From positions 1-59,107 of the forward strand of contig JAAYAR010000090.1 in the NCBI GenBank assembly GCA_012719235.1: 59,107 nt of DNA, written 5' to 3'. The notes under the pieces were generated by a model, which searched no databases, was not told the origin of the DNA, and saw only the letters and a list, made by a program, of their open reading frames with translations. Numbering within the stretch: the first letter of the stretch is position 1; every line of letters starts with the position of its first letter. Source of the stretch: Clostridiales bacterium (lineage in GTDB: Bacteria > Bacillota > Clostridia > Oscillospirales > Oscillospiraceae). Positions 1-59,107 of the stretch are shown one piece after another. A program made the position numbers and the translations under genes.

Positions 1-27
1 TCCGAGTGACTGGATTCGAACCAGCGG
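1..27 (-). repeat. Partial copy of the tRNA-Pro 3' end (27 bases)
   Basis: Bases 1-27 are identical to bases 183-209, the discriminator, acceptor 3' strand and T-arm of the tRNA-Pro gene at 180-256. Beyond base 27 the match stops, and no anticodon arm or Pro anticodon can be drawn in 28-80, so this is not a complete second tRNA. A duplicated tRNA 3' end is what tRNA-targeting integrases leave at att sites. Only about 155 bases lie between the copies, so at most a scar remains. The copy touches the window edge, so its other flank is unseen. Confidence 0.6.
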
Positions 28-142
28 AGAGCGCAAACTGCGTTTACGCCTCCGTTTTTATGTCCCCACTCGCTCGCCGCTTACGCGGCAACCGCTCGGG
101 GATGACAAAGAGGCCGCCGGTTCTCATGGTGCATATGAACGA

Positions 143-180
143 ATTGAGAGCAGAACAACAAAAGTTGTCCTGCTCTCAAT
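143..180 (-). terminator. Hairpin directly after tRNA-Pro
   Basis: Arms ATTGAGAGCAG (143-153) and CTGCTCTCAAT (170-180) are perfect inverted repeats, and the inner AACAAC/GTTGT extends the stem. In the tRNA's orientation the stem starts at the terminal A of the encoded CCA. No clear U-tract follows, so termination, or a 3' processing signal, is inferred from position and stem strength. Confidence 0.5.
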
Positions 181-256
181 GGTCCGAGTGACTGGATTCG
201 AACCAGCGGCCTCTTGAACCCCATTCAAGCGCGATACCAAGCTTCGCCACACCCGG
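180..256 (-). tRNA. tRNA-Pro, anticodon GGG
   Basis: Read on the minus strand this folds as a 77-base tRNA. The acceptor stem pairs CCGGGTG with CACTCGG, followed by discriminator A and a genome-encoded CCA. The D-arm lies in the 5' third. The anticodon stem CTTGA/TCAAG encloses a seven-base loop ATGGGGT, placing GGG at positions 34-36. The T-arm contains TTCGAAT. GGG decodes CCC/CCU proline codons. A consensus promoter lies about 75 bases upstream and a strong hairpin directly follows. A fragment of its 3' end is repeated at bases 1-27. Confidence 0.95.
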
Positions 257-337
257 AAATGCCATTATTTGGTTTGTACCCGTGAGCGCGGAACCGGCGA
301 TTTACGGTTCATGCGCAACTCAAAGCTCTGAGAACGA

Positions 338-366
338 ATTATAGTGTTTCTTATCGGGAATGTCAA
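338..366 (-). promoter_or_regulatory. Consensus promoter for tRNA-Pro
   Basis: On the minus strand, TTGACA (361-366) and TATAAT (338-343) are separated by exactly 17 bases. Both hexamers are perfect sigma-70/SigA consensus. Transcription would begin near 331, giving a leader of about 75 bases before the tRNA 5' end. Nothing else is recognisable between 257 and 515. Confidence 0.85.
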
Positions 367-515
367 GGGGTTTGACAATGTGTATCTGTACAAAATCCTT
401 TTTGCCGATAGTTTCCTAAAAGCGCGACCCGCGAACAGGGCGATCTGACAATAGAGAAAAGAGTAAAACTTGCGGCCGGTGCCGTAAAGTTATGTATCAA
501 AACAGCGAGCGAGGC

Positions 516-908
516 TCAGTACAGTATTTCGGAACTGAAAGCGTGAGGCAGAAGATCCTTCATCGAATAGCAGACGTAGGAGGTGTCCTTTCTGGCGCAC
601 AGAAACTCCATGTCCCGGGAAAACTCGCTCAGGAACTGGCGGCAGCTGCCGCAGGGCATACAGTATTCGTCGGAATCGGATATCACGGCGATACGCATGA
701 AGTCGGTCCTGCCGGCACTGACGGCCTTTGCTGCGGCGACGCGCTCGGCGCAAAGGCACTCGCCATAGGCGGCGTTTTCGATGTTGCACCCCGTGAATAC
801 CGTTCCGTCACGGCACTCTATGGCGGCGCCCACGCGATATCTGGAGTAGGGAGCGTATGCCGTCCACATTGCCTCTTCCGCTCTTTTGATCAGCTCCTTG
901 TATGTCAT
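516..908 (-). CDS. cdd: Cytidine deaminase
   Basis: A 130-residue protein of normal length for the homotetrameric zinc cytidine deaminases, which convert cytidine and deoxycytidine to the uridine forms in pyrimidine salvage. The catalytic CAE motif (residues 53-55, with the glutamate as proton shuttle) and the second zinc motif PCGSCRQ (C86 and C89) are both present. The N-terminal region around YAPYSRYRVGAA is also typical. The start follows AAAGGAAAGGTT at a sensible distance. It lies 132 bases downstream of the glycosyltransferase on the same strand and could be read through from the pot operon. In many Firmicutes cdd sits beside era; era is not visible here. Confidence 0.95.
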   Translation of the reverse strand: MTYKELIKRAEEAMWTAYAPYSRYRVGAAIECRDGTVFTGCNIENAAYGECLCAERVAAAKAVSAGRTDFMRIAVISDSDEYCMPCGSCRQFLSEFSRDMEFLCARKDTSYVCYSMKDLLPHAFSSEILY

Positions 909-1040
909 GATAACCTTTCCTTTCCCGCTGCAGGTTTTGATGGGATGGCTGCGGTCTTTACGGCTAGGAGCCAGGTAAGGAAACGACGATCTGTATGTGA
1001 ATTTCGGTGTTCATAAAATATTCGGGGGAGGCGGCTGCTA

Positions 1041-1958
1041 TCAGATATTGATTTTTCTTGCGATAATATATTCGGGCCTGCCCTGAGCCTGATCAAGGAC
1101 GCGGCCGAGGTAACAGCCTACGATGCCTATGCAGGAGATGCCTATACCGATAAAAAACGTGACGATCGATACCGCTGCAGCCCAGGAGTAGAAGACCGGC
1201 AGGCACAGCATCACGATGAGGGCTGCAAGGGCGGCCAGGCTGACGACGGCGCCTATCCCGAGCGGCGCAGTGAGAGGGACTTTCGAAAAGGATAAGAGGC
1301 CGTTTCCCGCAAGTCGCAGCATTTTTTTCAGATTATATTTCGTCTTGCCCACTTTGCGCTCGTGGCGCACATACTCAAGGGCGGTCTGGCGGAAGCCGAC
1401 CCAGCTGACGAGCCCACGCACATACCTGCCCCGCTCGGGCAGGGCCTTCATAGCCTCGCACACCTTGCGGTCAAGAAGGCGGAAGTCGCCTGTGTCGCGG
1501 GGGATATCAATCTCGGTTATCGCGCCCAGAACCCTGTAAAACACGCTGGCCGTCAGTTTCTTCAGGGCCGTCTCGCCGAGGCGGCGCTTTCGCAGCCCGT
1601 AGACTACGTCGAATCCTTCCCGCCAGATGCGGACCATCTCCGGGATGAGTTCGGGGGGGTCCTGCATGTCTGAGTCGATGACGACGACACAGTTTCCCGT
1701 ACAGAGCTCCATCCCGGCCGTGATGGCGGCCTGATGGCCGAAGTTGCGTGACAAGCCGATAAGCTTTACACGTTTATCTCGGGAGCACATCTGCTCGGCG
1801 ATCTCCGGCGTGCGGTCGCTGCTGCCGTCGTCGACGAGTATTATCTCGTAGCTCTCGCCGCCGGCTTCCAGCACGCCCGCCAGATGGCCGATACAGGGCT
1901 CCAATCCCTCTTCTTCGTTATATACGGGAACAATAACAGACAGAGTTATATCATCCAT
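1041..1958 (-). CDS. GT2 glycosyltransferase, DPM1/GtrB-like, membrane anchored
   Basis: A family 2 glycosyltransferase of 305 residues. The N-terminal GT-A domain has VIVPVYNEEE, VDDGSSD and the DXD-type SDMQDPPE motifs. Two hydrophobic helices follow in the last 90 residues, as in the GtrB/DpmA group that loads a sugar onto polyprenyl phosphate at the inner membrane face. The sugar and acceptor are not predictable. I chose the ATG at 1958 because GGTG lies five bases before it; an in-frame GTG at 1970 would lie further inside potD. It overlaps the end of potD by a few bases, so it is very probably the last gene of the polyamine transporter operon, an unexplained pairing. Confidence 0.9.
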   Translation of the reverse strand: MDDITLSVIVPVYNEEEGLEPCIGHLAGVLEAGGESYEIILVDDGSSDRTPEIAEQMCSRDKRVKLIGLSRNFGHQAAITAGMELCTGNCVVVIDSDMQDPPELIPEMVRIWREGFDVVYGLRKRRLGETALKKLTASVFYRVLGAITEIDIPRDTGDFRLLDRKVCEAMKALPERGRYVRGLVSWVGFRQTALEYVRHERKVGKTKYNLKKMLRLAGNGLLSFSKVPLTAPLGIGAVVSLAALAALIVMLCLPVFYSWAAAVSIVTFFIGIGISCIGIVGCYLGRVLDQAQGRPEYIIARKINI

Positions 1959-1959
1959 A

Positions 1960-3165
1960 TCACCGCGCACCGTCCGCGTCCGCGCGGCGTTTGGCTGCGC
2001 GTTTTCTTTTTTTGTTAGACCTGTAGGCGAGGTAAACTGCTGCGATAATGACGACTGCCGCGGTTGCTACGGCGTATGTGACCCAGCTCGTTGTCGAAGC
2101 ATCTGTCCTCACGTCGAGCCACAGAGAGTCCATGATCTGTGTGGCCTCTTTTGACAGCGTGAGGTAGGCGACGCCTTTTGAGAGGATCTCATCCGAGGGG
2201 TAAGCTATCCCGCGTTCGTATTCGGTAAGTTCAAGCGACTCAGCCACACCGTTGACGGGCGAGCCGTAGCCGGTGTATGCCGCGTTGGCGGCGGCCGCTT
2301 CAAAAGAACACATAAAGTTTATATAAGCCTCGGCGGCCTCCTTGTTTGTGCTTGAAGTCGGTATACACATAGCGTCGATATACAGGTTAAAGCCCTCTTC
2401 CGGGAAACAGAAAGCGAGATCGGGGTTCTCACGATGCATCGTGATGAAATCTCCGGCGTAATACGGGGCGATCCATGCTTCAGCCCGCTCCATCTGGTCA
2501 AAGACCTGATCCATCACGTAGCTCTGTACGAGCGGCTTCTGCGCGGCCAGCAGTTCGGCCGCCGCTCTGAGGTCTGATTCATCCTCGGTGTTGACGTCGA
2601 TTCCGAGCGCTAGCTCGGCCGCGGCGAAGGCGTCGCGCGGGTTGTCGAACATCAGTATCTTGCCGGAGTATCTCTCGTCCCAGAGGGCGTCCCAACTCGT
2701 TACTGTATCGACGTAACGGGTGTTGTATATGATGCCCACTGTCCCCCAGAAATAGGGCACGCTGTACTCGTTATTGGGGTCGTACAGAGTGTTTTTAAAA
2801 CTCTCGCCGATGCTTGCGTAGTTGGGGATGTTGTCATAATTCAGCTTTTGCAGCATCCCTTCGCTTATCAGGCGGGCTATCATATAGTCAGAGGGTATGA
2901 TCACGTCATAGCTGGAGCCGCCCGTCTTGAGCTTTGTGTAAAGAGATTCGTTGCTCTCATAAGTGGAGTAATTGACCTCGATGCCGGTGGCCTCGGTGAA
3001 AGCGGCGTTAACGTCAAGGAGGCCGTCGGAACCGTCGGAAATATATTGGCCCCAGTTGTACACGTTGATAACAGCGGGCTTGGCGGCGGCCGTTTCAAAA
3101 GCCAGGAACGGAACGAAAGCCAGCAGGGCAACAGCGGCGCATATTGTGAGAAGAGTCTTTTTCAA
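1960..3165 (-). CDS. potD: Spermidine/putrescine-binding protein with C-terminal membrane anchor
   Basis: The extracytoplasmic solute-binding component of a polyamine ABC transporter, 401 residues. The N-terminus is a signal peptide with an Ala-rich cleavage region, and the mature part opens with VINVYNWGQYI, a hallmark of the PotD/PotF family. There is no lipobox cysteine. Instead a hydrophobic helix lies near residues 366-384, followed by a strongly basic tail (RSNKKRKRAAKRR), so the protein looks anchored by its C-terminus rather than by lipid. The start is TTG, overlapping the potC stop codon, with an AGAAAGGA site upstream, which suggests translational coupling. Polyamine specificity is inferred from family and operon; binding residues were not checked individually. 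Confidence 0.93.
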   Translation of the reverse strand: MKKTLLTICAAVALLAFVPFLAFETAAAKPAVINVYNWGQYISDGSDGLLDVNAAFTEATGIEVNYSTYESNESLYTKLKTGGSSYDVIIPSDYMIARLISEGMLQKLNYDNIPNYASIGESFKNTLYDPNNEYSVPYFWGTVGIIYNTRYVDTVTSWDALWDERYSGKILMFDNPRDAFAAAELALGIDVNTEDESDLRAAAELLAAQKPLVQSYVMDQVFDQMERAEAWIAPYYAGDFITMHRENPDLAFCFPEEGFNLYIDAMCIPTSSTNKEAAEAYINFMCSFEAAAANAAYTGYGSPVNGVAESLELTEYERGIAYPSDEILSKGVAYLTLSKEATQIMDSLWLDVRTDASTTSWVTYAVATAAVVIIAAVYLAYRSNKKRKRAAKRRADADGAR

Positions 3166-4007
3166 GTTTTTTCTACGTCCTTTCTCCGAAATACCAACTG
3201 GGTAATATTCGAGCAGCGCGGCCGCTTGTCGGCTCGCCCGGAAACGATGTTCATAACGATCAAAACGGCCAGCAGCATGGCAAAAAGCAGTGTGAACAGC
3301 GCGTATATCTTGGGCGGAAGAGGCTTTTTCGTATAACTGTAGATCTCAATGGGCAGCGTCGCGAAACTCGGCCCGTACACGAAATAACTAATGACGAAAT
3401 CGTCGAGCGACATTGTGAACGCTATGAGCAGTCCCGAAACGATGCCGGGAAGGATCTCATGGATCACTACTTTGAAAAAAGCCTGTACAGGCGTGCATCC
3501 CAGGTCCATCGCGGCCTCCCGCAGACTGGGATCCATGTTTGTCACCCGCGGCATGACCGACAGTATCGTGTAGGGCAGGTTGAACGTGATGTGGGCAAGA
3601 AGCAGCGTTGTAAACCCCAGCACGTTCGAGCGGTCGAAGAGCTTCCCGCCAAGTACGAAAAGAAGCGACAGCGACACACCTGTCACGATGTCGGGATTCG
3701 TCATGGGGATATTGGTGACCGTCATTACGGCGGAGCGAAACCTCTTTCCGAAAGAACGGATGCCGAGAGCCGCCGCGGTGCCGAGAGCGGTCGCGATGAC
3801 TGATGACAAAACAGCGACGATCAGGGAGTTCAGAAGGAGGGGGATGAGCGTCCTGTCCCGGAAAAGCGCCACGTAGTTCGAGAAAGTAAACTCCTTGAAG
3901 ACCGCAAGATCGGTGCCGGTGTTGAAGGAGCCCGCTATCAAAAGAATTATGGGCAGGTACAAAAAAAACAATACGACGATCAGAATGATCTTAAGCGCCC
4001 TGCTCAC
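3162..4007 (-). CDS. potC: Polyamine ABC transporter permease PotC
   Basis: A MetI-like inner-membrane permease of 281 residues with about six hydrophobic segments. The cytoplasmic coupling (EAA) loop is visible as EAAMDLGCTPVQAFFKVV, the site that docks on the PotA ATPase. It pairs with PotB to form the translocation channel for polyamines delivered by PotD. The start is a GTG that overlaps the potB stop in GTGA, and its own stop overlaps the potD start, so the three genes are tightly coupled. The assignment of PotC rather than PotB rests on gene order and the N-terminal sequence. Confidence 0.93.
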   Translation of the reverse strand: MSRALKIILIVVLFFLYLPIILLIAGSFNTGTDLAVFKEFTFSNYVALFRDRTLIPLLLNSLIVAVLSSVIATALGTAAALGIRSFGKRFRSAVMTVTNIPMTNPDIVTGVSLSLLFVLGGKLFDRSNVLGFTTLLLAHITFNLPYTILSVMPRVTNMDPSLREAAMDLGCTPVQAFFKVVIHEILPGIVSGLLIAFTMSLDDFVISYFVYGPSFATLPIEIYSYTKKPLPPKIYALFTLLFAMLLAVLIVMNIVSGRADKRPRCSNITQLVFRRKDVEKT

Positions 4008-4816
4008 ATCAGCGCCTCCCTCTCTTCCGATCCGGAAAAGCGCTCCATCAGGCCGATGCAGATGAATACCATCACCATCAGCACGAGGGAGATGGCAGCG
4101 CCGAGATTCGGGTTATACGCGGTCTTAAACTGCGACTCGATAACGTCGCCTATCATGGTAGTGCCCGAGCCGCCGAGCTTTTTTGAGATATAGAACGTGC
4201 TCACGGCAGGAACAAACACCATCGAGACGCCCGAGATAATGCCCGATACGCTCAGCGGCAGAATAACTTTCAGAAAAACCTGCGTCCTGTTGCAGCCGAG
4301 GTCCTTTGCCGCCTCTATGAGGCTGGGGTCAATGTGCGACAGCACGGTATACACAGGCAGTATCATGTAGGGGAGGTAGTTGTAGACCATGCCGAGCACA
4401 ACGGCCCCGTTGTTTCTTATGAGCGGCAGGGGGGAGATACCGAATTTTCCGAGTATATTATTAATGATGCCCGTATCCTCCAGAAGCGAGACCCACGCGA
4501 TCGTGCGCAGCAAAAAGCTCATGCTCATCGGCAGCATCACAAGGAGTATCAGAAAGCGCTGCCTTGACTGTTTCGCCCTGGCGATAGCGAGGGCCACTGG
4601 GTAGCCGAGGATCAGGCATATTAAAGAGGACACCAGCGCGAGCCAGATAGATTTGATGAGGATCGGCCAGTAGTTCCCGATAGACACTATATTCCTGAGC
4701 GTGAATTCCCCCGTTACGCTGTCGGTGAAAGCGTAATAAACGACGGCGCACAGCGGGAGGATGATAAATATGGACATCCACGCGAGGTAAGGCGAAGCAA
4801 GGCCTCTAACTCTCAT
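4004..4816 (-). CDS. potB: Polyamine ABC transporter permease PotB
   Basis: A MetI-like permease, 270 residues from the chosen start, with six predicted membrane helices and the EAA loop [17 protein letters not shown]. It forms a heterodimeric channel with PotC. An ATG nine codons further upstream is possible, but the ATG at 4816 has a near-perfect GAGGAGG site at good spacing, inside the end of potA. The resulting 11-base overlap with potA fits the coupled architecture of the operon. Confidence 0.93.
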
Positions 4817-5957
4817 AATACTCCTCCTCGCCCGGGTCCTCACCGTAGACTATGGAGGGGTCGTTGATCTCGTCGTACTCTTCGCTGTAGGAGCTGTAAT
4901 CCCCGAACATGCCGGAGTACGCGCTTTTTTTCATAATGTGTATCTCTTCGGGATGTATATCAATGCCGATATATGAGCCGACCTCGTGATAATCCGTCGT
5001 CTGTATCAGCCATTTGAATCCGTAGAAATCCACAATGATGTCGTAGTGCAGCCCTTTGAATGTTACGCCGGTGACGGTGCCGCAGAGATGGCGGCTGTCC
5101 GCGGGGACGATATCGACGTCCTCCGGGCGTATGACGACGTCTACGGGCTCGTTTGCCGCAAAGCCCTTATCCACGCACTTGAACTTTCTGCCGAACATCA
5201 GGACCAGCTTGTCGGAGAGCATGACGCCGTCGAGAATATTCGACTCCCCGATAAAGTCGGCTACAAATGCGTTCTTCGGCTCGTTATACACGTCCTGAGG
5301 CGTGCCGATCTGCTGGATGACGCCCTTGTCCATCACGACGACTGTGTCGGACATCGCAAGCGCCTCCTCCTGGTCGTGCGTTACATATATAAATGTGATA
5401 CCGAGCTGCTTCTGGATACGCTTGAGCTCGTTTTGCATATCCTTTCTCAGGCGCATATCCAGCGCGCCGAGCGGCTCGTCAAGCAGCAGGACTTTCGGCT
5501 TGTTTATCAGCGCCCTCGCGATGGCAACGCGCTGCTGCTGCCCGCCGGACAACGCCGTGATCTTGCGCTCTTCAAAGCCGCGCAGGCTGACAAGCTTCAG
5601 CATCTCCGCGACGCGCTCGTCGATCTCGTCCTCTTTTACTTTTGCGACGCGAAGTCCGAACGCTATGTTGTCAAAAACGTTCAGGTGAGGGAACAGCGCG
5701 TATCGCTGGAATATCGTGTTGATTTTGCGTTTATGTGAAGGAATATGATTAATCCTCACACCGTCAAAATAGACGTTGCCGGATGTGGGTTCAAGAAAGC
5801 CGCCTATTATCCGCAGCGTTGTGGTCTTGCCGCATCCGCTTGGCCCGAGTAGTGTGAGGAATTCTCCGTCATTAATTTTCAGATTAACGGAATCTAATAT
5901 GACCTCGTCATCGAATCGCACTACGCAATCCTCAAGGCGTATCAGCTCTTTGGCCAT
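4806..5957 (-). CDS. potA: Polyamine ABC transporter ATP-binding protein PotA
   Basis: The ATPase subunit of the polyamine importer. Residue numbers count from an in-frame ATG two codons upstream: Walker A GPSGCGKT (about 40-47), ABC signature LSGGQ (about 138-142), Walker B VLLLDEP (about 158-164), and a C-terminal TOBE-like regulatory domain after about residue 240. The tail is unusually acidic and tyrosine-rich (EEEYYES at the end). I placed the start at 5957 because GAGGGGG abuts the upstream ATG with no spacer but sits about six bases before this one. It is the first gene of potABCD-GT2, behind a promoter at 6012-6039. Confidence 0.96.
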
Positions 5958-6011
5958 TATCATCCCCCTCTTGATCCGTTTATTCCGTATAACGGCAGGA
6001 ATTACGAAAAC

Positions 6012-6039
6012 ATTATAGATGAGTTGCGAAAAAAGTCAA
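6012..6039 (-). promoter_or_regulatory. Promoter of the potABCD operon
   Basis: On the minus strand, TTGACT (6034-6039) and TATAAT (6012-6017) are 16 bases apart. The run of six T's after the -35 box may further raise activity. This is the only strong promoter upstream of the five overlapping genes. Confidence 0.8.
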
Positions 6040-6060
6040 TAATAAACAGAGGGGGGCAGG

Positions 6061-7044
6061 TCAGTCTTCCCGGGCGAACAGAGCGGCGACAGTCTCGGGA
6101 AAATACTGCCTCACAAAGTCGCAGTCTTTTACTTTAAAGGTCTTGCCGCTCAGATATTCAAGCGTGCCCATATGGTCCCCGGGCCCGAAACGCAGCCTGT
6201 ACGAGCACAGAGCCTGGTGCTGTTCCTTGCCCGAGCGGCCCGTGATACCGTATTTCCCGTCGCCGAGCAGCGGATGACCCGCGGCTGCGAGCTGAGCGCG
6301 GATCTGGTGGGTCCTGCCTGTAACGAGAACGCACCGCAGCAGCGTAAGCCCGCTGCGCGCACTGATCGTCTCATAGAGCGTTATCGCTTTTCGCGCGCCG
6401 GGTACAGGGCGAGTCCGGACATAGACTTTGTTTTGAACCGAGTCTTTGAAGAGATAGTTTTCGAGGCGGCCGGAGCGGGGAGAGGGCGTACCGCGCACGA
6501 TGCAGAGATACTCCTTGTGTACCTCGCCCGAACGTATCATCTCGTCGACGTCGCGCAGAGCGGCGGCATTTTTTGCGGCGATAACGAGTCCGGAGGTGTT
6601 TCGGTCGATCCGGTTGCACAGAGCGGGTGCGAACGAATTCTCCTGCTTGGGGTTCCATTCGTTTTTCTGGTATAAGTACGCCTGGATATTGGCTATCAGC
6701 GTACCGACCGCGCCGAAGCTGTCGGCATGCACGGACATGCCTGCCCGTTTGTCGCAAAGGATTATGTTCGCATCCTCGTACACGATCTCGAGATCGGGGG
6801 TCGAAACGGCCAGGTATGCGTTGTCCTTGTCGGGCCGGTTGAAAAACTCGTCACCTATATATATTGCGAGCTCGTCCCCCTCCGCAAGCCGCGTGTCCCG
6901 CTTTCCGGGGACTCCGTTCACGCGAACGCGTTTGAGCCTGATATATTTTTGCGCCAGGGTGCCGGGAAGAAGCGGAGCTATCTTGGCAAGAAATCTGTCT
7001 AGCCTCTGTCCCGCGTCGTTCGGGCCGACTGTAAAATGCTTCAT
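6061..7044 (-). CDS. RluA-family 23S rRNA pseudouridine synthase with S4 domain
   Basis: A 327-residue pseudouridine synthase. An S4 RNA-binding domain covers about residues 12-65 (RLDRFLAK...VRVNG). The catalytic domain carries NRIDRNTSGL, with the catalytic aspartate at D147; families usually have HRLDxxTSGL, so the leading His is replaced by Asn. The C-terminal GRTHQIRAQLA motif is also present. This combination is typical of RluC/RluD-type enzymes that modify 23S rRNA, but the target uridines cannot be inferred. The start follows AAAGGACAG. It is transcribed divergently from the DUF177-rpmF operon. Confidence 0.93.
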   Translation of the reverse strand: MKHFTVGPNDAGQRLDRFLAKIAPLLPGTLAQKYIRLKRVRVNGVPGKRDTRLAEGDELAIYIGDEFFNRPDKDNAYLAVSTPDLEIVYEDANIILCDKRAGMSVHADSFGAVGTLIANIQAYLYQKNEWNPKQENSFAPALCNRIDRNTSGLVIAAKNAAALRDVDEMIRSGEVHKEYLCIVRGTPSPRSGRLENYLFKDSVQNKVYVRTRPVPGARKAITLYETISARSGLTLLRCVLVTGRTHQIRAQLAAAGHPLLGDGKYGITGRSGKEQHQALCSYRLRFGPGDHMGTLEYLSGKTFKVKDCDFVRQYFPETVAALFARED

Positions 7045-7125
7045 TTATTTTTCTGTCCTTTCGGGGTTGCTGCAGAGCGCCGCGGAAAATGATAAACAAA
7101 AGCGACCGTTCATAGTATTGTTAAT

Positions 7126-7154
7126 ATGTTACCACATAATATACCTGCGGGCAA
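7126..7154 (-). promoter_or_regulatory. Possible promoter of the pseudouridine synthase
   Basis: On the minus strand TTGCCC (7149-7154) and TAACAT (7126-7131) are 17 bases apart. The spacing is ideal but both hexamers are imperfect, so this is tentative. Confidence 0.4.
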
Positions 7155-7206
7155 ACTGAAAAACCCGGCCGGTTTCCGGTTTAATTATCGGGAAGGAAAA
7201 AAGGAA

Positions 7207-7235
7207 TTGACAAGGTATATTCGTTCCTCTATAAT
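7207..7235 (+). promoter_or_regulatory. Consensus promoter for DUF177-rpmF
   Basis: TTGACA (7207-7212) and TATAAT (7230-7235) are exactly 17 bases apart, a perfect vegetative promoter. It lies 27 bases before the first start codon. Confidence 0.9.
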
Positions 7236-7261
7236 GTACACGCTGTTTTATGAGGTGAAGT

Positions 7262-7747
7262 ATGCTTATTGATCTCAGGTCTATCCTTGACAGACCGGGA
7301 GCGCGTATATCGTTCAATACCGAACTTGACTTCTCGGATTTTATGTTCGGCGCGCAAAAGCCCGTTAAGGAGCCTGTCTATGTGAGCGGAGAGATCTTCA
7401 ATAAGGCGGGCGTTATTTTTCTGCTCGCCGACGTTGTGACAAATCTTCACTGTGTATGCGATCGCTGCGCGGCGGACTTTACGCGCGAATATCGCAGTCG
7501 GATCGAAACTCTTCTGTGTGAAAAACCCGACGAGGATGACACGGAATCGTACCCGATAGAAAATGACAGCGTTGAAGTTGACGAGATCATCACATCGGCG
7601 TTTGTCCTTGATATGGACAGCAGATTCCTGTGCAGACCGGATTGCAGGGGGATATGTGCCAAATGCGGCGCCGACCTGAACGATGGCCCCTGTGGCTGCG
7701 CTGAGGAGACGGATTCCCGGTGGGCAGCCCTGAAGGACCTTTTCTGA
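7262..7747 (+). CDS. YceD/DUF177 family protein
   Basis: A 161-residue protein of the YceD (DUF177) family, almost always encoded just before rpmF and linked in bacteria and plastids to 23S rRNA accumulation. Cysteine pairs occur at residues 66/69, 124-135 and 144/146, so a structural metal site is likely. The pattern CRGICAKCGADLN is the family's C-terminal signature. The start follows GAGGTGAAG directly. Its exact biochemical role is not predictable from the sequence. Confidence 0.9.
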   Translation: MLIDLRSILDRPGARISFNTELDFSDFMFGAQKPVKEPVYVSGEIFNKAGVIFLLADVVTNLHCVCDRCAADFTREYRSRIETLLCEKPDEDDTESYPIENDSVEVDEIITSAFVLDMDSRFLCRPDCRGICAKCGADLNDGPCGCAEETDSRWAALKDLF

Positions 7748-7808
7748 GGACCGGGGCGAAAAACAGATATAGCCCGCATCCCGATGCGGCTGCAAGGAGG
7801 TGTCATAC

Positions 7809-7997
7809 ATGGCGGTCCCGAAGAATAAAGTTTCGAAAGCAAGAAGAGACAAGAGGCGCGGTTCAAACTACACTCTGAAAGCTCCCGCGCTCGTGGCCTG
7901 TCCCAAGTGCGGTGAAATGCGCTTGCCCCACAGAGCCTGTAAGAACTGCGGTACTTACGATGGTCGTGAGGTTATTGCGGTAGAGGAAAAGAAGTAA
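7809..7997 (+). CDS. rpmF: 50S ribosomal protein L32
   Basis: A 62-residue L32. It opens with the family signature [17 protein letters not shown] and carries a CPKC...CKNC zinc ribbon, i.e. the C+ form with all four zinc ligands. I chose the ATG at 7809, which has AAGGAGGTG six bases upstream; an in-frame ATG three codons earlier would overlap that site. It follows the DUF177 gene by about 60 bases and shares its promoter. Confidence 0.97.
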
Positions 7998-8014
7998 AAT
8001 CATAGCAGACCGGT

Positions 8015-8050
8015 GGAGGGGGATCGAGTTTTCCCTCTCCTCTGTTTTAT
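8015..8050 (+). terminator. Terminator after rpmF
   Basis: GGAGGGGGA (8015-8023) pairs with TCCCTCTCC (8032-8040) with one G-T wobble, followed by TCTGTTTTA. It would end or attenuate the DUF177-rpmF transcript before the DUF512 gene. Confidence 0.6.
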
Positions 8051-8086
8051 CCGGTCAAAACCGGGACAATACGGGGAGGGTGAGCG

Positions 8087-9391
8087 ATGAGCGGGCGTGT
8101 GACGGATGTTGAAAGATTTTCTCCGGCGGACAGGGCGGGGATAGTGCCCGGCGACGTGGTTATGAGCGCCAACGGCAGGGAGATCCGCGACGTACTTGAT
8201 TATAAGTTTTATACCTATGACGCCGAGCTGTCGCTCAAAGTGCGCTCAAAGGACGCCCGTGAGAGGGACGTGTTCGTCAAAAAGATCGAGGGCCAGGATC
8301 TGGGGCTCTCTTTTGAGACTTATCTGATGGACGATATGCGAAGCTGCGTCAACCGCTGTATATTCTGCTTCGTCGATCAGATGCCGCCCGGTCTGCGCGA
8401 ATCTCTCTACGTGAAAGACGACGACAGCAGGCTCTCTTTTCTTCTGGGCAACTACGTTACGCTCACGAACATGTCTGAGCGGGATTTTCAGCGCATAATA
8501 GATATGAAGATAAGTCCGCTGTGCGTATCTGTCCATGCTACGGAGCCTGATCTCCGCCGGGTCATGCTCGGTATCCGCGGGGCGGGCCGCGGATATGATC
8601 AGTTGTGCAGGCTGGCCCGCGCGGGCATCGAGCTGCACTGCCAGATAGTCGTCTGTTCGGGATATAATGACGGAGCGGCCCTGGAGAAAACCCTCGGCGA
8701 CCTTTGCGCTCTGCGGCCGGCAGTTACCAGCATATCAGTCATCCCCGTCGGACTTACGCGCTGGCGGGAGGGGCTGTGCGAGCTGCGCCCGCTCACGAAG
8801 GAGGACGCAGTCTCGTGTATCGAACTGTGCGGACGATTTGCCGCGGAATGTCTCAAAGAGAGCGGGAGCCGCGTTGTTTACTGTTCGGACGAGATGTATC
8901 TCAGAGCCGGGATCGGGCTGCCGGAATATGAAGAATATGAACAGTTCGAGCAGCTTGAGAACGGTGTCGGCCTTTTGAGACTTCTGGAGCACGAGTTTCT
9001 GGAGGCTCTGCAGGAAGACGGGATCGAGTGCTCCGGCGCCCCTTTCAGCGTGGCGACCGGGGAAGCCGCGGCGCCTTTTATCGAGCGGCTGGCAGCCGCG
9101 GCAAAAGAAAAATATTCAGATTTGAATGTGTCGGTCCACGCCGTACGGAACGAGCTCTTCGGCCGCAGCGTGGACGTGGCAGGCCTTGTGACAGGCAGGG
9201 ACCTCATCGGGCAGCTGAAGGGGCAAGATCTCGGCACGAGGCTGTTGATACCGGACGTGATGCTGCGCAGCGGGGAGGACGTCTTCCTCGACGGTATATC
9301 GGTATCGCAGGTTTCTTCGGAGCTCGGCGTGCCGGTAATCCCCGTAAAAAACGACGGGTACGAGCTGCTTGACACATTTTTGGAGGGTTGA
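8087..9391 (+). CDS. DUF512 radical SAM protein with N-terminal PDZ-like domain
   Basis: A 434-residue protein. Residues about 5-70 resemble a PDZ domain (FSPADRAGIVPGDVVMSANG). A radical SAM cluster motif follows, C87-x3-C91-x2-C94 (CVNRCIFC), then FVDQMP and the long C-terminal DUF512 domain. This architecture is widespread in Clostridia, where the gene often lies directly before der, as here: the der start is four bases after its stop. The reaction is unknown; the neighbour suggests, but does not prove, a link to ribosome assembly or RNA modification. Confidence 0.92.
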   Translation: MSGRVTDVERFSPADRAGIVPGDVVMSANGREIRDVLDYKFYTYDAELSLKVRSKDARERDVFVKKIEGQDLGLSFETYLMDDMRSCVNRCIFCFVDQMPPGLRESLYVKDDDSRLSFLLGNYVTLTNMSERDFQRIIDMKISPLCVSVHATEPDLRRVMLGIRGAGRGYDQLCRLARAGIELHCQIVVCSGYNDGAALEKTLGDLCALRPAVTSISVIPVGLTRWREGLCELRPLTKEDAVSCIELCGRFAAECLKESGSRVVYCSDEMYLRAGIGLPEYEEYEQFEQLENGVGLLRLLEHEFLEALQEDGIECSGAPFSVATGEAAAPFIERLAAAAKEKYSDLNVSVHAVRNELFGRSVDVAGLVTGRDLIGQLKGQDLGTRLLIPDVMLRSGEDVFLDGISVSQVSSELGVPVIPVKNDGYELLDTFLEG

Positions 9392-9394
9392 TAC

Positions 9395-10723
9395 ATGCCT
9401 TTACCGCTTATCGCCATTGTCGGGCGCCCAAACGTGGGCAAATCGATGCTGTTTAACAAACTCACAGGGAAACGCCTGGCGATCGTTGAAGACGTTCCGG
9501 GAGTCACGCGCGACCGCCTTTACGGGCGCAGCGAGTGGCGCGGCCGACAGTTCGCGCTTGTGGACACGGGCGGCATAGAACCGAGGACTGAAGATGAGAT
9601 GCTGATCCTGATGCGCGATCAGGCTCAGACAGCAATAGAGACGGCGGACGTTATAATCCTCGTCACAGACGTGCGCACCGGGGTCACGGCGGCGGATTCC
9701 GACGTCGCTTCAATGCTGCTGCGCTCAAACAAGCCCGTGGTGCTGGCTGTGAATAAATGCGACTCCACCGGCGTCGGGGTCCATCCCGAGGTGTACGAGT
9801 TCTATTCGCTGGGCCTGGGGGAACCGGTAGCGGTCTCAGCGCTCCACGGCATTGGTACGGACGACCTTCTCGACGCTTGTTTTGCCCTGTTCCCCGATGA
9901 GGCCGCTCAGAGCGACGACGACGACGCCCTCGCCGTGGCCGTTATCGGCCGCCCCAACGTGGGGAAGTCGTCTCTTGTTAACAGGCTGCTAGGTGAAGAC
10001 CGCGTGATAGTGAGCGACGTCCCCGGCACGACGCGCGACGCGATAGACACGCGTTTTGAAAACGAGTATGGCAATTATATCCTGATAGACACTGCAGGAT
10101 TGAGGCGCAAGGCCCGCGTCAACGACAGAGTCGAGTATTACAGCAACCTGCGCACCCGCATGGCTGTAGAGAGGGCGGACGTCTGCCTCATCATGATCGA
10201 CGCCGCGCAGGGCGTCACGGAACAGGACACAAAGGTGGCGGGTATGGCGCACGAGGCAGGGAAAGCCTGTGTTATCGTCGTGAACAAGTGGGACGCGATC
10301 GAAAAAGACCACATGACGATGTCCGAAATGCGCAAGGACATTGAGAGTGAGCTCTCTTTCATGACATACGCGCCGTCGCTGTTCATCTCGGCGCTGACTG
10401 GACAGAGAGTCGACAAATTGTTTCCCGTTATAAACTCGGCGGCGGAGCAGAACAGCCGCCGCATCACGACGGGGCAGCTGAACAACGTTCTCAGCGATGC
10501 CACGCTCCGTGTCCAGCCGCCTTCGGATAAGGGCAAAAGGCTGAAGATATACTACATGACTCAGGCCGGCACAAAGCCTCCCCATTTCGTCGCTTTTGTC
10601 AACAACGCGGAACTGTTTCATTTTTCATATCAGCGCTATATTGAAAACTGTTTGAGACAGACCTTCGGTTTTGAGGGCACGCCGATACGTCTGACTGTGC
10701 GCGAGAAGGGCGAAAAAGATTGA
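9395..10723 (+). CDS. der: Ribosome-assembly GTPase Der (EngA)
   Basis: A 442-residue protein with two tandem GTPase domains and a C-terminal KH-like domain, the defining layout of Der. The first P-loop GRPNVGKS is at residues 10-17 with NKCD near 120; the second identical P-loop is at 185-192 with NKWD further on. Both G3 motifs (DTGG and DTAG) are intact. Der acts in late maturation of the 50S subunit. The start follows GGAGGGTTGATAC. The next gene on this strand is more than 230 bases away, so the transcript probably ends here, although I see no clear terminator. Confidence 0.97.
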   Translation: MPLPLIAIVGRPNVGKSMLFNKLTGKRLAIVEDVPGVTRDRLYGRSEWRGRQFALVDTGGIEPRTEDEMLILMRDQAQTAIETADVIILVTDVRTGVTAADSDVASMLLRSNKPVVLAVNKCDSTGVGVHPEVYEFYSLGLGEPVAVSALHGIGTDDLLDACFALFPDEAAQSDDDDALAVAVIGRPNVGKSSLVNRLLGEDRVIVSDVPGTTRDAIDTRFENEYGNYILIDTAGLRRKARVNDRVEYYSNLRTRMAVERADVCLIMIDAAQGVTEQDTKVAGMAHEAGKACVIVVNKWDAIEKDHMTMSEMRKDIESELSFMTYAPSLFISALTGQRVDKLFPVINSAAEQNSRRITTGQLNNVLSDATLRVQPPSDKGKRLKIYYMTQAGTKPPHFVAFVNNAELFHFSYQRYIENCLRQTFGFEGTPIRLTVREKGEKD

Positions 10724-10751
10724 CGCATCGTGACCGCAAGTGCATAAATAC

Positions 10752-10764
10752 TGAATAATATGCA
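10752..10764 (+). promoter_or_regulatory. Possible ArgR operator half-site pair 1
   Basis: TGAATAATATGCA fits TGNAT-N3-ATNCA. The published ARG box is TGNAT-W4-ATNCA, so this is one base short. It recurs at 10878-10890 within the same intergenic region, which is why it is listed. Confidence 0.35.
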
Positions 10765-10876
10765 TTTGATCTTATTCTGTATTTTGGGACGGCAGCAGGA
10801 ACATATTCCGAATATTGTATATAATGTGTATAATGACTTTAGAAATGATAATAAATTGGATTATTATAAATTATAG

Positions 10877-10905
10877 TTGCATTATATTCATTAACATGGT
10901 ATAGT
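10877..10905 (+). promoter_or_regulatory. Promoter of argG-argH
   Basis: TTGCAT (10877-10882) and TATAGT (10900-10905) have a 17-base spacer and lie about 55 bases before the argG start. A second potential -10 region (tandem TATAAT at about 10820-10835) lies upstream without a good -35 box. Confidence 0.65.
10878..10890 (+). promoter_or_regulatory. Possible ArgR operator 2, over the -35 box
   Basis: TGCATTATATTCA again fits TGNAT-N3-ATNCA and covers the -35 hexamer and the start of the spacer of the argG promoter, a good place for repression by arginine-loaded ArgR/AhrC. The spacer between half-sites is one base shorter than in the classical box. Confidence 0.4.
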
Positions 10906-10960
10906 CAGTCAAAACATAAAATGTGTAATAACTGAATATTATTTCTAAAGGAGCATTGCT

Positions 10961-12190
10961 ATGAGCGCACAGAAAGTAAGGAAGATCGCTCTGGCCTACT
11001 CGGGCGGGCTGGATACTTCAATCATTATCCCGTGGCTTAAAGAAAACTACGATAACCCTTACATTATAGCTGTCGCGGGGAACGTCGGGCAGCAGGACGA
11101 GCTGGAAGGGCTCGAAGAGAAAGCGTACAAGACCGGGGCGGACAAGTTCTACGCCGTCGATCTGTGCGATGAACTTGTAAACGAAATTATCATCCCGTCT
11201 GTCCAGGCGGGAGCGAAATATGAAGATTACCTGCTGGGTACCGCTTTTGCCCGTCCGGTCATAGCGAAGAAGCTCGTTGAGATCGCAATAGCCGAGGGCG
11301 CAGACGCCGTGGCGCACGGCTGCACCGGAAAGGGAAACGATCAGGTCAGGTTTGAGCTCGCCATCAAGCACTTCGCCCCCATGATGAAGATAATCGCTCC
11401 GTGGCGCGAGTGGAGTATCCGCAGCCGCGACGAGGAGATCGATTACGCCGAGGCCCACAATGTCCCGCTCAAGATCAACAGGGAGACAAACTATTCAAAG
11501 GATAAGAATCTCTGGCACCTCAGCCACGAGGGGCTGGATCTTGAAGATCCGTGGAACGAGCCGAAGTATGACAGCCCGGGTTTTCTTGAAATGTCCGTAT
11601 CCCCGCAAAACGCGCCGGACGAGCCGACTTACCTCACGCTCGATTTCGTACAGGGAGTCCCCGTCGCGCTCGACGGATGCGAAATGAGCGCCACGGAGAT
11701 AATTTTTAAGCTCAATGAGCTGGGCGGTAAAAACGGGATAGGCTTACTCGACATCGTGGAGAACAGGCTGGTCGGCATGAAGTGCAGAGGCGTGTACGAG
11801 ACTCCGGGCGGCGCCATTCTGTACGCAGCCCACGCGGCCCTCGAGTCCATATGCCTCGACAAGATGACGGCGCACAAGAAGCAGGAACTGTCCGTCTGTT
11901 TCGCCGAGCTCGTCTATAACGGACTGTGGTACAGCCCGCTGCGCAGAGCGCTGTCCGCATTTGTCACAGAGACGCAAAAGAACGTCACAGGCACAGTCAG
12001 ATTGAGGCTGTATAAGGGCAATATCATAAAAGCGGGCATAAAGTCGCCGTATTCCCTCTATTCTGAGAGTATAGCCACTTTCGGTGAGAGCGACTATGAC
12101 CAGAGCCAGGCCACGGGCTTCATAAATCTCTGGGGTCTGCCGACTCAGACGCAGGCGATGCTGGAGCAGGGGCTGCTGAAAGGTGACTGA
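10961..12190 (+). CDS. argG: Argininosuccinate synthase
   Basis: A 409-residue enzyme that condenses citrulline with aspartate using ATP in arginine synthesis. The N-terminal PP-loop ATP pyrophosphatase motif AYSGGLDTS is at residues 12-20, and the family blocks [13 protein letters not shown] and GRxxE-type substrate loops are in place. The start has AAAGGAGC upstream at good spacing. It is followed directly by argH. The upstream 230 bases are strikingly AT-rich and carry the promoter and the dyads described separately. Confidence 0.97.
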
Positions 12191-12236
12191 GCCCCTGAAA
12201 TTCGTGACGCTCCGCCCGGAAAAGGAGAATCAGCCG

Positions 12237-13616
12237 ATGAAACTTTGGGCAGGCCGGTTCCAAAAGGAAACGGACAGACAGGTGGACGATTTCAATTCCT
12301 CTCTCCCGTTTGACAACCGGCTCTACAGGGAGGATATCCAAGGCAGTATCGCCCACTCGCGCATGCTCTCCCAGTGCGGTATCATCACGCCGCAGGACGC
12401 AGAGAGGATCGAAGAGGGGCTTCTTGGCATTCTTTCGGACATTGAGAGCGGAGCCGTGGGCTTCGGAGCTCAGGAGGACATCCACACGTTCATTGAAGAC
12501 CTGCTGACGGAGCGTGTTGGCGACGCGGGGAAGAGGATGCACACGGCCCGCAGCCGCAACGACCAGGTGGCTCTTGATATGAAGCTCTACCTGAGGCGCG
12601 AGATCGGGACCATAAAAGATATGGTCCTTAACCTCATTTCGGTCTTGTGCGACATTGCGAAGCAGCATCGGGACACCGTCATGCCGGGATACACACATCT
12701 GCAGCCGGCGCAGCCGATTACCTTTGCGCATCATCTGATGGCCTACGCCAACATGTTTTCGCGGGATATCATCCGCCTTGAGAACTGTCTCGGGGGTATG
12801 AAGGAGTGCCCTCTGGGCAGCGGGGCGCTGGCCGGCACGACACACCCGATCGACCGCGAGATGACAGCGTCCTCCCTCGGTTTTGACGCCCCGACTCAAA
12901 ACAGCATGGACGGGGTCTCGGACAGGGACTACGCGATTGAGTTTCTCAGCGCCGCGTCGATCATCATGATGCACCTGTCCCGATTCTCGGAGGAGATCAT
13001 TCTCTGGTCCAGCTGGGAGTTTAAATTCGTGGAGCTTGACGACGCCTATTCAACCGGTTCTTCGATAATGCCGCAAAAAAAGAACCCCGACGTTGCGGAG
13101 CTCGTTAGGGGAAAGACCGGGCGGGTCTATGGCGACCTTATGTCCCTGCTGACGGTGATGAAAGGTATACCCCTGGCATACAACAAGGATATGCAGGAGG
13201 ATAAGGAATCGGTGTTCGACGCGGTGGATACCGTGAAGACGTGCATTCCGGTATTCACCTCGATGCTAAGGACCATGCAGGTGCTCCCTCAGAACATGCG
13301 GGCCGCAGCGCGGAAAGGGTTCATAAACGCCACAGACTGCGCGGACTATCTGGCAAAAAAGGGCATACCTTTCCGAGACGCCTACAAAGCGGTCGGAAAG
13401 CTCGTCCTCTATTGCGCTGAGAGCGGCCGCACGCTCGAGCAGCTGACACCGGACGAGTTCAGGAGTGTTTCCGAAGCGTTCGGCGAGGATATTTTCGAAG
13501 CTCTTGATCTGCAAAACTGCGTGTCGCAAAGAAAGAGCCGCGGAGGCCCGGCCCCGCAGGAGACATCGAGGCAGATATCGCAGATGGAATCCTTCGTCAA
13601 GGCGCACAGCAAATAA
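12237..13616 (+). CDS. argH: Argininosuccinate lyase
   Basis: A 459-residue member of the fumarase/aspartase superfamily that cleaves argininosuccinate to arginine and fumarate. It begins MKLWAGRF, typical of the family, and the signature loop GSSIMPQKKNPD, which includes the catalytic serine region, lies near residue 273. The start at 12237 is preceded by AAAGGAG; a longer frame opening at 12183 inside argG has no ribosome site and an atypical extension. It forms a two-gene operon with argG. Confidence 0.97.
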   Translation: MKLWAGRFQKETDRQVDDFNSSLPFDNRLYREDIQGSIAHSRMLSQCGIITPQDAERIEEGLLGILSDIESGAVGFGAQEDIHTFIEDLLTERVGDAGKRMHTARSRNDQVALDMKLYLRREIGTIKDMVLNLISVLCDIAKQHRDTVMPGYTHLQPAQPITFAHHLMAYANMFSRDIIRLENCLGGMKECPLGSGALAGTTHPIDREMTASSLGFDAPTQNSMDGVSDRDYAIEFLSAASIIMMHLSRFSEEIILWSSWEFKFVELDDAYSTGSSIMPQKKNPDVAELVRGKTGRVYGDLMSLLTVMKGIPLAYNKDMQEDKESVFDAVDTVKTCIPVFTSMLRTMQVLPQNMRAAARKGFINATDCADYLAKKGIPFRDAYKAVGKLVLYCAESGRTLEQLTPDEFRSVSEAFGEDIFEALDLQNCVSQRKSRGGPAPQETSRQISQMESFVKAHSK

Positions 13617-13630
13617 TGTTTCTTACACTA

Positions 13631-13660
13631 AGGCCGCGCGGTTCATGTGCCGCGCGGCCT
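13631..13660. terminator. Hairpin between convergent argH and the DUF975 gene
   Basis: AGGCCGCGCGG and CCGCGCGGCCT form an 11-base perfect stem around an eight-base loop, 14 bases after argH. There is no strong T-run on either side, so it may be a bidirectional block rather than a canonical terminator. Confidence 0.6.
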
Positions 13661-13704
13661 GTTAACGGCTAAAAATCTTGTCAGCTACGTATAATTACGG
13701 AAGC

Positions 13705-14334
13705 TCAGTATTCAACGGGCGGGTTCAGTTCCTGCGGGCTGATGATATTTTTTTGCAGCGCGAGCGTTTTGACCTTACCGTAGAAGCCCGCCTTTGTCAT
13801 CTCAATATACGGGCCGACGTAGAGGACGTAAAGCAATCCGCACGTGAATGAGGAGAGGATCATCCAGCCGATGAAACTCAGATACAGCACGAAGAGCTCG
13901 CCTTTGTATCCGTGCATCATGCGCATGGAGAGCTTCAGGGCGTCCTGAGCTTTGACGTTCGGGCAGTCGCCGAGGATATACGGAGTCATAGCATATGAAA
14001 ATGACTTGATGATGCCCGGTATAAGGAAAAGCAGTGACCACAGCCATATAAACAGGAACATCCACAGCATTCCGCCGAGTTTCCTGCCGTACGGTACGAA
14101 TCCTTTTGTAAACATCTGCTCAAAGGTCGGGTTTCCGCCGAAGAAACTGCTCATGAAAAAGAAATTCATACCGACAATAAGGGGGCCGACGACAAGCAAA
14201 GCGGCAATTCCAAAGGTCATCGCGCTCACCGCGGCGATTATGGCGTTTTGCACGAAAAGAACACCCACGCAAAGCCAGTACTGCTTGTTTAGCGCATTTT
14301 TTGCCATTTCTTTAAGTTCGGCTCTCGTCCACAT
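13705..14334 (-). CDS. DUF975 family integral membrane protein
   Basis: A 209-residue membrane protein with four to five hydrophobic segments, opening with the typical MWTRAELKEMAKNAL. The conserved stretch LLFLIPGIIKSFSYAMTPYI near the middle identifies the DUF975 family, found mainly in Firmicutes. The family function is unknown. The start follows GAGGAG. It stands alone, convergent with argH and downstream of rpmB, whose terminator at 14477-14501 separates the two transcripts. Confidence 0.85.
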   Translation of the reverse strand: MWTRAELKEMAKNALNKQYWLCVGVLFVQNAIIAAVSAMTFGIAALLVVGPLIVGMNFFFMSSFFGGNPTFEQMFTKGFVPYGRKLGGMLWMFLFIWLWSLLFLIPGIIKSFSYAMTPYILGDCPNVKAQDALKLSMRMMHGYKGELFVLYLSFIGWMILSSFTCGLLYVLYVGPYIEMTKAGFYGKVKTLALQKNIISPQELNPPVEY

Positions 14335-14476
14335 GGCTTTTACTCCTCATCATAAAATCAGCATTGAAAGTATATGATCCGTATGCGCTGTTATGCCGGG
14401 AATATGCAGCTATCGTATCATACAGGCTGCGCCTGTTCAACATTTTTGTGCGTAATCATGAACAAATGCGAAAAAA

Positions 14477-14501
14477 TCCGGGGTTCATATCGAACCCCGG
14501 A
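14477..14501 (-). terminator. Rho-independent terminator of rpmB
   Basis: TCCGGGGTTC pairs with GAACCCCGGA around a five-base loop. On the minus strand it is followed by a run of six T's (A's at 14471-14476). It sits 35 bases after the rpmB stop codon. Confidence 0.88.
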
Positions 14502-14535
14502 CATTCGCTCTTATATGGTGCGGACGCGCTTAAGA

Positions 14536-14724
14536 TCAGACTGCACGTTCTACACGATTAGAACGGAGGCACCTTGAGCATACGTAGATATGGCAGGGGC
14601 TGCCGTCCACGATGGCTTTGACCCGTTTGACATTGGGCTTCCAAGCTTTGTTCGAGCGTCTGTGCGAGTGGGACAGCTTGATGCCAAAGGTCACGCCTTT
14701 TCCGCAAACGTTACATTTTGCCAT
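14536..14724 (-). CDS. rpmB: 50S ribosomal protein L28
   Basis: A 62-residue L28, starting MAKCNVCGKGVTFG and containing SHSHRRSNKAWKPN, both family signatures. Cysteine pairs CNVC and CSRC make it the zinc-binding (C+) form. The ATG at 14724 has AAGGAGGT seven bases upstream; the 16 extra codons upstream in frame are leader sequence. It has its own promoter and terminator and is monocistronic. Confidence 0.97.
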   Translation of the reverse strand: MAKCNVCGKGVTFGIKLSHSHRRSNKAWKPNVKRVKAIVDGSPCHIYVCSRCLRSNRVERAV

Positions 14725-14775
14725 TACCGCACCTCCTTGCTTATCAAAATAACGGCTAAAAAAGAGCCGCATTAA

Positions 14776-14804
14776 ATATTACCAGACAGAATTAAAAAAA
14801 GCAA
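14776..14804 (-). promoter_or_regulatory. Promoter of rpmB
   Basis: On the minus strand TTGCTT (14799-14804) and TAATAT (14776-14781) are 17 bases apart, about 50 bases before the start codon. Confidence 0.65.
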
Positions 14805-14854
14805 GGGTATTTTTTCGCGAAGAGCGAACTTTTTTGTATTGTAAACTTCTCATG

Positions 14855-14882
14855 TTGTCACTAAGGGATTATCTGTTATAAT
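14855..14882 (+). promoter_or_regulatory. Promoter of the hprK operon
   Basis: TTGTCA (14855-14860) and a perfect TATAAT (14877-14882) are 16 bases apart. It is the only good promoter upstream of hprK-murB-rapZ-whiA. Confidence 0.7.
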
Positions 14883-14986
14883 AGTAAAAGGATGCGCCGG
14901 GCCCGTTCCGGGGGAGGAAAAATTTCGCCGGCGCGGAGCGCGGCAGCAGCGAACGTTGATTATTTTGATCCAAGGAGCTGTCTCAT

Positions 14987-15934
14987 ATGGCGGAAAAGCG
15001 CAGTATACCACTGCAGAAACTTATAGATGATTTTCATTTAACTGTCGCATACGGGCCGGAGGACTACGGCTCTATCGCCGTCACGAGCGAGAATCTCAAC
15101 AGACCCGGTCTGCAGCTTGTGGGTTTTTACGATCATTTTGTTCGCGACAGGTTACAGGTCATCGGAATGGCGGAGAATTCGTATCTGGAAGCGCTCGGCT
15201 CCACATTCCGCAGAAGAGCGTTCAAGATGTTTTTCGGACAGGGCATAACGGCCCTGATATACTGCCGCGGCGCGGAGCCCCAGCCGGAGTGCATCGAGAT
15301 GGCCGAGCGGTTCAAAACGCCGGTCCTTATAAGCGACTCTCAGACCGCGAATTTCATCAGCAAAGTTGTGACGTATCTGAGCACGGCGCTCGCACCGATG
15401 GTGACGCGGCACGGCGTGCTCGTTGATATATACGGCGAAGGAGTTCTGATACTCGGGGAAAGCGGCGTCGGAAAAAGCGAGACGGCTGTCGAGCTCATTA
15501 AGCGGGGCCACCGGCTGATCGCAGATGACGCGGTGGAGATAAGGCGTGTTGCCGAAAACAAGCTGGAGGGCTCCTCCCCGGAACTGATCAGGCACTACAT
15601 GGAACTGCGGGGCATCGGGGTAGTGGACGTCCGCAGGCTCTTCGGCACGGGCGCGGTAATGGATTCGTGCCAGATAACCCTCATCGTAAACGTCGTCCCC
15701 TGGGAAGAGCTCGAGCCGTTTGACCGCCTCGGTACGCAGACGACGTATACGAGCATCTTCGACGTGAAAGTGCCGACGACGACTATCCCCGTCAAACCGG
15801 GGAGAAATCTCGCCGTTATACTTGAAGTCGCAGCCATGAATAACCGCGACAAGAGCATAGGATATAACGCTGCCGTGGAGTTCACGAATCAGCTGAACAA
15901 ACATTTTGACGCGGCGCTGAACGCGGAGGAGTAG
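14987..15934 (+). CDS. hprK: HPr kinase/phosphorylase
   Basis: A 315-residue bifunctional enzyme that phosphorylates Ser46 of HPr and reverses the reaction, the sensor of carbon catabolite control in Firmicutes. The N-terminal domain is followed by Walker A GESGVGKS at residues 157-164 and the family signature around ELRGIGVVDVRRLFG. The start has AAGGAGCTG upstream. The partner HPr (ptsH) is not in the window. It heads an operon with murB, rapZ and whiA, a gene order common in Clostridia. Confidence 0.97.
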   Translation: MAEKRSIPLQKLIDDFHLTVAYGPEDYGSIAVTSENLNRPGLQLVGFYDHFVRDRLQVIGMAENSYLEALGSTFRRRAFKMFFGQGITALIYCRGAEPQPECIEMAERFKTPVLISDSQTANFISKVVTYLSTALAPMVTRHGVLVDIYGEGVLILGESGVGKSETAVELIKRGHRLIADDAVEIRRVAENKLEGSSPELIRHYMELRGIGVVDVRRLFGTGAVMDSCQITLIVNVVPWEELEPFDRLGTQTTYTSIFDVKVPTTTIPVKPGRNLAVILEVAAMNNRDKSIGYNAAVEFTNQLNKHFDAALNAEE

Positions 15935-15944
15935 GTAACTCGTA

Positions 15945-16880
15945 ATGGATGCTGTCAGGCGTTTTCAGGAGCTGGTCAAACTGGCCAGCCCGGGTATTCA
16001 CATGCGCGAGGGCGCCGATATGAGCGCTCTCACGAGTTTTCGCGTCGGCGGCATCGCGCAGGTGCTCGTCGAACCTGCGGACACCGGGGAGATCGCGGCC
16101 TGCGTCAGGGCCTCCACGGACGCGGGGATCACGCCCATCTGGTTTGGCGCGGGCACAAACGTTCTCGTGGAGGGCGGCCATCTGCATATCGCGGCGGTGC
16201 GTTTCGGCGAAAGGATGAGCCGGGTGAGGACGCGCGGCTCCGAGCTTGAGCTTCAGTGCGGCGCGGCCCTGTCCGCGGCGGCGGAGGCGGCGCTCGCGAG
16301 CGGGCTGACAGGGTTTGAATTCGCGCACGGCATACCGGGGAGCGCGGGAGGCGGCGTGTATATGAACGCGGGAGCGTACGGCGGCTGCATGGGCGACGTA
16401 GTGATCTGGAGCGAATGCGTGACTCCCGGCGGTGAGGTCGTGAGGGTCGATTCGCGGGAACATGAGTTCTCATACCGCCACAGCGCCTTTATGGACAACG
16501 GGTATATTGTCGCGCTGACCTGCGTGGGGCTGAGGAGCGGAGACCCGGCCGGGATCGAACGGACAATGGCCGATCTCAAGAGCCGGAGGGCGCAAAGCCA
16601 GCCGCTTGACCTGCCGAGCGCGGGCAGCACATTCAAACGCCCCGAGAAAGGTTACGCTGCGGCGCTGATAGAGTCTGCAGGGCTCAAGGGCGCCCGCATC
16701 GGCGGCGCTATGGTATCCGAAAAACATGCGGGCTTTATCGTGAATACAGGCGGAGCCTCGTTTGAAGACATTACTTCACTGATGCGCTTTGTCAGACAGC
16801 GGGTCCTGGACCACTCCGGGATCCTGCTCGAGCCCGAGGTGAGGATCATCGACAGGGAGGGGCGGCCTTGGAGTTTTTAG
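15945..16880 (+). CDS. murB: UDP-N-acetylenolpyruvoylglucosamine reductase
   Basis: A 311-residue FAD enzyme that reduces UDP-GlcNAc-enolpyruvate to UDP-MurNAc in peptidoglycan synthesis. The FAD-binding motifs GAGTNVLV and GIPGSAGGGVYMNAGAYG are present, followed by YRHSAF and PSAGSTFKRP, which holds the catalytic serine. The start lies 11 bases after hprK, and its 3' end overlaps the rapZ start by 13 bases. Confidence 0.96.
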   Translation: MDAVRRFQELVKLASPGIHMREGADMSALTSFRVGGIAQVLVEPADTGEIAACVRASTDAGITPIWFGAGTNVLVEGGHLHIAAVRFGERMSRVRTRGSELELQCGAALSAAAEAALASGLTGFEFAHGIPGSAGGGVYMNAGAYGGCMGDVVIWSECVTPGGEVVRVDSREHEFSYRHSAFMDNGYIVALTCVGLRSGDPAGIERTMADLKSRRAQSQPLDLPSAGSTFKRPEKGYAAALIESAGLKGARIGGAMVSEKHAGFIVNTGGASFEDITSLMRFVRQRVLDHSGILLEPEVRIIDREGRPWSF

Positions 16881-17728
16881 TGATCACAGGCCTCTCGGGG
16901 GCCGGAAAGAGCCGGACGTCCGCATATCTTGAAGATATGGGCTTTTATTGCGTGGACAATCTGCCCCCGGAATTCATACCGCGCCTCGCCGAGATGTGCC
17001 GGTCCGGCGGGCGCTATGCCCGGATGGCCGTCGTCACGGATGTGCGGGGCGGGACAAGCTTTGACATGCTGTTTGAAGCTCTCGATAAGGTGAAAAAGAG
17101 CGGGGGAACGTACAAGATATTATATATCGAAGCGTCCGAGCAGGCGATAATCAACCGCTATAAAGAGACGAGGCATCTGCATCCCCTGGCAAGGCCAGGT
17201 GAGGAACTCTCGGACACGATACGCCGCGAGGTCATGATGCTGACGGAGCTGCGGGGCGCAGCGGATTACATCATAGATACGACCGGTCTTTCGACAGCCG
17301 CCCTCAGAGCGAGGCTCCTGCTGCTTTTTGAGAACGGGAGCGTCCACAGGAGCCTTAGCGTGAGCCTGATCTCTTTCGGGTTCAAGTACGGTATCCCGCT
17401 CGACGCCGACATCGTATGGGACGTGCGGTTCCTGCCGAATCCGTTCTACGTGAACGAACTGCGCGCACTCGACGGAAGGGATGCGCTTATAGTCGATTTT
17501 CTGAAAAAAAGCCCGACCACAGAGGAGCTCCTTCGCAGGCTGCGCGATATGTTCGCTTTCTGCCTGCCGTGCTACCGGGATGAAGGAAAAGCGAAGCTCG
17601 TCGTGGCCCTGGGGTGTACTGGGGGAAAACACCGCTCCGTTTTTGTCGCGGAGGAGCTGTACAGATTTATTAAAGAAGACCTGGGCTATGCTGCCGATTG
17701 CAGGCACAGGGATTTAGATAAAATATAA
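16868..17728 (+). CDS. rapZ: RapZ/YvcJ P-loop nucleotide-binding protein
   Basis: A 286-residue protein with Walker A GLSGAGKS at residues 8-15, the family motif FGFKYG with downstream DVRFLPNPF, and GCTGGKHRSV near the C-terminus. In E. coli RapZ is an adaptor for RNase E and the GlmZ RNA; in Bacillus YvcJ binds and hydrolyses nucleotides and also senses UDP-GlcNAc, which fits the neighbouring murB. The start is TTG inside the end of murB with GGGAGGGG upstream, so it is probably translationally coupled. Confidence 0.95.
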   Translation: MEFLVITGLSGAGKSRTSAYLEDMGFYCVDNLPPEFIPRLAEMCRSGGRYARMAVVTDVRGGTSFDMLFEALDKVKKSGGTYKILYIEASEQAIINRYKETRHLHPLARPGEELSDTIRREVMMLTELRGAADYIIDTTGLSTAALRARLLLLFENGSVHRSLSVSLISFGFKYGIPLDADIVWDVRFLPNPFYVNELRALDGRDALIVDFLKKSPTTEELLRRLRDMFAFCLPCYRDEGKAKLVVALGCTGGKHRSVFVAEELYRFIKEDLGYAADCRHRDLDKI

Positions 17729-17770
17729 TAAAATATAAAATAATAATAAAGTAGAGTAAGGAGGCCGGCA

Positions 17771-18670
17771 GTGACTTTTTCATCAAAAGTGAAGAAAGAG
17801 TTATGTTCGATCCCGATCGAGCGCAAGTGCTGCGCGGTCGCGGAAGCATACGGCGTGCTGCTCTTTTGCAACTCATTCACGCCGTCCTCCGTCAAGATCG
17901 TGACGGAAAACAACGATTTCTCCGACAGGCTGCCGCAGCTTTTCCAAAGGGCCTTCGGAGTTGCGTCCGAGCTGAAGAGAATCCCCGGAGTCGGCTCCAA
18001 GACGATCTTTTCGCTGACGGACGAGGGCGCCATAGAGAGTATTTACGAGACCGTCTCCTCCAGTACGGGCAGGAGCATAGCAACTCACGTGAATTTCGGG
18101 GTTCTTGAAGAGGACCACTGCCGCTCGGCATTTTTACGCGGGGCCTTCCTCGCGGGAGGGGCGGTGACAAATCCCGAGGCCGGCTATCACCTGGAGTTGA
18201 CAACGACGCATTTCCACGTCTGCAAAGAGGTGTGCGCCCTGATGGTCGATATGGATATGGAGCCCAAGGAGACCGTACGAAAATCAAACTACGTTATATA
18301 TTTCAAAAACAGCGGAATGATAGAAGATTTTCTCACCGTCGCCGGCGCGCCGGTGTGCGCCATGGAACTGATGAGCGCCAAGATATATAAAGACGTGCGC
18401 AACGAGATGAACAGGCGGGTGAACTGCGATCTTGCCAATACGGACAAGACGGTCGAAGCGGCTCAGGCGCAGATAGCGGCCATCAGGGCGATAGAGGCGG
18501 GCCCGGGGCTGGACTCGCTCGGGCCGAAACTGAAACAGACCGCTCTGCTGCGCCTCGAAAACCCCGAAGCAACGCTGGTCGAATTGTGCGGAATGTACGA
18601 TCCTCCGCTAAGAAAATCCTGCCTCAACCACAGGATGCGCCGCATTTTGGCTATTGCGCGGGAGATCTGA
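17771..18670 (+). CDS. whiA: WhiA DNA-binding regulator
   Basis: A 299-residue WhiA protein, which combines an N-terminal LAGLIDADG-like domain (CCAVAEAYGVLLF; CRSAFLRGAFLAGG) with a C-terminal helix-turn-helix region ending LNHRMRRIL. WhiA proteins are widespread in Gram-positives and act in division and chromosome segregation or as transcription factors. The start is GTG with AAGGAGG upstream. The order rapZ-whiA-dnaE is conserved in Clostridia. The 42 bases before it are strikingly AT-rich but carry no clear promoter. Confidence 0.95.
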   Translation: MTFSSKVKKELCSIPIERKCCAVAEAYGVLLFCNSFTPSSVKIVTENNDFSDRLPQLFQRAFGVASELKRIPGVGSKTIFSLTDEGAIESIYETVSSSTGRSIATHVNFGVLEEDHCRSAFLRGAFLAGGAVTNPEAGYHLELTTTHFHVCKEVCALMVDMDMEPKETVRKSNYVIYFKNSGMIEDFLTVAGAPVCAMELMSAKIYKDVRNEMNRRVNCDLANTDKTVEAAQAQIAAIRAIEAGPGLDSLGPKLKQTALLRLENPEATLVELCGMYDPPLRKSCLNHRMRRILAIAREI

Positions 18671-18686
18671 ATCTTAAGGAGAAAAA

Positions 18687-21600
18687 ATGGCTTTTGTCCA
18701 CCTGCACGTCCATACAGAATACAGCCTGCTTGACGGCGCATGCCGAATAAGCAGGCTCGTGCCACACGCGGCCTCGCTTGGCCAGAAAGCCCTGGCTATC
18801 ACCGACCACGGGGTAATGTACGGCGTGATAGATTTCTATAAGGCCTGCCGGGCGGCCGGTATCCGGCCGGTTCTCGGCTGCGAGGTCTACGTGGCCCCCC
18901 GCACGCGATTTGATAAGGTACATGAACTGGATTCGGAGTCCCGTCACCTCGTGCTCCTTTGCCGGAACGAGGAAGGTTACAAAAACCTGTGCTACATGGA
19001 CAGCGTCGCCTTCACGGAGGGGTTCTACAACCGTCCCCGCATCGATCTCGACCTGCTGAGGGCACATTCGGGAGGCCTGATAGCGCTCTCCGCCTGCCTG
19101 AGCGGGCAGATCCCCCGCGACCTGCTGGCAAACGACTATGAATCCGCAAAGCGCCACGCCCTCGAGATGCTGGAAATCATGGGAGAGGGCAATTTTTACC
19201 TTGAGGTTCAGAACTCGGGCATTGCGGAGCAGGAGCGCGTAAACAGGGGACTGATCCGTCTGTCGCGCGAGACGGGGATCCCCCTCGTGGCAACAAACGA
19301 CTCCCATTACGTTAAAAAGGACGAGTCGCATACCCAGGACGTGCTGATGTGTCTCCAGAGCGGAAAAACGCTCGACGATCCCAACCGTCTCCGCTTCGAA
19401 TCCAGCGAGCTGTATATAAAATCGGAAGAGGAGATGCTCTCCCTGTTTCCTGAGTGCCCCGAGGCCGTGCATAATACGGCGATCATAGCCGAAATGTGCG
19501 ACGTCAACATTGAGTTCGGCGTCAGGCGGCTTCCGGCGTTCAACTGTCCCGGCGGCAAGTCCAGCTCGAAATATATACGCGAGCTGAGTTATGAGGGTTT
19601 TAAAAGACGCTATCCCGACGGCGGGGAAAAGCACAGGGCGCGACTCGAGTTTGAGCTCGACATGATAGAGAAGATGGGGTTCGTCGACTATTTTCTCATC
19701 GTGCAGGATTTTGTGAACTATGCCAGATCCCTCGACATCCCCGTAGGCATCGGCCGCGGTTCCGCCGCGGGCAGCATCGTCTCCTACTGCCTGGGTATCA
19801 CCGGAGTGGACCCGATAAAATATAACCTCTATTTCGAGCGGTTTTTGAACCCCGAGCGTGTGAGCATGCCGGATATCGATATGGATTTCTGCTGGCGAAG
19901 AAGGCAGGAGGTCATCGATTACGTCATAGTAAAATACGGGGCGGACCGTGTGGCGCAGATCATTACGTTCGGCACCATGGCGGCGCGGGGCACCGTCCGG
20001 GACGTGGGCCGCGTGCTGGGCATGAGCTACGCCGAGGTGGATACGATAGCAAAGCTCGTGCCGAACGTGCTGAATATCACACTGACGCAGGCGCTGAAAA
20101 TGTCAAGACCGCTTCGCGAGATGTACGAACAGGACGCTAAAGTGCACGAGCTGATAGACCTTGCCATCGCATTGGAGGGTACGCCGCGCCACGCCTCCAC
20201 ACATGCGGCCGCGGTTGTCATTACAAAAGACCCCGTTTACGAGTATCTTCCGCTCGCAAAAAACGAAGACGCGGTCGTTACCCAGTTTCCGAAGGACACG
20301 GTGGAGGAATTGGGCCTGCTGAAAATGGATTTTCTCGGACTGCGGAACCTGACCATAATCGACGACGCAGTTCGCAAGATCCGGCAGAGGGACGGCTCCT
20401 TCGATATAGAAAATATACCCGAGGACGACCCGGAGACTTTCAGGATGCTCTCACAGGGGCGCACGCTCGGCGTGTTTCAGCTTGAGAGCGCGGGTATGAC
20501 AGGCGTCTGCGTCAACCTGGAGCCCAGGAATATCGAGGACATCACGGCGGTGGTCGCCCTGTACAGACCCGGGCCGATGGACTCGATACCGCGATTCATC
20601 GCGAGCAGCCGGGAGCGGAGCCGCGTGACCTATCTTCATCCGTCGCTCAAGCCCATACTTGAAGTGACTTACGGCTGCATCGTATATCAGGAGCAGGTGC
20701 TCGACATATTCCGAACGCTGGGTGGCTATTCCCTCGGCCAGGCGGACATGATGCGCAGGGCTATTTCAAAGAAACACCAGGACGAGATAGAGAGGGAAAA
20801 AGACGCTTTTATTAACGGCGACCCGGCGCGAAACATCGCGGGCTGCCTGAAAAACGGTATTGACAGGCAGACGGCGGAGAGGATATTCGACGAGATACTC
20901 GATTTCGCGAACTATGCTTTCAACAAAGCCCACGCCGTATCATACGCGATACTGGCTTACCAGACCGCGTATCTGAAGTGCCACTACCCGGTAGAGTACA
21001 TGGCGTCGCTGCTCTCGTCGGTCCTCGACAGTTCCTCGAAGGTGGGCCTCTACATTGGGGAATGCAAGGAAATGGGCATAAAAGTACTGCCCCCCGATAT
21101 CAACCGCTCCTCGGAAATGTTCGAGACGGACGGGAAGGACATACGCTTCGGCCTCGTGGCGGTCAAGAACGTGGGCAGACGACTGATCGAGGATGTTATC
21201 TCTGAGCGGGAGAGGGCGGGTCCGTTCCGCAGCCTGCGGGATTTTATCGAGCGCATGCAGGGCACGTCCGATCTGAACAGGAGGGCTGTCGAGAGCCTGA
21301 TACGCTGCGGTGCGTTTGACTGCCTGGGCGCTAAGCGTTCACAGCTGCTGCAGCTGTGTGCGTCGCTGATAAGCGACGTGACCCGGGTCAGGCGCCAGAA
21401 TCTTTCTGGGCAGCTCGATCTGTTCGGTACGCAGGACATAGTGCAGCCGGACGAGCTGCCGGATATACCCGAGTTCTCCCTCAGGGAACTTATGAATATG
21501 GAAAAAGAGGCCACCGGCTTTTATATCTCCGGCCACCCGATGGACGAGTACAGGGCACGTGCGCGGCGTCTCGGCTGCCCGGGTATCGGAGAGGTCATAT

Positions 21601-22148
21601 CCGACCTCTCTTCACAGGAGGAGAGCGGCTTCCGCGACGGAGACCGGGTCAAACTTGCCGGCATCGTGTCGTCTGTCAAGCGCAAGACGACAAAGACAAA
21701 TTCGATCATGGCCTATGTGACGCTTGAAGACGAGACGGGGAGCGTCGAACTTCTCTTATTCCCGAGCGTTCTTGAAAGACATGACGCGGAACTCGTTCAG
21801 GACCGCATCGTACTGGTCGAGGGGCGCATCTCGGTGCGGGACGAAAAAGAGCCGCAGATCCTCTGCGACTCGGTGAGCCCCCTCACATCGGGCTCCGTCG
21901 GTGCTCCCGACGCGGCGGATGCCCCCCCTGCGAAAAGCGGGACCAAATTATATATCAGGGTTCCGGAAGCGGGGGGCAAGGAGCACATTTTCGTTCGCGC
22001 TCTGCTGAATCTGTTCCCGGGGAATATGCGCGTGATCATATGCTTCAGGGATTCCGATTCCCGCGAGAGCGCCGCAAGCCAGCCCCATGAGCTCCTCCTC
22101 GGGGAGCTCTATGCCCGGTTCGGTGAAGAGAATGTAAAGCTTGTATGA
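18687..22148 (+). CDS. dnaE: DNA polymerase III alpha subunit DnaE
   Basis: A 1153-residue C-family DNA polymerase. The N-terminal PHP domain opens with HLHVHTEYSLLDG (residues 4-16). The catalytic aspartates lie in PDIDMDF near residue 396, and an OB-fold nucleic-acid-binding domain is visible near 985-1030 (VKLAGIVSSVKRKTTKTNS). In Firmicutes DnaE extends primers on the lagging strand and hands over to PolC, which is also in this window at 53264. The start follows AAGGAG. It lies 16 bases after whiA and is probably in the same operon. Confidence 0.97.
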   Translation: MAFVHLHVHTEYSLLDGACRISRLVPHAASLGQKALAITDHGVMYGVIDFYKACRAAGIRPVLGCEVYVAPRTRFDKVHELDSESRHLVLLCRNEEGYKNLCYMDSVAFTEGFYNRPRIDLDLLRAHSGGLIALSACLSGQIPRDLLANDYESAKRHALEMLEIMGEGNFYLEVQNSGIAEQERVNRGLIRLSRETGIPLVATNDSHYVKKDESHTQDVLMCLQSGKTLDDPNRLRFESSELYIKSEEEMLSLFPECPEAVHNTAIIAEMCDVNIEFGVRRLPAFNCPGGKSSSKYIRELSYEGFKRRYPDGGEKHRARLEFELDMIEKMGFVDYFLIVQDFVNYARSLDIPVGIGRGSAAGSIVSYCLGITGVDPIKYNLYFERFLNPERVSMPDIDMDFCWRRRQEVIDYVIVKYGADRVAQIITFGTMAARGTVRDVGRVLGMSYAEVDTIAKLVPNVLNITLTQALKMSRPLREMYEQDAKVHELIDLAIALEGTPRHASTHAAAVVITKDPVYEYLPLAKNEDAVVTQFPKDTVEELGLLKMDFLGLRNLTIIDDAVRKIRQRDGSFDIENIPEDDPETFRMLSQGRTLGVFQLESAGMTGVCVNLEPRNIEDITAVVALYRPGPMDSIPRFIASSRERSRVTYLHPSLKPILEVTYGCIVYQEQVLDIFRTLGGYSLGQADMMRRAISKKHQDEIEREKDAFINGDPARNIAGCLKNGIDRQTAERIFDEILDFANYAFNKAHAVSYAILAYQTAYLKCHYPVEYMASLLSSVLDSSSKVGLYIGECKEMGIKVLPPDINRSSEMFETDGKDIRFGLVAVKNVGRRLIEDVISERERAGPFRSLRDFIERMQGTSDLNRRAVESLIRCGAFDCLGAKRSQLLQLCASLISDVTRVRRQNLSGQLDLFGTQDIVQPDELPDIPEFSLRELMNMEKEATGFYISGHPMDEYRARARRLGCPGIGEVISDLSSQEESGFRDGDRVKLAGIVSSVKRKTTKTNSIMAYVTLEDETGSVELLLFPSVLERHDAELVQDRIVLVEGRISVRDEKEPQILCDSVSPLTSGSVGAPDAADAPPAKSGTKLYIRVPEAGGKEHIFVRALLNLFPGNMRVIICFRDSDSRESAASQPHELLLGELYARFGEENVKLV

Positions 22149-22194
22149 ACTGAGTGCTTTTCGCGAAAGTGCTATTTATGTAAAGCGGAAAATA

Positions 22195-22203
22195 TGGTAT
22201 AAT
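22195..22203 (+). promoter_or_regulatory. Extended -10 promoter before the lipoprotein/two-component genes
   Basis: TGG-TATAAT matches the TGn extended -10 element, 86 bases before the lipoprotein start; the -35 region is poor. A short GC-rich hairpin (CGCCGC/GCGGCG, 22224-22240) follows in the leader. Confidence 0.5.
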
Positions 22204-22288
22204 CAACAAGATATATATTCTGACGCCGCGTTCTGCGGCGGTTTGATGAATTCGGACGATGCACACGATGAAGGGAGGCGGGTAACGC

Positions 22289-23632
22289 GTGAGAAGAATA
22301 CTGTTGTTTGCGCTGCTCGCTTTACTGACAACTGTTTTTGTCAGCGGATGTACCGTCGGCTCGGCGACGGATCTGTACAGGCTGCCTGAAACCGCAAAAG
22401 ATTATGTAAACCTGGCCGCACGGACGGAAGAGGTCCTTGAACTGGGAGCCGAGTATTGCGCTCCGGTCAAGGGCAGCAACAGGCAGTCCGTGCAGCTCGT
22501 TGATCTCAACGGTGACGGTGTTGACGAAGCTGTCGCCTTTTTCAAGATCGCCGATGATGAAAAACCTCTCAGGGTATATATCTATCGCCTCCTGAACGGG
22601 GTGTACACGACGGCGATGATTATCGAAGCCGAAGGAAACGCCTTTGATATGATAGAGTACGCCCAGCTTGACGGCTCGGGCTATCTTGAGCTGCTGATAG
22701 GGACGAGCATCAACCAGGATACGCCCCAGGTGATGAGCATATTTTCGATCAACAGCTTCGAGCCCGCGCTGATAGGCCGCTCGACCTACTCTGCGTACAC
22801 GTTCTGCGACGTGGACACGGACGGTATCGCCGAGCTGATAACGATTATGTTCAGCGCGCAAAGCGAGACCGGTGTGGCGTACATGCACGAGTATAAAAGC
22901 GGCTCGGTGGAGATAACACAGGAGGTGCGTATCTCCGCGAACATAGAGAGGCTGTATTCCGTCAGGACAGGGAACCTGTCGGACAAGGTGCCGGCGGTAT
23001 TTCTCACCAGCGTGTTTAAGGACGGCGGCTGGATAACGGATATCATTACTGTAAAAAGAAACAGGCTCAGCAACATAACGCTCAACCCTGCTCTGGGCTA
23101 CAGCTCGGACACGATAGTAAGAAGCCCCATCGCGATAGAGGACATAAACTCCGACGGGATAATGGAGGTCCCGAGACCCGCCTCGGTCTCCGACGTCACG
23201 GAGGGCTCCTATGTCGGCAACTGCTATATGGTCACATGGCTCTCATACTCAAGTATCGGGCGCACGAAACAGGCAGCCGTCACGTTCCATAACCTGAGCG
23301 AGAACTGGTACGTGGACATGACGGGCAAGTGGGAGGAAGATATCCTTATCAGCCACTACAACAGCACGTACGGCATCCGGTGCACCACTTTTTACAGGAG
23401 ACAGGACGCGGATGAGCCCGCGGAGTTTATGCGCATATATGTCCTTACCGGTGACAACAGATATACAAGAGTCAATACAACGGGAAGTTATCTGCTCAAG
23501 GTACAGGATGTCACGGTATACGCGGCCAAGATAACGGATACCCAGGGCCTTGCTCTTGAGTACGCCAAAGAGCAGCTGGCGCTCAGGTTCAATCTGACCA
23601 GGTCCGAGTGGTATACGGGCATAATATCCTGA
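22289..23632 (+). CDS. Putative lipoprotein with FG-GAP/VCBS-like repeats
   Basis: A 447-residue secreted lipoprotein of unknown function. The signal peptide ends in the lipobox VSGC, with C21 as the likely lipidated residue. Three Asp-rich calcium-loop-like motifs recur: DLNGDGVDE (72-80), DVDTDGIAE (174-182) and DINSDGIME (285-293), as in FG-GAP/VCBS beta-propeller repeats. The start is GTG with AAGGGAGG upstream. It is followed after about 40 bases by an OmpR-type regulator and its kinase, so it may be an extracytoplasmic partner of that sensor, which is inference from position only. I do not recognise a closer family. Confidence 0.75.
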   Translation: MRRILLFALLALLTTVFVSGCTVGSATDLYRLPETAKDYVNLAARTEEVLELGAEYCAPVKGSNRQSVQLVDLNGDGVDEAVAFFKIADDEKPLRVYIYRLLNGVYTTAMIIEAEGNAFDMIEYAQLDGSGYLELLIGTSINQDTPQVMSIFSINSFEPALIGRSTYSAYTFCDVDTDGIAELITIMFSAQSETGVAYMHEYKSGSVEITQEVRISANIERLYSVRTGNLSDKVPAVFLTSVFKDGGWITDIITVKRNRLSNITLNPALGYSSDTIVRSPIAIEDINSDGIMEVPRPASVSDVTEGSYVGNCYMVTWLSYSSIGRTKQAAVTFHNLSENWYVDMTGKWEEDILISHYNSTYGIRCTTFYRRQDADEPAEFMRIYVLTGDNRYTRVNTTGSYLLKVQDVTVYAAKITDTQGLALEYAKEQLALRFNLTRSEWYTGIIS

Positions 23633-23671
23633 TCGCGGCGAATACGTCCGGGGAAAACGAAGGAGTGTAAT

Positions 23672-24358
23672 ATGAAAAAAGTGCTGATTCTTGAAGACGA
23701 GGCCAGCATTCGCAGCTTCGTTGTAATAAACCTGAAAAGGGCGGGCTACACGGCTCTTGAAGCCGATACGGGCGAGAAGGCGCTGCAGCTGATCGCGGAA
23801 AACCCCGATATAAAGGTATCCATTCTGGATATAATGCTGCCCGATATGGACGGCTTCGATGTGTGCCGCAGGATCAGGGCGACAAATGCCCAGATGGGGA
23901 TAGTTATGCTGACGGCGCGGGCTCAGGAGATGGACAAGGTGACGGGCCTTATGACGGGCGCCGACGACTATATAACAAAACCCTTTTCGCCTGCCGAGCT
24001 CGTGGCCCGCATCGACGCGCTCTACAGGCGCATTGGCGATTCCAGGGAGGAAAACCCCAACGAGATGGTCAGCGGGCCGTTCATACTTAACACAAAAAAC
24101 CGCACGCTCACGAAAAACGGCGAGCGTATACGCATAACAAATGTCGAGTACGCGATAATGAAGATGTTTATCGAGAACCCGGACAAAGCGATGTCCCGCG
24201 AGGAGATACTCGCGAACGTCTGGGGCAAGGATTATTTCGGTGAGCTGAAGATCGTTGACGTTAATATCCGGCGCCTCCGCATGAAGATAGAGGACGACGC
24301 TACAAACCCCGCCTACATCACCACGGTCTGGGGTTACGGATATAAATGGAGCGCGTGA
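23672..24358 (+). CDS. OmpR/PhoB-family response regulator
   Basis: A 228-residue regulator. The receiver domain has the acidic pocket E8/D9, the phosphoacceptor D53 (in LDIMLPDMDG), T81 and K103. A winged-helix DNA-binding domain follows from about residue 130 to the end (VNIRRLRMKIEDDATNP...TVWGYGYKW). The start has AAGGAGTG upstream. It pairs with the histidine kinase that begins 22 bases after its stop. Targets are unknown. Confidence 0.95.
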   Translation: MKKVLILEDEASIRSFVVINLKRAGYTALEADTGEKALQLIAENPDIKVSILDIMLPDMDGFDVCRRIRATNAQMGIVMLTARAQEMDKVTGLMTGADDYITKPFSPAELVARIDALYRRIGDSREENPNEMVSGPFILNTKNRTLTKNGERIRITNVEYAIMKMFIENPDKAMSREEILANVWGKDYFGELKIVDVNIRRLRMKIEDDATNPAYITTVWGYGYKWSA

Positions 24359-24380
24359 GCGCCGGGAGGGTCAGCCGTTG

Positions 24381-25790
24381 ATGCGTTCTGGGCTTCGCAG
24401 AAGATGGATGGTTGACAATCTGGCGTCCATCATTGTGGTCATCACGCTCTCGCTGAGCGCTTTCGCGCTTGCGTTCGGCAGCTATTACTACTCGACCGCG
24501 ACTTACGGGCTTCGCACGAGAGCCAGGAGCGCCTCCGCCTTCTTCAGCAACTACATAACGGCGAGCTATAACGACTACTATAACAGCGCGCTGGAGTTTG
24601 TGGCCGCTTTTGAAGAGAAGAATTATCTTGAGCTGCAGTTCATCAACACTTCCGGCAAGATCCTGATCTCCTCTTACGGTCTCCCCGCGGGAGACGAGCC
24701 GGGTACCAACGACATTACACAAGCTCTTCAGACTAAGGCGATCAGTATCTGGCAGGGGAACGCCCCGAACACCGGCGAGCGCATTATGGCCGTTTCCGCC
24801 CCTCTGTACTACGGTGAAGGGGAGGTTATAGGCGTACTGCGCTATGTTACGAGCCTGAAGAATATCGACCGACAGATCACTATAGGCATAGGGATAGCCT
24901 GCGCCGTCGGAGCGGCGGTGCTTCTTCTTGTCATCGTTTCGAATCTGTATTTCATTCGTTCCATCGTGAATCCGATAGGCGAGATAACGGCGATCGCCCG
25001 TCGCATCGCGGACGGCAGTTACGGCGTTCAGATAGAAAAGAGATATGACGACGAGATAGGCGTACTGGTCGACACAATAAACAATATGTCGACGAAGATC
25101 GACCAGTCGGAAAAAACTGAGACTGAGTTCATCTCTTCGATATCCCATGAACTGAGAACCCCTCTGACAGCGATAGCGGGATGGGGTGAGACGCTGCTCA
25201 GCAGCGAGGACCCGGACCCCGAAGAGCAGAAAAGAGGCATCGAGATCATTCAGCGGGAAGCCGAGCGCCTTTCAAAACTCGTAGAGAACCTTCTCGATTT
25301 CTCCCGGATCCAGGGCGGGCTTTTCACCTTGCACGTAAGAATGATCGATATCACGGCGGAGCTCGAAGATACGATATACATGTACCGCAGTCAGCTCGAA
25401 AAGCAGGGCATGGAGATAGACTACTTCGAAGACGAGAACGTGCCGCTCATCAGCGGCGATCCGGAGCGGCTGCGCCAGGTGTTCCTGAATGTTCTGAACA
25501 ACGCCGCCAGGCACGGACGTTCGGGAAACCGCATATCGGTAACGGTGACGTCGGACCCCAACGACGTGATAATAAAAGTCAGGGATTTCGGGCCCGGCAT
25601 ACCGGAGGACGAGCTCCCGCAGGTAAAATGGAAGTTTTACAAAGGCAGCTCGAAAGAGCGCGGGAGCGGTATCGGCCTTGCTGTGTGCGACGAGATCGTC
25701 AGACTGCATAAGGGTGAACTGATCATTGAAAACGCGCAGGGCGGCGGCGTGCTCGTGACGATCAAACTGCCGCGGAAACAAAAAAATTGA
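24381..25790 (+). CDS. Membrane sensor histidine kinase
   Basis: A 469-residue kinase. A first membrane helix (about residues 15-35) is followed by a roughly 130-residue extracytoplasmic domain of unrecognised, Cache-like look, a second helix (about 173-193), a HAMP domain, a HisKA domain with phosphoacceptor H256 in SISHELRTPLTA, and a HATPase_c domain with the N box NNAARHG, DFGPGIP and GSGIGLAV. I chose the ATG at 24381; a TTG one codon upstream is in frame. The signal is unknown. The adjacent FG-GAP lipoprotein may supply it. Confidence 0.94.
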   Translation: MRSGLRRRWMVDNLASIIVVITLSLSAFALAFGSYYYSTATYGLRTRARSASAFFSNYITASYNDYYNSALEFVAAFEEKNYLELQFINTSGKILISSYGLPAGDEPGTNDITQALQTKAISIWQGNAPNTGERIMAVSAPLYYGEGEVIGVLRYVTSLKNIDRQITIGIGIACAVGAAVLLLVIVSNLYFIRSIVNPIGEITAIARRIADGSYGVQIEKRYDDEIGVLVDTINNMSTKIDQSEKTETEFISSISHELRTPLTAIAGWGETLLSSEDPDPEEQKRGIEIIQREAERLSKLVENLLDFSRIQGGLFTLHVRMIDITAELEDTIYMYRSQLEKQGMEIDYFEDENVPLISGDPERLRQVFLNVLNNAARHGRSGNRISVTVTSDPNDVIIKVRDFGPGIPEDELPQVKWKFYKGSSKERGSGIGLAVCDEIVRLHKGELIIENAQGGGVLVTIKLPRKQKN

Positions 25791-25841
25791 TCTGCGCCGG
25801 GCCCCGGACATTCTCGGGCCCGGATACGGAAAGGATAAGCA

Positions 25842-26783
25842 ATGGCTGAGAAGTTCCGCACGATGATAGGCGGGCAGGCACTGATCGAAGGTATACTGAT
25901 GCAGGGGCCCAGAAAACGCGCGATAGTCGTCCGCAAACCGGACGGAGAGCTGGAGAGCAAAGTGATGCCGTATACTCCGCCGGCTGAAAAACACAAGATC
26001 CTGGGCTGGCCCGTAATACGAGGATGCGTGGGGCTGTATTTATCCCTGTATCACGGTGTCAAAGCTCTTACCTACTCGGCGGAGTTCTATCCCGAGGATG
26101 AGGCTCAGGCGAAAGAGCCCTCCCGGTTTGAAAAATGGCTTGATAAAAAACTCTCGTCAAAGAACGCGGAAAAGATCGTCACCACACTGGGGATCGTTAT
26201 AGGGGTCCTATTAGCGGTAGGGCTGTTTTTTCTGCTCCCCACGTTTATAGCGGGCCTGATCGCAGAAAACGTTGAATCCGGTTTTGTCAAGAACCTCATA
26301 GAAGGCGCCGTGAGGATTTTTATCTTCCTGGGGTACATTTACGGCGTATCCCGACTGAAAGATATTAAGAGGGTCTTCAGCTACCACGGGGCGGAGCACA
26401 AGACGATCTTCTGTTATGAAGCCGGCGAACCGCTCACTGTCGAGAACGCGCGCAGATTCTCCCGCCGCCACCCGCGCTGCGGAACGAGTTTCCTTTTTGT
26501 CGTGATGATAATAAGCATACTCGTGTTTTCGCTGGTCAGCTGGTCGAACATGGCGCTGCGCTTCCTGCTCCGCCTGATCCTGATACCCGTCGTTGTGGGC
26601 GTCAGTTATGAGATTAACCGTTTTATCGGCAGGCGAAGCGGCGTATTGGCGAGGATACTGACCGCGCCCGGACTGTGGCTGCAGAGCATAACCACAGTCG
26701 AACCCGACGACGGAATGCTCGAAGTCGGCATTGAATCGCTGAAACTTGTGCTTCCCGAAGAGAAAGGAACGGACGAGTGGTGA
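25842..26783 (+). CDS. DUF1385 (YqhQ-like) membrane protein
   Basis: A 313-residue protein opening with the DUF1385 signature IGGQALIEGILMQGP. Four hydrophobic segments lie in the second half (about residues 105-135, 145-170, 220-240, 245-268), and YHGAEHKTIFCYE with RHPRCGTSFLF is highly conserved in the family. The biochemical function is unknown. It is commonly found next to prmC and prfA in Firmicutes; here prmC follows directly, but prfA is not present. A GC-rich hairpin (25797-25823) without a T-run separates it from the kinase. Confidence 0.9.
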   Translation: MAEKFRTMIGGQALIEGILMQGPRKRAIVVRKPDGELESKVMPYTPPAEKHKILGWPVIRGCVGLYLSLYHGVKALTYSAEFYPEDEAQAKEPSRFEKWLDKKLSSKNAEKIVTTLGIVIGVLLAVGLFFLLPTFIAGLIAENVESGFVKNLIEGAVRIFIFLGYIYGVSRLKDIKRVFSYHGAEHKTIFCYEAGEPLTVENARRFSRRHPRCGTSFLFVVMIISILVFSLVSWSNMALRFLLRLILIPVVVGVSYEINRFIGRRSGVLARILTAPGLWLQSITTVEPDDGMLEVGIESLKLVLPEEKGTDEW

Positions 26784-26789
26784 AGCCGG

Positions 26790-27644
26790 ATGGTAAGAAC
26801 ATACAGCGCGCTTTGCATTGACGTCAGGAACACTCTCAGCGCGGCTGGGGTATCTTCAGCCGCGCTGGAAGCCCGTGAGATCGTCTGCGGCGCAGCTGAC
26901 AAAACGCGCGACGAGTTCTACCGCGATATGGGCCTGTATGCCTCAAAGGAGATAGAAGAGCGGGTCGAGTGGCTCGTCTACCGCCGTCTGAAGGGCGAAC
27001 CGGTGGCGTATCTGACCGGGAGATGGGAATTCTACGGTATAGACCTTGAAATAAACAGTTCGGTGCTCGTCCCCCGGATCGATACGGAACTGCTCGCGCA
27101 GGAGGCGATACGCCTTATCGAAGGCCGCTCTGCCCGGGTCCTGGATCTGTGCTGCGGCAGCGGCTGCGTAGGTATCGCCATCGCCGCGAACGTGCCGGAT
27201 TGTAAAGTGATCCTTGCGGACGTCTCGTCGGATGCGCTTGAGGTGGCCGGGCGCAACGTCGCTTTGAACGGCCTCACCGAAAGGGTCAAAACACTCAGAG
27301 CCGACGCACACAGGCCGCCCGTGAATCTGCCGTGGGCTTTTGATATGATCGTCTGCAACCCTCCGTATGTTGCCGCCTGGGAGATGGAATTGCTCGACGC
27401 CTCCGTGAGGAATTACGAGCCGCGCATCGCGCTCCTCGGGGGCGAGACCGGCTTGGAATTCTATCCCGACATCTGCACGTACTGGAAACGCGCGTTAAAA
27501 AGAGGCGCGTGTCTTCTGTTTGAGTGCGGCGTCGGGCAGGCGCCCGCCGTCTGCGATATCATGACAAAATGCGGCTACGAGGTGGAACGCGTGTTGAAGG
27601 ACACGGCCGGTATAGACCGGGTCGTCGTCGGCACGATAGACTAG
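26790..27644 (+). CDS. prmC: Release-factor glutamine methyltransferase
   Basis: A 284-residue SAM-dependent methyltransferase that methylates the GGQ glutamine of peptide chain release factors. SAM-binding motif I is [14 protein letters not shown] (residues 117-130), and the catalytic NPPY motif, which binds the glutamine amide, is at 190-193. The N-terminal helical domain with [11 protein letters not shown] is typical. The start is seven bases after the DUF1385 stop. Release factor prfA, its usual neighbour and substrate gene, is not in the window. Confidence 0.95.
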
Positions 27645-27717
27645 AACAATATATGTTGTCGCCCGGCCGGGGCTTTATAAGGATAAATTCTTAAAGATGA
27701 AAGGGATGGACATAATC

Positions 27718-28818
27718 ATGGCGGACAAAAAGAAAGCCTACCAGGCTGCGGCTCCTGCCGAAGACAGAAAAAAAGCGCTTGAAACGGCTCTGGCTCAGAT
27801 AGAGAAAGATTACGGCAAAGGCTCGATCATGCGGCTGGGAGAGAACCTCGGCATGCAGGTCGAGGCGATATCCACCGGGTCGCTCTCTCTCGATATGGCG
27901 CTCGGCATAGGGGGAGTTCCCCGCGGCAGGATCGTCGAGATCTACGGCCCCGAGTCTTCAGGCAAGACAACGCTCGCGCTGCATATCCTGGCGGAAGCGC
28001 AGAAGTTAGGCGGAGAAGTCGCTTTCATCGACGCCGAGCACGCGCTCGACCCCGTATACGCGAAGGCTGTGGGTGTCGATATCGACAGCGTGCTAATTTC
28101 TCAGCCGGACACGGGGGAGCAGGCGCTCGAGATAACGGAGATGCTGGTGCGCTCGGGCGCTGTCGACGTCGTCGTCGTGGACTCTGTTGCGGCGCTCGTG
28201 CCCCGGGCGGAGATAGAGGGCGACATGGGCGACTCTTTTGTCGGCCTGCAGGCCCGCCTGATGTCGCAGGCCCTGAGGAAGCTGGCAGGTTCGATAGCAA
28301 AGACGAACTGTATCCTCGTCTTTATAAACCAGATCCGCGACAAGATAGGCGTCATGTACGGCAGCAGCGAAACAACGACTGGCGGACGCGCGCTGAAGTT
28401 TTACGCGAGCGTACGTATCGATATACGCAAGATCGAGACGCTGCGCGGCACCGACGAGGTGATCGGCAGCCGCACGCGCGCCCGAATCGTGAAAAACAAG
28501 GTTGCCCCACCGTTCAGGGAGGGCGAATTCGATATCATGTACGGCGAGGGCATCTCGTTCACCGGTGAGCTGCTGGATCTTGGAGTCAAGCTCGACCTCG
28601 TACAGAAAAGCGGTTCCTGGTTCTCGATCGGCGAAACGCGCATCGGGCAGGGGAGAGACAAAGCGAAACAGTACCTGAAAGAAAACCCCGACGTCGCCGA
28701 GAAGCTGCGCGCCGAGATACTTAAGAACGCGGGGAAACTGATGAGCAACCAGTCGCGCATCGCGGCGCAGGCTGCGGGGCGGGCAATAAACGTTTCGGCG
28801 GACGATTTTGATGGCTGA
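27718..28818 (+). CDS. recA: Recombinase RecA
   Basis: A 366-residue RecA from the chosen start. Walker [10 protein letters not shown] is at about residues 77-85, with the conserved [12 protein letters not shown], loop L2 region and the [20 protein letters not shown] block. I chose the ATG beginning MADKKK, the usual RecA opening, with AAAGGG 12 bases upstream; in-frame ATGs at 27697 and 27706 are alternatives. No canonical LexA box is visible upstream. recX overlaps its 3' end. Confidence 0.97.
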
Positions 28819-29425
28819 GATCATAAAAGTCGAGCAAAAAAAGACGTCGAAGGTCGTTACGGTTTTCTATAACGGGGGTTCATTCGAGATGCCAGCGGAT
28901 ATGGCCGCGGACAGGGGGCTGCGCGTCGGCCTGTGTCTCGACGCGGATGAACTTGAAGAGCTCAAAGCCGAGGGCGAGCGCAGGCTTGCTCTGCTAAGAG
29001 CCGCGAGATACGCGTCCTCAAGACCGATATCGAAGAAAGAGCTCAGAGATAAGCTCGTGCGCTCCGGGACCGGCATAGAGCACGCAAAAGCCGCGGCCGA
29101 GCGCATGGAAGAACTGGGGGTCGTGAACGAGCATGAGTTTGCCCGCAGCCTTGTTCGCGTATACGCCGCGAAGGGTTACGGCCGCGGGCGCGTGATGCAG
29201 GAATTTCGCGCGAGGGGCGTACCGCGGGATATCTGGGACAGCGCGCTCTCCGATATGCCGGACCCAAAGGACGCAATAATGCGTTACCTGTCGCGCCATC
29301 TGCCCGACCATCCGGATCCCAAAGAGGTCAGGAGGGCCGCGGACGCCCTTTACCGCAGGGGATTCGACTGGGAAGATATAAGAGCGCAGATCCGCGGAAT
29401 AACTGACGATATCCCGGAGGAATAA
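28811..29425 (+). CDS. recX: RecA regulator RecX
   Basis: A 204-residue RecX-family protein with repeated three-helix modules, seen as [16 protein letters not shown]...[17 protein letters not shown] and [16 protein letters not shown]. RecX binds RecA filaments and modulates recombination. The start is ATG, overlapping the last codons of recA by eight bases; a TTG directly before is also in frame. This overlap should keep RecX well below RecA in amount if coupling is inefficient. Confidence 0.92.
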
Positions 29426-29430
29426 AATCT

Positions 29431-30750
29431 ATGGCGAAGATCTCGCTTATCTCGCTCGGGTGCGAGAAGAATACGGTAAACAGCGAGCAGATGCTGTGGC
29501 TTCTGACACAGGCGGGCCATGAGACGACGGACCCCGAATATTCCGACGTCGTCATACTGAACACCTGCGGATTCATTGACTCTGCCAAGACGGAGGCCAT
29601 CGAGCATATCCTTTCTCTCGCCAGACTGCGCGACGGCGGACATGATTTTAAGATAATCGTCGCAGGTTGTCTTGCGCAGCGGCACCCGGACGAGATACTT
29701 TCGGAACTGCCGGAAGTGGACGGTATTTTGGGGACGGGCAGCTACAGCGAGATCAACCGTGTCGTGGACGAGGTGCTCAGCGGTGAAAAGCCGAAACTGC
29801 TGGGGGAGATCGACGGACCCGTGCCCGATGTTCCCCGCCTTGTTACGACGCCGAAGTGGTACTCGTATCTGAAGATCGCCGAGGGCTGCGACAACCGCTG
29901 CGCCTACTGCGTGATCCCCTCTATCCGCGGGCGCTACCGCAGCAGAACGATGGACGAAGTCCTTGACGAAGCCCGGGGCCTTGCGAGGAGCGGAACAAAG
30001 GAATTGATCCTGATAGCGCAGGACGTGACCCGGTACGGACGGGATCTTCGAGACGGGTCTTCTCTTTCGGAGCTGCTCAGAAGGCTTTGCGGGATAGAGG
30101 GCATCGAGTGGGTGAGACTGCACTATCTGTATCCCGATGAGATCACGGACGAGCTCTTAGAGGTCATTGCGGGCGAGGCGAAGATACTAAAATACTTCGA
30201 TCTTCCGATACAGCACGTCAATGACGCGATACTGCGGAGCATGAACAGGCGGACGACGAAATCGGAGCTTGAAACTCTGCTCGGGAAGATCCGCGCGAGC
30301 GCGCCGGACGCTGTACTGAGAACGTCGATCATCTGCGGGCTGCCCGGCGAGGGTGAAGAGGAATTCCGGGAGCTGTGTGATTTTCTGAGCCGCCACAGGT
30401 TTCAGCGGGCCGGTTTCTTCGCGTTCTCCCCTCAGGAGGGAACCAAGGCGGCCTCGATGCCCTGTCAGGTACCGGAGGAGACGGCGCTTTCGCGTGTGGA
30501 GATACTCCAGAGGCTCCAGGAGCGCATAATGTATGAATACAATCTCAGCCGCCTTAACACCGAGATCAACGTCTTGTGCGAGGGTTATGACCCGGACCGC
30601 GGCGTATACTTCGGCAGGAGCGGGGCCGATTCCCCGGGAATTGACGAGCAGGTCCGGTTCAGGTCCCGCAAAAAAGTGCCGGAGGGTTCCTTTGTCAGGG
30701 TGCTTGCGAAGGAATTGTCGGAAGGCGAGATCCTCGGCGAGCGCATATAA
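29431..30750 (+). CDS. rimO: Ribosomal protein S12 methylthiotransferase RimO
   Basis: A 439-residue radical SAM methylthiotransferase that thiomethylates an aspartate of ribosomal protein S12. The N-terminal UPF0004 domain supplies auxiliary-cluster cysteines C11, C46 and C80. The radical SAM motif is C153-x3-C157-x2-C160 within GCDNRCAYCVIPSIRG, and a TRAM domain ends the protein. The start SLGCEKNTVNSE and the motif FIDSAKTEAI distinguish RimO from MiaB. The start follows CGGAGG. It is close behind recX. Confidence 0.96.
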   Translation: MAKISLISLGCEKNTVNSEQMLWLLTQAGHETTDPEYSDVVILNTCGFIDSAKTEAIEHILSLARLRDGGHDFKIIVAGCLAQRHPDEILSELPEVDGILGTGSYSEINRVVDEVLSGEKPKLLGEIDGPVPDVPRLVTTPKWYSYLKIAEGCDNRCAYCVIPSIRGRYRSRTMDEVLDEARGLARSGTKELILIAQDVTRYGRDLRDGSSLSELLRRLCGIEGIEWVRLHYLYPDEITDELLEVIAGEAKILKYFDLPIQHVNDAILRSMNRRTTKSELETLLGKIRASAPDAVLRTSIICGLPGEGEEEFRELCDFLSRHRFQRAGFFAFSPQEGTKAASMPCQVPEETALSRVEILQRLQERIMYEYNLSRLNTEINVLCEGYDPDRGVYFGRSGADSPGIDEQVRFRSRKKVPEGSFVRVLAKELSEGEILGERI

Positions 30751-30814
30751 TATGTGATATTAGTGCCGCCCGGTATACGGATAATTGACAGAACACGGAT
30801 CTCACGCCTCGCGC

Positions 30815-30844
30815 TTGACAGAGCCGCGGACTGCGTGATATCAT
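30815..30844 (+). promoter_or_regulatory. Promoter of the cysS T-box transcript
   Basis: A perfect TTGACA (30815-30820) is followed after 18 bases by TATCAT (30839-30844). Transcription would begin just before the T-box stem I. Confidence 0.7.
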
Positions 30845-30850
30845 ACGTTG

Positions 30851-31078
30851 CGTCGCTATGAACGGGAAGAGTAACCGCTTTTTGTGTACAGAGAGGAGCG
30901 CAGTCTGCTGAGAGCGTGCCCGCAAACAAAGAGCGGCCAAGTGCGCCCGGGAGCGCGGGGGAGGAAATGCCCCCCGTGAGGCCGCGTCAGTGCCGCGCCG
31001 CAAGGCTAGAGTGATAAACGAGAGTGGAACCGCGAGTCGATCGACCCGCCTCTCTTTCAGAGGGGCGGTTTTTATTTT
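30851..31078 (+). promoter_or_regulatory. T-box riboswitch, cysteine-specific
   Basis: The T-box core GAGTGGAACCGCG (31022-31034) lies just before a terminator hairpin, CCGCCTCTC (31046-31054) with GAGGGGCGG (31060-31068), then a T-rich run. Upstream is a stem I-like region containing AGAGTAA and GAGAGG. TGC at 30917-30919, a cysteine codon after GCTGAGAGCG, is the best specifier candidate. T-boxes bind uncharged tRNA, which stabilises the antiterminator and lets transcription enter the downstream gene, here cysS. Together with its promoter it fills the 404 bases between rimO and cysS. Confidence 0.93.
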
Positions 31079-31154
31079 CCGGGAAACAGAGCCGTCCCAA
31101 GCGGCGCCCTTACGGGCAGCTGATCAGAAATGAGCTTAGAAAGGAATGGTAATA

Positions 31155-32552
31155 GTGAAGCTGTACAACACGCTCTCGGGCAAAAAAGAGGAGTTTATTC
31201 CGATCGTTCCGGGCGAGGTGAAAATGTACATCTGCGGCCCGACGGTCTATAACCTGATCCATGTCGGCAACGCCCGCCCGATGATCATTTTCGACGTGCT
31301 GCGCAGGTATTTCACCTACAAGGGATACAAGGTCACGTTCGTACAGAACTTTACGGACGTTGACGACAAGATCATCCGCCGAGCGAACGAGGAGGGCGCC
31401 TCCTCCGACGAGATCGCCCGGAAATATATCGAAGAGTATTTTAAAGACGCAGACGGCTTGGGGGTGCTCCGCGCCGATGTCCACCCGAAAGCCACTGAGA
31501 ATATCGGTGAGATCATCGATATGGTCAAAAAACTGATCGATAAGGGGTATGCGTACGTTTCCGGGGGCGACGTCTACTTCAGGACAAATGCCTTCAAAAA
31601 TTACGGCGCGTTGTCCCGCCAGCCGCTTGACGAGCTGGAAGCCGGTGCGCGTGTCGAGGTCAGCGAGGCAAAGGAGTCGCCTGTCGACTTTGCGCTCTGG
31701 AAGGCCTCCAAACCCGGGGAGCCGGCGTGGCCGTCCCCGTGGGGCGAGGGGCGCCCCGGCTGGCACATCGAGTGTTCTGCCATGTCGAACCGCTATCTGG
31801 GAAAGACGATCGACATACATTGCGGCGGTCAGGATCTGATCTTTCCCCACCATGAAAACGAGATAGCGCAGAGCGAGTGCGCAAACGGCAGTAAATTCGT
31901 CAACTACTGGCTCCACAACGGATTCCTGAGCATAGACAACAAGAAGATGTCGAAGTCCCTCGGAAATTTCTTTACGGTGCGAGACGCAGCCCAGGCCTAC
32001 GGCTATGAGGCTATCCGATTCTTCATGCTCTCCGCGTCATACAGGAGCCCTCTCAACTACTCCGCAGAGAGCCTCGAGCAATCGGCAGCGGCGCTCGAGA
32101 GGCTGTACACCACAAAAGGAAATCTTGAGTTTCTTATGAATAACGGTGCGGACGGGGATATGCGCGAAGCAGAAAAAGCCCGACTCGGGGAGCTTGCCGC
32201 ATATAAAAAAGCTTTTGAAGAGGCGATGGACGACGATATGAACACGGCCGACGCCCTCTCTGCGGTATTTGAGATGGTCCGCGAGATAAACACGGCCGTT
32301 GCGAACGACCCGACAAAAGCATTTGCGGGAGCCTGTCTTGAAAAGCTCTCCGAACTCACCGGAGTGCTGGGCCTTCTCTACGGCAAAAAAGAAGAGAGCC
32401 TTGACGAGAGAGTGCGGCAGCTCATCGAAGAACGCCAGGCTGCCCGCAAAGCCAGAAATTTCTCCGAAGCAGACCGGATCCGAGATGAACTGAAGAGTAT
32501 GGGCGTTATTCTCGAAGACACCCCGCAGGGTGTTAAATGGAGAAAAGCGTAA
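31155..32552 (+). CDS. cysS: Cysteinyl-tRNA synthetase
   Basis: A 465-residue class I aminoacyl-tRNA synthetase that charges tRNA-Cys. It has the zinc-binding CGPTVYN start region, the HIGH-class motif HVGN, the zinc-ligand region around HIECS and [10 protein letters not shown], and KMSKS near residue 265. I chose the GTG at 31155: AGAAAGGA ends at 31145 and would be too close to the ATG at 31146, and MKLYNTL is the usual opening. It is controlled by the upstream T-box. Confidence 0.96.
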
Positions 32553-32560
32553 TAATTGTT

Positions 32561-32589
32561 TTTACAATCTGCGGCTGACGGATTATAAT
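32561..32589 (+). promoter_or_regulatory. Promoter of polA
   Basis: TTTACA (32561-32566) and a perfect TATAAT (32584-32589) are 17 bases apart. They lie just after cysS and about 180 bases before polA, leaving a leader that contains a hairpin. Confidence 0.75.
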
Positions 32590-32608
32590 AAACACTGTCA
32601 TACAAGCT

Positions 32609-32628
32609 GCCCTGAACTCTTTCAGGGC
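32609..32628 (+). other. Hairpin in the polA leader
   Basis: GCCCTGAA and TTCAGGGC form a perfect eight-base stem with a four-base loop, about 15 bases after the expected transcription start. No T-run follows, so it is not a standard terminator. A 10-base tandem repeat (TTATGTGGAT/C, 32691-32710) lies further down the same leader. Confidence 0.55.
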
Positions 32629-32767
32629 AACCTGTATAATATGCCCGTCAGTCGCGTGCGAAAATTCGGCGATGGCGGCAAAGAACCATTTTATGTGGAT
32701 TTATGTGGACGCCGCCGCCCGGCACATGCGGGAAGCGGACGAGTCCTGGCATTGAAAGGAGCTGCGC

Positions 32768-35353
32768 ATGAAGCTACTGGCGCTTGACGGGAACAGCCTC
32801 ATAAACAGGGCGTTCTATGCCATCAGGCCGCTGAGCAACAAAGAGGGCCTGCCCACAAATGCGATCTTCGGATTCTTGAATATTTACCTCAGGCTGCTTG
32901 CCGAGGAACCCTGCGACGGCGTATGCGTGGCGTTTGACACCATTGAGCCGACGTTTAGAAAAGAGCGTTACGAGGGTTACAAAGCAAAGCGCAAGGGCAT
33001 GCCGGACGAGCTCGCGCTGCAGCTACCGTATCTGAAGCAGATACTGGACGCGCTCGGCGTAAGGCGGATGGAGCTGCCCGGGTGGGAGGCCGACGATATT
33101 CTGGGTACGGTCGCACGTATGCTGGGCGAGGGGGGGCATTCCTGCGTCGTCGTGACCGGGGACAGGGACAGCCTTCAGCTGGCGGACGAGAATACCAGCG
33201 TGCGGCTGGTGCTTTCGAAAGGCGGCGTCAGCTCAGATAAGTTGTACACTCCGGAGACGTTTTTTCAGGAGTACGGCTTTCCACCGCGCCTGCTGACAGA
33301 CCTCAAGGCGCTTATGGGCGACAGTTCGGACAATATCCCCGGCGTCACCGGGATCGGCGAGAAGACGGCGCTGGAGCTTGTCCGCCGTTTCGGGGATATT
33401 GACAGCCTTTACGCGGCCTCACCGTGGCCCGGCATAAGCCCGGGCGTAGCGAATAAGCTGCGAGCCGGTGAAGAGCAGTGCAGGCTCTCAAAGTGGCTGG
33501 CGACGATAGACTGCTCGGCGCCCGTCGACTTTGACCCGGAGGAGATCGTCACAACGGGCAGAGACGATAAAAAACTCCTGGAGCTGCTGGAAAAGCTTGA
33601 GCTGAAAAGGCTCATAGACAGGCTTGAGATAGCAATCCCGGGGACCGCTCCGGACACACAGGCCCATGACAGCCCGGAGACCCGGATCCTGACCCGAGGA
33701 GAGTTTTTCGATTATGTCGGCGGGCTGGAAAAGGCGTATTATTCGGTTTATGCGGGCGTTCTTTGCGCCGGAAGCGGCGGTGAATGGCGCGCACTGAATA
33801 TGAATGAGTATGAGAACGGCCCTGACGGTGCGATGAAAGAGTTCCTGGAGTCAGGCGTTCAGAAGGTCGGGCACGCCGTAAAGGAGCAGCTGTCGCAGTT
33901 CGGCACGGACGGGGCAGAGACAGTCGTTTTCGATACGTCACTTGCCGCCTATCTTATAGACCCGTCCCGTTCCGATTATTCCGTTGAAAAATGCGCGCAG
34001 GCCGATCTGGGCAGGATATTGCCCGATCCCGCGGGCGGGAGCCCCGAGGAGGCCGCGGCGGCGGCGGGGCTGCGGGCCCTCAGTGTATGGGAGCTTGAGC
34101 AAAAACTCAAACCGAAGCTTGAAGAGCTCGGTATGAACATCCTGTACTATGACATGGAGCTCCCTCTCACGGCTGTCATCGCCCGGATGGAGCGCGCCGG
34201 CTTTCTTGTCGACAGGGAGGGCCTGGAGCATTTCGGCGCGTGGCTCGAGCAGAATGTCGCGGTGGAGCAGCAGAGCATATACGCGCTGGCTGAAGAGGAA
34301 TTCAATATCAACTCAACAAAGGCGCTCGGCGCCGTTCTGTTTGACAAACTGGGCCTGCCTCACGTTAAGAAGACGAAATCCGGGTATTCTACGGATATTG
34401 AAGTGCTTGAAAAACTCGCGGACCGCCATGAGATAGTGCAGCACATCATCAATTACAGGAAACTGAGCAAGCTCAAGAGCACCTATGCCGAGGGGCTGCT
34501 GAAGGTCATAGGGCAGGACGGGCGGATACACACAAAACTGAACATGACGGTGACGTCCACCGGCAGGCTCAGCTCAACGGATCCGAATCTTCAGAATATT
34601 CCGGTCCGGGGCGAGCTCGGAAGCGAACTTCGCAGGTTTTTTATCGCGCCGCCGGGATACGTGCTCATTGACGCGGATTATTCTCAGATAGAGCTGCGCG
34701 TTCTGGCGCATATATCGGAAGACGAGAACATGATCGAGGCGTTTTCACAAGGCGCCGACATACACAAGACAACTGCCGCCCAGGTCTTCGGCGTGAGAGT
34801 CGAGGACGTGACGCCGCATATGCGCAGGAGCGCGAAGGCCGTGAACTTCGGTATAGTTTACGGGATATCTGATTTCGCACTCGGCCAGGATCTCGGTGTA
34901 CCGCGTGCGGAGGCCAGGCGCTATATGGACGCCTACCTCGAGCGCTTCAGCGGCGTACGGTCATATATGGAACGCATCAAGAAGCAGGCCGCTGTCCAGG
35001 GGTACGTATCCACACTGTACGGCCGCCGCAGGTACTTGCCGGAGCTCAAATCACCCAACTACAATATTCGTTCGTTCGGCGAGCGCGTCGCGCTGAACGC
35101 GCCTATTCAGGGCACCGCGGCGGACATAATCAAGCTCGCGATGATCGCCGTGGACAGGGCGCTTTCGGAAGAAGGCCTGCGCTCGAGGCTCCTGCTGCAG
35201 GTGCACGACGAACTGATCGTGGAGGCGCCCGAGGATGAGGCAGAATACGTCAGGACCCTCGTGACGGGCAAGATGGAGGGCGTAATTAAACTTCTGGCCC
35301 CGCTGAAGGCGGACGCGGGCACAGGCAAGAGCTGGTACGAAGCAAAGAATTGA
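32768..35353 (+). CDS. polA: DNA polymerase I
   Basis: An 861-residue family A polymerase for Okazaki fragment processing and repair. The N-terminal 5'-3' nuclease domain is intact (LDGNSLINRAFYA; DDILGT; GDSSDNIPG). The middle region (about residues 300-430) has an exonuclease-like fold pattern but lacks the DxE metal ligands, so proofreading is probably absent, as in Bacillus Pol I. The polymerase domain has motif A DADYSQIELRVLAH near 635 and motif C VHDELIVEAP near 812. The start has GAAAGGAG upstream. Confidence 0.97.
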   Translation: MKLLALDGNSLINRAFYAIRPLSNKEGLPTNAIFGFLNIYLRLLAEEPCDGVCVAFDTIEPTFRKERYEGYKAKRKGMPDELALQLPYLKQILDALGVRRMELPGWEADDILGTVARMLGEGGHSCVVVTGDRDSLQLADENTSVRLVLSKGGVSSDKLYTPETFFQEYGFPPRLLTDLKALMGDSSDNIPGVTGIGEKTALELVRRFGDIDSLYAASPWPGISPGVANKLRAGEEQCRLSKWLATIDCSAPVDFDPEEIVTTGRDDKKLLELLEKLELKRLIDRLEIAIPGTAPDTQAHDSPETRILTRGEFFDYVGGLEKAYYSVYAGVLCAGSGGEWRALNMNEYENGPDGAMKEFLESGVQKVGHAVKEQLSQFGTDGAETVVFDTSLAAYLIDPSRSDYSVEKCAQADLGRILPDPAGGSPEEAAAAAGLRALSVWELEQKLKPKLEELGMNILYYDMELPLTAVIARMERAGFLVDREGLEHFGAWLEQNVAVEQQSIYALAEEEFNINSTKALGAVLFDKLGLPHVKKTKSGYSTDIEVLEKLADRHEIVQHIINYRKLSKLKSTYAEGLLKVIGQDGRIHTKLNMTVTSTGRLSSTDPNLQNIPVRGELGSELRRFFIAPPGYVLIDADYSQIELRVLAHISEDENMIEAFSQGADIHKTTAAQVFGVRVEDVTPHMRRSAKAVNFGIVYGISDFALGQDLGVPRAEARRYMDAYLERFSGVRSYMERIKKQAAVQGYVSTLYGRRRYLPELKSPNYNIRSFGERVALNAPIQGTAADIIKLAMIAVDRALSEEGLRSRLLLQVHDELIVEAPEDEAEYVRTLVTGKMEGVIKLLAPLKADAGTGKSWYEAKN

Positions 35354-35377
35354 CGTTGAGTTGAAACGGGAGGCATA

Positions 35378-35845
35378 ATGAACGTTCGCGAGATCGGTAC
35401 AGAGCAGCTTGACAGGGTGGAGGAACTGGAGACGCTCTGTTTCAGCGTCCCGTGGAGCCGCGAGACTCTCGTCTATTCTATTGAAGATCCCACGCAGAGG
35501 TGGCTGGGATGCTTTGAGGGTGAGAAACTCATCGGATACCTGAACGTGCAGTTTGTCGCCGATGAAGGGTATGTGGGCAATGTGGCGGTTGACCCCGGAT
35601 ACAGAAATCGCGGAGCGGGCATCGCTCTGATGGACGAGCTTGACAGATACGCGTCGGAGCATAATATTGAAAAGCTGATGCTTGAAGTGCGCGAGAATAA
35701 CGCTCCGGCTATCGCCCTCTATGAAAAAAGCGGTTTTGAGCGGGTCGGCTTCAGGCCCGGGTATTACGACAGTCCCCGTGAGGGCGCGGTCCTCATGACA
35801 AAATTTCTGAACAAAGGTGAAAAGAATGATTATTCTGGCGGTTGA
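35378..35845 (+). CDS. rimI: GNAT N-acetyltransferase, RimI-like
   Basis: A 155-residue GNAT acetyltransferase with the acetyl-CoA loop VDPGYRNRGAGIALM and the C-terminal ALYEKSGFERVGFRPGYY typical of RimI, which acetylates the N-terminus of ribosomal protein S18 in E. coli. The start follows GGGAGG. It overlaps the tsaD start by 20 bases. In Firmicutes rimI usually lies between tsaB and tsaD; tsaB is absent here. The S18 substrate is inferred from the family only. Confidence 0.85.
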   Translation: MNVREIGTEQLDRVEELETLCFSVPWSRETLVYSIEDPTQRWLGCFEGEKLIGYLNVQFVADEGYVGNVAVDPGYRNRGAGIALMDELDRYASEHNIEKLMLEVRENNAPAIALYEKSGFERVGFRPGYYDSPREGAVLMTKFLNKGEKNDYSGG

Positions 35846-36830
35846 GAGTTCCTGTGATGAGACTGCCGTGGCTATAAGTGAAAACGGCCGCGTTATCCTG
35901 TCTGACCAGGTGCTCTCGCAGGCTGATCTGCACGCTGTTTACGGCGGGGTCGTACCCGAGATCGCTTCCAGAAGACATATCGAGGCAGTCGCGGGTCTTG
36001 CGGATATGGCGCTTGCCGAGGCCGGTATCGGCAAGAAGGATGTTGACGCCGTCGCCGCGACGTACGCTCCGGGCCTTATCGGCGCCGTGCTCGTCGGCCT
36101 TAACTTCGCAAAAGGCGCCGCTTTCGCTCTTGACAAGCCTCTTATAGCCGTGCACCATATGCGGGGGCACATCGCTGCGAACTATATCGCTTTCCCCGAG
36201 CTTGAGCCGCCGTTTCTTGCGCTCGTAGTCTCGGGAGGGCACAGCCTGATCGTCGACGTCAGGGGTTATACACAGATCGAGGTCCTCGGCACGACGCGCG
36301 ACGACGCGGCGGGGGAGTGCTTTGATAAATGCGCCAGAGCTCTCGGACTTCCGTACCCCGGCGGCGCCGAGCTCGACAGGCTGTCCCAGACGGGTGACAG
36401 TACAAAATATGCGCTGCCCCGGGCGCAGGTCCAGGGGAACGATCTTGATATGTCTTTTTCCGGCCTGAAGACGGCGGTGATAAATACGATCCATAACGCG
36501 GCCCAGAAGGGCATAGAGCTGGACGCGCCTTCGCTTGCCGCTTCTTTTGCCGCCGCCGTGAGCGGTGAGCTCGTGCCGCGCACTATAAAAGCGGCGCAAA
36601 GGACAGGGTATAAGAACATATGTGTCTGCGGCGGCGTCGCCGCCAATTCCCGTGTGCGTTCCGACCTCCGGGCGGCATGTACGGAATACGGGTTCAGGCT
36701 GTTCGCCCCGCCCCTGAAGCTCTGCGGCGACAATGCCGCCATGATAGCCTGTCAGGCGTATTACGAATATCTGAGCGGCAACGTCGCCTCTCTTGACATC
36801 AACGGATACGCCAACATGAGCATCTCCTGA
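35826..36830 (+). CDS. tsaD: tRNA N6-adenosine threonylcarbamoyltransferase
   Basis: A 334-residue ASKHA-fold protein that transfers the threonylcarbamoyl group to A37 of ANN-decoding tRNAs together with TsaB and TsaE. Metal-ligand histidines are in HMRGH (residues 111-115), preceded by the family motifs AVESSCDET and GGVVPEIASRRH. I chose the ATG at 35826, with GGTGA six bases upstream; a GTG three codons earlier is in frame. The start lies within rimI. TsaB, TsaE and TsaC are not in the window. Confidence 0.96.
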   Translation: MIILAVESSCDETAVAISENGRVILSDQVLSQADLHAVYGGVVPEIASRRHIEAVAGLADMALAEAGIGKKDVDAVAATYAPGLIGAVLVGLNFAKGAAFALDKPLIAVHHMRGHIAANYIAFPELEPPFLALVVSGGHSLIVDVRGYTQIEVLGTTRDDAAGECFDKCARALGLPYPGGAELDRLSQTGDSTKYALPRAQVQGNDLDMSFSGLKTAVINTIHNAAQKGIELDAPSLAASFAAAVSGELVPRTIKAAQRTGYKNICVCGGVAANSRVRSDLRAACTEYGFRLFAPPLKLCGDNAAMIACQAYYEYLSGNVASLDINGYANMSIS

Positions 36831-36856
36831 AGAAAAGCCGATGTATGAGTAGTAAT

Positions 36857-36886
36857 CGTTTCAAAGAACATGCGTTCTTTGAAACG
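36857..36886. repeat. Perfect inverted repeat after tsaD
   Basis: CGTTTCAAAGAA and TTCTTTGAAACG form a 12-base perfect stem with a six-base loop, 26 bases after tsaD. It has no T-run; it may be a terminator-like block or part of the adjoining repeat island. Confidence 0.6.
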
Positions 36887-36925
36887 GACAGGGGAAAGAC
36901 ATCGCCGCTGCTGTGGCAAAAAGCC

Positions 36926-37044
36926 TTCCCCTTGGAGGGGAATGTGGTAGTCGGAGCCGACCGGATGAGGTGTTTATGTTCTTTCCGCCGGGATGCCACC
37001 TCATCCGCCTCACTTCGTTCGTCACCTTCTCCTCGAGGAGAAGG
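36926..37044. repeat. Composite palindromic intergenic repeat
   Basis: Three nested or tandem palindromes: TTCCCC/GGGGAA (36926-36942), CGGATGAGGTG/CACCTCATCCG (36962-36972 with 36997-37007), and the perfect 20-base palindrome at 37025-37044. The whole looks like a mobile-type intergenic repeat (REP/MITE-like) without coding capacity. With the flanking hairpins it accounts for most of the 361-base gap 36831-37191; the short frames crossing it are not convincing genes. Confidence 0.65.
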
Positions 37045-37153
37045 CACGTTCAAATTCCAAAAATCGGTCACGCACACGCAACACGGTTTCTGGAATTTCT
37101 TTCGCGCTGCGAAAGGACAGAGGTCTGAGAATTATGCTTTTGCTGTCTGTAAA

Positions 37154-37181
37154 CGGGCATGACTCCGGTCATGCCCGCTTT
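37154..37181. terminator. Terminator between convergent tsaD and the M56 gene
   Basis: CGGGCATGAC and GTCATGCCCG pair perfectly around TCCG. On the plus strand CTTTT follows, so it best serves the tsaD side, but it can act for both converging transcripts. Confidence 0.7.
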
Positions 37182-37191
37182 TGGGTCCTTG

Positions 37192-39090
37192 TCAGTACGT
37201 TCTCCACAACTCCTCGTCGGCCGGCTGGCCTATATCGAAGTAGAACTCCATCTCGTAATGGGTGTCCCTGACGGTGTCAAAGCTGCCGCGGACGGTGTAG
37301 TGCGCGCTGTATGGGGTGAGAGGCAGCACCATGCCGTCAAGCTCGGCGGAGCTTAAAGTAAAACGTGCGCTCCTGTCCCAGTTCTCCACGGTTACCGAGA
37401 ACTCTGAGGGAGGATAGCTGAATCCGAGCCTCGCCTCTGTCAGCATCGCGCCGAAGCCGCCCCCGACGCCGGAGTATTCGTACTCGGGTTCCCTGCGGCC
37501 TGCAGCGTCGGTGACCGACAAAACCCGGCTCTGGGCATACAGCGGTTCGGCTTCGGAGTGCTCGGGGCCTGACAGGTATACGAGCATTTTCGGCGGTTCG
37601 GGCGCCGGGTCCGGATCCGGCGCGTCATAATCGAGGAGCGAGTCGATGTACTCCCAGTCGACCGCTCCGTCTATGATATAAGTGATCTCACGGGAATCGT
37701 CGTAGGGGATATCGGCGAATATCAGCCCGCCGCCCAAAGCGATACGAGTCAGGCTCACTGTATTTCCGTCGACGGCCTCGGCGTAATCAACGTATAACCG
37801 GCGTTCATTACCCTCTTCGTAATTTCCGGCGTATACCTGCCTGGCGCGCAGAGAGGAAATATATCCGGTCAGCGCCGCGCCGTCATAGCCGTGTATCGTG
37901 CGATAGCCGGATGAGCGGCCTGTCCCGTTGTAGGCGACCACTCTGTCGATCACGATGGCGGGCGGGGCCCTGTCGAATATCAGCGTCTGCACGGACTTCG
38001 AACCGTCGGCAAGCCCGACGGCTCCGTAAGCGGAGATGAGAACAAACAATGCAACGGAGATGAAAACTCCGCCCGGGAGGCGTTTTGCCGGCTTGACAAC
38101 GTTGCGAAGCCTGTAGCGCAGAGTTCCGGGAGCGGCCGACAGGCAGGTTGTGCAGCCCCGACCGTCTCCGGCGCTCATGAGCAGCAGCTTCGCATACTCT
38201 TTGCGCGTATTATCGTCCGCGCCCGAGAGTATTGCCTCGTCACAGCTCAGTTCGAGGTCGGCCGCTACTTTCCTCCGCGCGATCCATGCAAGCGGGTTAA
38301 ACCAGCACATAGCCGTGTAAAAGGCCAGAAACAGCTTTGTGCGGGTGTCACAGCGCAGAATGTGGCGAAGCTCATGGCGAAAGATCATATCAAGTTCTCT
38401 GTCAGTGTAGCCGCTTCGCGGCAAGACAAGCCGCATGGTGCGCGTAAAACAACCTACAGTCAGGGGAGTACTCACTGCAGTCGACTCTGCGATGGGAATA
38501 TCGGTCTTTATTCCGTGCCGCCTCAGCCCGTTTTTCCACTTTACAAGGACGGCTTCATTCTCAAGCTCTGTTGCGCCGCGCAGGATTCGGCCGCGAATAC
38601 GCAGATGGGATACAAGCTGCCACAGCATGACAGTGATGAACCCTGCGGCCCATACTGCCGTTAATGCGGGCAGTAATCTTCGCGGCAGCGTGATAACGAA
38701 CACGGGCCGCATCTCGTGACCGGAGATCCAAACAAAAAAGTACAGAAGTGTCGGCAGGAGCCACAGCGCGGCACACGCCCCGGCGCTGATGATCCTTCTC
38801 AGCGGAACGAGCAGCAGGAGCAGCAGCGCATAGTACAAGCTTATATGGATAACGAGCAGCCCGAGATTGGGATAGATGAGCTTCAGTGCGCCCGGGCCGC
38901 CGGCGATCAGAAGCAGCGCAAAGCAGAGCGCAAGCGTCGCGGGGAGCGCAAGAGGTTCAATAAGACAGGTCTTCCGCCCCGGCTTAATGCTGCCGACTGC
39001 AAGCTTTTCCTCTTCCTTGCGGCGTGCGTTGTATGCGACGGCAGCCGCGACGCCCAGGATGGTACCGATGAGAGTCTGATATATGGTCAT
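37192..39090 (-). CDS. BlaR1/MecR1-like M56 metalloprotease receptor
   Basis: A 632-residue membrane protein. Several hydrophobic segments in the first 160 residues are followed by the cytoplasmic zinc protease motif HELRH (239-243) with the third ligand in ELSCDE (280-285), then a further helix (341-360) and a roughly 270-residue outer domain. In BlaR1 that outer domain is a class D beta-lactamase-like penicillin sensor; here I see no SxxK/SxN/KTG set, so it probably senses something else. On activation M56 proteins cause cleavage of the BlaI-type repressor encoded just upstream, with a 4-base ATGA overlap. No target resistance gene is adjacent. Confidence 0.88.
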   Translation of the reverse strand: MTIYQTLIGTILGVAAAVAYNARRKEEEKLAVGSIKPGRKTCLIEPLALPATLALCFALLLIAGGPGALKLIYPNLGLLVIHISLYYALLLLLLVPLRRIISAGACAALWLLPTLLYFFVWISGHEMRPVFVITLPRRLLPALTAVWAAGFITVMLWQLVSHLRIRGRILRGATELENEAVLVKWKNGLRRHGIKTDIPIAESTAVSTPLTVGCFTRTMRLVLPRSGYTDRELDMIFRHELRHILRCDTRTKLFLAFYTAMCWFNPLAWIARRKVAADLELSCDEAILSGADDNTRKEYAKLLLMSAGDGRGCTTCLSAAPGTLRYRLRNVVKPAKRLPGGVFISVALFVLISAYGAVGLADGSKSVQTLIFDRAPPAIVIDRVVAYNGTGRSSGYRTIHGYDGAALTGYISSLRARQVYAGNYEEGNERRLYVDYAEAVDGNTVSLTRIALGGGLIFADIPYDDSREITYIIDGAVDWEYIDSLLDYDAPDPDPAPEPPKMLVYLSGPEHSEAEPLYAQSRVLSVTDAAGRREPEYEYSGVGGGFGAMLTEARLGFSYPPSEFSVTVENWDRSARFTLSSAELDGMVLPLTPYSAHYTVRGSFDTVRDTHYEMEFYFDIGQPADEELWRTY

Positions 39091-39464
39091 AGTTCGCCTC
39101 TTTCAAGAAGGCAGCGTAATTTTTCTATCTCGTCGCGGCTAAGGCCGCTGTCGCACAGCGCGGCGGCGAAAACATTAATATCGCCGCCGCAGAGCTTTTT
39201 CAAAAACCGCCGGCTCTGAGCGGCCAGATATTCGCCGCGGGAGAAGACGGGCGTATATACGTTGCTTTTTCCCTGTTTATCAACGGACAGCGCCCCGCGC
39301 TCCGCAAGGCGCGAAAGCAGCGTCAGTATGGTCGTGGCTGCCATTTTACGCCTGCGGCATAAAACGCGCTCGATATCTGCTCTTGACACGGGCGGCGGGC
39401 AATCCCATACGGCCTGCATGACCTCGAACTCAGCGTCCGGCAGCCTGCATATTGCGTTCTCCAT
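39087..39464 (-). CDS. BlaI/MecI-family transcriptional repressor
   Basis: A 125-residue penicillinase-repressor-type protein. An N-terminal winged helix (about residues 5-75, with DAEFEVMQAVWD and TILTLLSRLAERG) is followed by a dimerisation tail. BlaI proteins bind TACANNTGTA dyads as dimers and are inactivated by proteolysis through the M56 receptor. Two such dyads lie directly upstream of this gene, so the pair should be autoregulated. Overlap with the M56 gene is four bases. Confidence 0.94.
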   Translation of the reverse strand: MENAICRLPDAEFEVMQAVWDCPPPVSRADIERVLCRRRKMAATTILTLLSRLAERGALSVDKQGKSNVYTPVFSRGEYLAAQSRRFLKKLCGGDINVFAAALCDSGLSRDEIEKLRCLLERGEL

Positions 39465-39476
39465 TCACGTTACCTC

Positions 39477-39486
39477 TACAATTGTA
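39477..39486. promoter_or_regulatory. BlaI-type operator 2
   Basis: TACAATTGTA is a perfect TACA-N2-TGTA dyad, located between the promoter and the repressor start codon, exactly 24 bases from the other operator. Confidence 0.85.
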
Positions 39487-39496
39487 GTATATAATC

Positions 39497-39524
39497 ATTC
39501 TACAACTGTAGCAGATAATGTCAA
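39497..39524 (-). promoter_or_regulatory. Promoter of the BlaI/M56 operon
   Basis: On the minus strand a perfect TTGACA (39519-39524) and TAGAAT (39497-39502) are 16 bases apart. Operator 1 fills the spacer and covers part of the -10 box. Confidence 0.8.
39501..39510. promoter_or_regulatory. BlaI-type operator 1, inside the promoter
   Basis: TACAACTGTA fits TACA-N2-TGTA and lies between the -35 and -10 hexamers, overlapping the -10 box by two bases, an ideal place for repression. Confidence 0.85.
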
Positions 39525-39539
39525 GGGGAAAATACAAAA

Positions 39540-39570
39540 AGCCGGGAGCATCGAGATGATGTTCCCGGCT
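39540..39570 (-). terminator. Terminator after the EamA gene
   Basis: AGCCGGGA and TCCCGGCT pair across a 15-base loop. On the minus strand the stem is followed by a T-run (TTTTT), 40 bases beyond the EamA stop codon. It insulates the BlaI operon from upstream transcription. Confidence 0.82.
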
Positions 39571-39607
39571 CTCATGCAGTTTATTATAAATACTGAGCTT
39601 TGAGTTA

Positions 39608-40495
39608 TCACCGGCCGGATGTCTCGGCTGCGGTGCCCTGCGAGCGGCTTGCCCTTTTGTCCTGGAGTATGCACTGCGCGGTGACGGCGCCGATCACGAT
39701 GACGCCCCCGACAGCGGAGAGGATGTCCGGGCGCTCGCCGTTAAAGATGAGCACCCATATCGGGTTGAGCAGCGGCTCGAGCGCACCGATAAGGCTGCAC
39801 GAGAGCGGCGGGCAGTGGACTATTGCGCAGGCCAGAAGTATGTACGGAATGCCTATCTGGACGATACCGAGAACGGCGACGTAAATGAAGTCGACCGGAG
39901 AGGGGGACCATTTCGCAAAGAACGAAAACGGGATACCGATAACCGCCGTGAGGACCTGGCCGAAGAGTATTCCGCTCATTTTCTGCGAGCTGTCGGTCCT
40001 GCCCACAGACAAGTACATCCCGGCCATAAAAATACCGGCAAGTACTCCGACAAGGTTCCCGGCCGTCCGGCCCTGCCCAAGGCCGCTGAGGAAGAAAACG
40101 GCGATGCCGCAGAAAGTCAGAAAGACGGTGAGGTAATCGGAGGCAGAGTATCTTTGGCGAAAGAAAACGGCGGAAAAAACCGTTATGAAGATCGGTGAGG
40201 TGAACTGCAGAACGATCGCGTTTGCCGCGCTCGTCATTTTGTTCGAGGCGACAAAACAAAAGAAAGTGGCCGCCAGAAAAAAGGCGGAGATCAGGACGTC
40301 TTTTGTCACGACCGGTTTATGTTTCGTAACGGCCATATAAACGCCGACCGTAACGGCTGCAAAAAGGCCGCGGTAGCCCGCGATAACAAACGGGTTCCAG
40401 TCGACCAGTTTTATCAGTATGCCTGCGGTGCTCCAAAGTATCGCGCAGACCACCATCTGTGCGATGGCGGCCCTCCGCTGTTTATTAGTTGACAT
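39608..40495 (-). CDS. EamA-family drug/metabolite transporter
   Basis: A 295-residue membrane protein with about ten hydrophobic helices arranged as two EamA repeats, the second opening near residue 150 (LVGVLAGIFMAGMYLSVG). Conserved EamA features such as ALEPLLNPIW near the end are present. DMT proteins export or import amino acids and other small metabolites; the substrate is not predictable. The start follows GCGGAGAT, 28 bases after the MreB-family gene, so the two are probably co-transcribed. Confidence 0.9.
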   Translation of the reverse strand: MSTNKQRRAAIAQMVVCAILWSTAGILIKLVDWNPFVIAGYRGLFAAVTVGVYMAVTKHKPVVTKDVLISAFFLAATFFCFVASNKMTSAANAIVLQFTSPIFITVFSAVFFRQRYSASDYLTVFLTFCGIAVFFLSGLGQGRTAGNLVGVLAGIFMAGMYLSVGRTDSSQKMSGILFGQVLTAVIGIPFSFFAKWSPSPVDFIYVAVLGIVQIGIPYILLACAIVHCPPLSCSLIGALEPLLNPIWVLIFNGERPDILSAVGGVIVIGAVTAQCILQDKRASRSQGTAAETSGR

Positions 40496-40523
40496 AATAT
40501 CTCCGCTGACCTGTTATATATAT

Positions 40524-41564
40524 CTATCCGCGGGCCAGCTGCCTCCGGCGCAGGAAATTGACGGTGCCGTCACGCATCTGTCCGAGCTTATCGAGGAATT
40601 TGCCGGTACCGTAGGCGACGCAGGACAGGGCGTCGTCGGCTATACGCGTCTGTATGCCTATGCGGGCTTCAACTGTCTTGTCCATGCCCCAGAGGAGGCT
40701 TCCGCCTCCCGACAGAACGATGCCGTTTGCGGAAATATCGCCGACAAGCTCGGGCGGCGTGCGCTCGAGCACCCCGTGAATAGCCTCTATTATCTTTGTG
40801 CAGACCTCTTCAAACGCATCTATCGTCTCCGATGACGTGATCGTCACGACCCGCGGCAGGCCTGTGAGCAGGCAGCGACCCTTGACTTCGCGGCTGAGCT
40901 GCTCGGGTCTGGGAAATACGCAGCCTATGGCGATCTTCAGCTCTTCGGCCGTCTGTTCCCCGATAAGAACGTTGTGCCTGCGCTTTATATATTTGATAAG
41001 CGCCTCGTTGAATGCGTCCCCCGCCACCTTGATGGATGCGTCCTCGACGATGCTGTTGAGCGACAGCACGGCTATATCTGTCGTGCCGCCTCCGATATCG
41101 ACGATCATATGGCCATCGGGGTGGGATATATCGATGTTCGCGCCTACAGCCGCTACCAGGGACTCCTCGATCAGATATACGCGCCTTGCGCCCGCCTGGA
41201 TGCCCGCGTCGATGACGGCGCGCTCTTCGACCTCCGTTACGGCTCCGGGAACGCAAATGAGCACCCTCGGTTTAAACAGGCGGAAGCCCGTCACTCTGCG
41301 GATGAATTCCCTGAGCATGCGCTCCGTCATCTCGTAGTCGGAGATGACTCCGTCGCTCAGCGGGCGGATAGTGACAATGCCGCCCGGCGTGCGCCCCAGC
41401 ATCTTTTGCGCCTCCTCGCCGATCTTCAGCAGCCGGCCGGTCGCTTTATCGAGGGCCACGATGGAAGGTTCGCGCAGCACTATGCCTCGGCCGCGCACGT
41501 ATACGAGAATATTCGTGGTGCCGAGGTCGATGCCGATGTCATTCTTGAATCTGAATCTGAACAT
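40524..41564 (-). CDS. MreB/Mbl-family bacterial actin
   Basis: A 346-residue actin homologue. Phosphate-binding loop 1 is GIDLGTTNILVYV near residues 11-23, phosphate 2 is DIGGGTTDIAVLS near 158, and the adenosine motif is SGGGSLLWG near 288. MreB-family filaments guide lateral cell-wall synthesis. Without mreC/mreD beside it, whether this is MreB, Mbl or MreBH cannot be settled. The start follows AAAGGAATGG. It is separated from comF by a 224-base gap that holds a possible -10 box. Confidence 0.93.
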   Translation of the reverse strand: MFRFRFKNDIGIDLGTTNILVYVRGRGIVLREPSIVALDKATGRLLKIGEEAQKMLGRTPGGIVTIRPLSDGVISDYEMTERMLREFIRRVTGFRLFKPRVLICVPGAVTEVEERAVIDAGIQAGARRVYLIEESLVAAVGANIDISHPDGHMIVDIGGGTTDIAVLSLNSIVEDASIKVAGDAFNEALIKYIKRRHNVLIGEQTAEELKIAIGCVFPRPEQLSREVKGRCLLTGLPRVVTITSSETIDAFEEVCTKIIEAIHGVLERTPPELVGDISANGIVLSGGGSLLWGMDKTVEARIGIQTRIADDALSCVAYGTGKFLDKLGQMRDGTVNFLRRRQLARG

Positions 41565-41662
41565 GCAGTAACCATTCCTTTTCCTGCGCGAGATAAAAAT
41601 ATCCCAAGCGTACCGGATAGGCCTCCCGTCGACCGCGCTGAGACCTGTCCGGCAGACAATAA

Positions 41663-41668
41663 ATTATA
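41663..41668 (-). promoter_or_regulatory. Possible -10 box of the MreB-family gene
   Basis: A perfect TATAAT on the minus strand about 100 bases before the start codon. The -35 region (TAAGGA at 17 bases) is weak, so this is a tentative call. Confidence 0.4.
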
Positions 41669-41788
41669 GCCAAAAGGAATCGAATTCCTTACGGATCGGT
41701 ATGATGCCCGCGCGAAAACAGGCACATATACAAATTTATATCATCCTGCGGGTAAAAACAAGTGGAAAAGAGGCTTGAGCGCTCCCGA

Positions 41789-42448
41789 TTATTTTGCCCT
41801 CGCGAGCGCGCCTGCGAATACTTCTTCCGCGCCCGCGGTAAGAAGAGCGCGCGCCGCTTCGCTGATGGTGGCGCCTGTCGTTATAACGTCGTCGATAAGC
41901 AGCACGCGAAGGCCCGCTGCGGGAAAATCCGGGGAGGGAAGATAGACTCCTTTCACGTTCGCCCGCCTCGCTCCGGCGCCTTTTATAGCGGATTGAGCGG
42001 GATTGTCGACTGTCTTTATGAGCGCGGCCGCAGCCGGGATTCCGAGCGACTGCGATACAGCTTGCGCCAGCAGCTCAGCCTGGTCGTAACCGCGCTGTCT
42101 TGCACGTTTGGCGCTCACCGGGACCCATGTGACAAGGTCGAATGCGGCTCCGAAACGCTTGAGAGCACATTCGGCGATATAAGAGCCGAAACAGGCCGCG
42201 TAGTGGCGAAATCCGCGGAATTTGTAGCGCAGCAGGGCGGAACGGACAAGTCCGTCATATATGAAAGGCACGGCGCAGCCTCTGCAAAAAACCACGCCGT
42301 TGATCTTTACAACGATATTCCTGCGAACGGTATCGCTGCAGCGCTCGCAGACGCAATCCCGCCGGTCCGCGATCACCCTGCGGCAAAAAACGCACCTGGG
42401 AGGGAAGAGCCGGTCCAGAAAGCCTTTGATCAAAGATGAGGCGGCCAT
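41789..42448 (-). CDS. comF: ComF-family phosphoribosyltransferase-like protein
   Basis: A 219-residue ComF protein from the chosen start. The N-terminal zinc-binding motif is CVFC...CVCERC, and the C-terminal phosphoribosyltransferase-type motif is VLLIDDVITTGAT. ComF acts in uptake of transforming DNA in Bacillus, but homologues occur in many non-competent bacteria. I chose the ATG at 42448, six bases after the recD2 stop, with GGGAG upstream; longer in-frame starts lie inside recD2. Confidence 0.9.
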   Translation of the reverse strand: MAASSLIKGFLDRLFPPRCVFCRRVIADRRDCVCERCSDTVRRNIVVKINGVVFCRGCAVPFIYDGLVRSALLRYKFRGFRHYAACFGSYIAECALKRFGAAFDLVTWVPVSAKRARQRGYDQAELLAQAVSQSLGIPAAAALIKTVDNPAQSAIKGAGARRANVKGVYLPSPDFPAAGLRVLLIDDVITTGATISEAARALLTAGAEEVFAGALARAK

Positions 42449-42453
42449 TCGCG

Positions 42454-44640
<2,187 letters not shown>

Positions 44641-45094
44641 CTATCATTTGTCTCCTGAGGGGAAAACAGTGTTACGCCCGGTTTCGCGGCCAATCGGCGG
44701 GCGATATCAAGCGCGACGGGGTCGAGGCCTTCATCCAGGATTATAATATCGTATTCGGCGATGCCGCAGCTCCGAAACGAAATCAGGCTGTCTACCGTAT
44801 GCTGCATTGAAGGGGCGCCGCCGCTGACTCTGAGAAGAGCTGTAAGGATCTCGCCCTTTCCGGGCAGTTCGCGGCCTTTGAACGCGGACCAGAACATCCA
44901 CAAGAGCATATACGCGCCCAGTACGGCAAGCGCGGAAATCACCGCGTCGGTCAGTATCGCCATCCGCATCACCTCGCGCCATCATATGCAGACGATACGG
45001 AAAACGCCACAATATGATCAAGCGGGCACATTATGCCCCGAAATCCGCTGTTTCGTGCGCGGAATCTGCAGTATCGCGTGAAAACGCCAGTCGA

Positions 45095-46762
45095 TCAACC
45101 GGGCAGCTTGAAGCTGTCTTTCAACGAGACAGAGCGGTTGAACACCAGGTTGTCGGGTGTGCTGAACTTGCTGTCCGGCGTAAAGTATCCCTGACGCAAA
45201 AACTGGAACGACTGGCCGGGCAGCGCGCCCCTGAGGGAAGCTTCCACCTTGCACCCGTCGAGGATCTCAAGGGACGAGGGGTTAATGAGCGTAAGAAAAT
45301 CTTTGTCCGCAGAGTCCGGGTCGGGATCCGTGAAGAGTTCGGAGTATAACCTAACCTGAGCATCCAGCGCGGTGCGGCTGTCCACCCAGTGGATCGTACC
45401 GCGTATCTTGCGGCCGTCGGAGGGGTTGCCGCCCCTGCTGTCGGGGTCGTACTCGGCGTATATCGCGGCAACAGTACCGTCGGGAGCCTTTTCGCAGCCG
45501 GTACACCTGATGACGTAAGCGCCTTTCAGGCGTACTTCCCCGCCCGGGTACAGACGGAAATACTTACTGACGGGGATCTCCATGAAATCCTCGCGCTCGA
45601 CCCAGAGCTCGCGCGAGAACGTGACGGGCCTGGTACCCTCTTCGGGCCTGTTGGGATTATTCTCGATATCAAAGACCTCGGTCTTATCATCGGGGTAATT
45701 GGTTATAACAAGCTTGACGGGCCTGAGCACTGCCATGACGCGCGACGCGTTCATGTTCATGTCCTCCCGCAGGCAGTGCTCAAGAAAAGAGTAGTCCACA
45801 ACGCTGCTGGATTTGGCGACGCCGATCCGCTCGCAGAAATCCCTGATTGAAGCCGGAGTGTAGCCCCGGCGGCGCAGCCCGCACAGGGTGGGCATTCTCG
45901 GGTCGTCCCAGCCGTCCACGAGGCCGTTTTCAACGAGCAAGCGCAGTTTGCGCTTTGACAAGACGGTATTCGTCATGTTCAGGCGGGCAAACTCGATCTG
46001 GCGGGGTTTGTTTTTGCAGGAGATATTGTCCCGCACCCAGTTGTAGAGCGGGCGATGTGACTCGTATTCAAGAGAGCACAGCGAATGCGTAACGCCCTCG
46101 ATCGCGTCCTGTATGGGGTGCGCGAAATCATACATCGGATAGATGCACCACTTGTCGCCGGTGTGGTGGTGCGACCTATGGATTATGCGGTACAGGACGG
46201 GGTCGCGCATATTGAAGTTCCCGGAAGAGAGGTCGATCTTTGCCCTCAGCGTCATGGCTCCGTCGGGGAATTCACCCGCGCGCATGCGGCGGAACAGATC
46301 GAAGTTCTCCTCAATGGGGCGGTCACGCCAGGGGCTGCGAGCACTCGTCGTGAGGTCTCCGCGATACTCCCTCATCTGTTCGGGCTTGAGTTCGCAGACG
46401 TAGGCCAGGCCCTTGCCGATAAGTTCGAGAGCGTACTCGTAAGTCTGCTCAAAATAATCGGAGGCGTAATAAAAGCGGTCGCCCCAGTCAAAACCGAGCC
46501 AGTGGATATCCTCTTTGATCGCATCCACGTATTCCTCATCCTCGCGGACAGGATTTGTGTCGTCCATTCGCAGGTTGCATAGCCCGCCGTATTTTTCCGC
46601 GGTTCCGAAATCTATGACAAGAGCCTTGCAGTGGCCGATATGCAGGTAACCGTTGGGTTCGGGCGGGAACCGTGTGTGGACCTGCATCCCCTCAAAAGCG
46701 CCTCCCGGCCCAATATCCTCTTCAATAAACGCGTGTATAAAGTTTTTCGCCTCTTCCGCCAT
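45095..46762 (-). CDS. glnS: Glutaminyl-tRNA synthetase
   Basis: A 555-residue class I synthetase. PPEPNGYLHIGH with HIGH at residues 41-44 and the KMSKS-class motif VLSKRKL identify the GlnRS/GluRS group; the overall layout and the C-terminal beta-barrel (MEIPVSKYFRLYPGGEVRLKGA) fit GlnRS. Many Firmicutes instead make Gln-tRNA through GatCAB, so the presence of GlnRS is notable but not rare. The start has GGAGGAGC upstream and its own promoter at 46808-46835. Confidence 0.95.
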   Translation of the reverse strand: MAEEAKNFIHAFIEEDIGPGGAFEGMQVHTRFPPEPNGYLHIGHCKALVIDFGTAEKYGGLCNLRMDDTNPVREDEEYVDAIKEDIHWLGFDWGDRFYYASDYFEQTYEYALELIGKGLAYVCELKPEQMREYRGDLTTSARSPWRDRPIEENFDLFRRMRAGEFPDGAMTLRAKIDLSSGNFNMRDPVLYRIIHRSHHHTGDKWCIYPMYDFAHPIQDAIEGVTHSLCSLEYESHRPLYNWVRDNISCKNKPRQIEFARLNMTNTVLSKRKLRLLVENGLVDGWDDPRMPTLCGLRRRGYTPASIRDFCERIGVAKSSSVVDYSFLEHCLREDMNMNASRVMAVLRPVKLVITNYPDDKTEVFDIENNPNRPEEGTRPVTFSRELWVEREDFMEIPVSKYFRLYPGGEVRLKGAYVIRCTGCEKAPDGTVAAIYAEYDPDSRGGNPSDGRKIRGTIHWVDSRTALDAQVRLYSELFTDPDPDSADKDFLTLINPSSLEILDGCKVEASLRGALPGQSFQFLRQGYFTPDSKFSTPDNLVFNRSVSLKDSFKLPG

Positions 46763-46807
46763 ATTGCTCCTCCGGAATCTGATACTACATACCTGTAAGT
46801 TTTGTAT

Positions 46808-46835
46808 ATTATACGCCTTTCTGCTGTTTTTTCAA
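46808..46835 (-). promoter_or_regulatory. Promoter of glnS
   Basis: On the minus strand TTGAAA (46830-46835) and a perfect TATAAT (46808-46813) are 16 bases apart, about 40 bases before the expected start codon. Confidence 0.75.
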
Positions 46836-46979
46836 GCCCGACGCCGGCGGTTTTTGTGCATTGCGGAAACTTGCGGACCGGGGAGGCTGCCGGTGAAAAA
46901 ACGACAATTAACAAAATTACTCTTTCAAATCGGGGCCGTTTATATTAAAATGAGTAAAAGCTTTCAGAGGGAGGTTCTC

Positions 46980-47696
46980 ATGGAGCCTGTGTATAAGCGG
47001 ATACTTGTGAAGATAAGCGGAGAAGCGCTTGCCGGCAGCGCGGGCCGGGGACTTGATTTTTCTGTCATCGATTCGATTTGCGAAGCTCTGCGCGAATGTG
47101 TCAATATGGGCGTGCAGGTAGCGGTAGTGGTGGGCGGCGGAAACATTTGGCGCGGCGAGAAGGACGGCCAGGGGAGGATCGAACGCACGCGGGCGGACTC
47201 TATGGGTATGCTGGCGACTACGATTAACGCTCTGGCGATAGAAGGTTCGCTCGAGAAAATGGGCGTCAGCGCTCAGACAATGACCGCGGGCGGCATGGGT
47301 ACAGCGGCAGACTGCTACGTCAGGGACAAAGCGGTTGACCTGCTCGAGAGCGGTACGATACTGCTCCTCGGCGGCGGAACGGGGAATCCGTTCTTTTCCA
47401 CAGACACCGCGGCCGTTCTTCGGGGAGCCGAGCTCGGAGTTGACATAATCCTTATGGCAAAAAACGTCGACGGCGTCTATACGGCCGATCCCAAGATTGA
47501 CAGCAGCGCGACAAAGATCGACAGGGTCGCCTGCGGCGAGATAATAGCGAAAAAGCTGGGAGTCATAGATATGACGGCCGCCGCTCTTGCCTCGACGATA
47601 AATATCCCCATAATGCTGTTCGGGATCGATGACGCCCGGAACATATGCAGAGCGGCAATGGGCGCCGATACCGGAACCGTTATTACGAGTCAGTGA
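46980..47696 (+). CDS. pyrH: Uridylate kinase
   Basis: A 238-residue amino acid kinase-fold UMP kinase, the first step from UMP to UDP in pyrimidine nucleotide synthesis. It opens with RILVKISGEALAG, then VVGGGNIWRG and the DSMGMLATTINAL block near the nucleotide site. The ATG at 46980 follows AGAGGGAGG; longer in-frame codons upstream lie in the promoter region and have no ribosome site. It usually follows rpsB-tsf, which are absent here; instead glnS is divergent. A weak promoter (TTTCAA-17-TAAAAT, 46923-46951) may serve it. Confidence 0.97.
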   Translation: MEPVYKRILVKISGEALAGSAGRGLDFSVIDSICEALRECVNMGVQVAVVVGGGNIWRGEKDGQGRIERTRADSMGMLATTINALAIEGSLEKMGVSAQTMTAGGMGTAADCYVRDKAVDLLESGTILLLGGGTGNPFFSTDTAAVLRGAELGVDIILMAKNVDGVYTADPKIDSSATKIDRVACGEIIAKKLGVIDMTAAALASTINIPIMLFGIDDARNICRAAMGADTGTVITSQ

Positions 47697-47751
47697 GGAG
47701 CAGCGGCTCTCTGACCTCAATATGAATCTGAAGTGAAAGGAAAGGGCACAT

Positions 47752-48306
47752 ATGACAGACAACTATAACGAATATACTACTAAAATGGAAAAGACGATCG
47801 CCGCGCTGAGCAGCCAGTTCGACTCGGTGCGGGCCGGCCGCGCAAACGCGGCTGTTCTTGACAGGGTCACGGTCGATTATTACGGTCAGTCAATGCCGAT
47901 AGCACAGATAGCAACGATATCCTCACCCGATCCGCGCACGCTTGTGATTCAGCCCTGGGATGCCTCAACGCTGAAGAGCATAGAAAAAGCCATACAGATA
48001 TCGGATCTGGGCATCAATCCCCAGAACGACGGCAGGGTAATACGACTCGTGTTCCCGCAGCTCACCGAGGAGCGCAGAAAGGAACTCATAAAGCAGATCA
48101 AGAAATACTCCGAGGAGGCCAAAGTGGCGATCCGCAATATCAGGCGCGACGCGATGGATGCCGCCAAGGAAGAAAAGAAGAAATCCCTGATCACCGAGGA
48201 CGACCTCAAAAACGTCGAAAAAGATCTCAAGAATATTACGGATAAATACACGAACCAGATCGATAAGGTCTGCGCAAACAAGGAAAAAGAGCTCCTTGAG
48301 ATCTGA
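47752..48306 (+). CDS. frr: Ribosome recycling factor
   Basis: A 184-residue three-helix-bundle protein with the family motifs SVRAGRANAAVLDRVTVDYYG and ERRKELIKQIKKYSEEAKVAIRNIRR. RRF, with EF-G, splits post-termination ribosomes. The start follows GAAAGGAAAGG. It is the standard neighbour of pyrH. Confidence 0.97.
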   Translation: MTDNYNEYTTKMEKTIAALSSQFDSVRAGRANAAVLDRVTVDYYGQSMPIAQIATISSPDPRTLVIQPWDASTLKSIEKAIQISDLGINPQNDGRVIRLVFPQLTEERRKELIKQIKKYSEEAKVAIRNIRRDAMDAAKEEKKKSLITEDDLKNVEKDLKNITDKYTNQIDKVCANKEKELLEI

Positions 48307-48388
48307 GCCGTACAGTGCCCTTAAACGTGCCGCCCGCAGTTTCGCAGGCGGCGATTCGGGCGCGGCTCCGCTGTGAGGACGCGACAAT

Positions 48389-49135
48389 ATGAAGCTGAAC
48401 AGACAAAAGAAAAAAGCGGCGCCGAAGATTACCGACGGTCCTATACCCGAACATATTGCCATTATCATGGACGGCAACGGGCGCTGGGCATCCCGCAGAG
48501 GCCTGCCGCGAACCGCAGGCCACGCGGCAGGGAGCGAGGTATTCAGGACGATAGCGACCTATTGCAAAAATATCGGCCTCAAATATCTTACGGTATACGC
48601 GTTCTCAACGGAGAACTGGAAGCGGCCGGCTTCCGAGATAGAAGCAATTCTGGGACTCTTGGATAAATATCTCCGGGAAGCTGTCGAGAAGATGGAGCGG
48701 GACGGGATAAGGCTGGCCCTGTTCGGAGATCTTGCACCTCTGGGGGACAGTATCAGATCGCTCATCAGGCAGACCGAGGAGATAAACGAACGTATCGAAG
48801 GATTTCAGGTGAATCTCTGCCTCAATTACGGCGGCAGGGACGAGATCCGCCGCGCGGCGGCAGCTTTCGCGCGCGACTGCGTCGACGGAGTGCGCAGACC
48901 CGAGGAGCTCACGGAGGAGATGTTCTCGGGCTACCTCTACTCAAAAGGAATACCTGAGCCGGAACTTGTGATAAGACCGAGCGGAGAGCAGCGCATATCA
49001 AATTTCCTTCTCTGGCAGTCTGCATACAGCGAGTTCTACTACACGGACCTACTGTGGCCCGACTTTACTCCAAGTGAGATAGACCGCGCGATCGAAGCGT
49101 TCCGAAAAAGAGAAAGAAGATTCGGCGCCGTCTAG
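48389..49135 (+). CDS. uppS: Isoprenyl (undecaprenyl) diphosphate synthase
   Basis: A 248-residue cis-prenyltransferase that builds the C55 lipid carrier for peptidoglycan. The catalytic aspartate D28 lies in IMDGNGRWA, followed by the conserved TVYAFSTENWKRP block and the C-terminal IRPSGEQRISNFLLWQ and YTDLLWPDF motifs. It stands between frr and cdsA, as usual. The start has AGGA about 10 bases upstream. Confidence 0.95.
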   Translation: MKLNRQKKKAAPKITDGPIPEHIAIIMDGNGRWASRRGLPRTAGHAAGSEVFRTIATYCKNIGLKYLTVYAFSTENWKRPASEIEAILGLLDKYLREAVEKMERDGIRLALFGDLAPLGDSIRSLIRQTEEINERIEGFQVNLCLNYGGRDEIRRAAAAFARDCVDGVRRPEELTEEMFSGYLYSKGIPEPELVIRPSGEQRISNFLLWQSAYSEFYYTDLLWPDFTPSEIDRAIEAFRKRERRFGAV

Positions 49136-49172
49136 GCTGCCGGGACTTCACGCCCGAAAAGGAGAGATTTCC

Positions 49173-49976
49173 ATGAAAATCCGGCTTATCGCGGCGGCCG
49201 TCGGAGCGGCGGCTCTTGTACTTATCATCGTTTTCGCGCCGGCGGCAGCGCTGGCTGCCCTTATAGCTCTGCTTTCCGGGGCTGCGCTACTGGAACTGGG
49301 CAGGGCAACGGGAGCGGCGAAATACCTGTTTCCGTACGGGGTATCGGTGCTTTTCGCGATCCTGGTGCCGCTTTGGGCCTTTTTTGAGCAGAACACGCTG
49401 TTTGCGCAAATAGGCCTCATCCTGTATACTCTGATCCAGTTTTCGTGGCTGATGCTGAGGGCGCAGAAGGTGCGGTTTGAGGAGCTCTCGGGGCAGCTCT
49501 TCGCGTCGCTCCTGATACCTCTTTCGCTGCTGTCCCTTCTGAGCCTGCTGAAAATGGGCCGCGCATACCTGCTTCTGCCGTTCGTGATCGCGCTCGCGTC
49601 GGACACGGGAGCATATTTCGCGGGGACATATCTGGGTAAGCACAGAGCCGCCGGTAATATCAGCCCCGACAAGACGTACGAGGGCTTTATAGGCGGTTTA
49701 CTGGGGGCATTGGTAATTACGGCTGTTTACAGTGTGATCATGCTCCTGCTGTACAGGACCGTTTCATGGCTCGGTATCATAGCTTACGGGATACTGGGAT
49801 CCGCGATCGGCCAGTTCGGCGATATGGTGTTTTCCTATATCAAGCGGCAGTACAATACGAAGACCTTCGGAAAGCTGCTGCCGGGCCACGGAGGCGTGCT
49901 CGACAGGCTCGACAGCGTCATCTTCTGCGCGCCCTTCGTCCTTCTTCTCTTAACCGTGATACCTTTGTTTGAATAG
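49173..49976 (+). CDS. cdsA: Phosphatidate cytidylyltransferase
   Basis: A 267-residue polytopic membrane enzyme that makes CDP-diacylglycerol from phosphatidic acid and CTP. The conserved ASDTGAYFAG and SPDKTYEGFIGG motifs are followed by the family signature PGHGGVLDRLDS near the C-terminus. The start follows AAGGAGAG. It lies between uppS and dxr. Confidence 0.94.
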   Translation: MKIRLIAAAVGAAALVLIIVFAPAAALAALIALLSGAALLELGRATGAAKYLFPYGVSVLFAILVPLWAFFEQNTLFAQIGLILYTLIQFSWLMLRAQKVRFEELSGQLFASLLIPLSLLSLLSLLKMGRAYLLLPFVIALASDTGAYFAGTYLGKHRAAGNISPDKTYEGFIGGLLGALVITAVYSVIMLLLYRTVSWLGIIAYGILGSAIGQFGDMVFSYIKRQYNTKTFGKLLPGHGGVLDRLDSVIFCAPFVLLLLTVIPLFE

Positions 49977-49988
49977 GCGGGGCACGAG

Positions 49989-51152
49989 ATGGAACAAGTC
50001 GGATCAATCACCGTACTGGGTTCGACCGGCTCTGTCGGTACGCAGGCGATCCGGGCGGCGCTCAATCTCGGTCTTGCCGTGCGGGCTCTCACCGCCGGGC
50101 GCAACGTGGAGCAGATGGAGCGCCAGGCGAGGACTGTGAATCCCGAGCTCGTCGTCATGCATGACAGAGTGGCGGCTAAAAATCTGCGCATCCGCCTTTC
50201 GGATACTAAGACGCGCGTCGCATACGGCCGGGAAGCCGTGCGCGAGGCCGTTTTGATGTCCGATGCGGCCGTATGCGCGGTGAGCGGGATCGCGGCCCTT
50301 CCCGGAGTGTTGTTTGCCGCGCAGAGCGGGCGGCGTGTGGCGCTCGCCAATAAAGAGGCGATGGTTTGCGCGGGTTCTCTGATAAAAGCCGCGGCGAAAG
50401 AGAGCGGGGCGATGATCATTCCCGTGGACTCCGAGCACTCGGCTATATTCCAATGTCTTGAGGGGAATATTGACAGGGGAGAAATAGTAAAACTGATATT
50501 GACGGCGTCGGGGGGGCCGTTTTTCGGTAAAACAAAGGCGGAGCTTGAGAAAGTCACCGCCGCCGAGGCCCTTTGCCACCCGAACTGGAAAATGGGCCCG
50601 AAGATCTCGGTCGATTCGGCTACAATGATGAACAAGGGGCTGGAGATAATAGAGGCGATGCGCCTTTACGACCTGCCGAGATCGAAGATCTCCGTCGTTA
50701 TACACCCCGAGAGCGTGATCCATTCGCTCGTTGAATACTGCGACGGGGCTCTGCTGGCTATGCTCAGCCAGCCGGATATGCGGCTTCCGATCCAATACGC
50801 GCTGACCTATCCCGCCAGGCGTCCGACACAGATCCTGCCGCTCGACCTGGCGAGCTGCGGCCTTCTCAGTTTTTCAAGGCCGGACGAGGTCAATTTCCCT
50901 TGTCTGGCCATAGCTTCGCGGGTGAGCGAAGAGGGGGAACTGCACTGCACCGCAATGAATGCCGCAAATGAGGCGGCGGTCGGTGCGTTTTTGTCCTACA
51001 GGATCGGTTTCAACGATATACCGGAGATAATAGATGCGGTTTTGAATAAGATCGAATATCCCGGAGGAGATCCCGGGCTTGAGGCAGTGCTTGAAACGGA
51101 CAACGCAGCGCGCATGCTCGCCGAGCGGATCATCAGGCAGAGAGGTAGATAA
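49989..51152 (+). CDS. dxr: 1-deoxy-D-xylulose-5-phosphate reductoisomerase
   Basis: A 387-residue enzyme of the MEP isoprenoid pathway that converts DXP to MEP with NADPH. The nucleotide-binding GSTGSVGTQA motif is at residues 11-20; ANKEAMVCAG, VDSEHSAIFQ and the metal and substrate region SVDSATMMNKGLE are intact. It is followed without a gap by rseP. Its pathway partner ispG lies two genes downstream. Confidence 0.97.
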   Translation: MEQVGSITVLGSTGSVGTQAIRAALNLGLAVRALTAGRNVEQMERQARTVNPELVVMHDRVAAKNLRIRLSDTKTRVAYGREAVREAVLMSDAAVCAVSGIAALPGVLFAAQSGRRVALANKEAMVCAGSLIKAAAKESGAMIIPVDSEHSAIFQCLEGNIDRGEIVKLILTASGGPFFGKTKAELEKVTAAEALCHPNWKMGPKISVDSATMMNKGLEIIEAMRLYDLPRSKISVVIHPESVIHSLVEYCDGALLAMLSQPDMRLPIQYALTYPARRPTQILPLDLASCGLLSFSRPDEVNFPCLAIASRVSEEGELHCTAMNAANEAAVGAFLSYRIGFNDIPEIIDAVLNKIEYPGGDPGLEAVLETDNAARMLAERIIRQRGR

Positions 51153-52226
51153 ATGATCGTGTATATAATAATCGCAGTCCTGCTTTTCGGCATTATTATC
51201 ATAGTACATGAGCTGGGCCATTTTTGGACCGCAAAAGCGTTCGGAGTGAAAGTCAACGAGTTTGCGATCGGTATGGGCCCCGTTTTGCTGAAAAAGCAGA
51301 AGGGGGAAACGATGTACACGGTGCGGGCGTTCCCCGTGGGAGGGCTCTGTGCCATGGAGGGCGAGGACGAGGACTCGTTTGACCCGAGGTCCTTTCCGGC
51401 CCAGAGGGTCTGGAAGCGCTTCATAATCCTCGTTGCCGGGTCAGCGATGAATTTTCTGCTGGGCCTTCTTATCATTATGATCATTTACTCAGGCGCCGAG
51501 GCTTTTTATACGCCGGTGCTGTCGGGTTTCATGGACGGTTTTCCCTTTGAAGGAGAGGACGGTCTGATGGTCGGCGACAGGATCGTTTCGATAGACGGAG
51601 AGCATATCTGGATGTATTCAGACGTTTCGCTGTTTCTTTCGAGGGGCAACGGCAGCAGTTATGACCTTGTCGTACGGCGCGACGGAAAAAAAGTGCGCCT
51701 TGATGATTTTCCTCTCCGGCTCAGGGAGTACGAATACGAAGGACAGAAGCTTCAGCGGTACGGACTCATATTCGGCACGGAAGACGCAGGATTCTTTGCA
51801 AAACTCAGGTATTCTATGGCAAACAGCATGGATTTCGTGCGTTTCGTCAGACTTGGCATCTTTGATCTTCTCAGAGGAAACGCGGGCGTCAGGGATCTCA
51901 CAGGGCCCGTGGGTATTATCGGATATATGACTCAGGCAGGCGACAACTCGGCGTCGATCAGGGAGGCTGCGGAGAACGTTCTGTACTTTGCGGCGATGAT
52001 AGCAATAAACATCTCGATCATGAACATGCTGCCTCTTCCCGCTCTCGACGGCGGGCGCATCTTCTTCATGGTCGTTACCTGGGTCATTGAAAAGCTGACC
52101 CGGAGGCATGTGAACCCGAAATACGAGGGATATATCCACGCGGCGGGGCTGATGATCTTCCTCGGTCTCATGGTTTTTATCACGTACAGCGATATCGTCA
52201 GGCTCATAACGGGGAGCGGGGTGTAG
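51153..52226 (+). CDS. rseP: Site-2 intramembrane metalloprotease RseP
   Basis: A 357-residue M50 protease. HELGH at residues 19-23 lies in the first membrane helix, and the third zinc ligand is in PLPALDGGR. A PDZ domain lies between. Family members cleave anti-sigma factors and remnant signal peptides within the membrane. The ATG starts directly after the dxr stop codon. Its substrate here is unknown; no anti-sigma gene is in the window. Confidence 0.94.
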   Translation: MIVYIIIAVLLFGIIIIVHELGHFWTAKAFGVKVNEFAIGMGPVLLKKQKGETMYTVRAFPVGGLCAMEGEDEDSFDPRSFPAQRVWKRFIILVAGSAMNFLLGLLIIMIIYSGAEAFYTPVLSGFMDGFPFEGEDGLMVGDRIVSIDGEHIWMYSDVSLFLSRGNGSSYDLVVRRDGKKVRLDDFPLRLREYEYEGQKLQRYGLIFGTEDAGFFAKLRYSMANSMDFVRFVRLGIFDLLRGNAGVRDLTGPVGIIGYMTQAGDNSASIREAAENVLYFAAMIAINISIMNMLPLPALDGGRIFFMVVTWVIEKLTRRHVNPKYEGYIHAAGLMIFLGLMVFITYSDIVRLITGSGV

Positions 52227-52227
52227 C

Positions 52228-53271
52228 GTGACAAAAAGAATAATGGCGGGCAGCGTCCCTATAGGCGGAGGCGCCCCGGTCAGCATCCAGTCTATGCTGA
52301 AGGCAGATATCCGTAATATCGGGGAGATACGATCGCAGCTCGCCGCGCTTGAGGAAGCGGGCTGCGACATTGTACGCGCCGCCGTCCCCGATGCGGATGC
52401 CGCCGACGCGCTGGCGGAGCTCAAGAAGATGACCGGCATGAGCGTCGTGGCGGACATTCATTTTGACTGGCGGCTGGCTGTGCGGGCCGCTCGGGCCGGG
52501 GCCGACAAGATCCGGATCAACCCCGGGAACATCGGCTCGCGCGAGGGCGTCAGGGCTGTCGCTAAGTGCTGTCTCGAGCGGGGGATACCCATCCGCATCG
52601 GTGTTAATTCCGGCTCTCTCGAAAAAGGGGTCCTTGAGGAGTGCGGCAACGATCTGGCCGAGGCGATGGTGCGCTCCGCGCTCAGACAGGCCGAGCTCCT
52701 TGAAAGCTGCGGGTTCGGCGATATATGCGTTTCGCTTAAAGCCTCCGATGCGCCGGAGACAATAAGAGCGAACCGTTTGCTCTCAGCAAGGTGCGACTAC
52801 CCTATACATATAGGCGTCACAGAATCGGGGAACGTCGAGTACGGCACGATCAAGTCAGCCGTCGGCATAGGTTCCCTCCTGTGCGACGGGATAGGCGATA
52901 CGGTGCGCGTATCCCTGACCGCGGAACCCTGGCGGGAAGTCGTGGCGGCAAAGAATATACTGCGGGCTGCGGGAATCAGGCGCGGAGGGGTGGAGATAAT
53001 CTCTTGCCCCACATGCGGACGCACGAAGATAGACCTTATGGCACTCGCCAGGGAGGTAGAGGAGGGCGTTCGCGACATAAAAAAAGACCTAAAGGTCGCG
53101 GTCATGGGCTGCGTTGTAAACGGCCCCGGAGAGGCGTCAAACGCCGACTACGGGATAGCCGGGGGCTCGGACAGCGGCGTAATTTTTGCAAAAGGCAGGA
53201 TCATAGAAAAACTCCCGCAGTCGCAGCTTGCAAAGAAATTGATTTCTATGATCAGGGATGATAATGGCTAA
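52228..53271 (+). CDS. ispG: 4-hydroxy-3-methylbut-2-enyl diphosphate synthase
   Basis: A 347-residue [4Fe-4S] enzyme of the MEP pathway that converts MEcPP to HMBPP. The iron-sulfur motif CPTCGRTKIDL and the downstream GCVVNGPGEASNADYG are both present, as are the N-terminal TIM-barrel motifs VSIQSM and VADIHFDWRLA. The start is GTG, two bases after the rseP stop, with GGGGAG upstream. The two last codons overlap the polC start. Confidence 0.97.
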   Translation: MTKRIMAGSVPIGGGAPVSIQSMLKADIRNIGEIRSQLAALEEAGCDIVRAAVPDADAADALAELKKMTGMSVVADIHFDWRLAVRAARAGADKIRINPGNIGSREGVRAVAKCCLERGIPIRIGVNSGSLEKGVLEECGNDLAEAMVRSALRQAELLESCGFGDICVSLKASDAPETIRANRLLSARCDYPIHIGVTESGNVEYGTIKSAVGIGSLLCDGIGDTVRVSLTAEPWREVVAAKNILRAAGIRRGGVEIISCPTCGRTKIDLMALAREVEEGVRDIKKDLKVAVMGCVVNGPGEASNADYGIAGGSDSGVIFAKGRIIEKLPQSQLAKKLISMIRDDNG

Positions 53272-56200
53272 CGGAAAATACCCGCCGCTGCGCGAGGTGC
53301 TGCCGGGTTTTGTCCCCTCGCAGGAAGTCTGGCAGACTCTGCAAAGCGCGATAGTGTTCAAAGCGGCCATCAACAGCCGCTCCCGCACGATGGGACTGAC
53401 GTTGTCCTGCACGGCGGATGTGGATGAAGTGTCGCTTGAAACGCTTAAAGAAGAGATAAAGCGTTTTTACTCGCTGAGTGAAGTAACGATAGCGCTCGAG
53501 TCTGGCGGAGAGCGCCCGTCGCCGGCCGAGCCTGATGAACCCGGCGCTGCCGGGGATGACAGGGACCCGGCGGCAGCCTCCCTTGAAGAGGAGGAGTCTC
53601 CCGAGTCAGATGAATGCGGCGTTTTTTCCCGGGAAGGGGACCTGAGCGCGGAAAACGAATACACGGAAAACGATCCCTGCTGCGTGCCCGAGCGCGATGC
53701 GCCCGGGGATGAGAAAGAGGATCTTTTTGAAAAGGCCGAGCAGCTCAGGCGTGAGGCCTATAAACAGCTTGGCAGCGAAACGAAGAAGGCGAAAGCCTAC
53801 AGGTCGACCTGCCTCTACGGGAGCCACTTTAAAACGAAGACCATCCCCATGTCACAGCTGGGCCCGGATACCGGTTGGGTCGCCGTGGAGGGCGAGGTCT
53901 TCTCGGTCAACAACAGGCTGTTCAACAAAAGGGGAGCCGCGGTCATCAGCTTTGAGATAACGGATTATACAAACTCCGTAAGAGTTTCCAAGTACATGGA
54001 GATGGCCGAAGCGGCCCCGCTGATGGCGGCCATTAAGCCCGGAGTATGCCTTCGGGTCAAAGGGCGCATGACCCTGAACAAGTACGACGGGGACCTTGTG
54101 CTCGAGCCGGCCTCGATCGTGACGGCAAAAAAAGAGGAGCGTACCGAGTCCGCCCCGCAGCCGCGGGTCGAGCTCCACCTCCATACGCAGATGTCGGCAA
54201 TGGACGCTCTGACAAACGTAGAGGCCGTGATAAAGCAGGCGGCCGCGTGGGGTCAAAAGGCGATAGCGATCACGGATCACGGCGTTGCGCAGGCGTTTCC
54301 CGACGCAATGAAGGCGGCGAAAAAGTACGGCGTCAAAGTGATCTACGGTGTCGAGGCCTATCTTATCGAGGCTCCTTTCGTCCGTGGGAAAGCGGAGGGG
54401 CCGATAGATTCGGAGTTCATCGCGTTTGACGTTGAAACGACCGGGCTCGATCCCGCGTCGGACGTGATAATAGAGTACGGCGCCGTTCTTTTCAGAAACG
54501 GCGAGATCGCTGCGCGCTTTAACAGCTTCGCGGACCCCGGGCGCAGGCTGTCGCAGCAGATCACCGACCTCACGGGGATAACTGACGAAATGCTGTCAGA
54601 CGCCCCATCTCAGGGCGATGCTCTGCGGGCATTTTTAGATTTTGCGGGCGGAAGGCCCCTGGCAGCGCACAACGCCGATTTTGATATTGCTTTCCTCAGG
54701 AGCGCATGCGACAGGGAGGGCATACAGTACGACCCCTGCTATATAGACACCCTGGCGCTCGCTCAGACCATGCTGCCCGGGCTCGCCCACTACAGGCTCG
54801 ACGACGTCGCGGCGCATCTCAATCTGGGGGATTTCAGGCACCATCGCGCGCAGGACGACGCGGCTGTGGTCGCGAAGATAATCCACGAGCTGTTTGCGCG
54901 TCTTATCGACAGAGGCGTAAGTACCCTCGCGCAGGTGAACGACTGTATGGCCCCGTCAAAAGCCGCGCTGAGATCGCTCCAACGAAATTCGCGGCACGTG
55001 ATACTGCTGGCAGCTACGCAGGAGGGGCTTCGGAACCTGTATAAGCTTATCAGCTTCGCGCATCTCGAATATTTCTACCGCCACCCGCTGACGCCGCGGC
55101 ACCGCCTGGAGAGCCACCGCTCCGGACTGCTAATCGGAAGCGCGTGCGAGAGCGGGGAGCTGTTCAGGGCAGTCGTTTCGGGAGCGGGTGATACGGAACT
55201 TCGCAGGATAGCTTCCGCGTACGACTATCTTGAGATCCAACCGGTATGCAACAATGATTTTCTTATAAACGAAGGAAAAGCCGGGTCGACAGATGACCTG
55301 ATGGAGTTCAACAGGCGTGTCGTCCGCCTCGGCGAAGAACTCGGCATACCGGTCGTAGCCACCGGAGACGTGCATTTTCTTGACCCCAAAGACGAGATCC
55401 TTCGCAGGATACTGCTCGCCGGTAGCGGCTTTAAAGACTCGGACAGGCCGCTGCCCCTGTATTTCCGCTCGACCGCAGACATGCTCGGGCAGTTCGCGTA
55501 TCTCGGCGAGGAGAAAGCGTTCGAGGTCGTCGTTGCGAATCCGAACGCGATAGCGGACAGAGTCGGTGCGTTGTCGCCTGTCCCGACGGGGCTTTACCCG
55601 CCAAAGATCGATAACTCGCGTGAGGAGCTCGAATCTCTTGTATGGACAAGGGCGAAAGAGCTTTACGGCGACGATCTGCCGCCCGTTGTACGGGAGCGGC
55701 TCGAAGCCGAGATGAAAGACATAATCGGATGCAACTACGACGTCATATACATAAGCGCCGCGAGGCTCGTCCGCAGTTCAAACGAGGCCGGTTACCTCGT
55801 CGGCTCGCGCGGCTCCGTCGGATCATCCCTTGTGGCGTATATGGCGGGCATCACGGAAGTTAACGCCCTGGGCCCGCATTACCGCTGCCCGTCGTGCAGG
55901 GCGAGCGAGTTTGTTGACGACCCGGAGTATAACTGCGGCGCGGATCTTCCGGATAAGCTTTGTAAATGCGGCACGCCCTATGAAAAAGACGGTTTCTCGA
56001 TCCCGTTTGAGACATTTCTCGGATTCGGCGGCGACAAGATACCGGATATCGACCTGAACTTCTCCAGTGAGCACCAGGCGCAGGCACACCGGAATGTCGC
56101 TGAACTGTTCGGGGCAGACAAGTGCTTCAGAGCCGGGACCATCGGCACGCTCAAGGAGAAGACAGCTTACGGTTTTGTTAAGAAATACATTGAAGAGCGC

Positions 56201-57466
56201 GGCCTGAAATTCTCCCGCAGCGAGGAAAACAGACTTGCGCTGGGCTGCTGCGGGGTCAAGCGTACGACGGGCCAGCACCCGGGAGGGATCGTGGTCATCC
56301 CGAACGACATGGAGATATATTCTTTCTGTCCCGTACAGCACCCAGCCGACGACGCCGACAGCGGGATCATAACTACACACTTCGAATACCACGCAATGGA
56401 GGATAATCTTCTCAAGCTCGACCTGCTCGGGCACGATGACCCGACGATGCTCAAGATCATGGGAGACTCCACCGGCATTGACGTTCGCTCCATAAGGCTC
56501 GACGACAGCGCGACGCTGAGCCTGTTCACCTCTTCGGTGGTGCTGGGTTACAAGGACGACCCGATACTCGGCCCGACGGGCGCTACCGCGATACCGGAAT
56601 TCGGTACGGGGTTCGTGCGTGGGATGCTCGTTGAGACTCAGCCGAAAACATTCGAGGCGCTCATACGCATCTCGGGTTTTTCGCACGGTACCGACGTATG
56701 GCTCGGAAACGCGCGGGATTATCTGCTCAGCGGCACGGCGACCCTGCGTGAGCTGATCGGCTGCCGCGATGACATTATGTTAACTTTGATCGGCAAGGGG
56801 ATGCCGGAAACGCTGAGCTTCAGCATAATGGAATCGGTCCGGAAGGGCCGGGGGCTCAAAGACGAGTGGATCGAGGCTATGAAACAGCACGGAGTCCGGC
56901 AGTGGTATATAGACTCCTGCCAAAAATGCAGCTACCTTTTTCCGAAGGCACACGCCGCGGCGTACGTGATCATGGCGTTTCGAATAGCCTACTTCAAGGT
57001 CCATTACCCGATCCACTTTTATGCCGCATATTTCAGTGTCCGGGCCAAGGCGATGGACGCGGCCGTCATGTGTATGGGTATGGACACCGTGCGCGCGAAA
57101 CTGCGGGAGCTTACGTCGAAAAGCGACCTGAGCAAAGTGGAGGAGGATATGCTCGTCAGTCTTGAGGCCTGTTACGAGTTTTATCTTCGCGGATTCAAAT
57201 TTGCGCCGATAGACCTGTATACTTCCCATGCCAACCGGTTCACGATCCTGGACGACAAAACATTGCTGCCGCCGTTCAACTCCGTAAACGGTCTGGGAGA
57301 CAGCGCGGCAGCCGACATAGTGGAAAAAAGAGTGGGCGTAACGTTCGTTTCGGTCGATGATTTCGCAAGCATATGTACCAAAGTCACAAAGGCGCATATT
57401 GAGGGGCTGCGGGCGGTCGGTGCGTTTGACGGCCTGCCGGAGAGCGCGCAGCTCTCGCTGTTTTGA
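53264..57466 (+). CDS. polC: DNA polymerase III PolC
   Basis: A 1400-residue Gram-positive replicase. In order: N-terminal domain; an acidic, low-complexity linker (about residues 80-150); an OB-fold (about 190-290); a PHP domain from HLHTQMSAMDAL near 305; a DEDD 3'-5' proofreading exonuclease from FDVETTGLDP near 387; a CPSC...CKCG zinc motif near 890; and the polymerase core with DIDLNF near 930 and GQHPGGIVV. I chose the ATG at 53264; an upstream in-frame ATG at 53258 touches the AGGG. proS, its frequent neighbour, is absent. Confidence 0.97.
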   Translation: MANGKYPPLREVLPGFVPSQEVWQTLQSAIVFKAAINSRSRTMGLTLSCTADVDEVSLETLKEEIKRFYSLSEVTIALESGGERPSPAEPDEPGAAGDDRDPAAASLEEEESPESDECGVFSREGDLSAENEYTENDPCCVPERDAPGDEKEDLFEKAEQLRREAYKQLGSETKKAKAYRSTCLYGSHFKTKTIPMSQLGPDTGWVAVEGEVFSVNNRLFNKRGAAVISFEITDYTNSVRVSKYMEMAEAAPLMAAIKPGVCLRVKGRMTLNKYDGDLVLEPASIVTAKKEERTESAPQPRVELHLHTQMSAMDALTNVEAVIKQAAAWGQKAIAITDHGVAQAFPDAMKAAKKYGVKVIYGVEAYLIEAPFVRGKAEGPIDSEFIAFDVETTGLDPASDVIIEYGAVLFRNGEIAARFNSFADPGRRLSQQITDLTGITDEMLSDAPSQGDALRAFLDFAGGRPLAAHNADFDIAFLRSACDREGIQYDPCYIDTLALAQTMLPGLAHYRLDDVAAHLNLGDFRHHRAQDDAAVVAKIIHELFARLIDRGVSTLAQVNDCMAPSKAALRSLQRNSRHVILLAATQEGLRNLYKLISFAHLEYFYRHPLTPRHRLESHRSGLLIGSACESGELFRAVVSGAGDTELRRIASAYDYLEIQPVCNNDFLINEGKAGSTDDLMEFNRRVVRLGEELGIPVVATGDVHFLDPKDEILRRILLAGSGFKDSDRPLPLYFRSTADMLGQFAYLGEEKAFEVVVANPNAIADRVGALSPVPTGLYPPKIDNSREELESLVWTRAKELYGDDLPPVVRERLEAEMKDIIGCNYDVIYISAARLVRSSNEAGYLVGSRGSVGSSLVAYMAGITEVNALGPHYRCPSCRASEFVDDPEYNCGADLPDKLCKCGTPYEKDGFSIPFETFLGFGGDKIPDIDLNFSSEHQAQAHRNVAELFGADKCFRAGTIGTLKEKTAYGFVKKYIEERGLKFSRSEENRLALGCCGVKRTTGQHPGGIVVIPNDMEIYSFCPVQHPADDADSGIITTHFEYHAMEDNLLKLDLLGHDDPTMLKIMGDSTGIDVRSIRLDDSATLSLFTSSVVLGYKDDPILGPTGATAIPEFGTGFVRGMLVETQPKTFEALIRISGFSHGTDVWLGNARDYLLSGTATLRELIGCRDDIMLTLIGKGMPETLSFSIMESVRKGRGLKDEWIEAMKQHGVRQWYIDSCQKCSYLFPKAHAAAYVIMAFRIAYFKVHYPIHFYAAYFSVRAKAMDAAVMCMGMDTVRAKLRELTSKSDLSKVEEDMLVSLEACYEFYLRGFKFAPIDLYTSHANRFTILDDKTLLPPFNSVNGLGDSAAADIVEKRVGVTFVSVDDFASICTKVTKAHIEGLRAVGAFDGLPESAQLSLF

Positions 57467-57469
57467 CGA

Positions 57470-57494
57470 TAATAAACGTTTATTAACCGGTTAA
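57470..57494. promoter_or_regulatory. Two adjoining perfect palindromes between polC and pckA
   Basis: TAATAAACGTTTATTA (57470-57485) and TTAACCGGTTAA (57483-57494) overlap by three bases. They are too AT-rich and lack a T-run to be a good terminator, and lie just upstream of the pckA promoter, so an operator role is possible. No known regulator motif was recognised. Confidence 0.45.
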
Positions 57495-57509
57495 AAATCA
57501 TCAGAATGC

Positions 57510-57538
57510 TTTACAATATTTGCACGTTGTGCTAATGT
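57510..57538 (+). promoter_or_regulatory. Promoter of pckA
   Basis: TTTACA (57510-57515) and TAATGT (57533-57538) are 17 bases apart, about 105 bases before the start codon. The leader contains a strong hairpin, GCCGGCGG/CCGCCGGC (57597-57617), ahead of the ribosome site. Confidence 0.55.
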
Positions 57539-57596
57539 TATAAAAGTAAACAGTTTCACATTTTGATTCCGGAGAATCTTTACTTTATGAACTGCG

Positions 57597-57617
57597 GCCG
57601 GCGGGCACGCCGCCGGC
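57597..57617 (+). other. GC-rich hairpin in the pckA leader
   Basis: GCCGGCGG and CCGCCGGC form a perfect eight-base stem around a five-base loop. It ends 16 bases before the GGAGG of pckA. No T-run follows, so a role in translation or RNA stability is more likely than termination. Confidence 0.55.
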
Positions 57618-57644
57618 TGCGCGAAAATTATTCGGAGGTGCATG

Positions 57645-59107
57645 ATGGACGAATCGGCCAATAGACAGGTAAAAGCGTGGGTCGATGAGATGGCGGAACT
57701 TACAAAACCCGATAAGATCGTCTGGATCGACGGGAGTTCCGAGCAGCTGGAGCAATTGCGCGCAGAAGCCGTTGGGACGGGAGAGCTGATAAAACTCAAC
57801 GAGGAGAAGCTGCCGAACTGCTACTATCACCGCTCGGCCCTCAACGACGTGGCCAGAGTTGAAGATCGCACATTTATCTGCTCAAAAAAACAGAGGGACG
57901 CGGGCCCGACGAACAACTGGTGCGATCCAGAAGAGATGTACGCAAAACTCAGAAAGCTTTTTGACGGCTCAATGAAGGGGCGCACGATGTACGTCATCCC
58001 ATATTCCATGGGGGTGCCTTTTTCTCCCTTCGCAAAGTACGGAATAGAACTGACTGATTCCATCTATGTCGTCGTTAGCATGAACATCATGACCCGGGTC
58101 GGGAATCAGGTGCTCGATGCTATAGCAAAAAGCGGCGAATTCGTTAAAGGCCTTCACTCGAAAGCAAAGCTTGAAGAAGAAAACCGGTATATAGTCCATT
58201 TCCCGGAGGACAATACGATCTGGTCGATTAACTCCGGTTACGGCGGAAACGTGCTGCTCGGCAAAAAATGCTTCTCGCTGCGTATCGCCTCTACACTCGC
58301 ACGCGACGAGGGCTGGCTCGCGGAACACATGCTTATCCTCGGGCTCGAAAACCCCGAAGGCGTCACGCGCTACATCGCGGCGGCATTCCCGTCCGCCTGC
58401 GGCAAGACGAACCTCGCCATGCTCGTGCCTCCCGAGGTCTACAGGAAGAAAGGCTGGAAGGCCTGGTGCGTCGGTGACGATATCGCCTGGCTGAGGCCCG
58501 GTCCCGACGGGAGACTGTGGGCTGTCAACCCCGAGAACGGATTTTTCGGAGTTGCGCCCGGTACCAACGCGAAGTCGAATATTAACGCGATGGAGTCGAC
58601 CAGGAAAGACTCGATATTCACGAACGTCGTGCTCAACCTTGACGATAACACGGTCTGGTGGGAGAAGATGAACGACGACCCGCCGAAAAACGCCCTCAAC
58701 TGGAAAGGTGAGAAATGGGATCCCTCGGACGGATCAAAAGGAGCGCATCCGAACTCCCGTTTCACGGCCCCCGCGAAGAACTGCCCCTGCATCTCTCCGA
58801 AATTCGAGGATCCCCAGGGAGTTCCTATCGACGCGATCGTATTTGGCGGCAGACGCGCGAAGACCGTGCCTCTCGTTTATCAGTCACGCGACTGGGAGAG
58901 CGGAGTATTCATGGGTTCCATCATGGGCTCTGAGACGACGGCCGCGGCCACCGGCGCTGTCGGCGTGACAAGGCGCGATCCCATGGCGATGCTGCCGTTC
59001 TGCGGTTATAATATGGGCGACTATTTCCAGCACTGGCTCGACATGGAGAAGAAAATATCCAGACCTCCGAAGATCTTTAACGTGAACTGGTTCAGGACCG
59101 ACGATAA
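57645..59107 (+). CDS. pckG: GTP-dependent phosphoenolpyruvate carboxykinase (3' end outside window)
   Basis: The first 487 codons of a PEP carboxykinase. The P-loop [12 protein letters not shown] near residue 247 and NWFRTDD near the window end, with INSGYGGN and [10 protein letters not shown], identify the GTP-dependent class (EC 4.1.1.32), not the ATP-dependent class usual in Firmicutes. It interconverts oxaloacetate and PEP, either in gluconeogenesis or, in fermenters, in CO2 fixation toward succinate. GGAGGTG lies just before; of two adjacent ATGs the second (57645) has the better spacing. About 100 more residues are expected beyond the window. Confidence 0.93.

Follow-up and report, generated by a model that had tools for sequence, protein, structure and literature searches.

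A putative self-targeted BlaI/M56 switch with a predicted two-domain module in place of the BlaR1 penicillin sensor

BlaR1 is the textbook example of a receptor that signals by cleaving a repressor, and it has been studied mostly as a sensor of beta-lactams. The 59,107-nucleotide stretch of DNA analyzed here (the window, meaning the whole stretch), from a Clostridiales bacterium described as a gut-type organism, raises the question of what such a receptor does when its outer half is of another kind. A sequence-only reading of the window had pointed to an M56/BlaR1-like receptor with an intact protease half, an outer domain (37195-38010, equivalent to receptor residues 361-632) without the SxxK, SxN or KTG motifs of penicillin sensors, and no beta-lactamase or PBP2a gene nearby. 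Here, we ask whether protease and sensor are what they appear to be, and which genes the system is likely to control. Based on the computed state of the protease half, the absence of a penicillin-binding protein (PBP) domain, the coupling to blaI, and the pairing and distribution of exact operators, we propose as the probable reading a one-step proteolytic BlaI/M56 switch that regulates only itself, and whose two-domain outer module takes the place of BlaR1's penicillin sensor.

The receptor gene is intact on the minus strand, from an ATG at 39090 to a stop codon at 37192-37194 (Table 1). Residues 141-312 match the Pfam family Peptidase_M56 (PF05569, E=2.4e-34; 119.3 bits against a cut-off of 31), a match spanning only positions 100-272 of the 296 in the profile, and the protein carries the HExxH and ExxxD motifs of peptidase family M56; no further Pfam family was matched at E<=1. 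Residues H239, E240, H243, E280, and D284 are invariant across all 14 aligned homologues, and we infer, partly from the description of BlaR1 in PMC9834060, that E280 provides the third zinc ligand, with the role of D284 assigned likewise. At E<=1e-3, the full-length AF2 model (mean pLDDT 83.7) had a single Foldseek match, to BlaR1 of S. aureus (E=7.1e-6), and VIA aligned model residues 72-326 with residues 1-293 of BlaR1 (8exs; Z 17.2, 245 residues, rmsd 4.4). As BlaR1 residue 1 pairs with model residue 72 and the preceding ~71 residues are unaligned, the resemblance to BlaR1 covers the protease with its membrane helices, and the N-terminal residues are extra; in the model these form helices 2-32 and 48-64, which we take to be membrane-spanning. 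A hydrophobic stretch (residues 337-364) surrounds the predicted last transmembrane helix. Family match, fold match, and both motifs thus bear out the identity of the receptor and the integrity of its protease half as first read. The intergenic region after the receptor (36835-37190 of the window) belongs to a dispersed repeat with 61 matches in the same genome, itself included, whose pieces are 70-94% identical, the self match aside.

Table 1. Features of the locus, with positions in the window, strand, and the evidence for each
Feature	Position	Strand	Evidence
M56/BlaR1-like receptor-protease gene, 632 aa	37192..39090	-	ORF; PF05569; AF2 model
Outer domain 2, residues 496-628, predicted Ig/FN3-like beta-sandwich (model 138-270)	37207..37605	-	AF2, VIA
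Outer domain 1, residues 359-493, predicted alpha/beta (model 1-135)	37612..38016	-	AF2 model
Last transmembrane helix, residues 341-354, predicted	38029..38070	-	AF2 secondary structure
C316-L317, predicted self-cleavage site, loop between helices	38140..38145	-	Inference from BlaR1 Ser283-Phe284
ELSCDE, residues 280-285	38236..38253	-	E280, C283, D284, E285 identical in 14/14
HELRH zinc-binding/catalytic motif, residues 239-243	38362..38376	-	Sequence; 14/14 homologues
N-terminal extension (residues 1-71) with two additional helices predicted to span the membrane	38878..39090	-	AF2 model, BlaR1 alignment
BlaI/MecI-family repressor gene, 125 aa, 4-bp overlap with receptor start	39087..39464	-	ORF; PF03965
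BlaI A102-L103, predicted scissile bond	39156..39161	-	MecI alignment; inference
Operator O2 CTACAATTGTAG, leader just before blaI start	39476..39487	.	Sequence
Promoter TTGACA-16-TAGAAT	39497..39524	-	Best of 4 promoter-like sites (11/12)
Operator O1 CTACAGTTGTAG (minus strand), overlaps -10 box	39500..39511	.	Sequence

The likeness to BlaR1 ends at the membrane. A pattern scan of the 274-residue outer part (359-632) found no SxxK, [SY]xN, or K[TS]G, and an SxxK occurs in 6 of the 16 outer domains of the subfamily, at scattered positions. The outer part matched no Pfam or NCBIfam model at E<=10, and the outer halves of other members gave single weak matches at most. PF00905, the family that marks BlaR1/MecR1 sensors, was absent from the outer part at E<=10 and from the whole receptor at E<=1; the receptor reached 95.6 bits against the 400 demanded by the NCBIfam model blaR1_generic. 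The same Pfam test was validated on a BlaR1 annotated on a Metabacillus dongyingensis plasmid: this control gave PF00905 over residues 371-588 (E=1.7e-45), its outer domain contains STYK and KTGT, and its significant BLASTP alignment with our receptor was limited to residues 146-353 of the latter. BlaR1 chains aligned structurally over 1-293 only, so that the match to the BlaR1/MecR1 sensor domain that would have spoken against the early reading did not appear, and neither the 50 Foldseek rows nor the 50 VIA rows listed contained a class D beta-lactamase or PBP chain, a sampling that falls short of proof. The claim that the outer domain is not of the penicillin-binding type is therefore well supported.

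What the outer half is instead can be described from an AF2 model of residues 359-632 (mean pLDDT 86.6, pTM 0.60, 16 aligned sequences), which predicts a two-domain module, an alpha/beta domain followed by an Ig/FN3-like sandwich that covers residues 496-627 in the full-length model. Of the 796 Foldseek matches (E<=10) that the module gave when searched alone against the PDB, not one reached E<=1e-3, and its sequence profile matched no solved structure at E<=10. The best VIA rows over model residues 138-270 were FN3, Ig-like, and CopC sandwiches (top Z 6.8, 84 residues, rmsd 2.6), and since the second domain filled the rows, the first, for which no known fold emerged, was hardly probed by itself. 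The Ig/FN3-like sandwich is a common arrangement, and we do not read copper sensing from the CopC rows (Z 5.8-6.5), which are tied with the FN3 rows and uninformative on copper. Likewise, each of the 16 outer domains has an acidic pI (4.05 to 4.62), as would fit cationic peptides or metal ions as ligands, but acidity is frequent among secreted domains and we make no claim on that basis. For the early suggestion that the domain may detect another envelope signal, none of our results points to a ligand.

The module is conserved. Queries with the outer domain found 15 further loci in genome contigs, including two Erysipelotrichaceae metagenome-assembled genomes, and the same operon is carried by Flavonifractor sp. 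An100 and Fusibacter paucivorans DSM 12116. Within the family, 11 of 300 genomes have the domain (E<=1e-3), i.e., 10 of the 299 besides that of the window, and in a class-wide sample 4 of 391 genomes match the profile, the window genome included. Together, the further loci and family genomes argue that the domain is not random sequence, and the low proportions describe a sparse and patchy subfamily. No relatives were found in viral contigs or phages; 42 plasmid records matched, and the ten listed fall within query residues 99-379 at 24-29% identity. Outer modules vary in extent, from a 904-residue receptor that continues for about 250 residues beyond the sandwich, with no Pfam match over cut-off there (L017:4843-5598), to a version that ends after the first domain and lacks the sandwich (L031:8767-9204). 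About 3 kb past the M56 operon of Fusibacter paucivorans DSM 12116, the stretch L025:13661-18580 holds a 1252-residue ORF that matches the NCBIfam model of type VI-C Cas13c (459.5 bits, cut-off 150) and, behind it, 15 repeats in a CRISPR-like array.

The receptor's partner recurs as well. Its PF03965 match (E=2e-25; 89.8 bits against a cut-off of 22.6), TACA/TGTA operators at its own promoter, and similarity by phmmer to MecI and BlaI structures in the PDB identify the repressor as a BlaI/MecI protein; it scored 65.5 bits against the 121.95 set for the CopY/CopR copper repressors (TIGR02698), and no CxC motif occurs within its 125 residues. A blaI gene lies directly upstream of the M56 receptor in 14 of 14 related loci (the 15th, L020, is cut by a contig end), and the 4-bp overlap recurs in 15 of 16 rows, with the window and a paralogue (L057) counted and L027 differing. 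The earlier proposal to look for homologues with conserved neighbors thus succeeded for blaI and went no further: no other conserved neighbor, and no conserved third gene, was seen among the related loci.

Two predicted operators resembling CTACANNTGTAG lie 23-26 bp apart in all 16 family promoters, as located by a script that takes the best two sites per promoter and is therefore biased towards finding them. The upstream site O1 matches at 10/10 positions in nine promoters and 9/10 in seven, and O2 at 10/10 in twelve, 9/10 in three, and 8/10 in one; all but one of the 16 promoters have TTGACA 7-8 bp upstream of O1. According to PMC7253601, TACA/TGTA is a known operator core of BlaI, MecI, and CopY, and the same source warns that TACANNTGTA is insufficient for CopY binding.

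If these are the operators, their distribution should delimit the direct targets. The window genome (2.42 Mb in 199 contigs, about 94% complete) contains the exact sequence YTACANNTGTAGW at the two operon sites and nowhere else, and a search allowing one mismatch added five places, all inside coding ORFs (65 for a control pattern). Ten related genomes hold 31 exact sites, of which 11 precede the local relative of the operon, 5 precede other blaI-M56 operons (both genes confirmed by Pfam), and 15 fall inside ORFs, such that every one of the 16 noncoding exact sites lies before a blaI-M56 operon. ORFs were called by a simple longest-ORF script, sites inside them were treated as nonfunctional, though some could act in principle, and the sites within an over-long blaI ORF at two paralogue operons (L077 and L079) were counted as upstream because the PF03965 match begins later; in three genomes (G303, G305, and G309) the operators of the relative itself deviate and are missing from the exact-site count. 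The pattern of TTGACA plus operator was met 12 times in 11 genomes, 11 times at the family operon and once (L091) before another blaI-M56 operon, and a control pattern was met once. Judged by near-exact operators, the regulon thus appears to be the operon itself, with receptor and repressor as its direct transcriptional output. The overlapping blaI gene, the paired operators, this apparent self-only regulon, and the two additional N-terminal helices had no place in the early reading.

Some genomes carry further switches of this type. A second blaI-M56 operon in the window genome (L001, G000:C51) encodes a different outer domain with a weak FG-GAP match, and its promoter dyad has GTTTAC/GTAAAC halves; as this dyad looks different, the two switches seem separate. 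In one Erysipelotrichaceae genome (L057, L079; G306:C80), three blaI-M56 operons share the CTACANNTGTAG operator and have different outer domains, which suggests cross-regulation among them. Profile comparison detected no homology of our outer domain to that of C51 or of the two Erysipelotrichaceae paralogues.

That a loop directed only at itself offers no evident benefit may mean that a target was missed, and it is possible, if clearly the less favored option, that the switch works as proposed while BlaI also represses effector genes, either through degenerate operators or because some of these genes fall in the portion absent from the assembly. Separate effectors are under the control of known BlaI/MecI systems, three operons are reported for BlaI_0696 of C. 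thermocellum (PMC8457756), the family's own operators vary down to 8/10 matches, and our searches detect near-perfect sites only, so that weaker ones would escape. Against such a wider regulon, each of the five extra one-mismatch places in the window genome is coding, and the TTGACA-plus-operator pattern met only blaI-M56 operons across the 11 genomes.

The same scarcity of targets could mean that the receptor is itself the effector, either because the induced membrane zinc protease cuts a second protein or because the outer module captures a ligand, in which case no other gene would need control. The lack of other operator targets and of a conserved third gene would fit, but our searches yielded no candidate substrate or ligand and nothing that favors a second substrate, and we regard this as rather unlikely. 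Similarly doubtful is its stronger form, in which there are no separate effector genes at all, the M56 receptor, induced by its own signal, serves as the output, and wherever a genome has more than one pair, the receptors share an operator code and regulate only each other.

A further question is whether the receptor might still report beta-lactams or cell wall damage by an indirect route, with peptidoglycan fragments or a partner protein in place of acylation. The BlaR1 homologue of M. tuberculosis is said to be without an equivalent sensor domain (PMC9834060), and PMC3305447 describes the in vitro displacement of BlaI/MecI by a peptidoglycan dipeptide, both of which would allow it. However, no beta-lactamase or PBP gene was found among the named neighbors (TsaD, GNAT, EamA, MreB-like, and phosphoribosyltransferase) or among 18 more distant window ORFs scanned, in agreement with what had first been noted, and no linked target is therefore apparent among those genes. 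Across the genome, there are five matches to PF00905, four of them over cut-off, and three to PF13354, with C11 common to both lists, and none of these eight matches at seven distinct places has an operator above 8/10; the proteins on C11, C22, and C194 look by eye like D-Ala-D-Ala carboxypeptidases. We consider indirect reporting improbable. Finally, decay of a BlaR1 that lost its sensor, acquired junk sequence instead, and no longer signals might account for the patchy presence in 11 of 300 family genomes, but this already disfavored idea is very hard to reconcile with outer modules conserved in several lineages (24-59% identity to that of the window), invariant catalytic residues, and retained operators and 4-bp coupling.

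We therefore return to the self-targeted switch as the probable reading, and its signaling, both cleavages, and derepression of the operon may be sketched by analogy to BlaR1. Without signal, BlaI dimers would occupy both neighboring operators, with O1 covering the -10 box and O2 the leader, and so keep expression of their own operon low. Once the outer module receives a signal, the last membrane helix would relay it to the cytosolic zinc protease. The protease would then cut BlaI, probably at A102-L103, and itself, probably at C316-L317, whereupon the operon would be made in quantity. For S. aureus BlaR1, PMC9834060 reports one cut within the receptor (Ser283-Phe284) and one in BlaI (Asn101-Phe102), and places Arg294 and Asp246 in the active site. 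Extending the end of the VIA alignment, at which model residue 326 pairs with BlaR1 293, places R327 at Arg294 and L317 at Phe284, and T315, L317, and R327 are identical in all 14 aligned receptors. For BlaI, Leu occupies the predicted scissile position in 16 of 16 family proteins, where PMC9834060 describes Phe as almost invariant, and the cleavage site is for this reason a guess; Leu at both predicted P1' positions would make a coherent, if speculative, idea.

Compared to BlaR1/MecR1 of S. aureus and B. licheniformis, our system shares the M56 fold, the catalytic residues, a last transmembrane helix leading to an outer domain, a blaI/mecI-type partner, and TACA/TGTA operators. In contrast, its outer domain has no PBP family match or SxxK/SxN/KTG, its receptor has two extra predicted N-terminal transmembrane helices, no beta-lactamase or PBP2a target was found among the genes scanned, and Leu replaces the Phe reported for BlaR1 at both predicted cut sites. 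Regulation of a single operon has a precedent in C. thermocellum, for which PMC8457756 assigns BlaI_1845 a regulon of one operon, its own blaI-blaR1, by DAP-seq and motif scan, so that self-only BlaI systems have already been reported. BlaI_1845 binds there through two pairs of inverted repeats, as the repressor of the window would through its two operators; the motif given is GACTAT rather than the CTACA/TGTAG of the window, and the operon has two extra genes, one of them read as a response function. The M. tuberculosis homologue is likewise an M56 protease without a PBP sensor, but as described in PMC9834060 it has no equivalent sensor domain, whereas ours has an outer module of 270 residues. 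Also similar are an M56 protein with a DUF6034 outer domain (L076:2-1612), another nonpenicillin variant, and the C51 protein, both of which combine M56 and another outer domain with BlaI upstream; the outer domain of C51 is unrelated to ours by profile comparison, and its operator looks different. In the open-licence literature we found no paper on this BlaI/M56 subfamily, although one may exist. Conservation of protease, repressor, and operators across a subfamily with a swapped sensor suggests that the signaling chassis is general and that other inputs are possible, and the small, near-perfect operator set makes its regulon directly testable. Receptors of the M56 type without a PBP domain already exist, and what is added here is a BlaI/M56 chassis that carries another sensor and is apparently targeted to itself.
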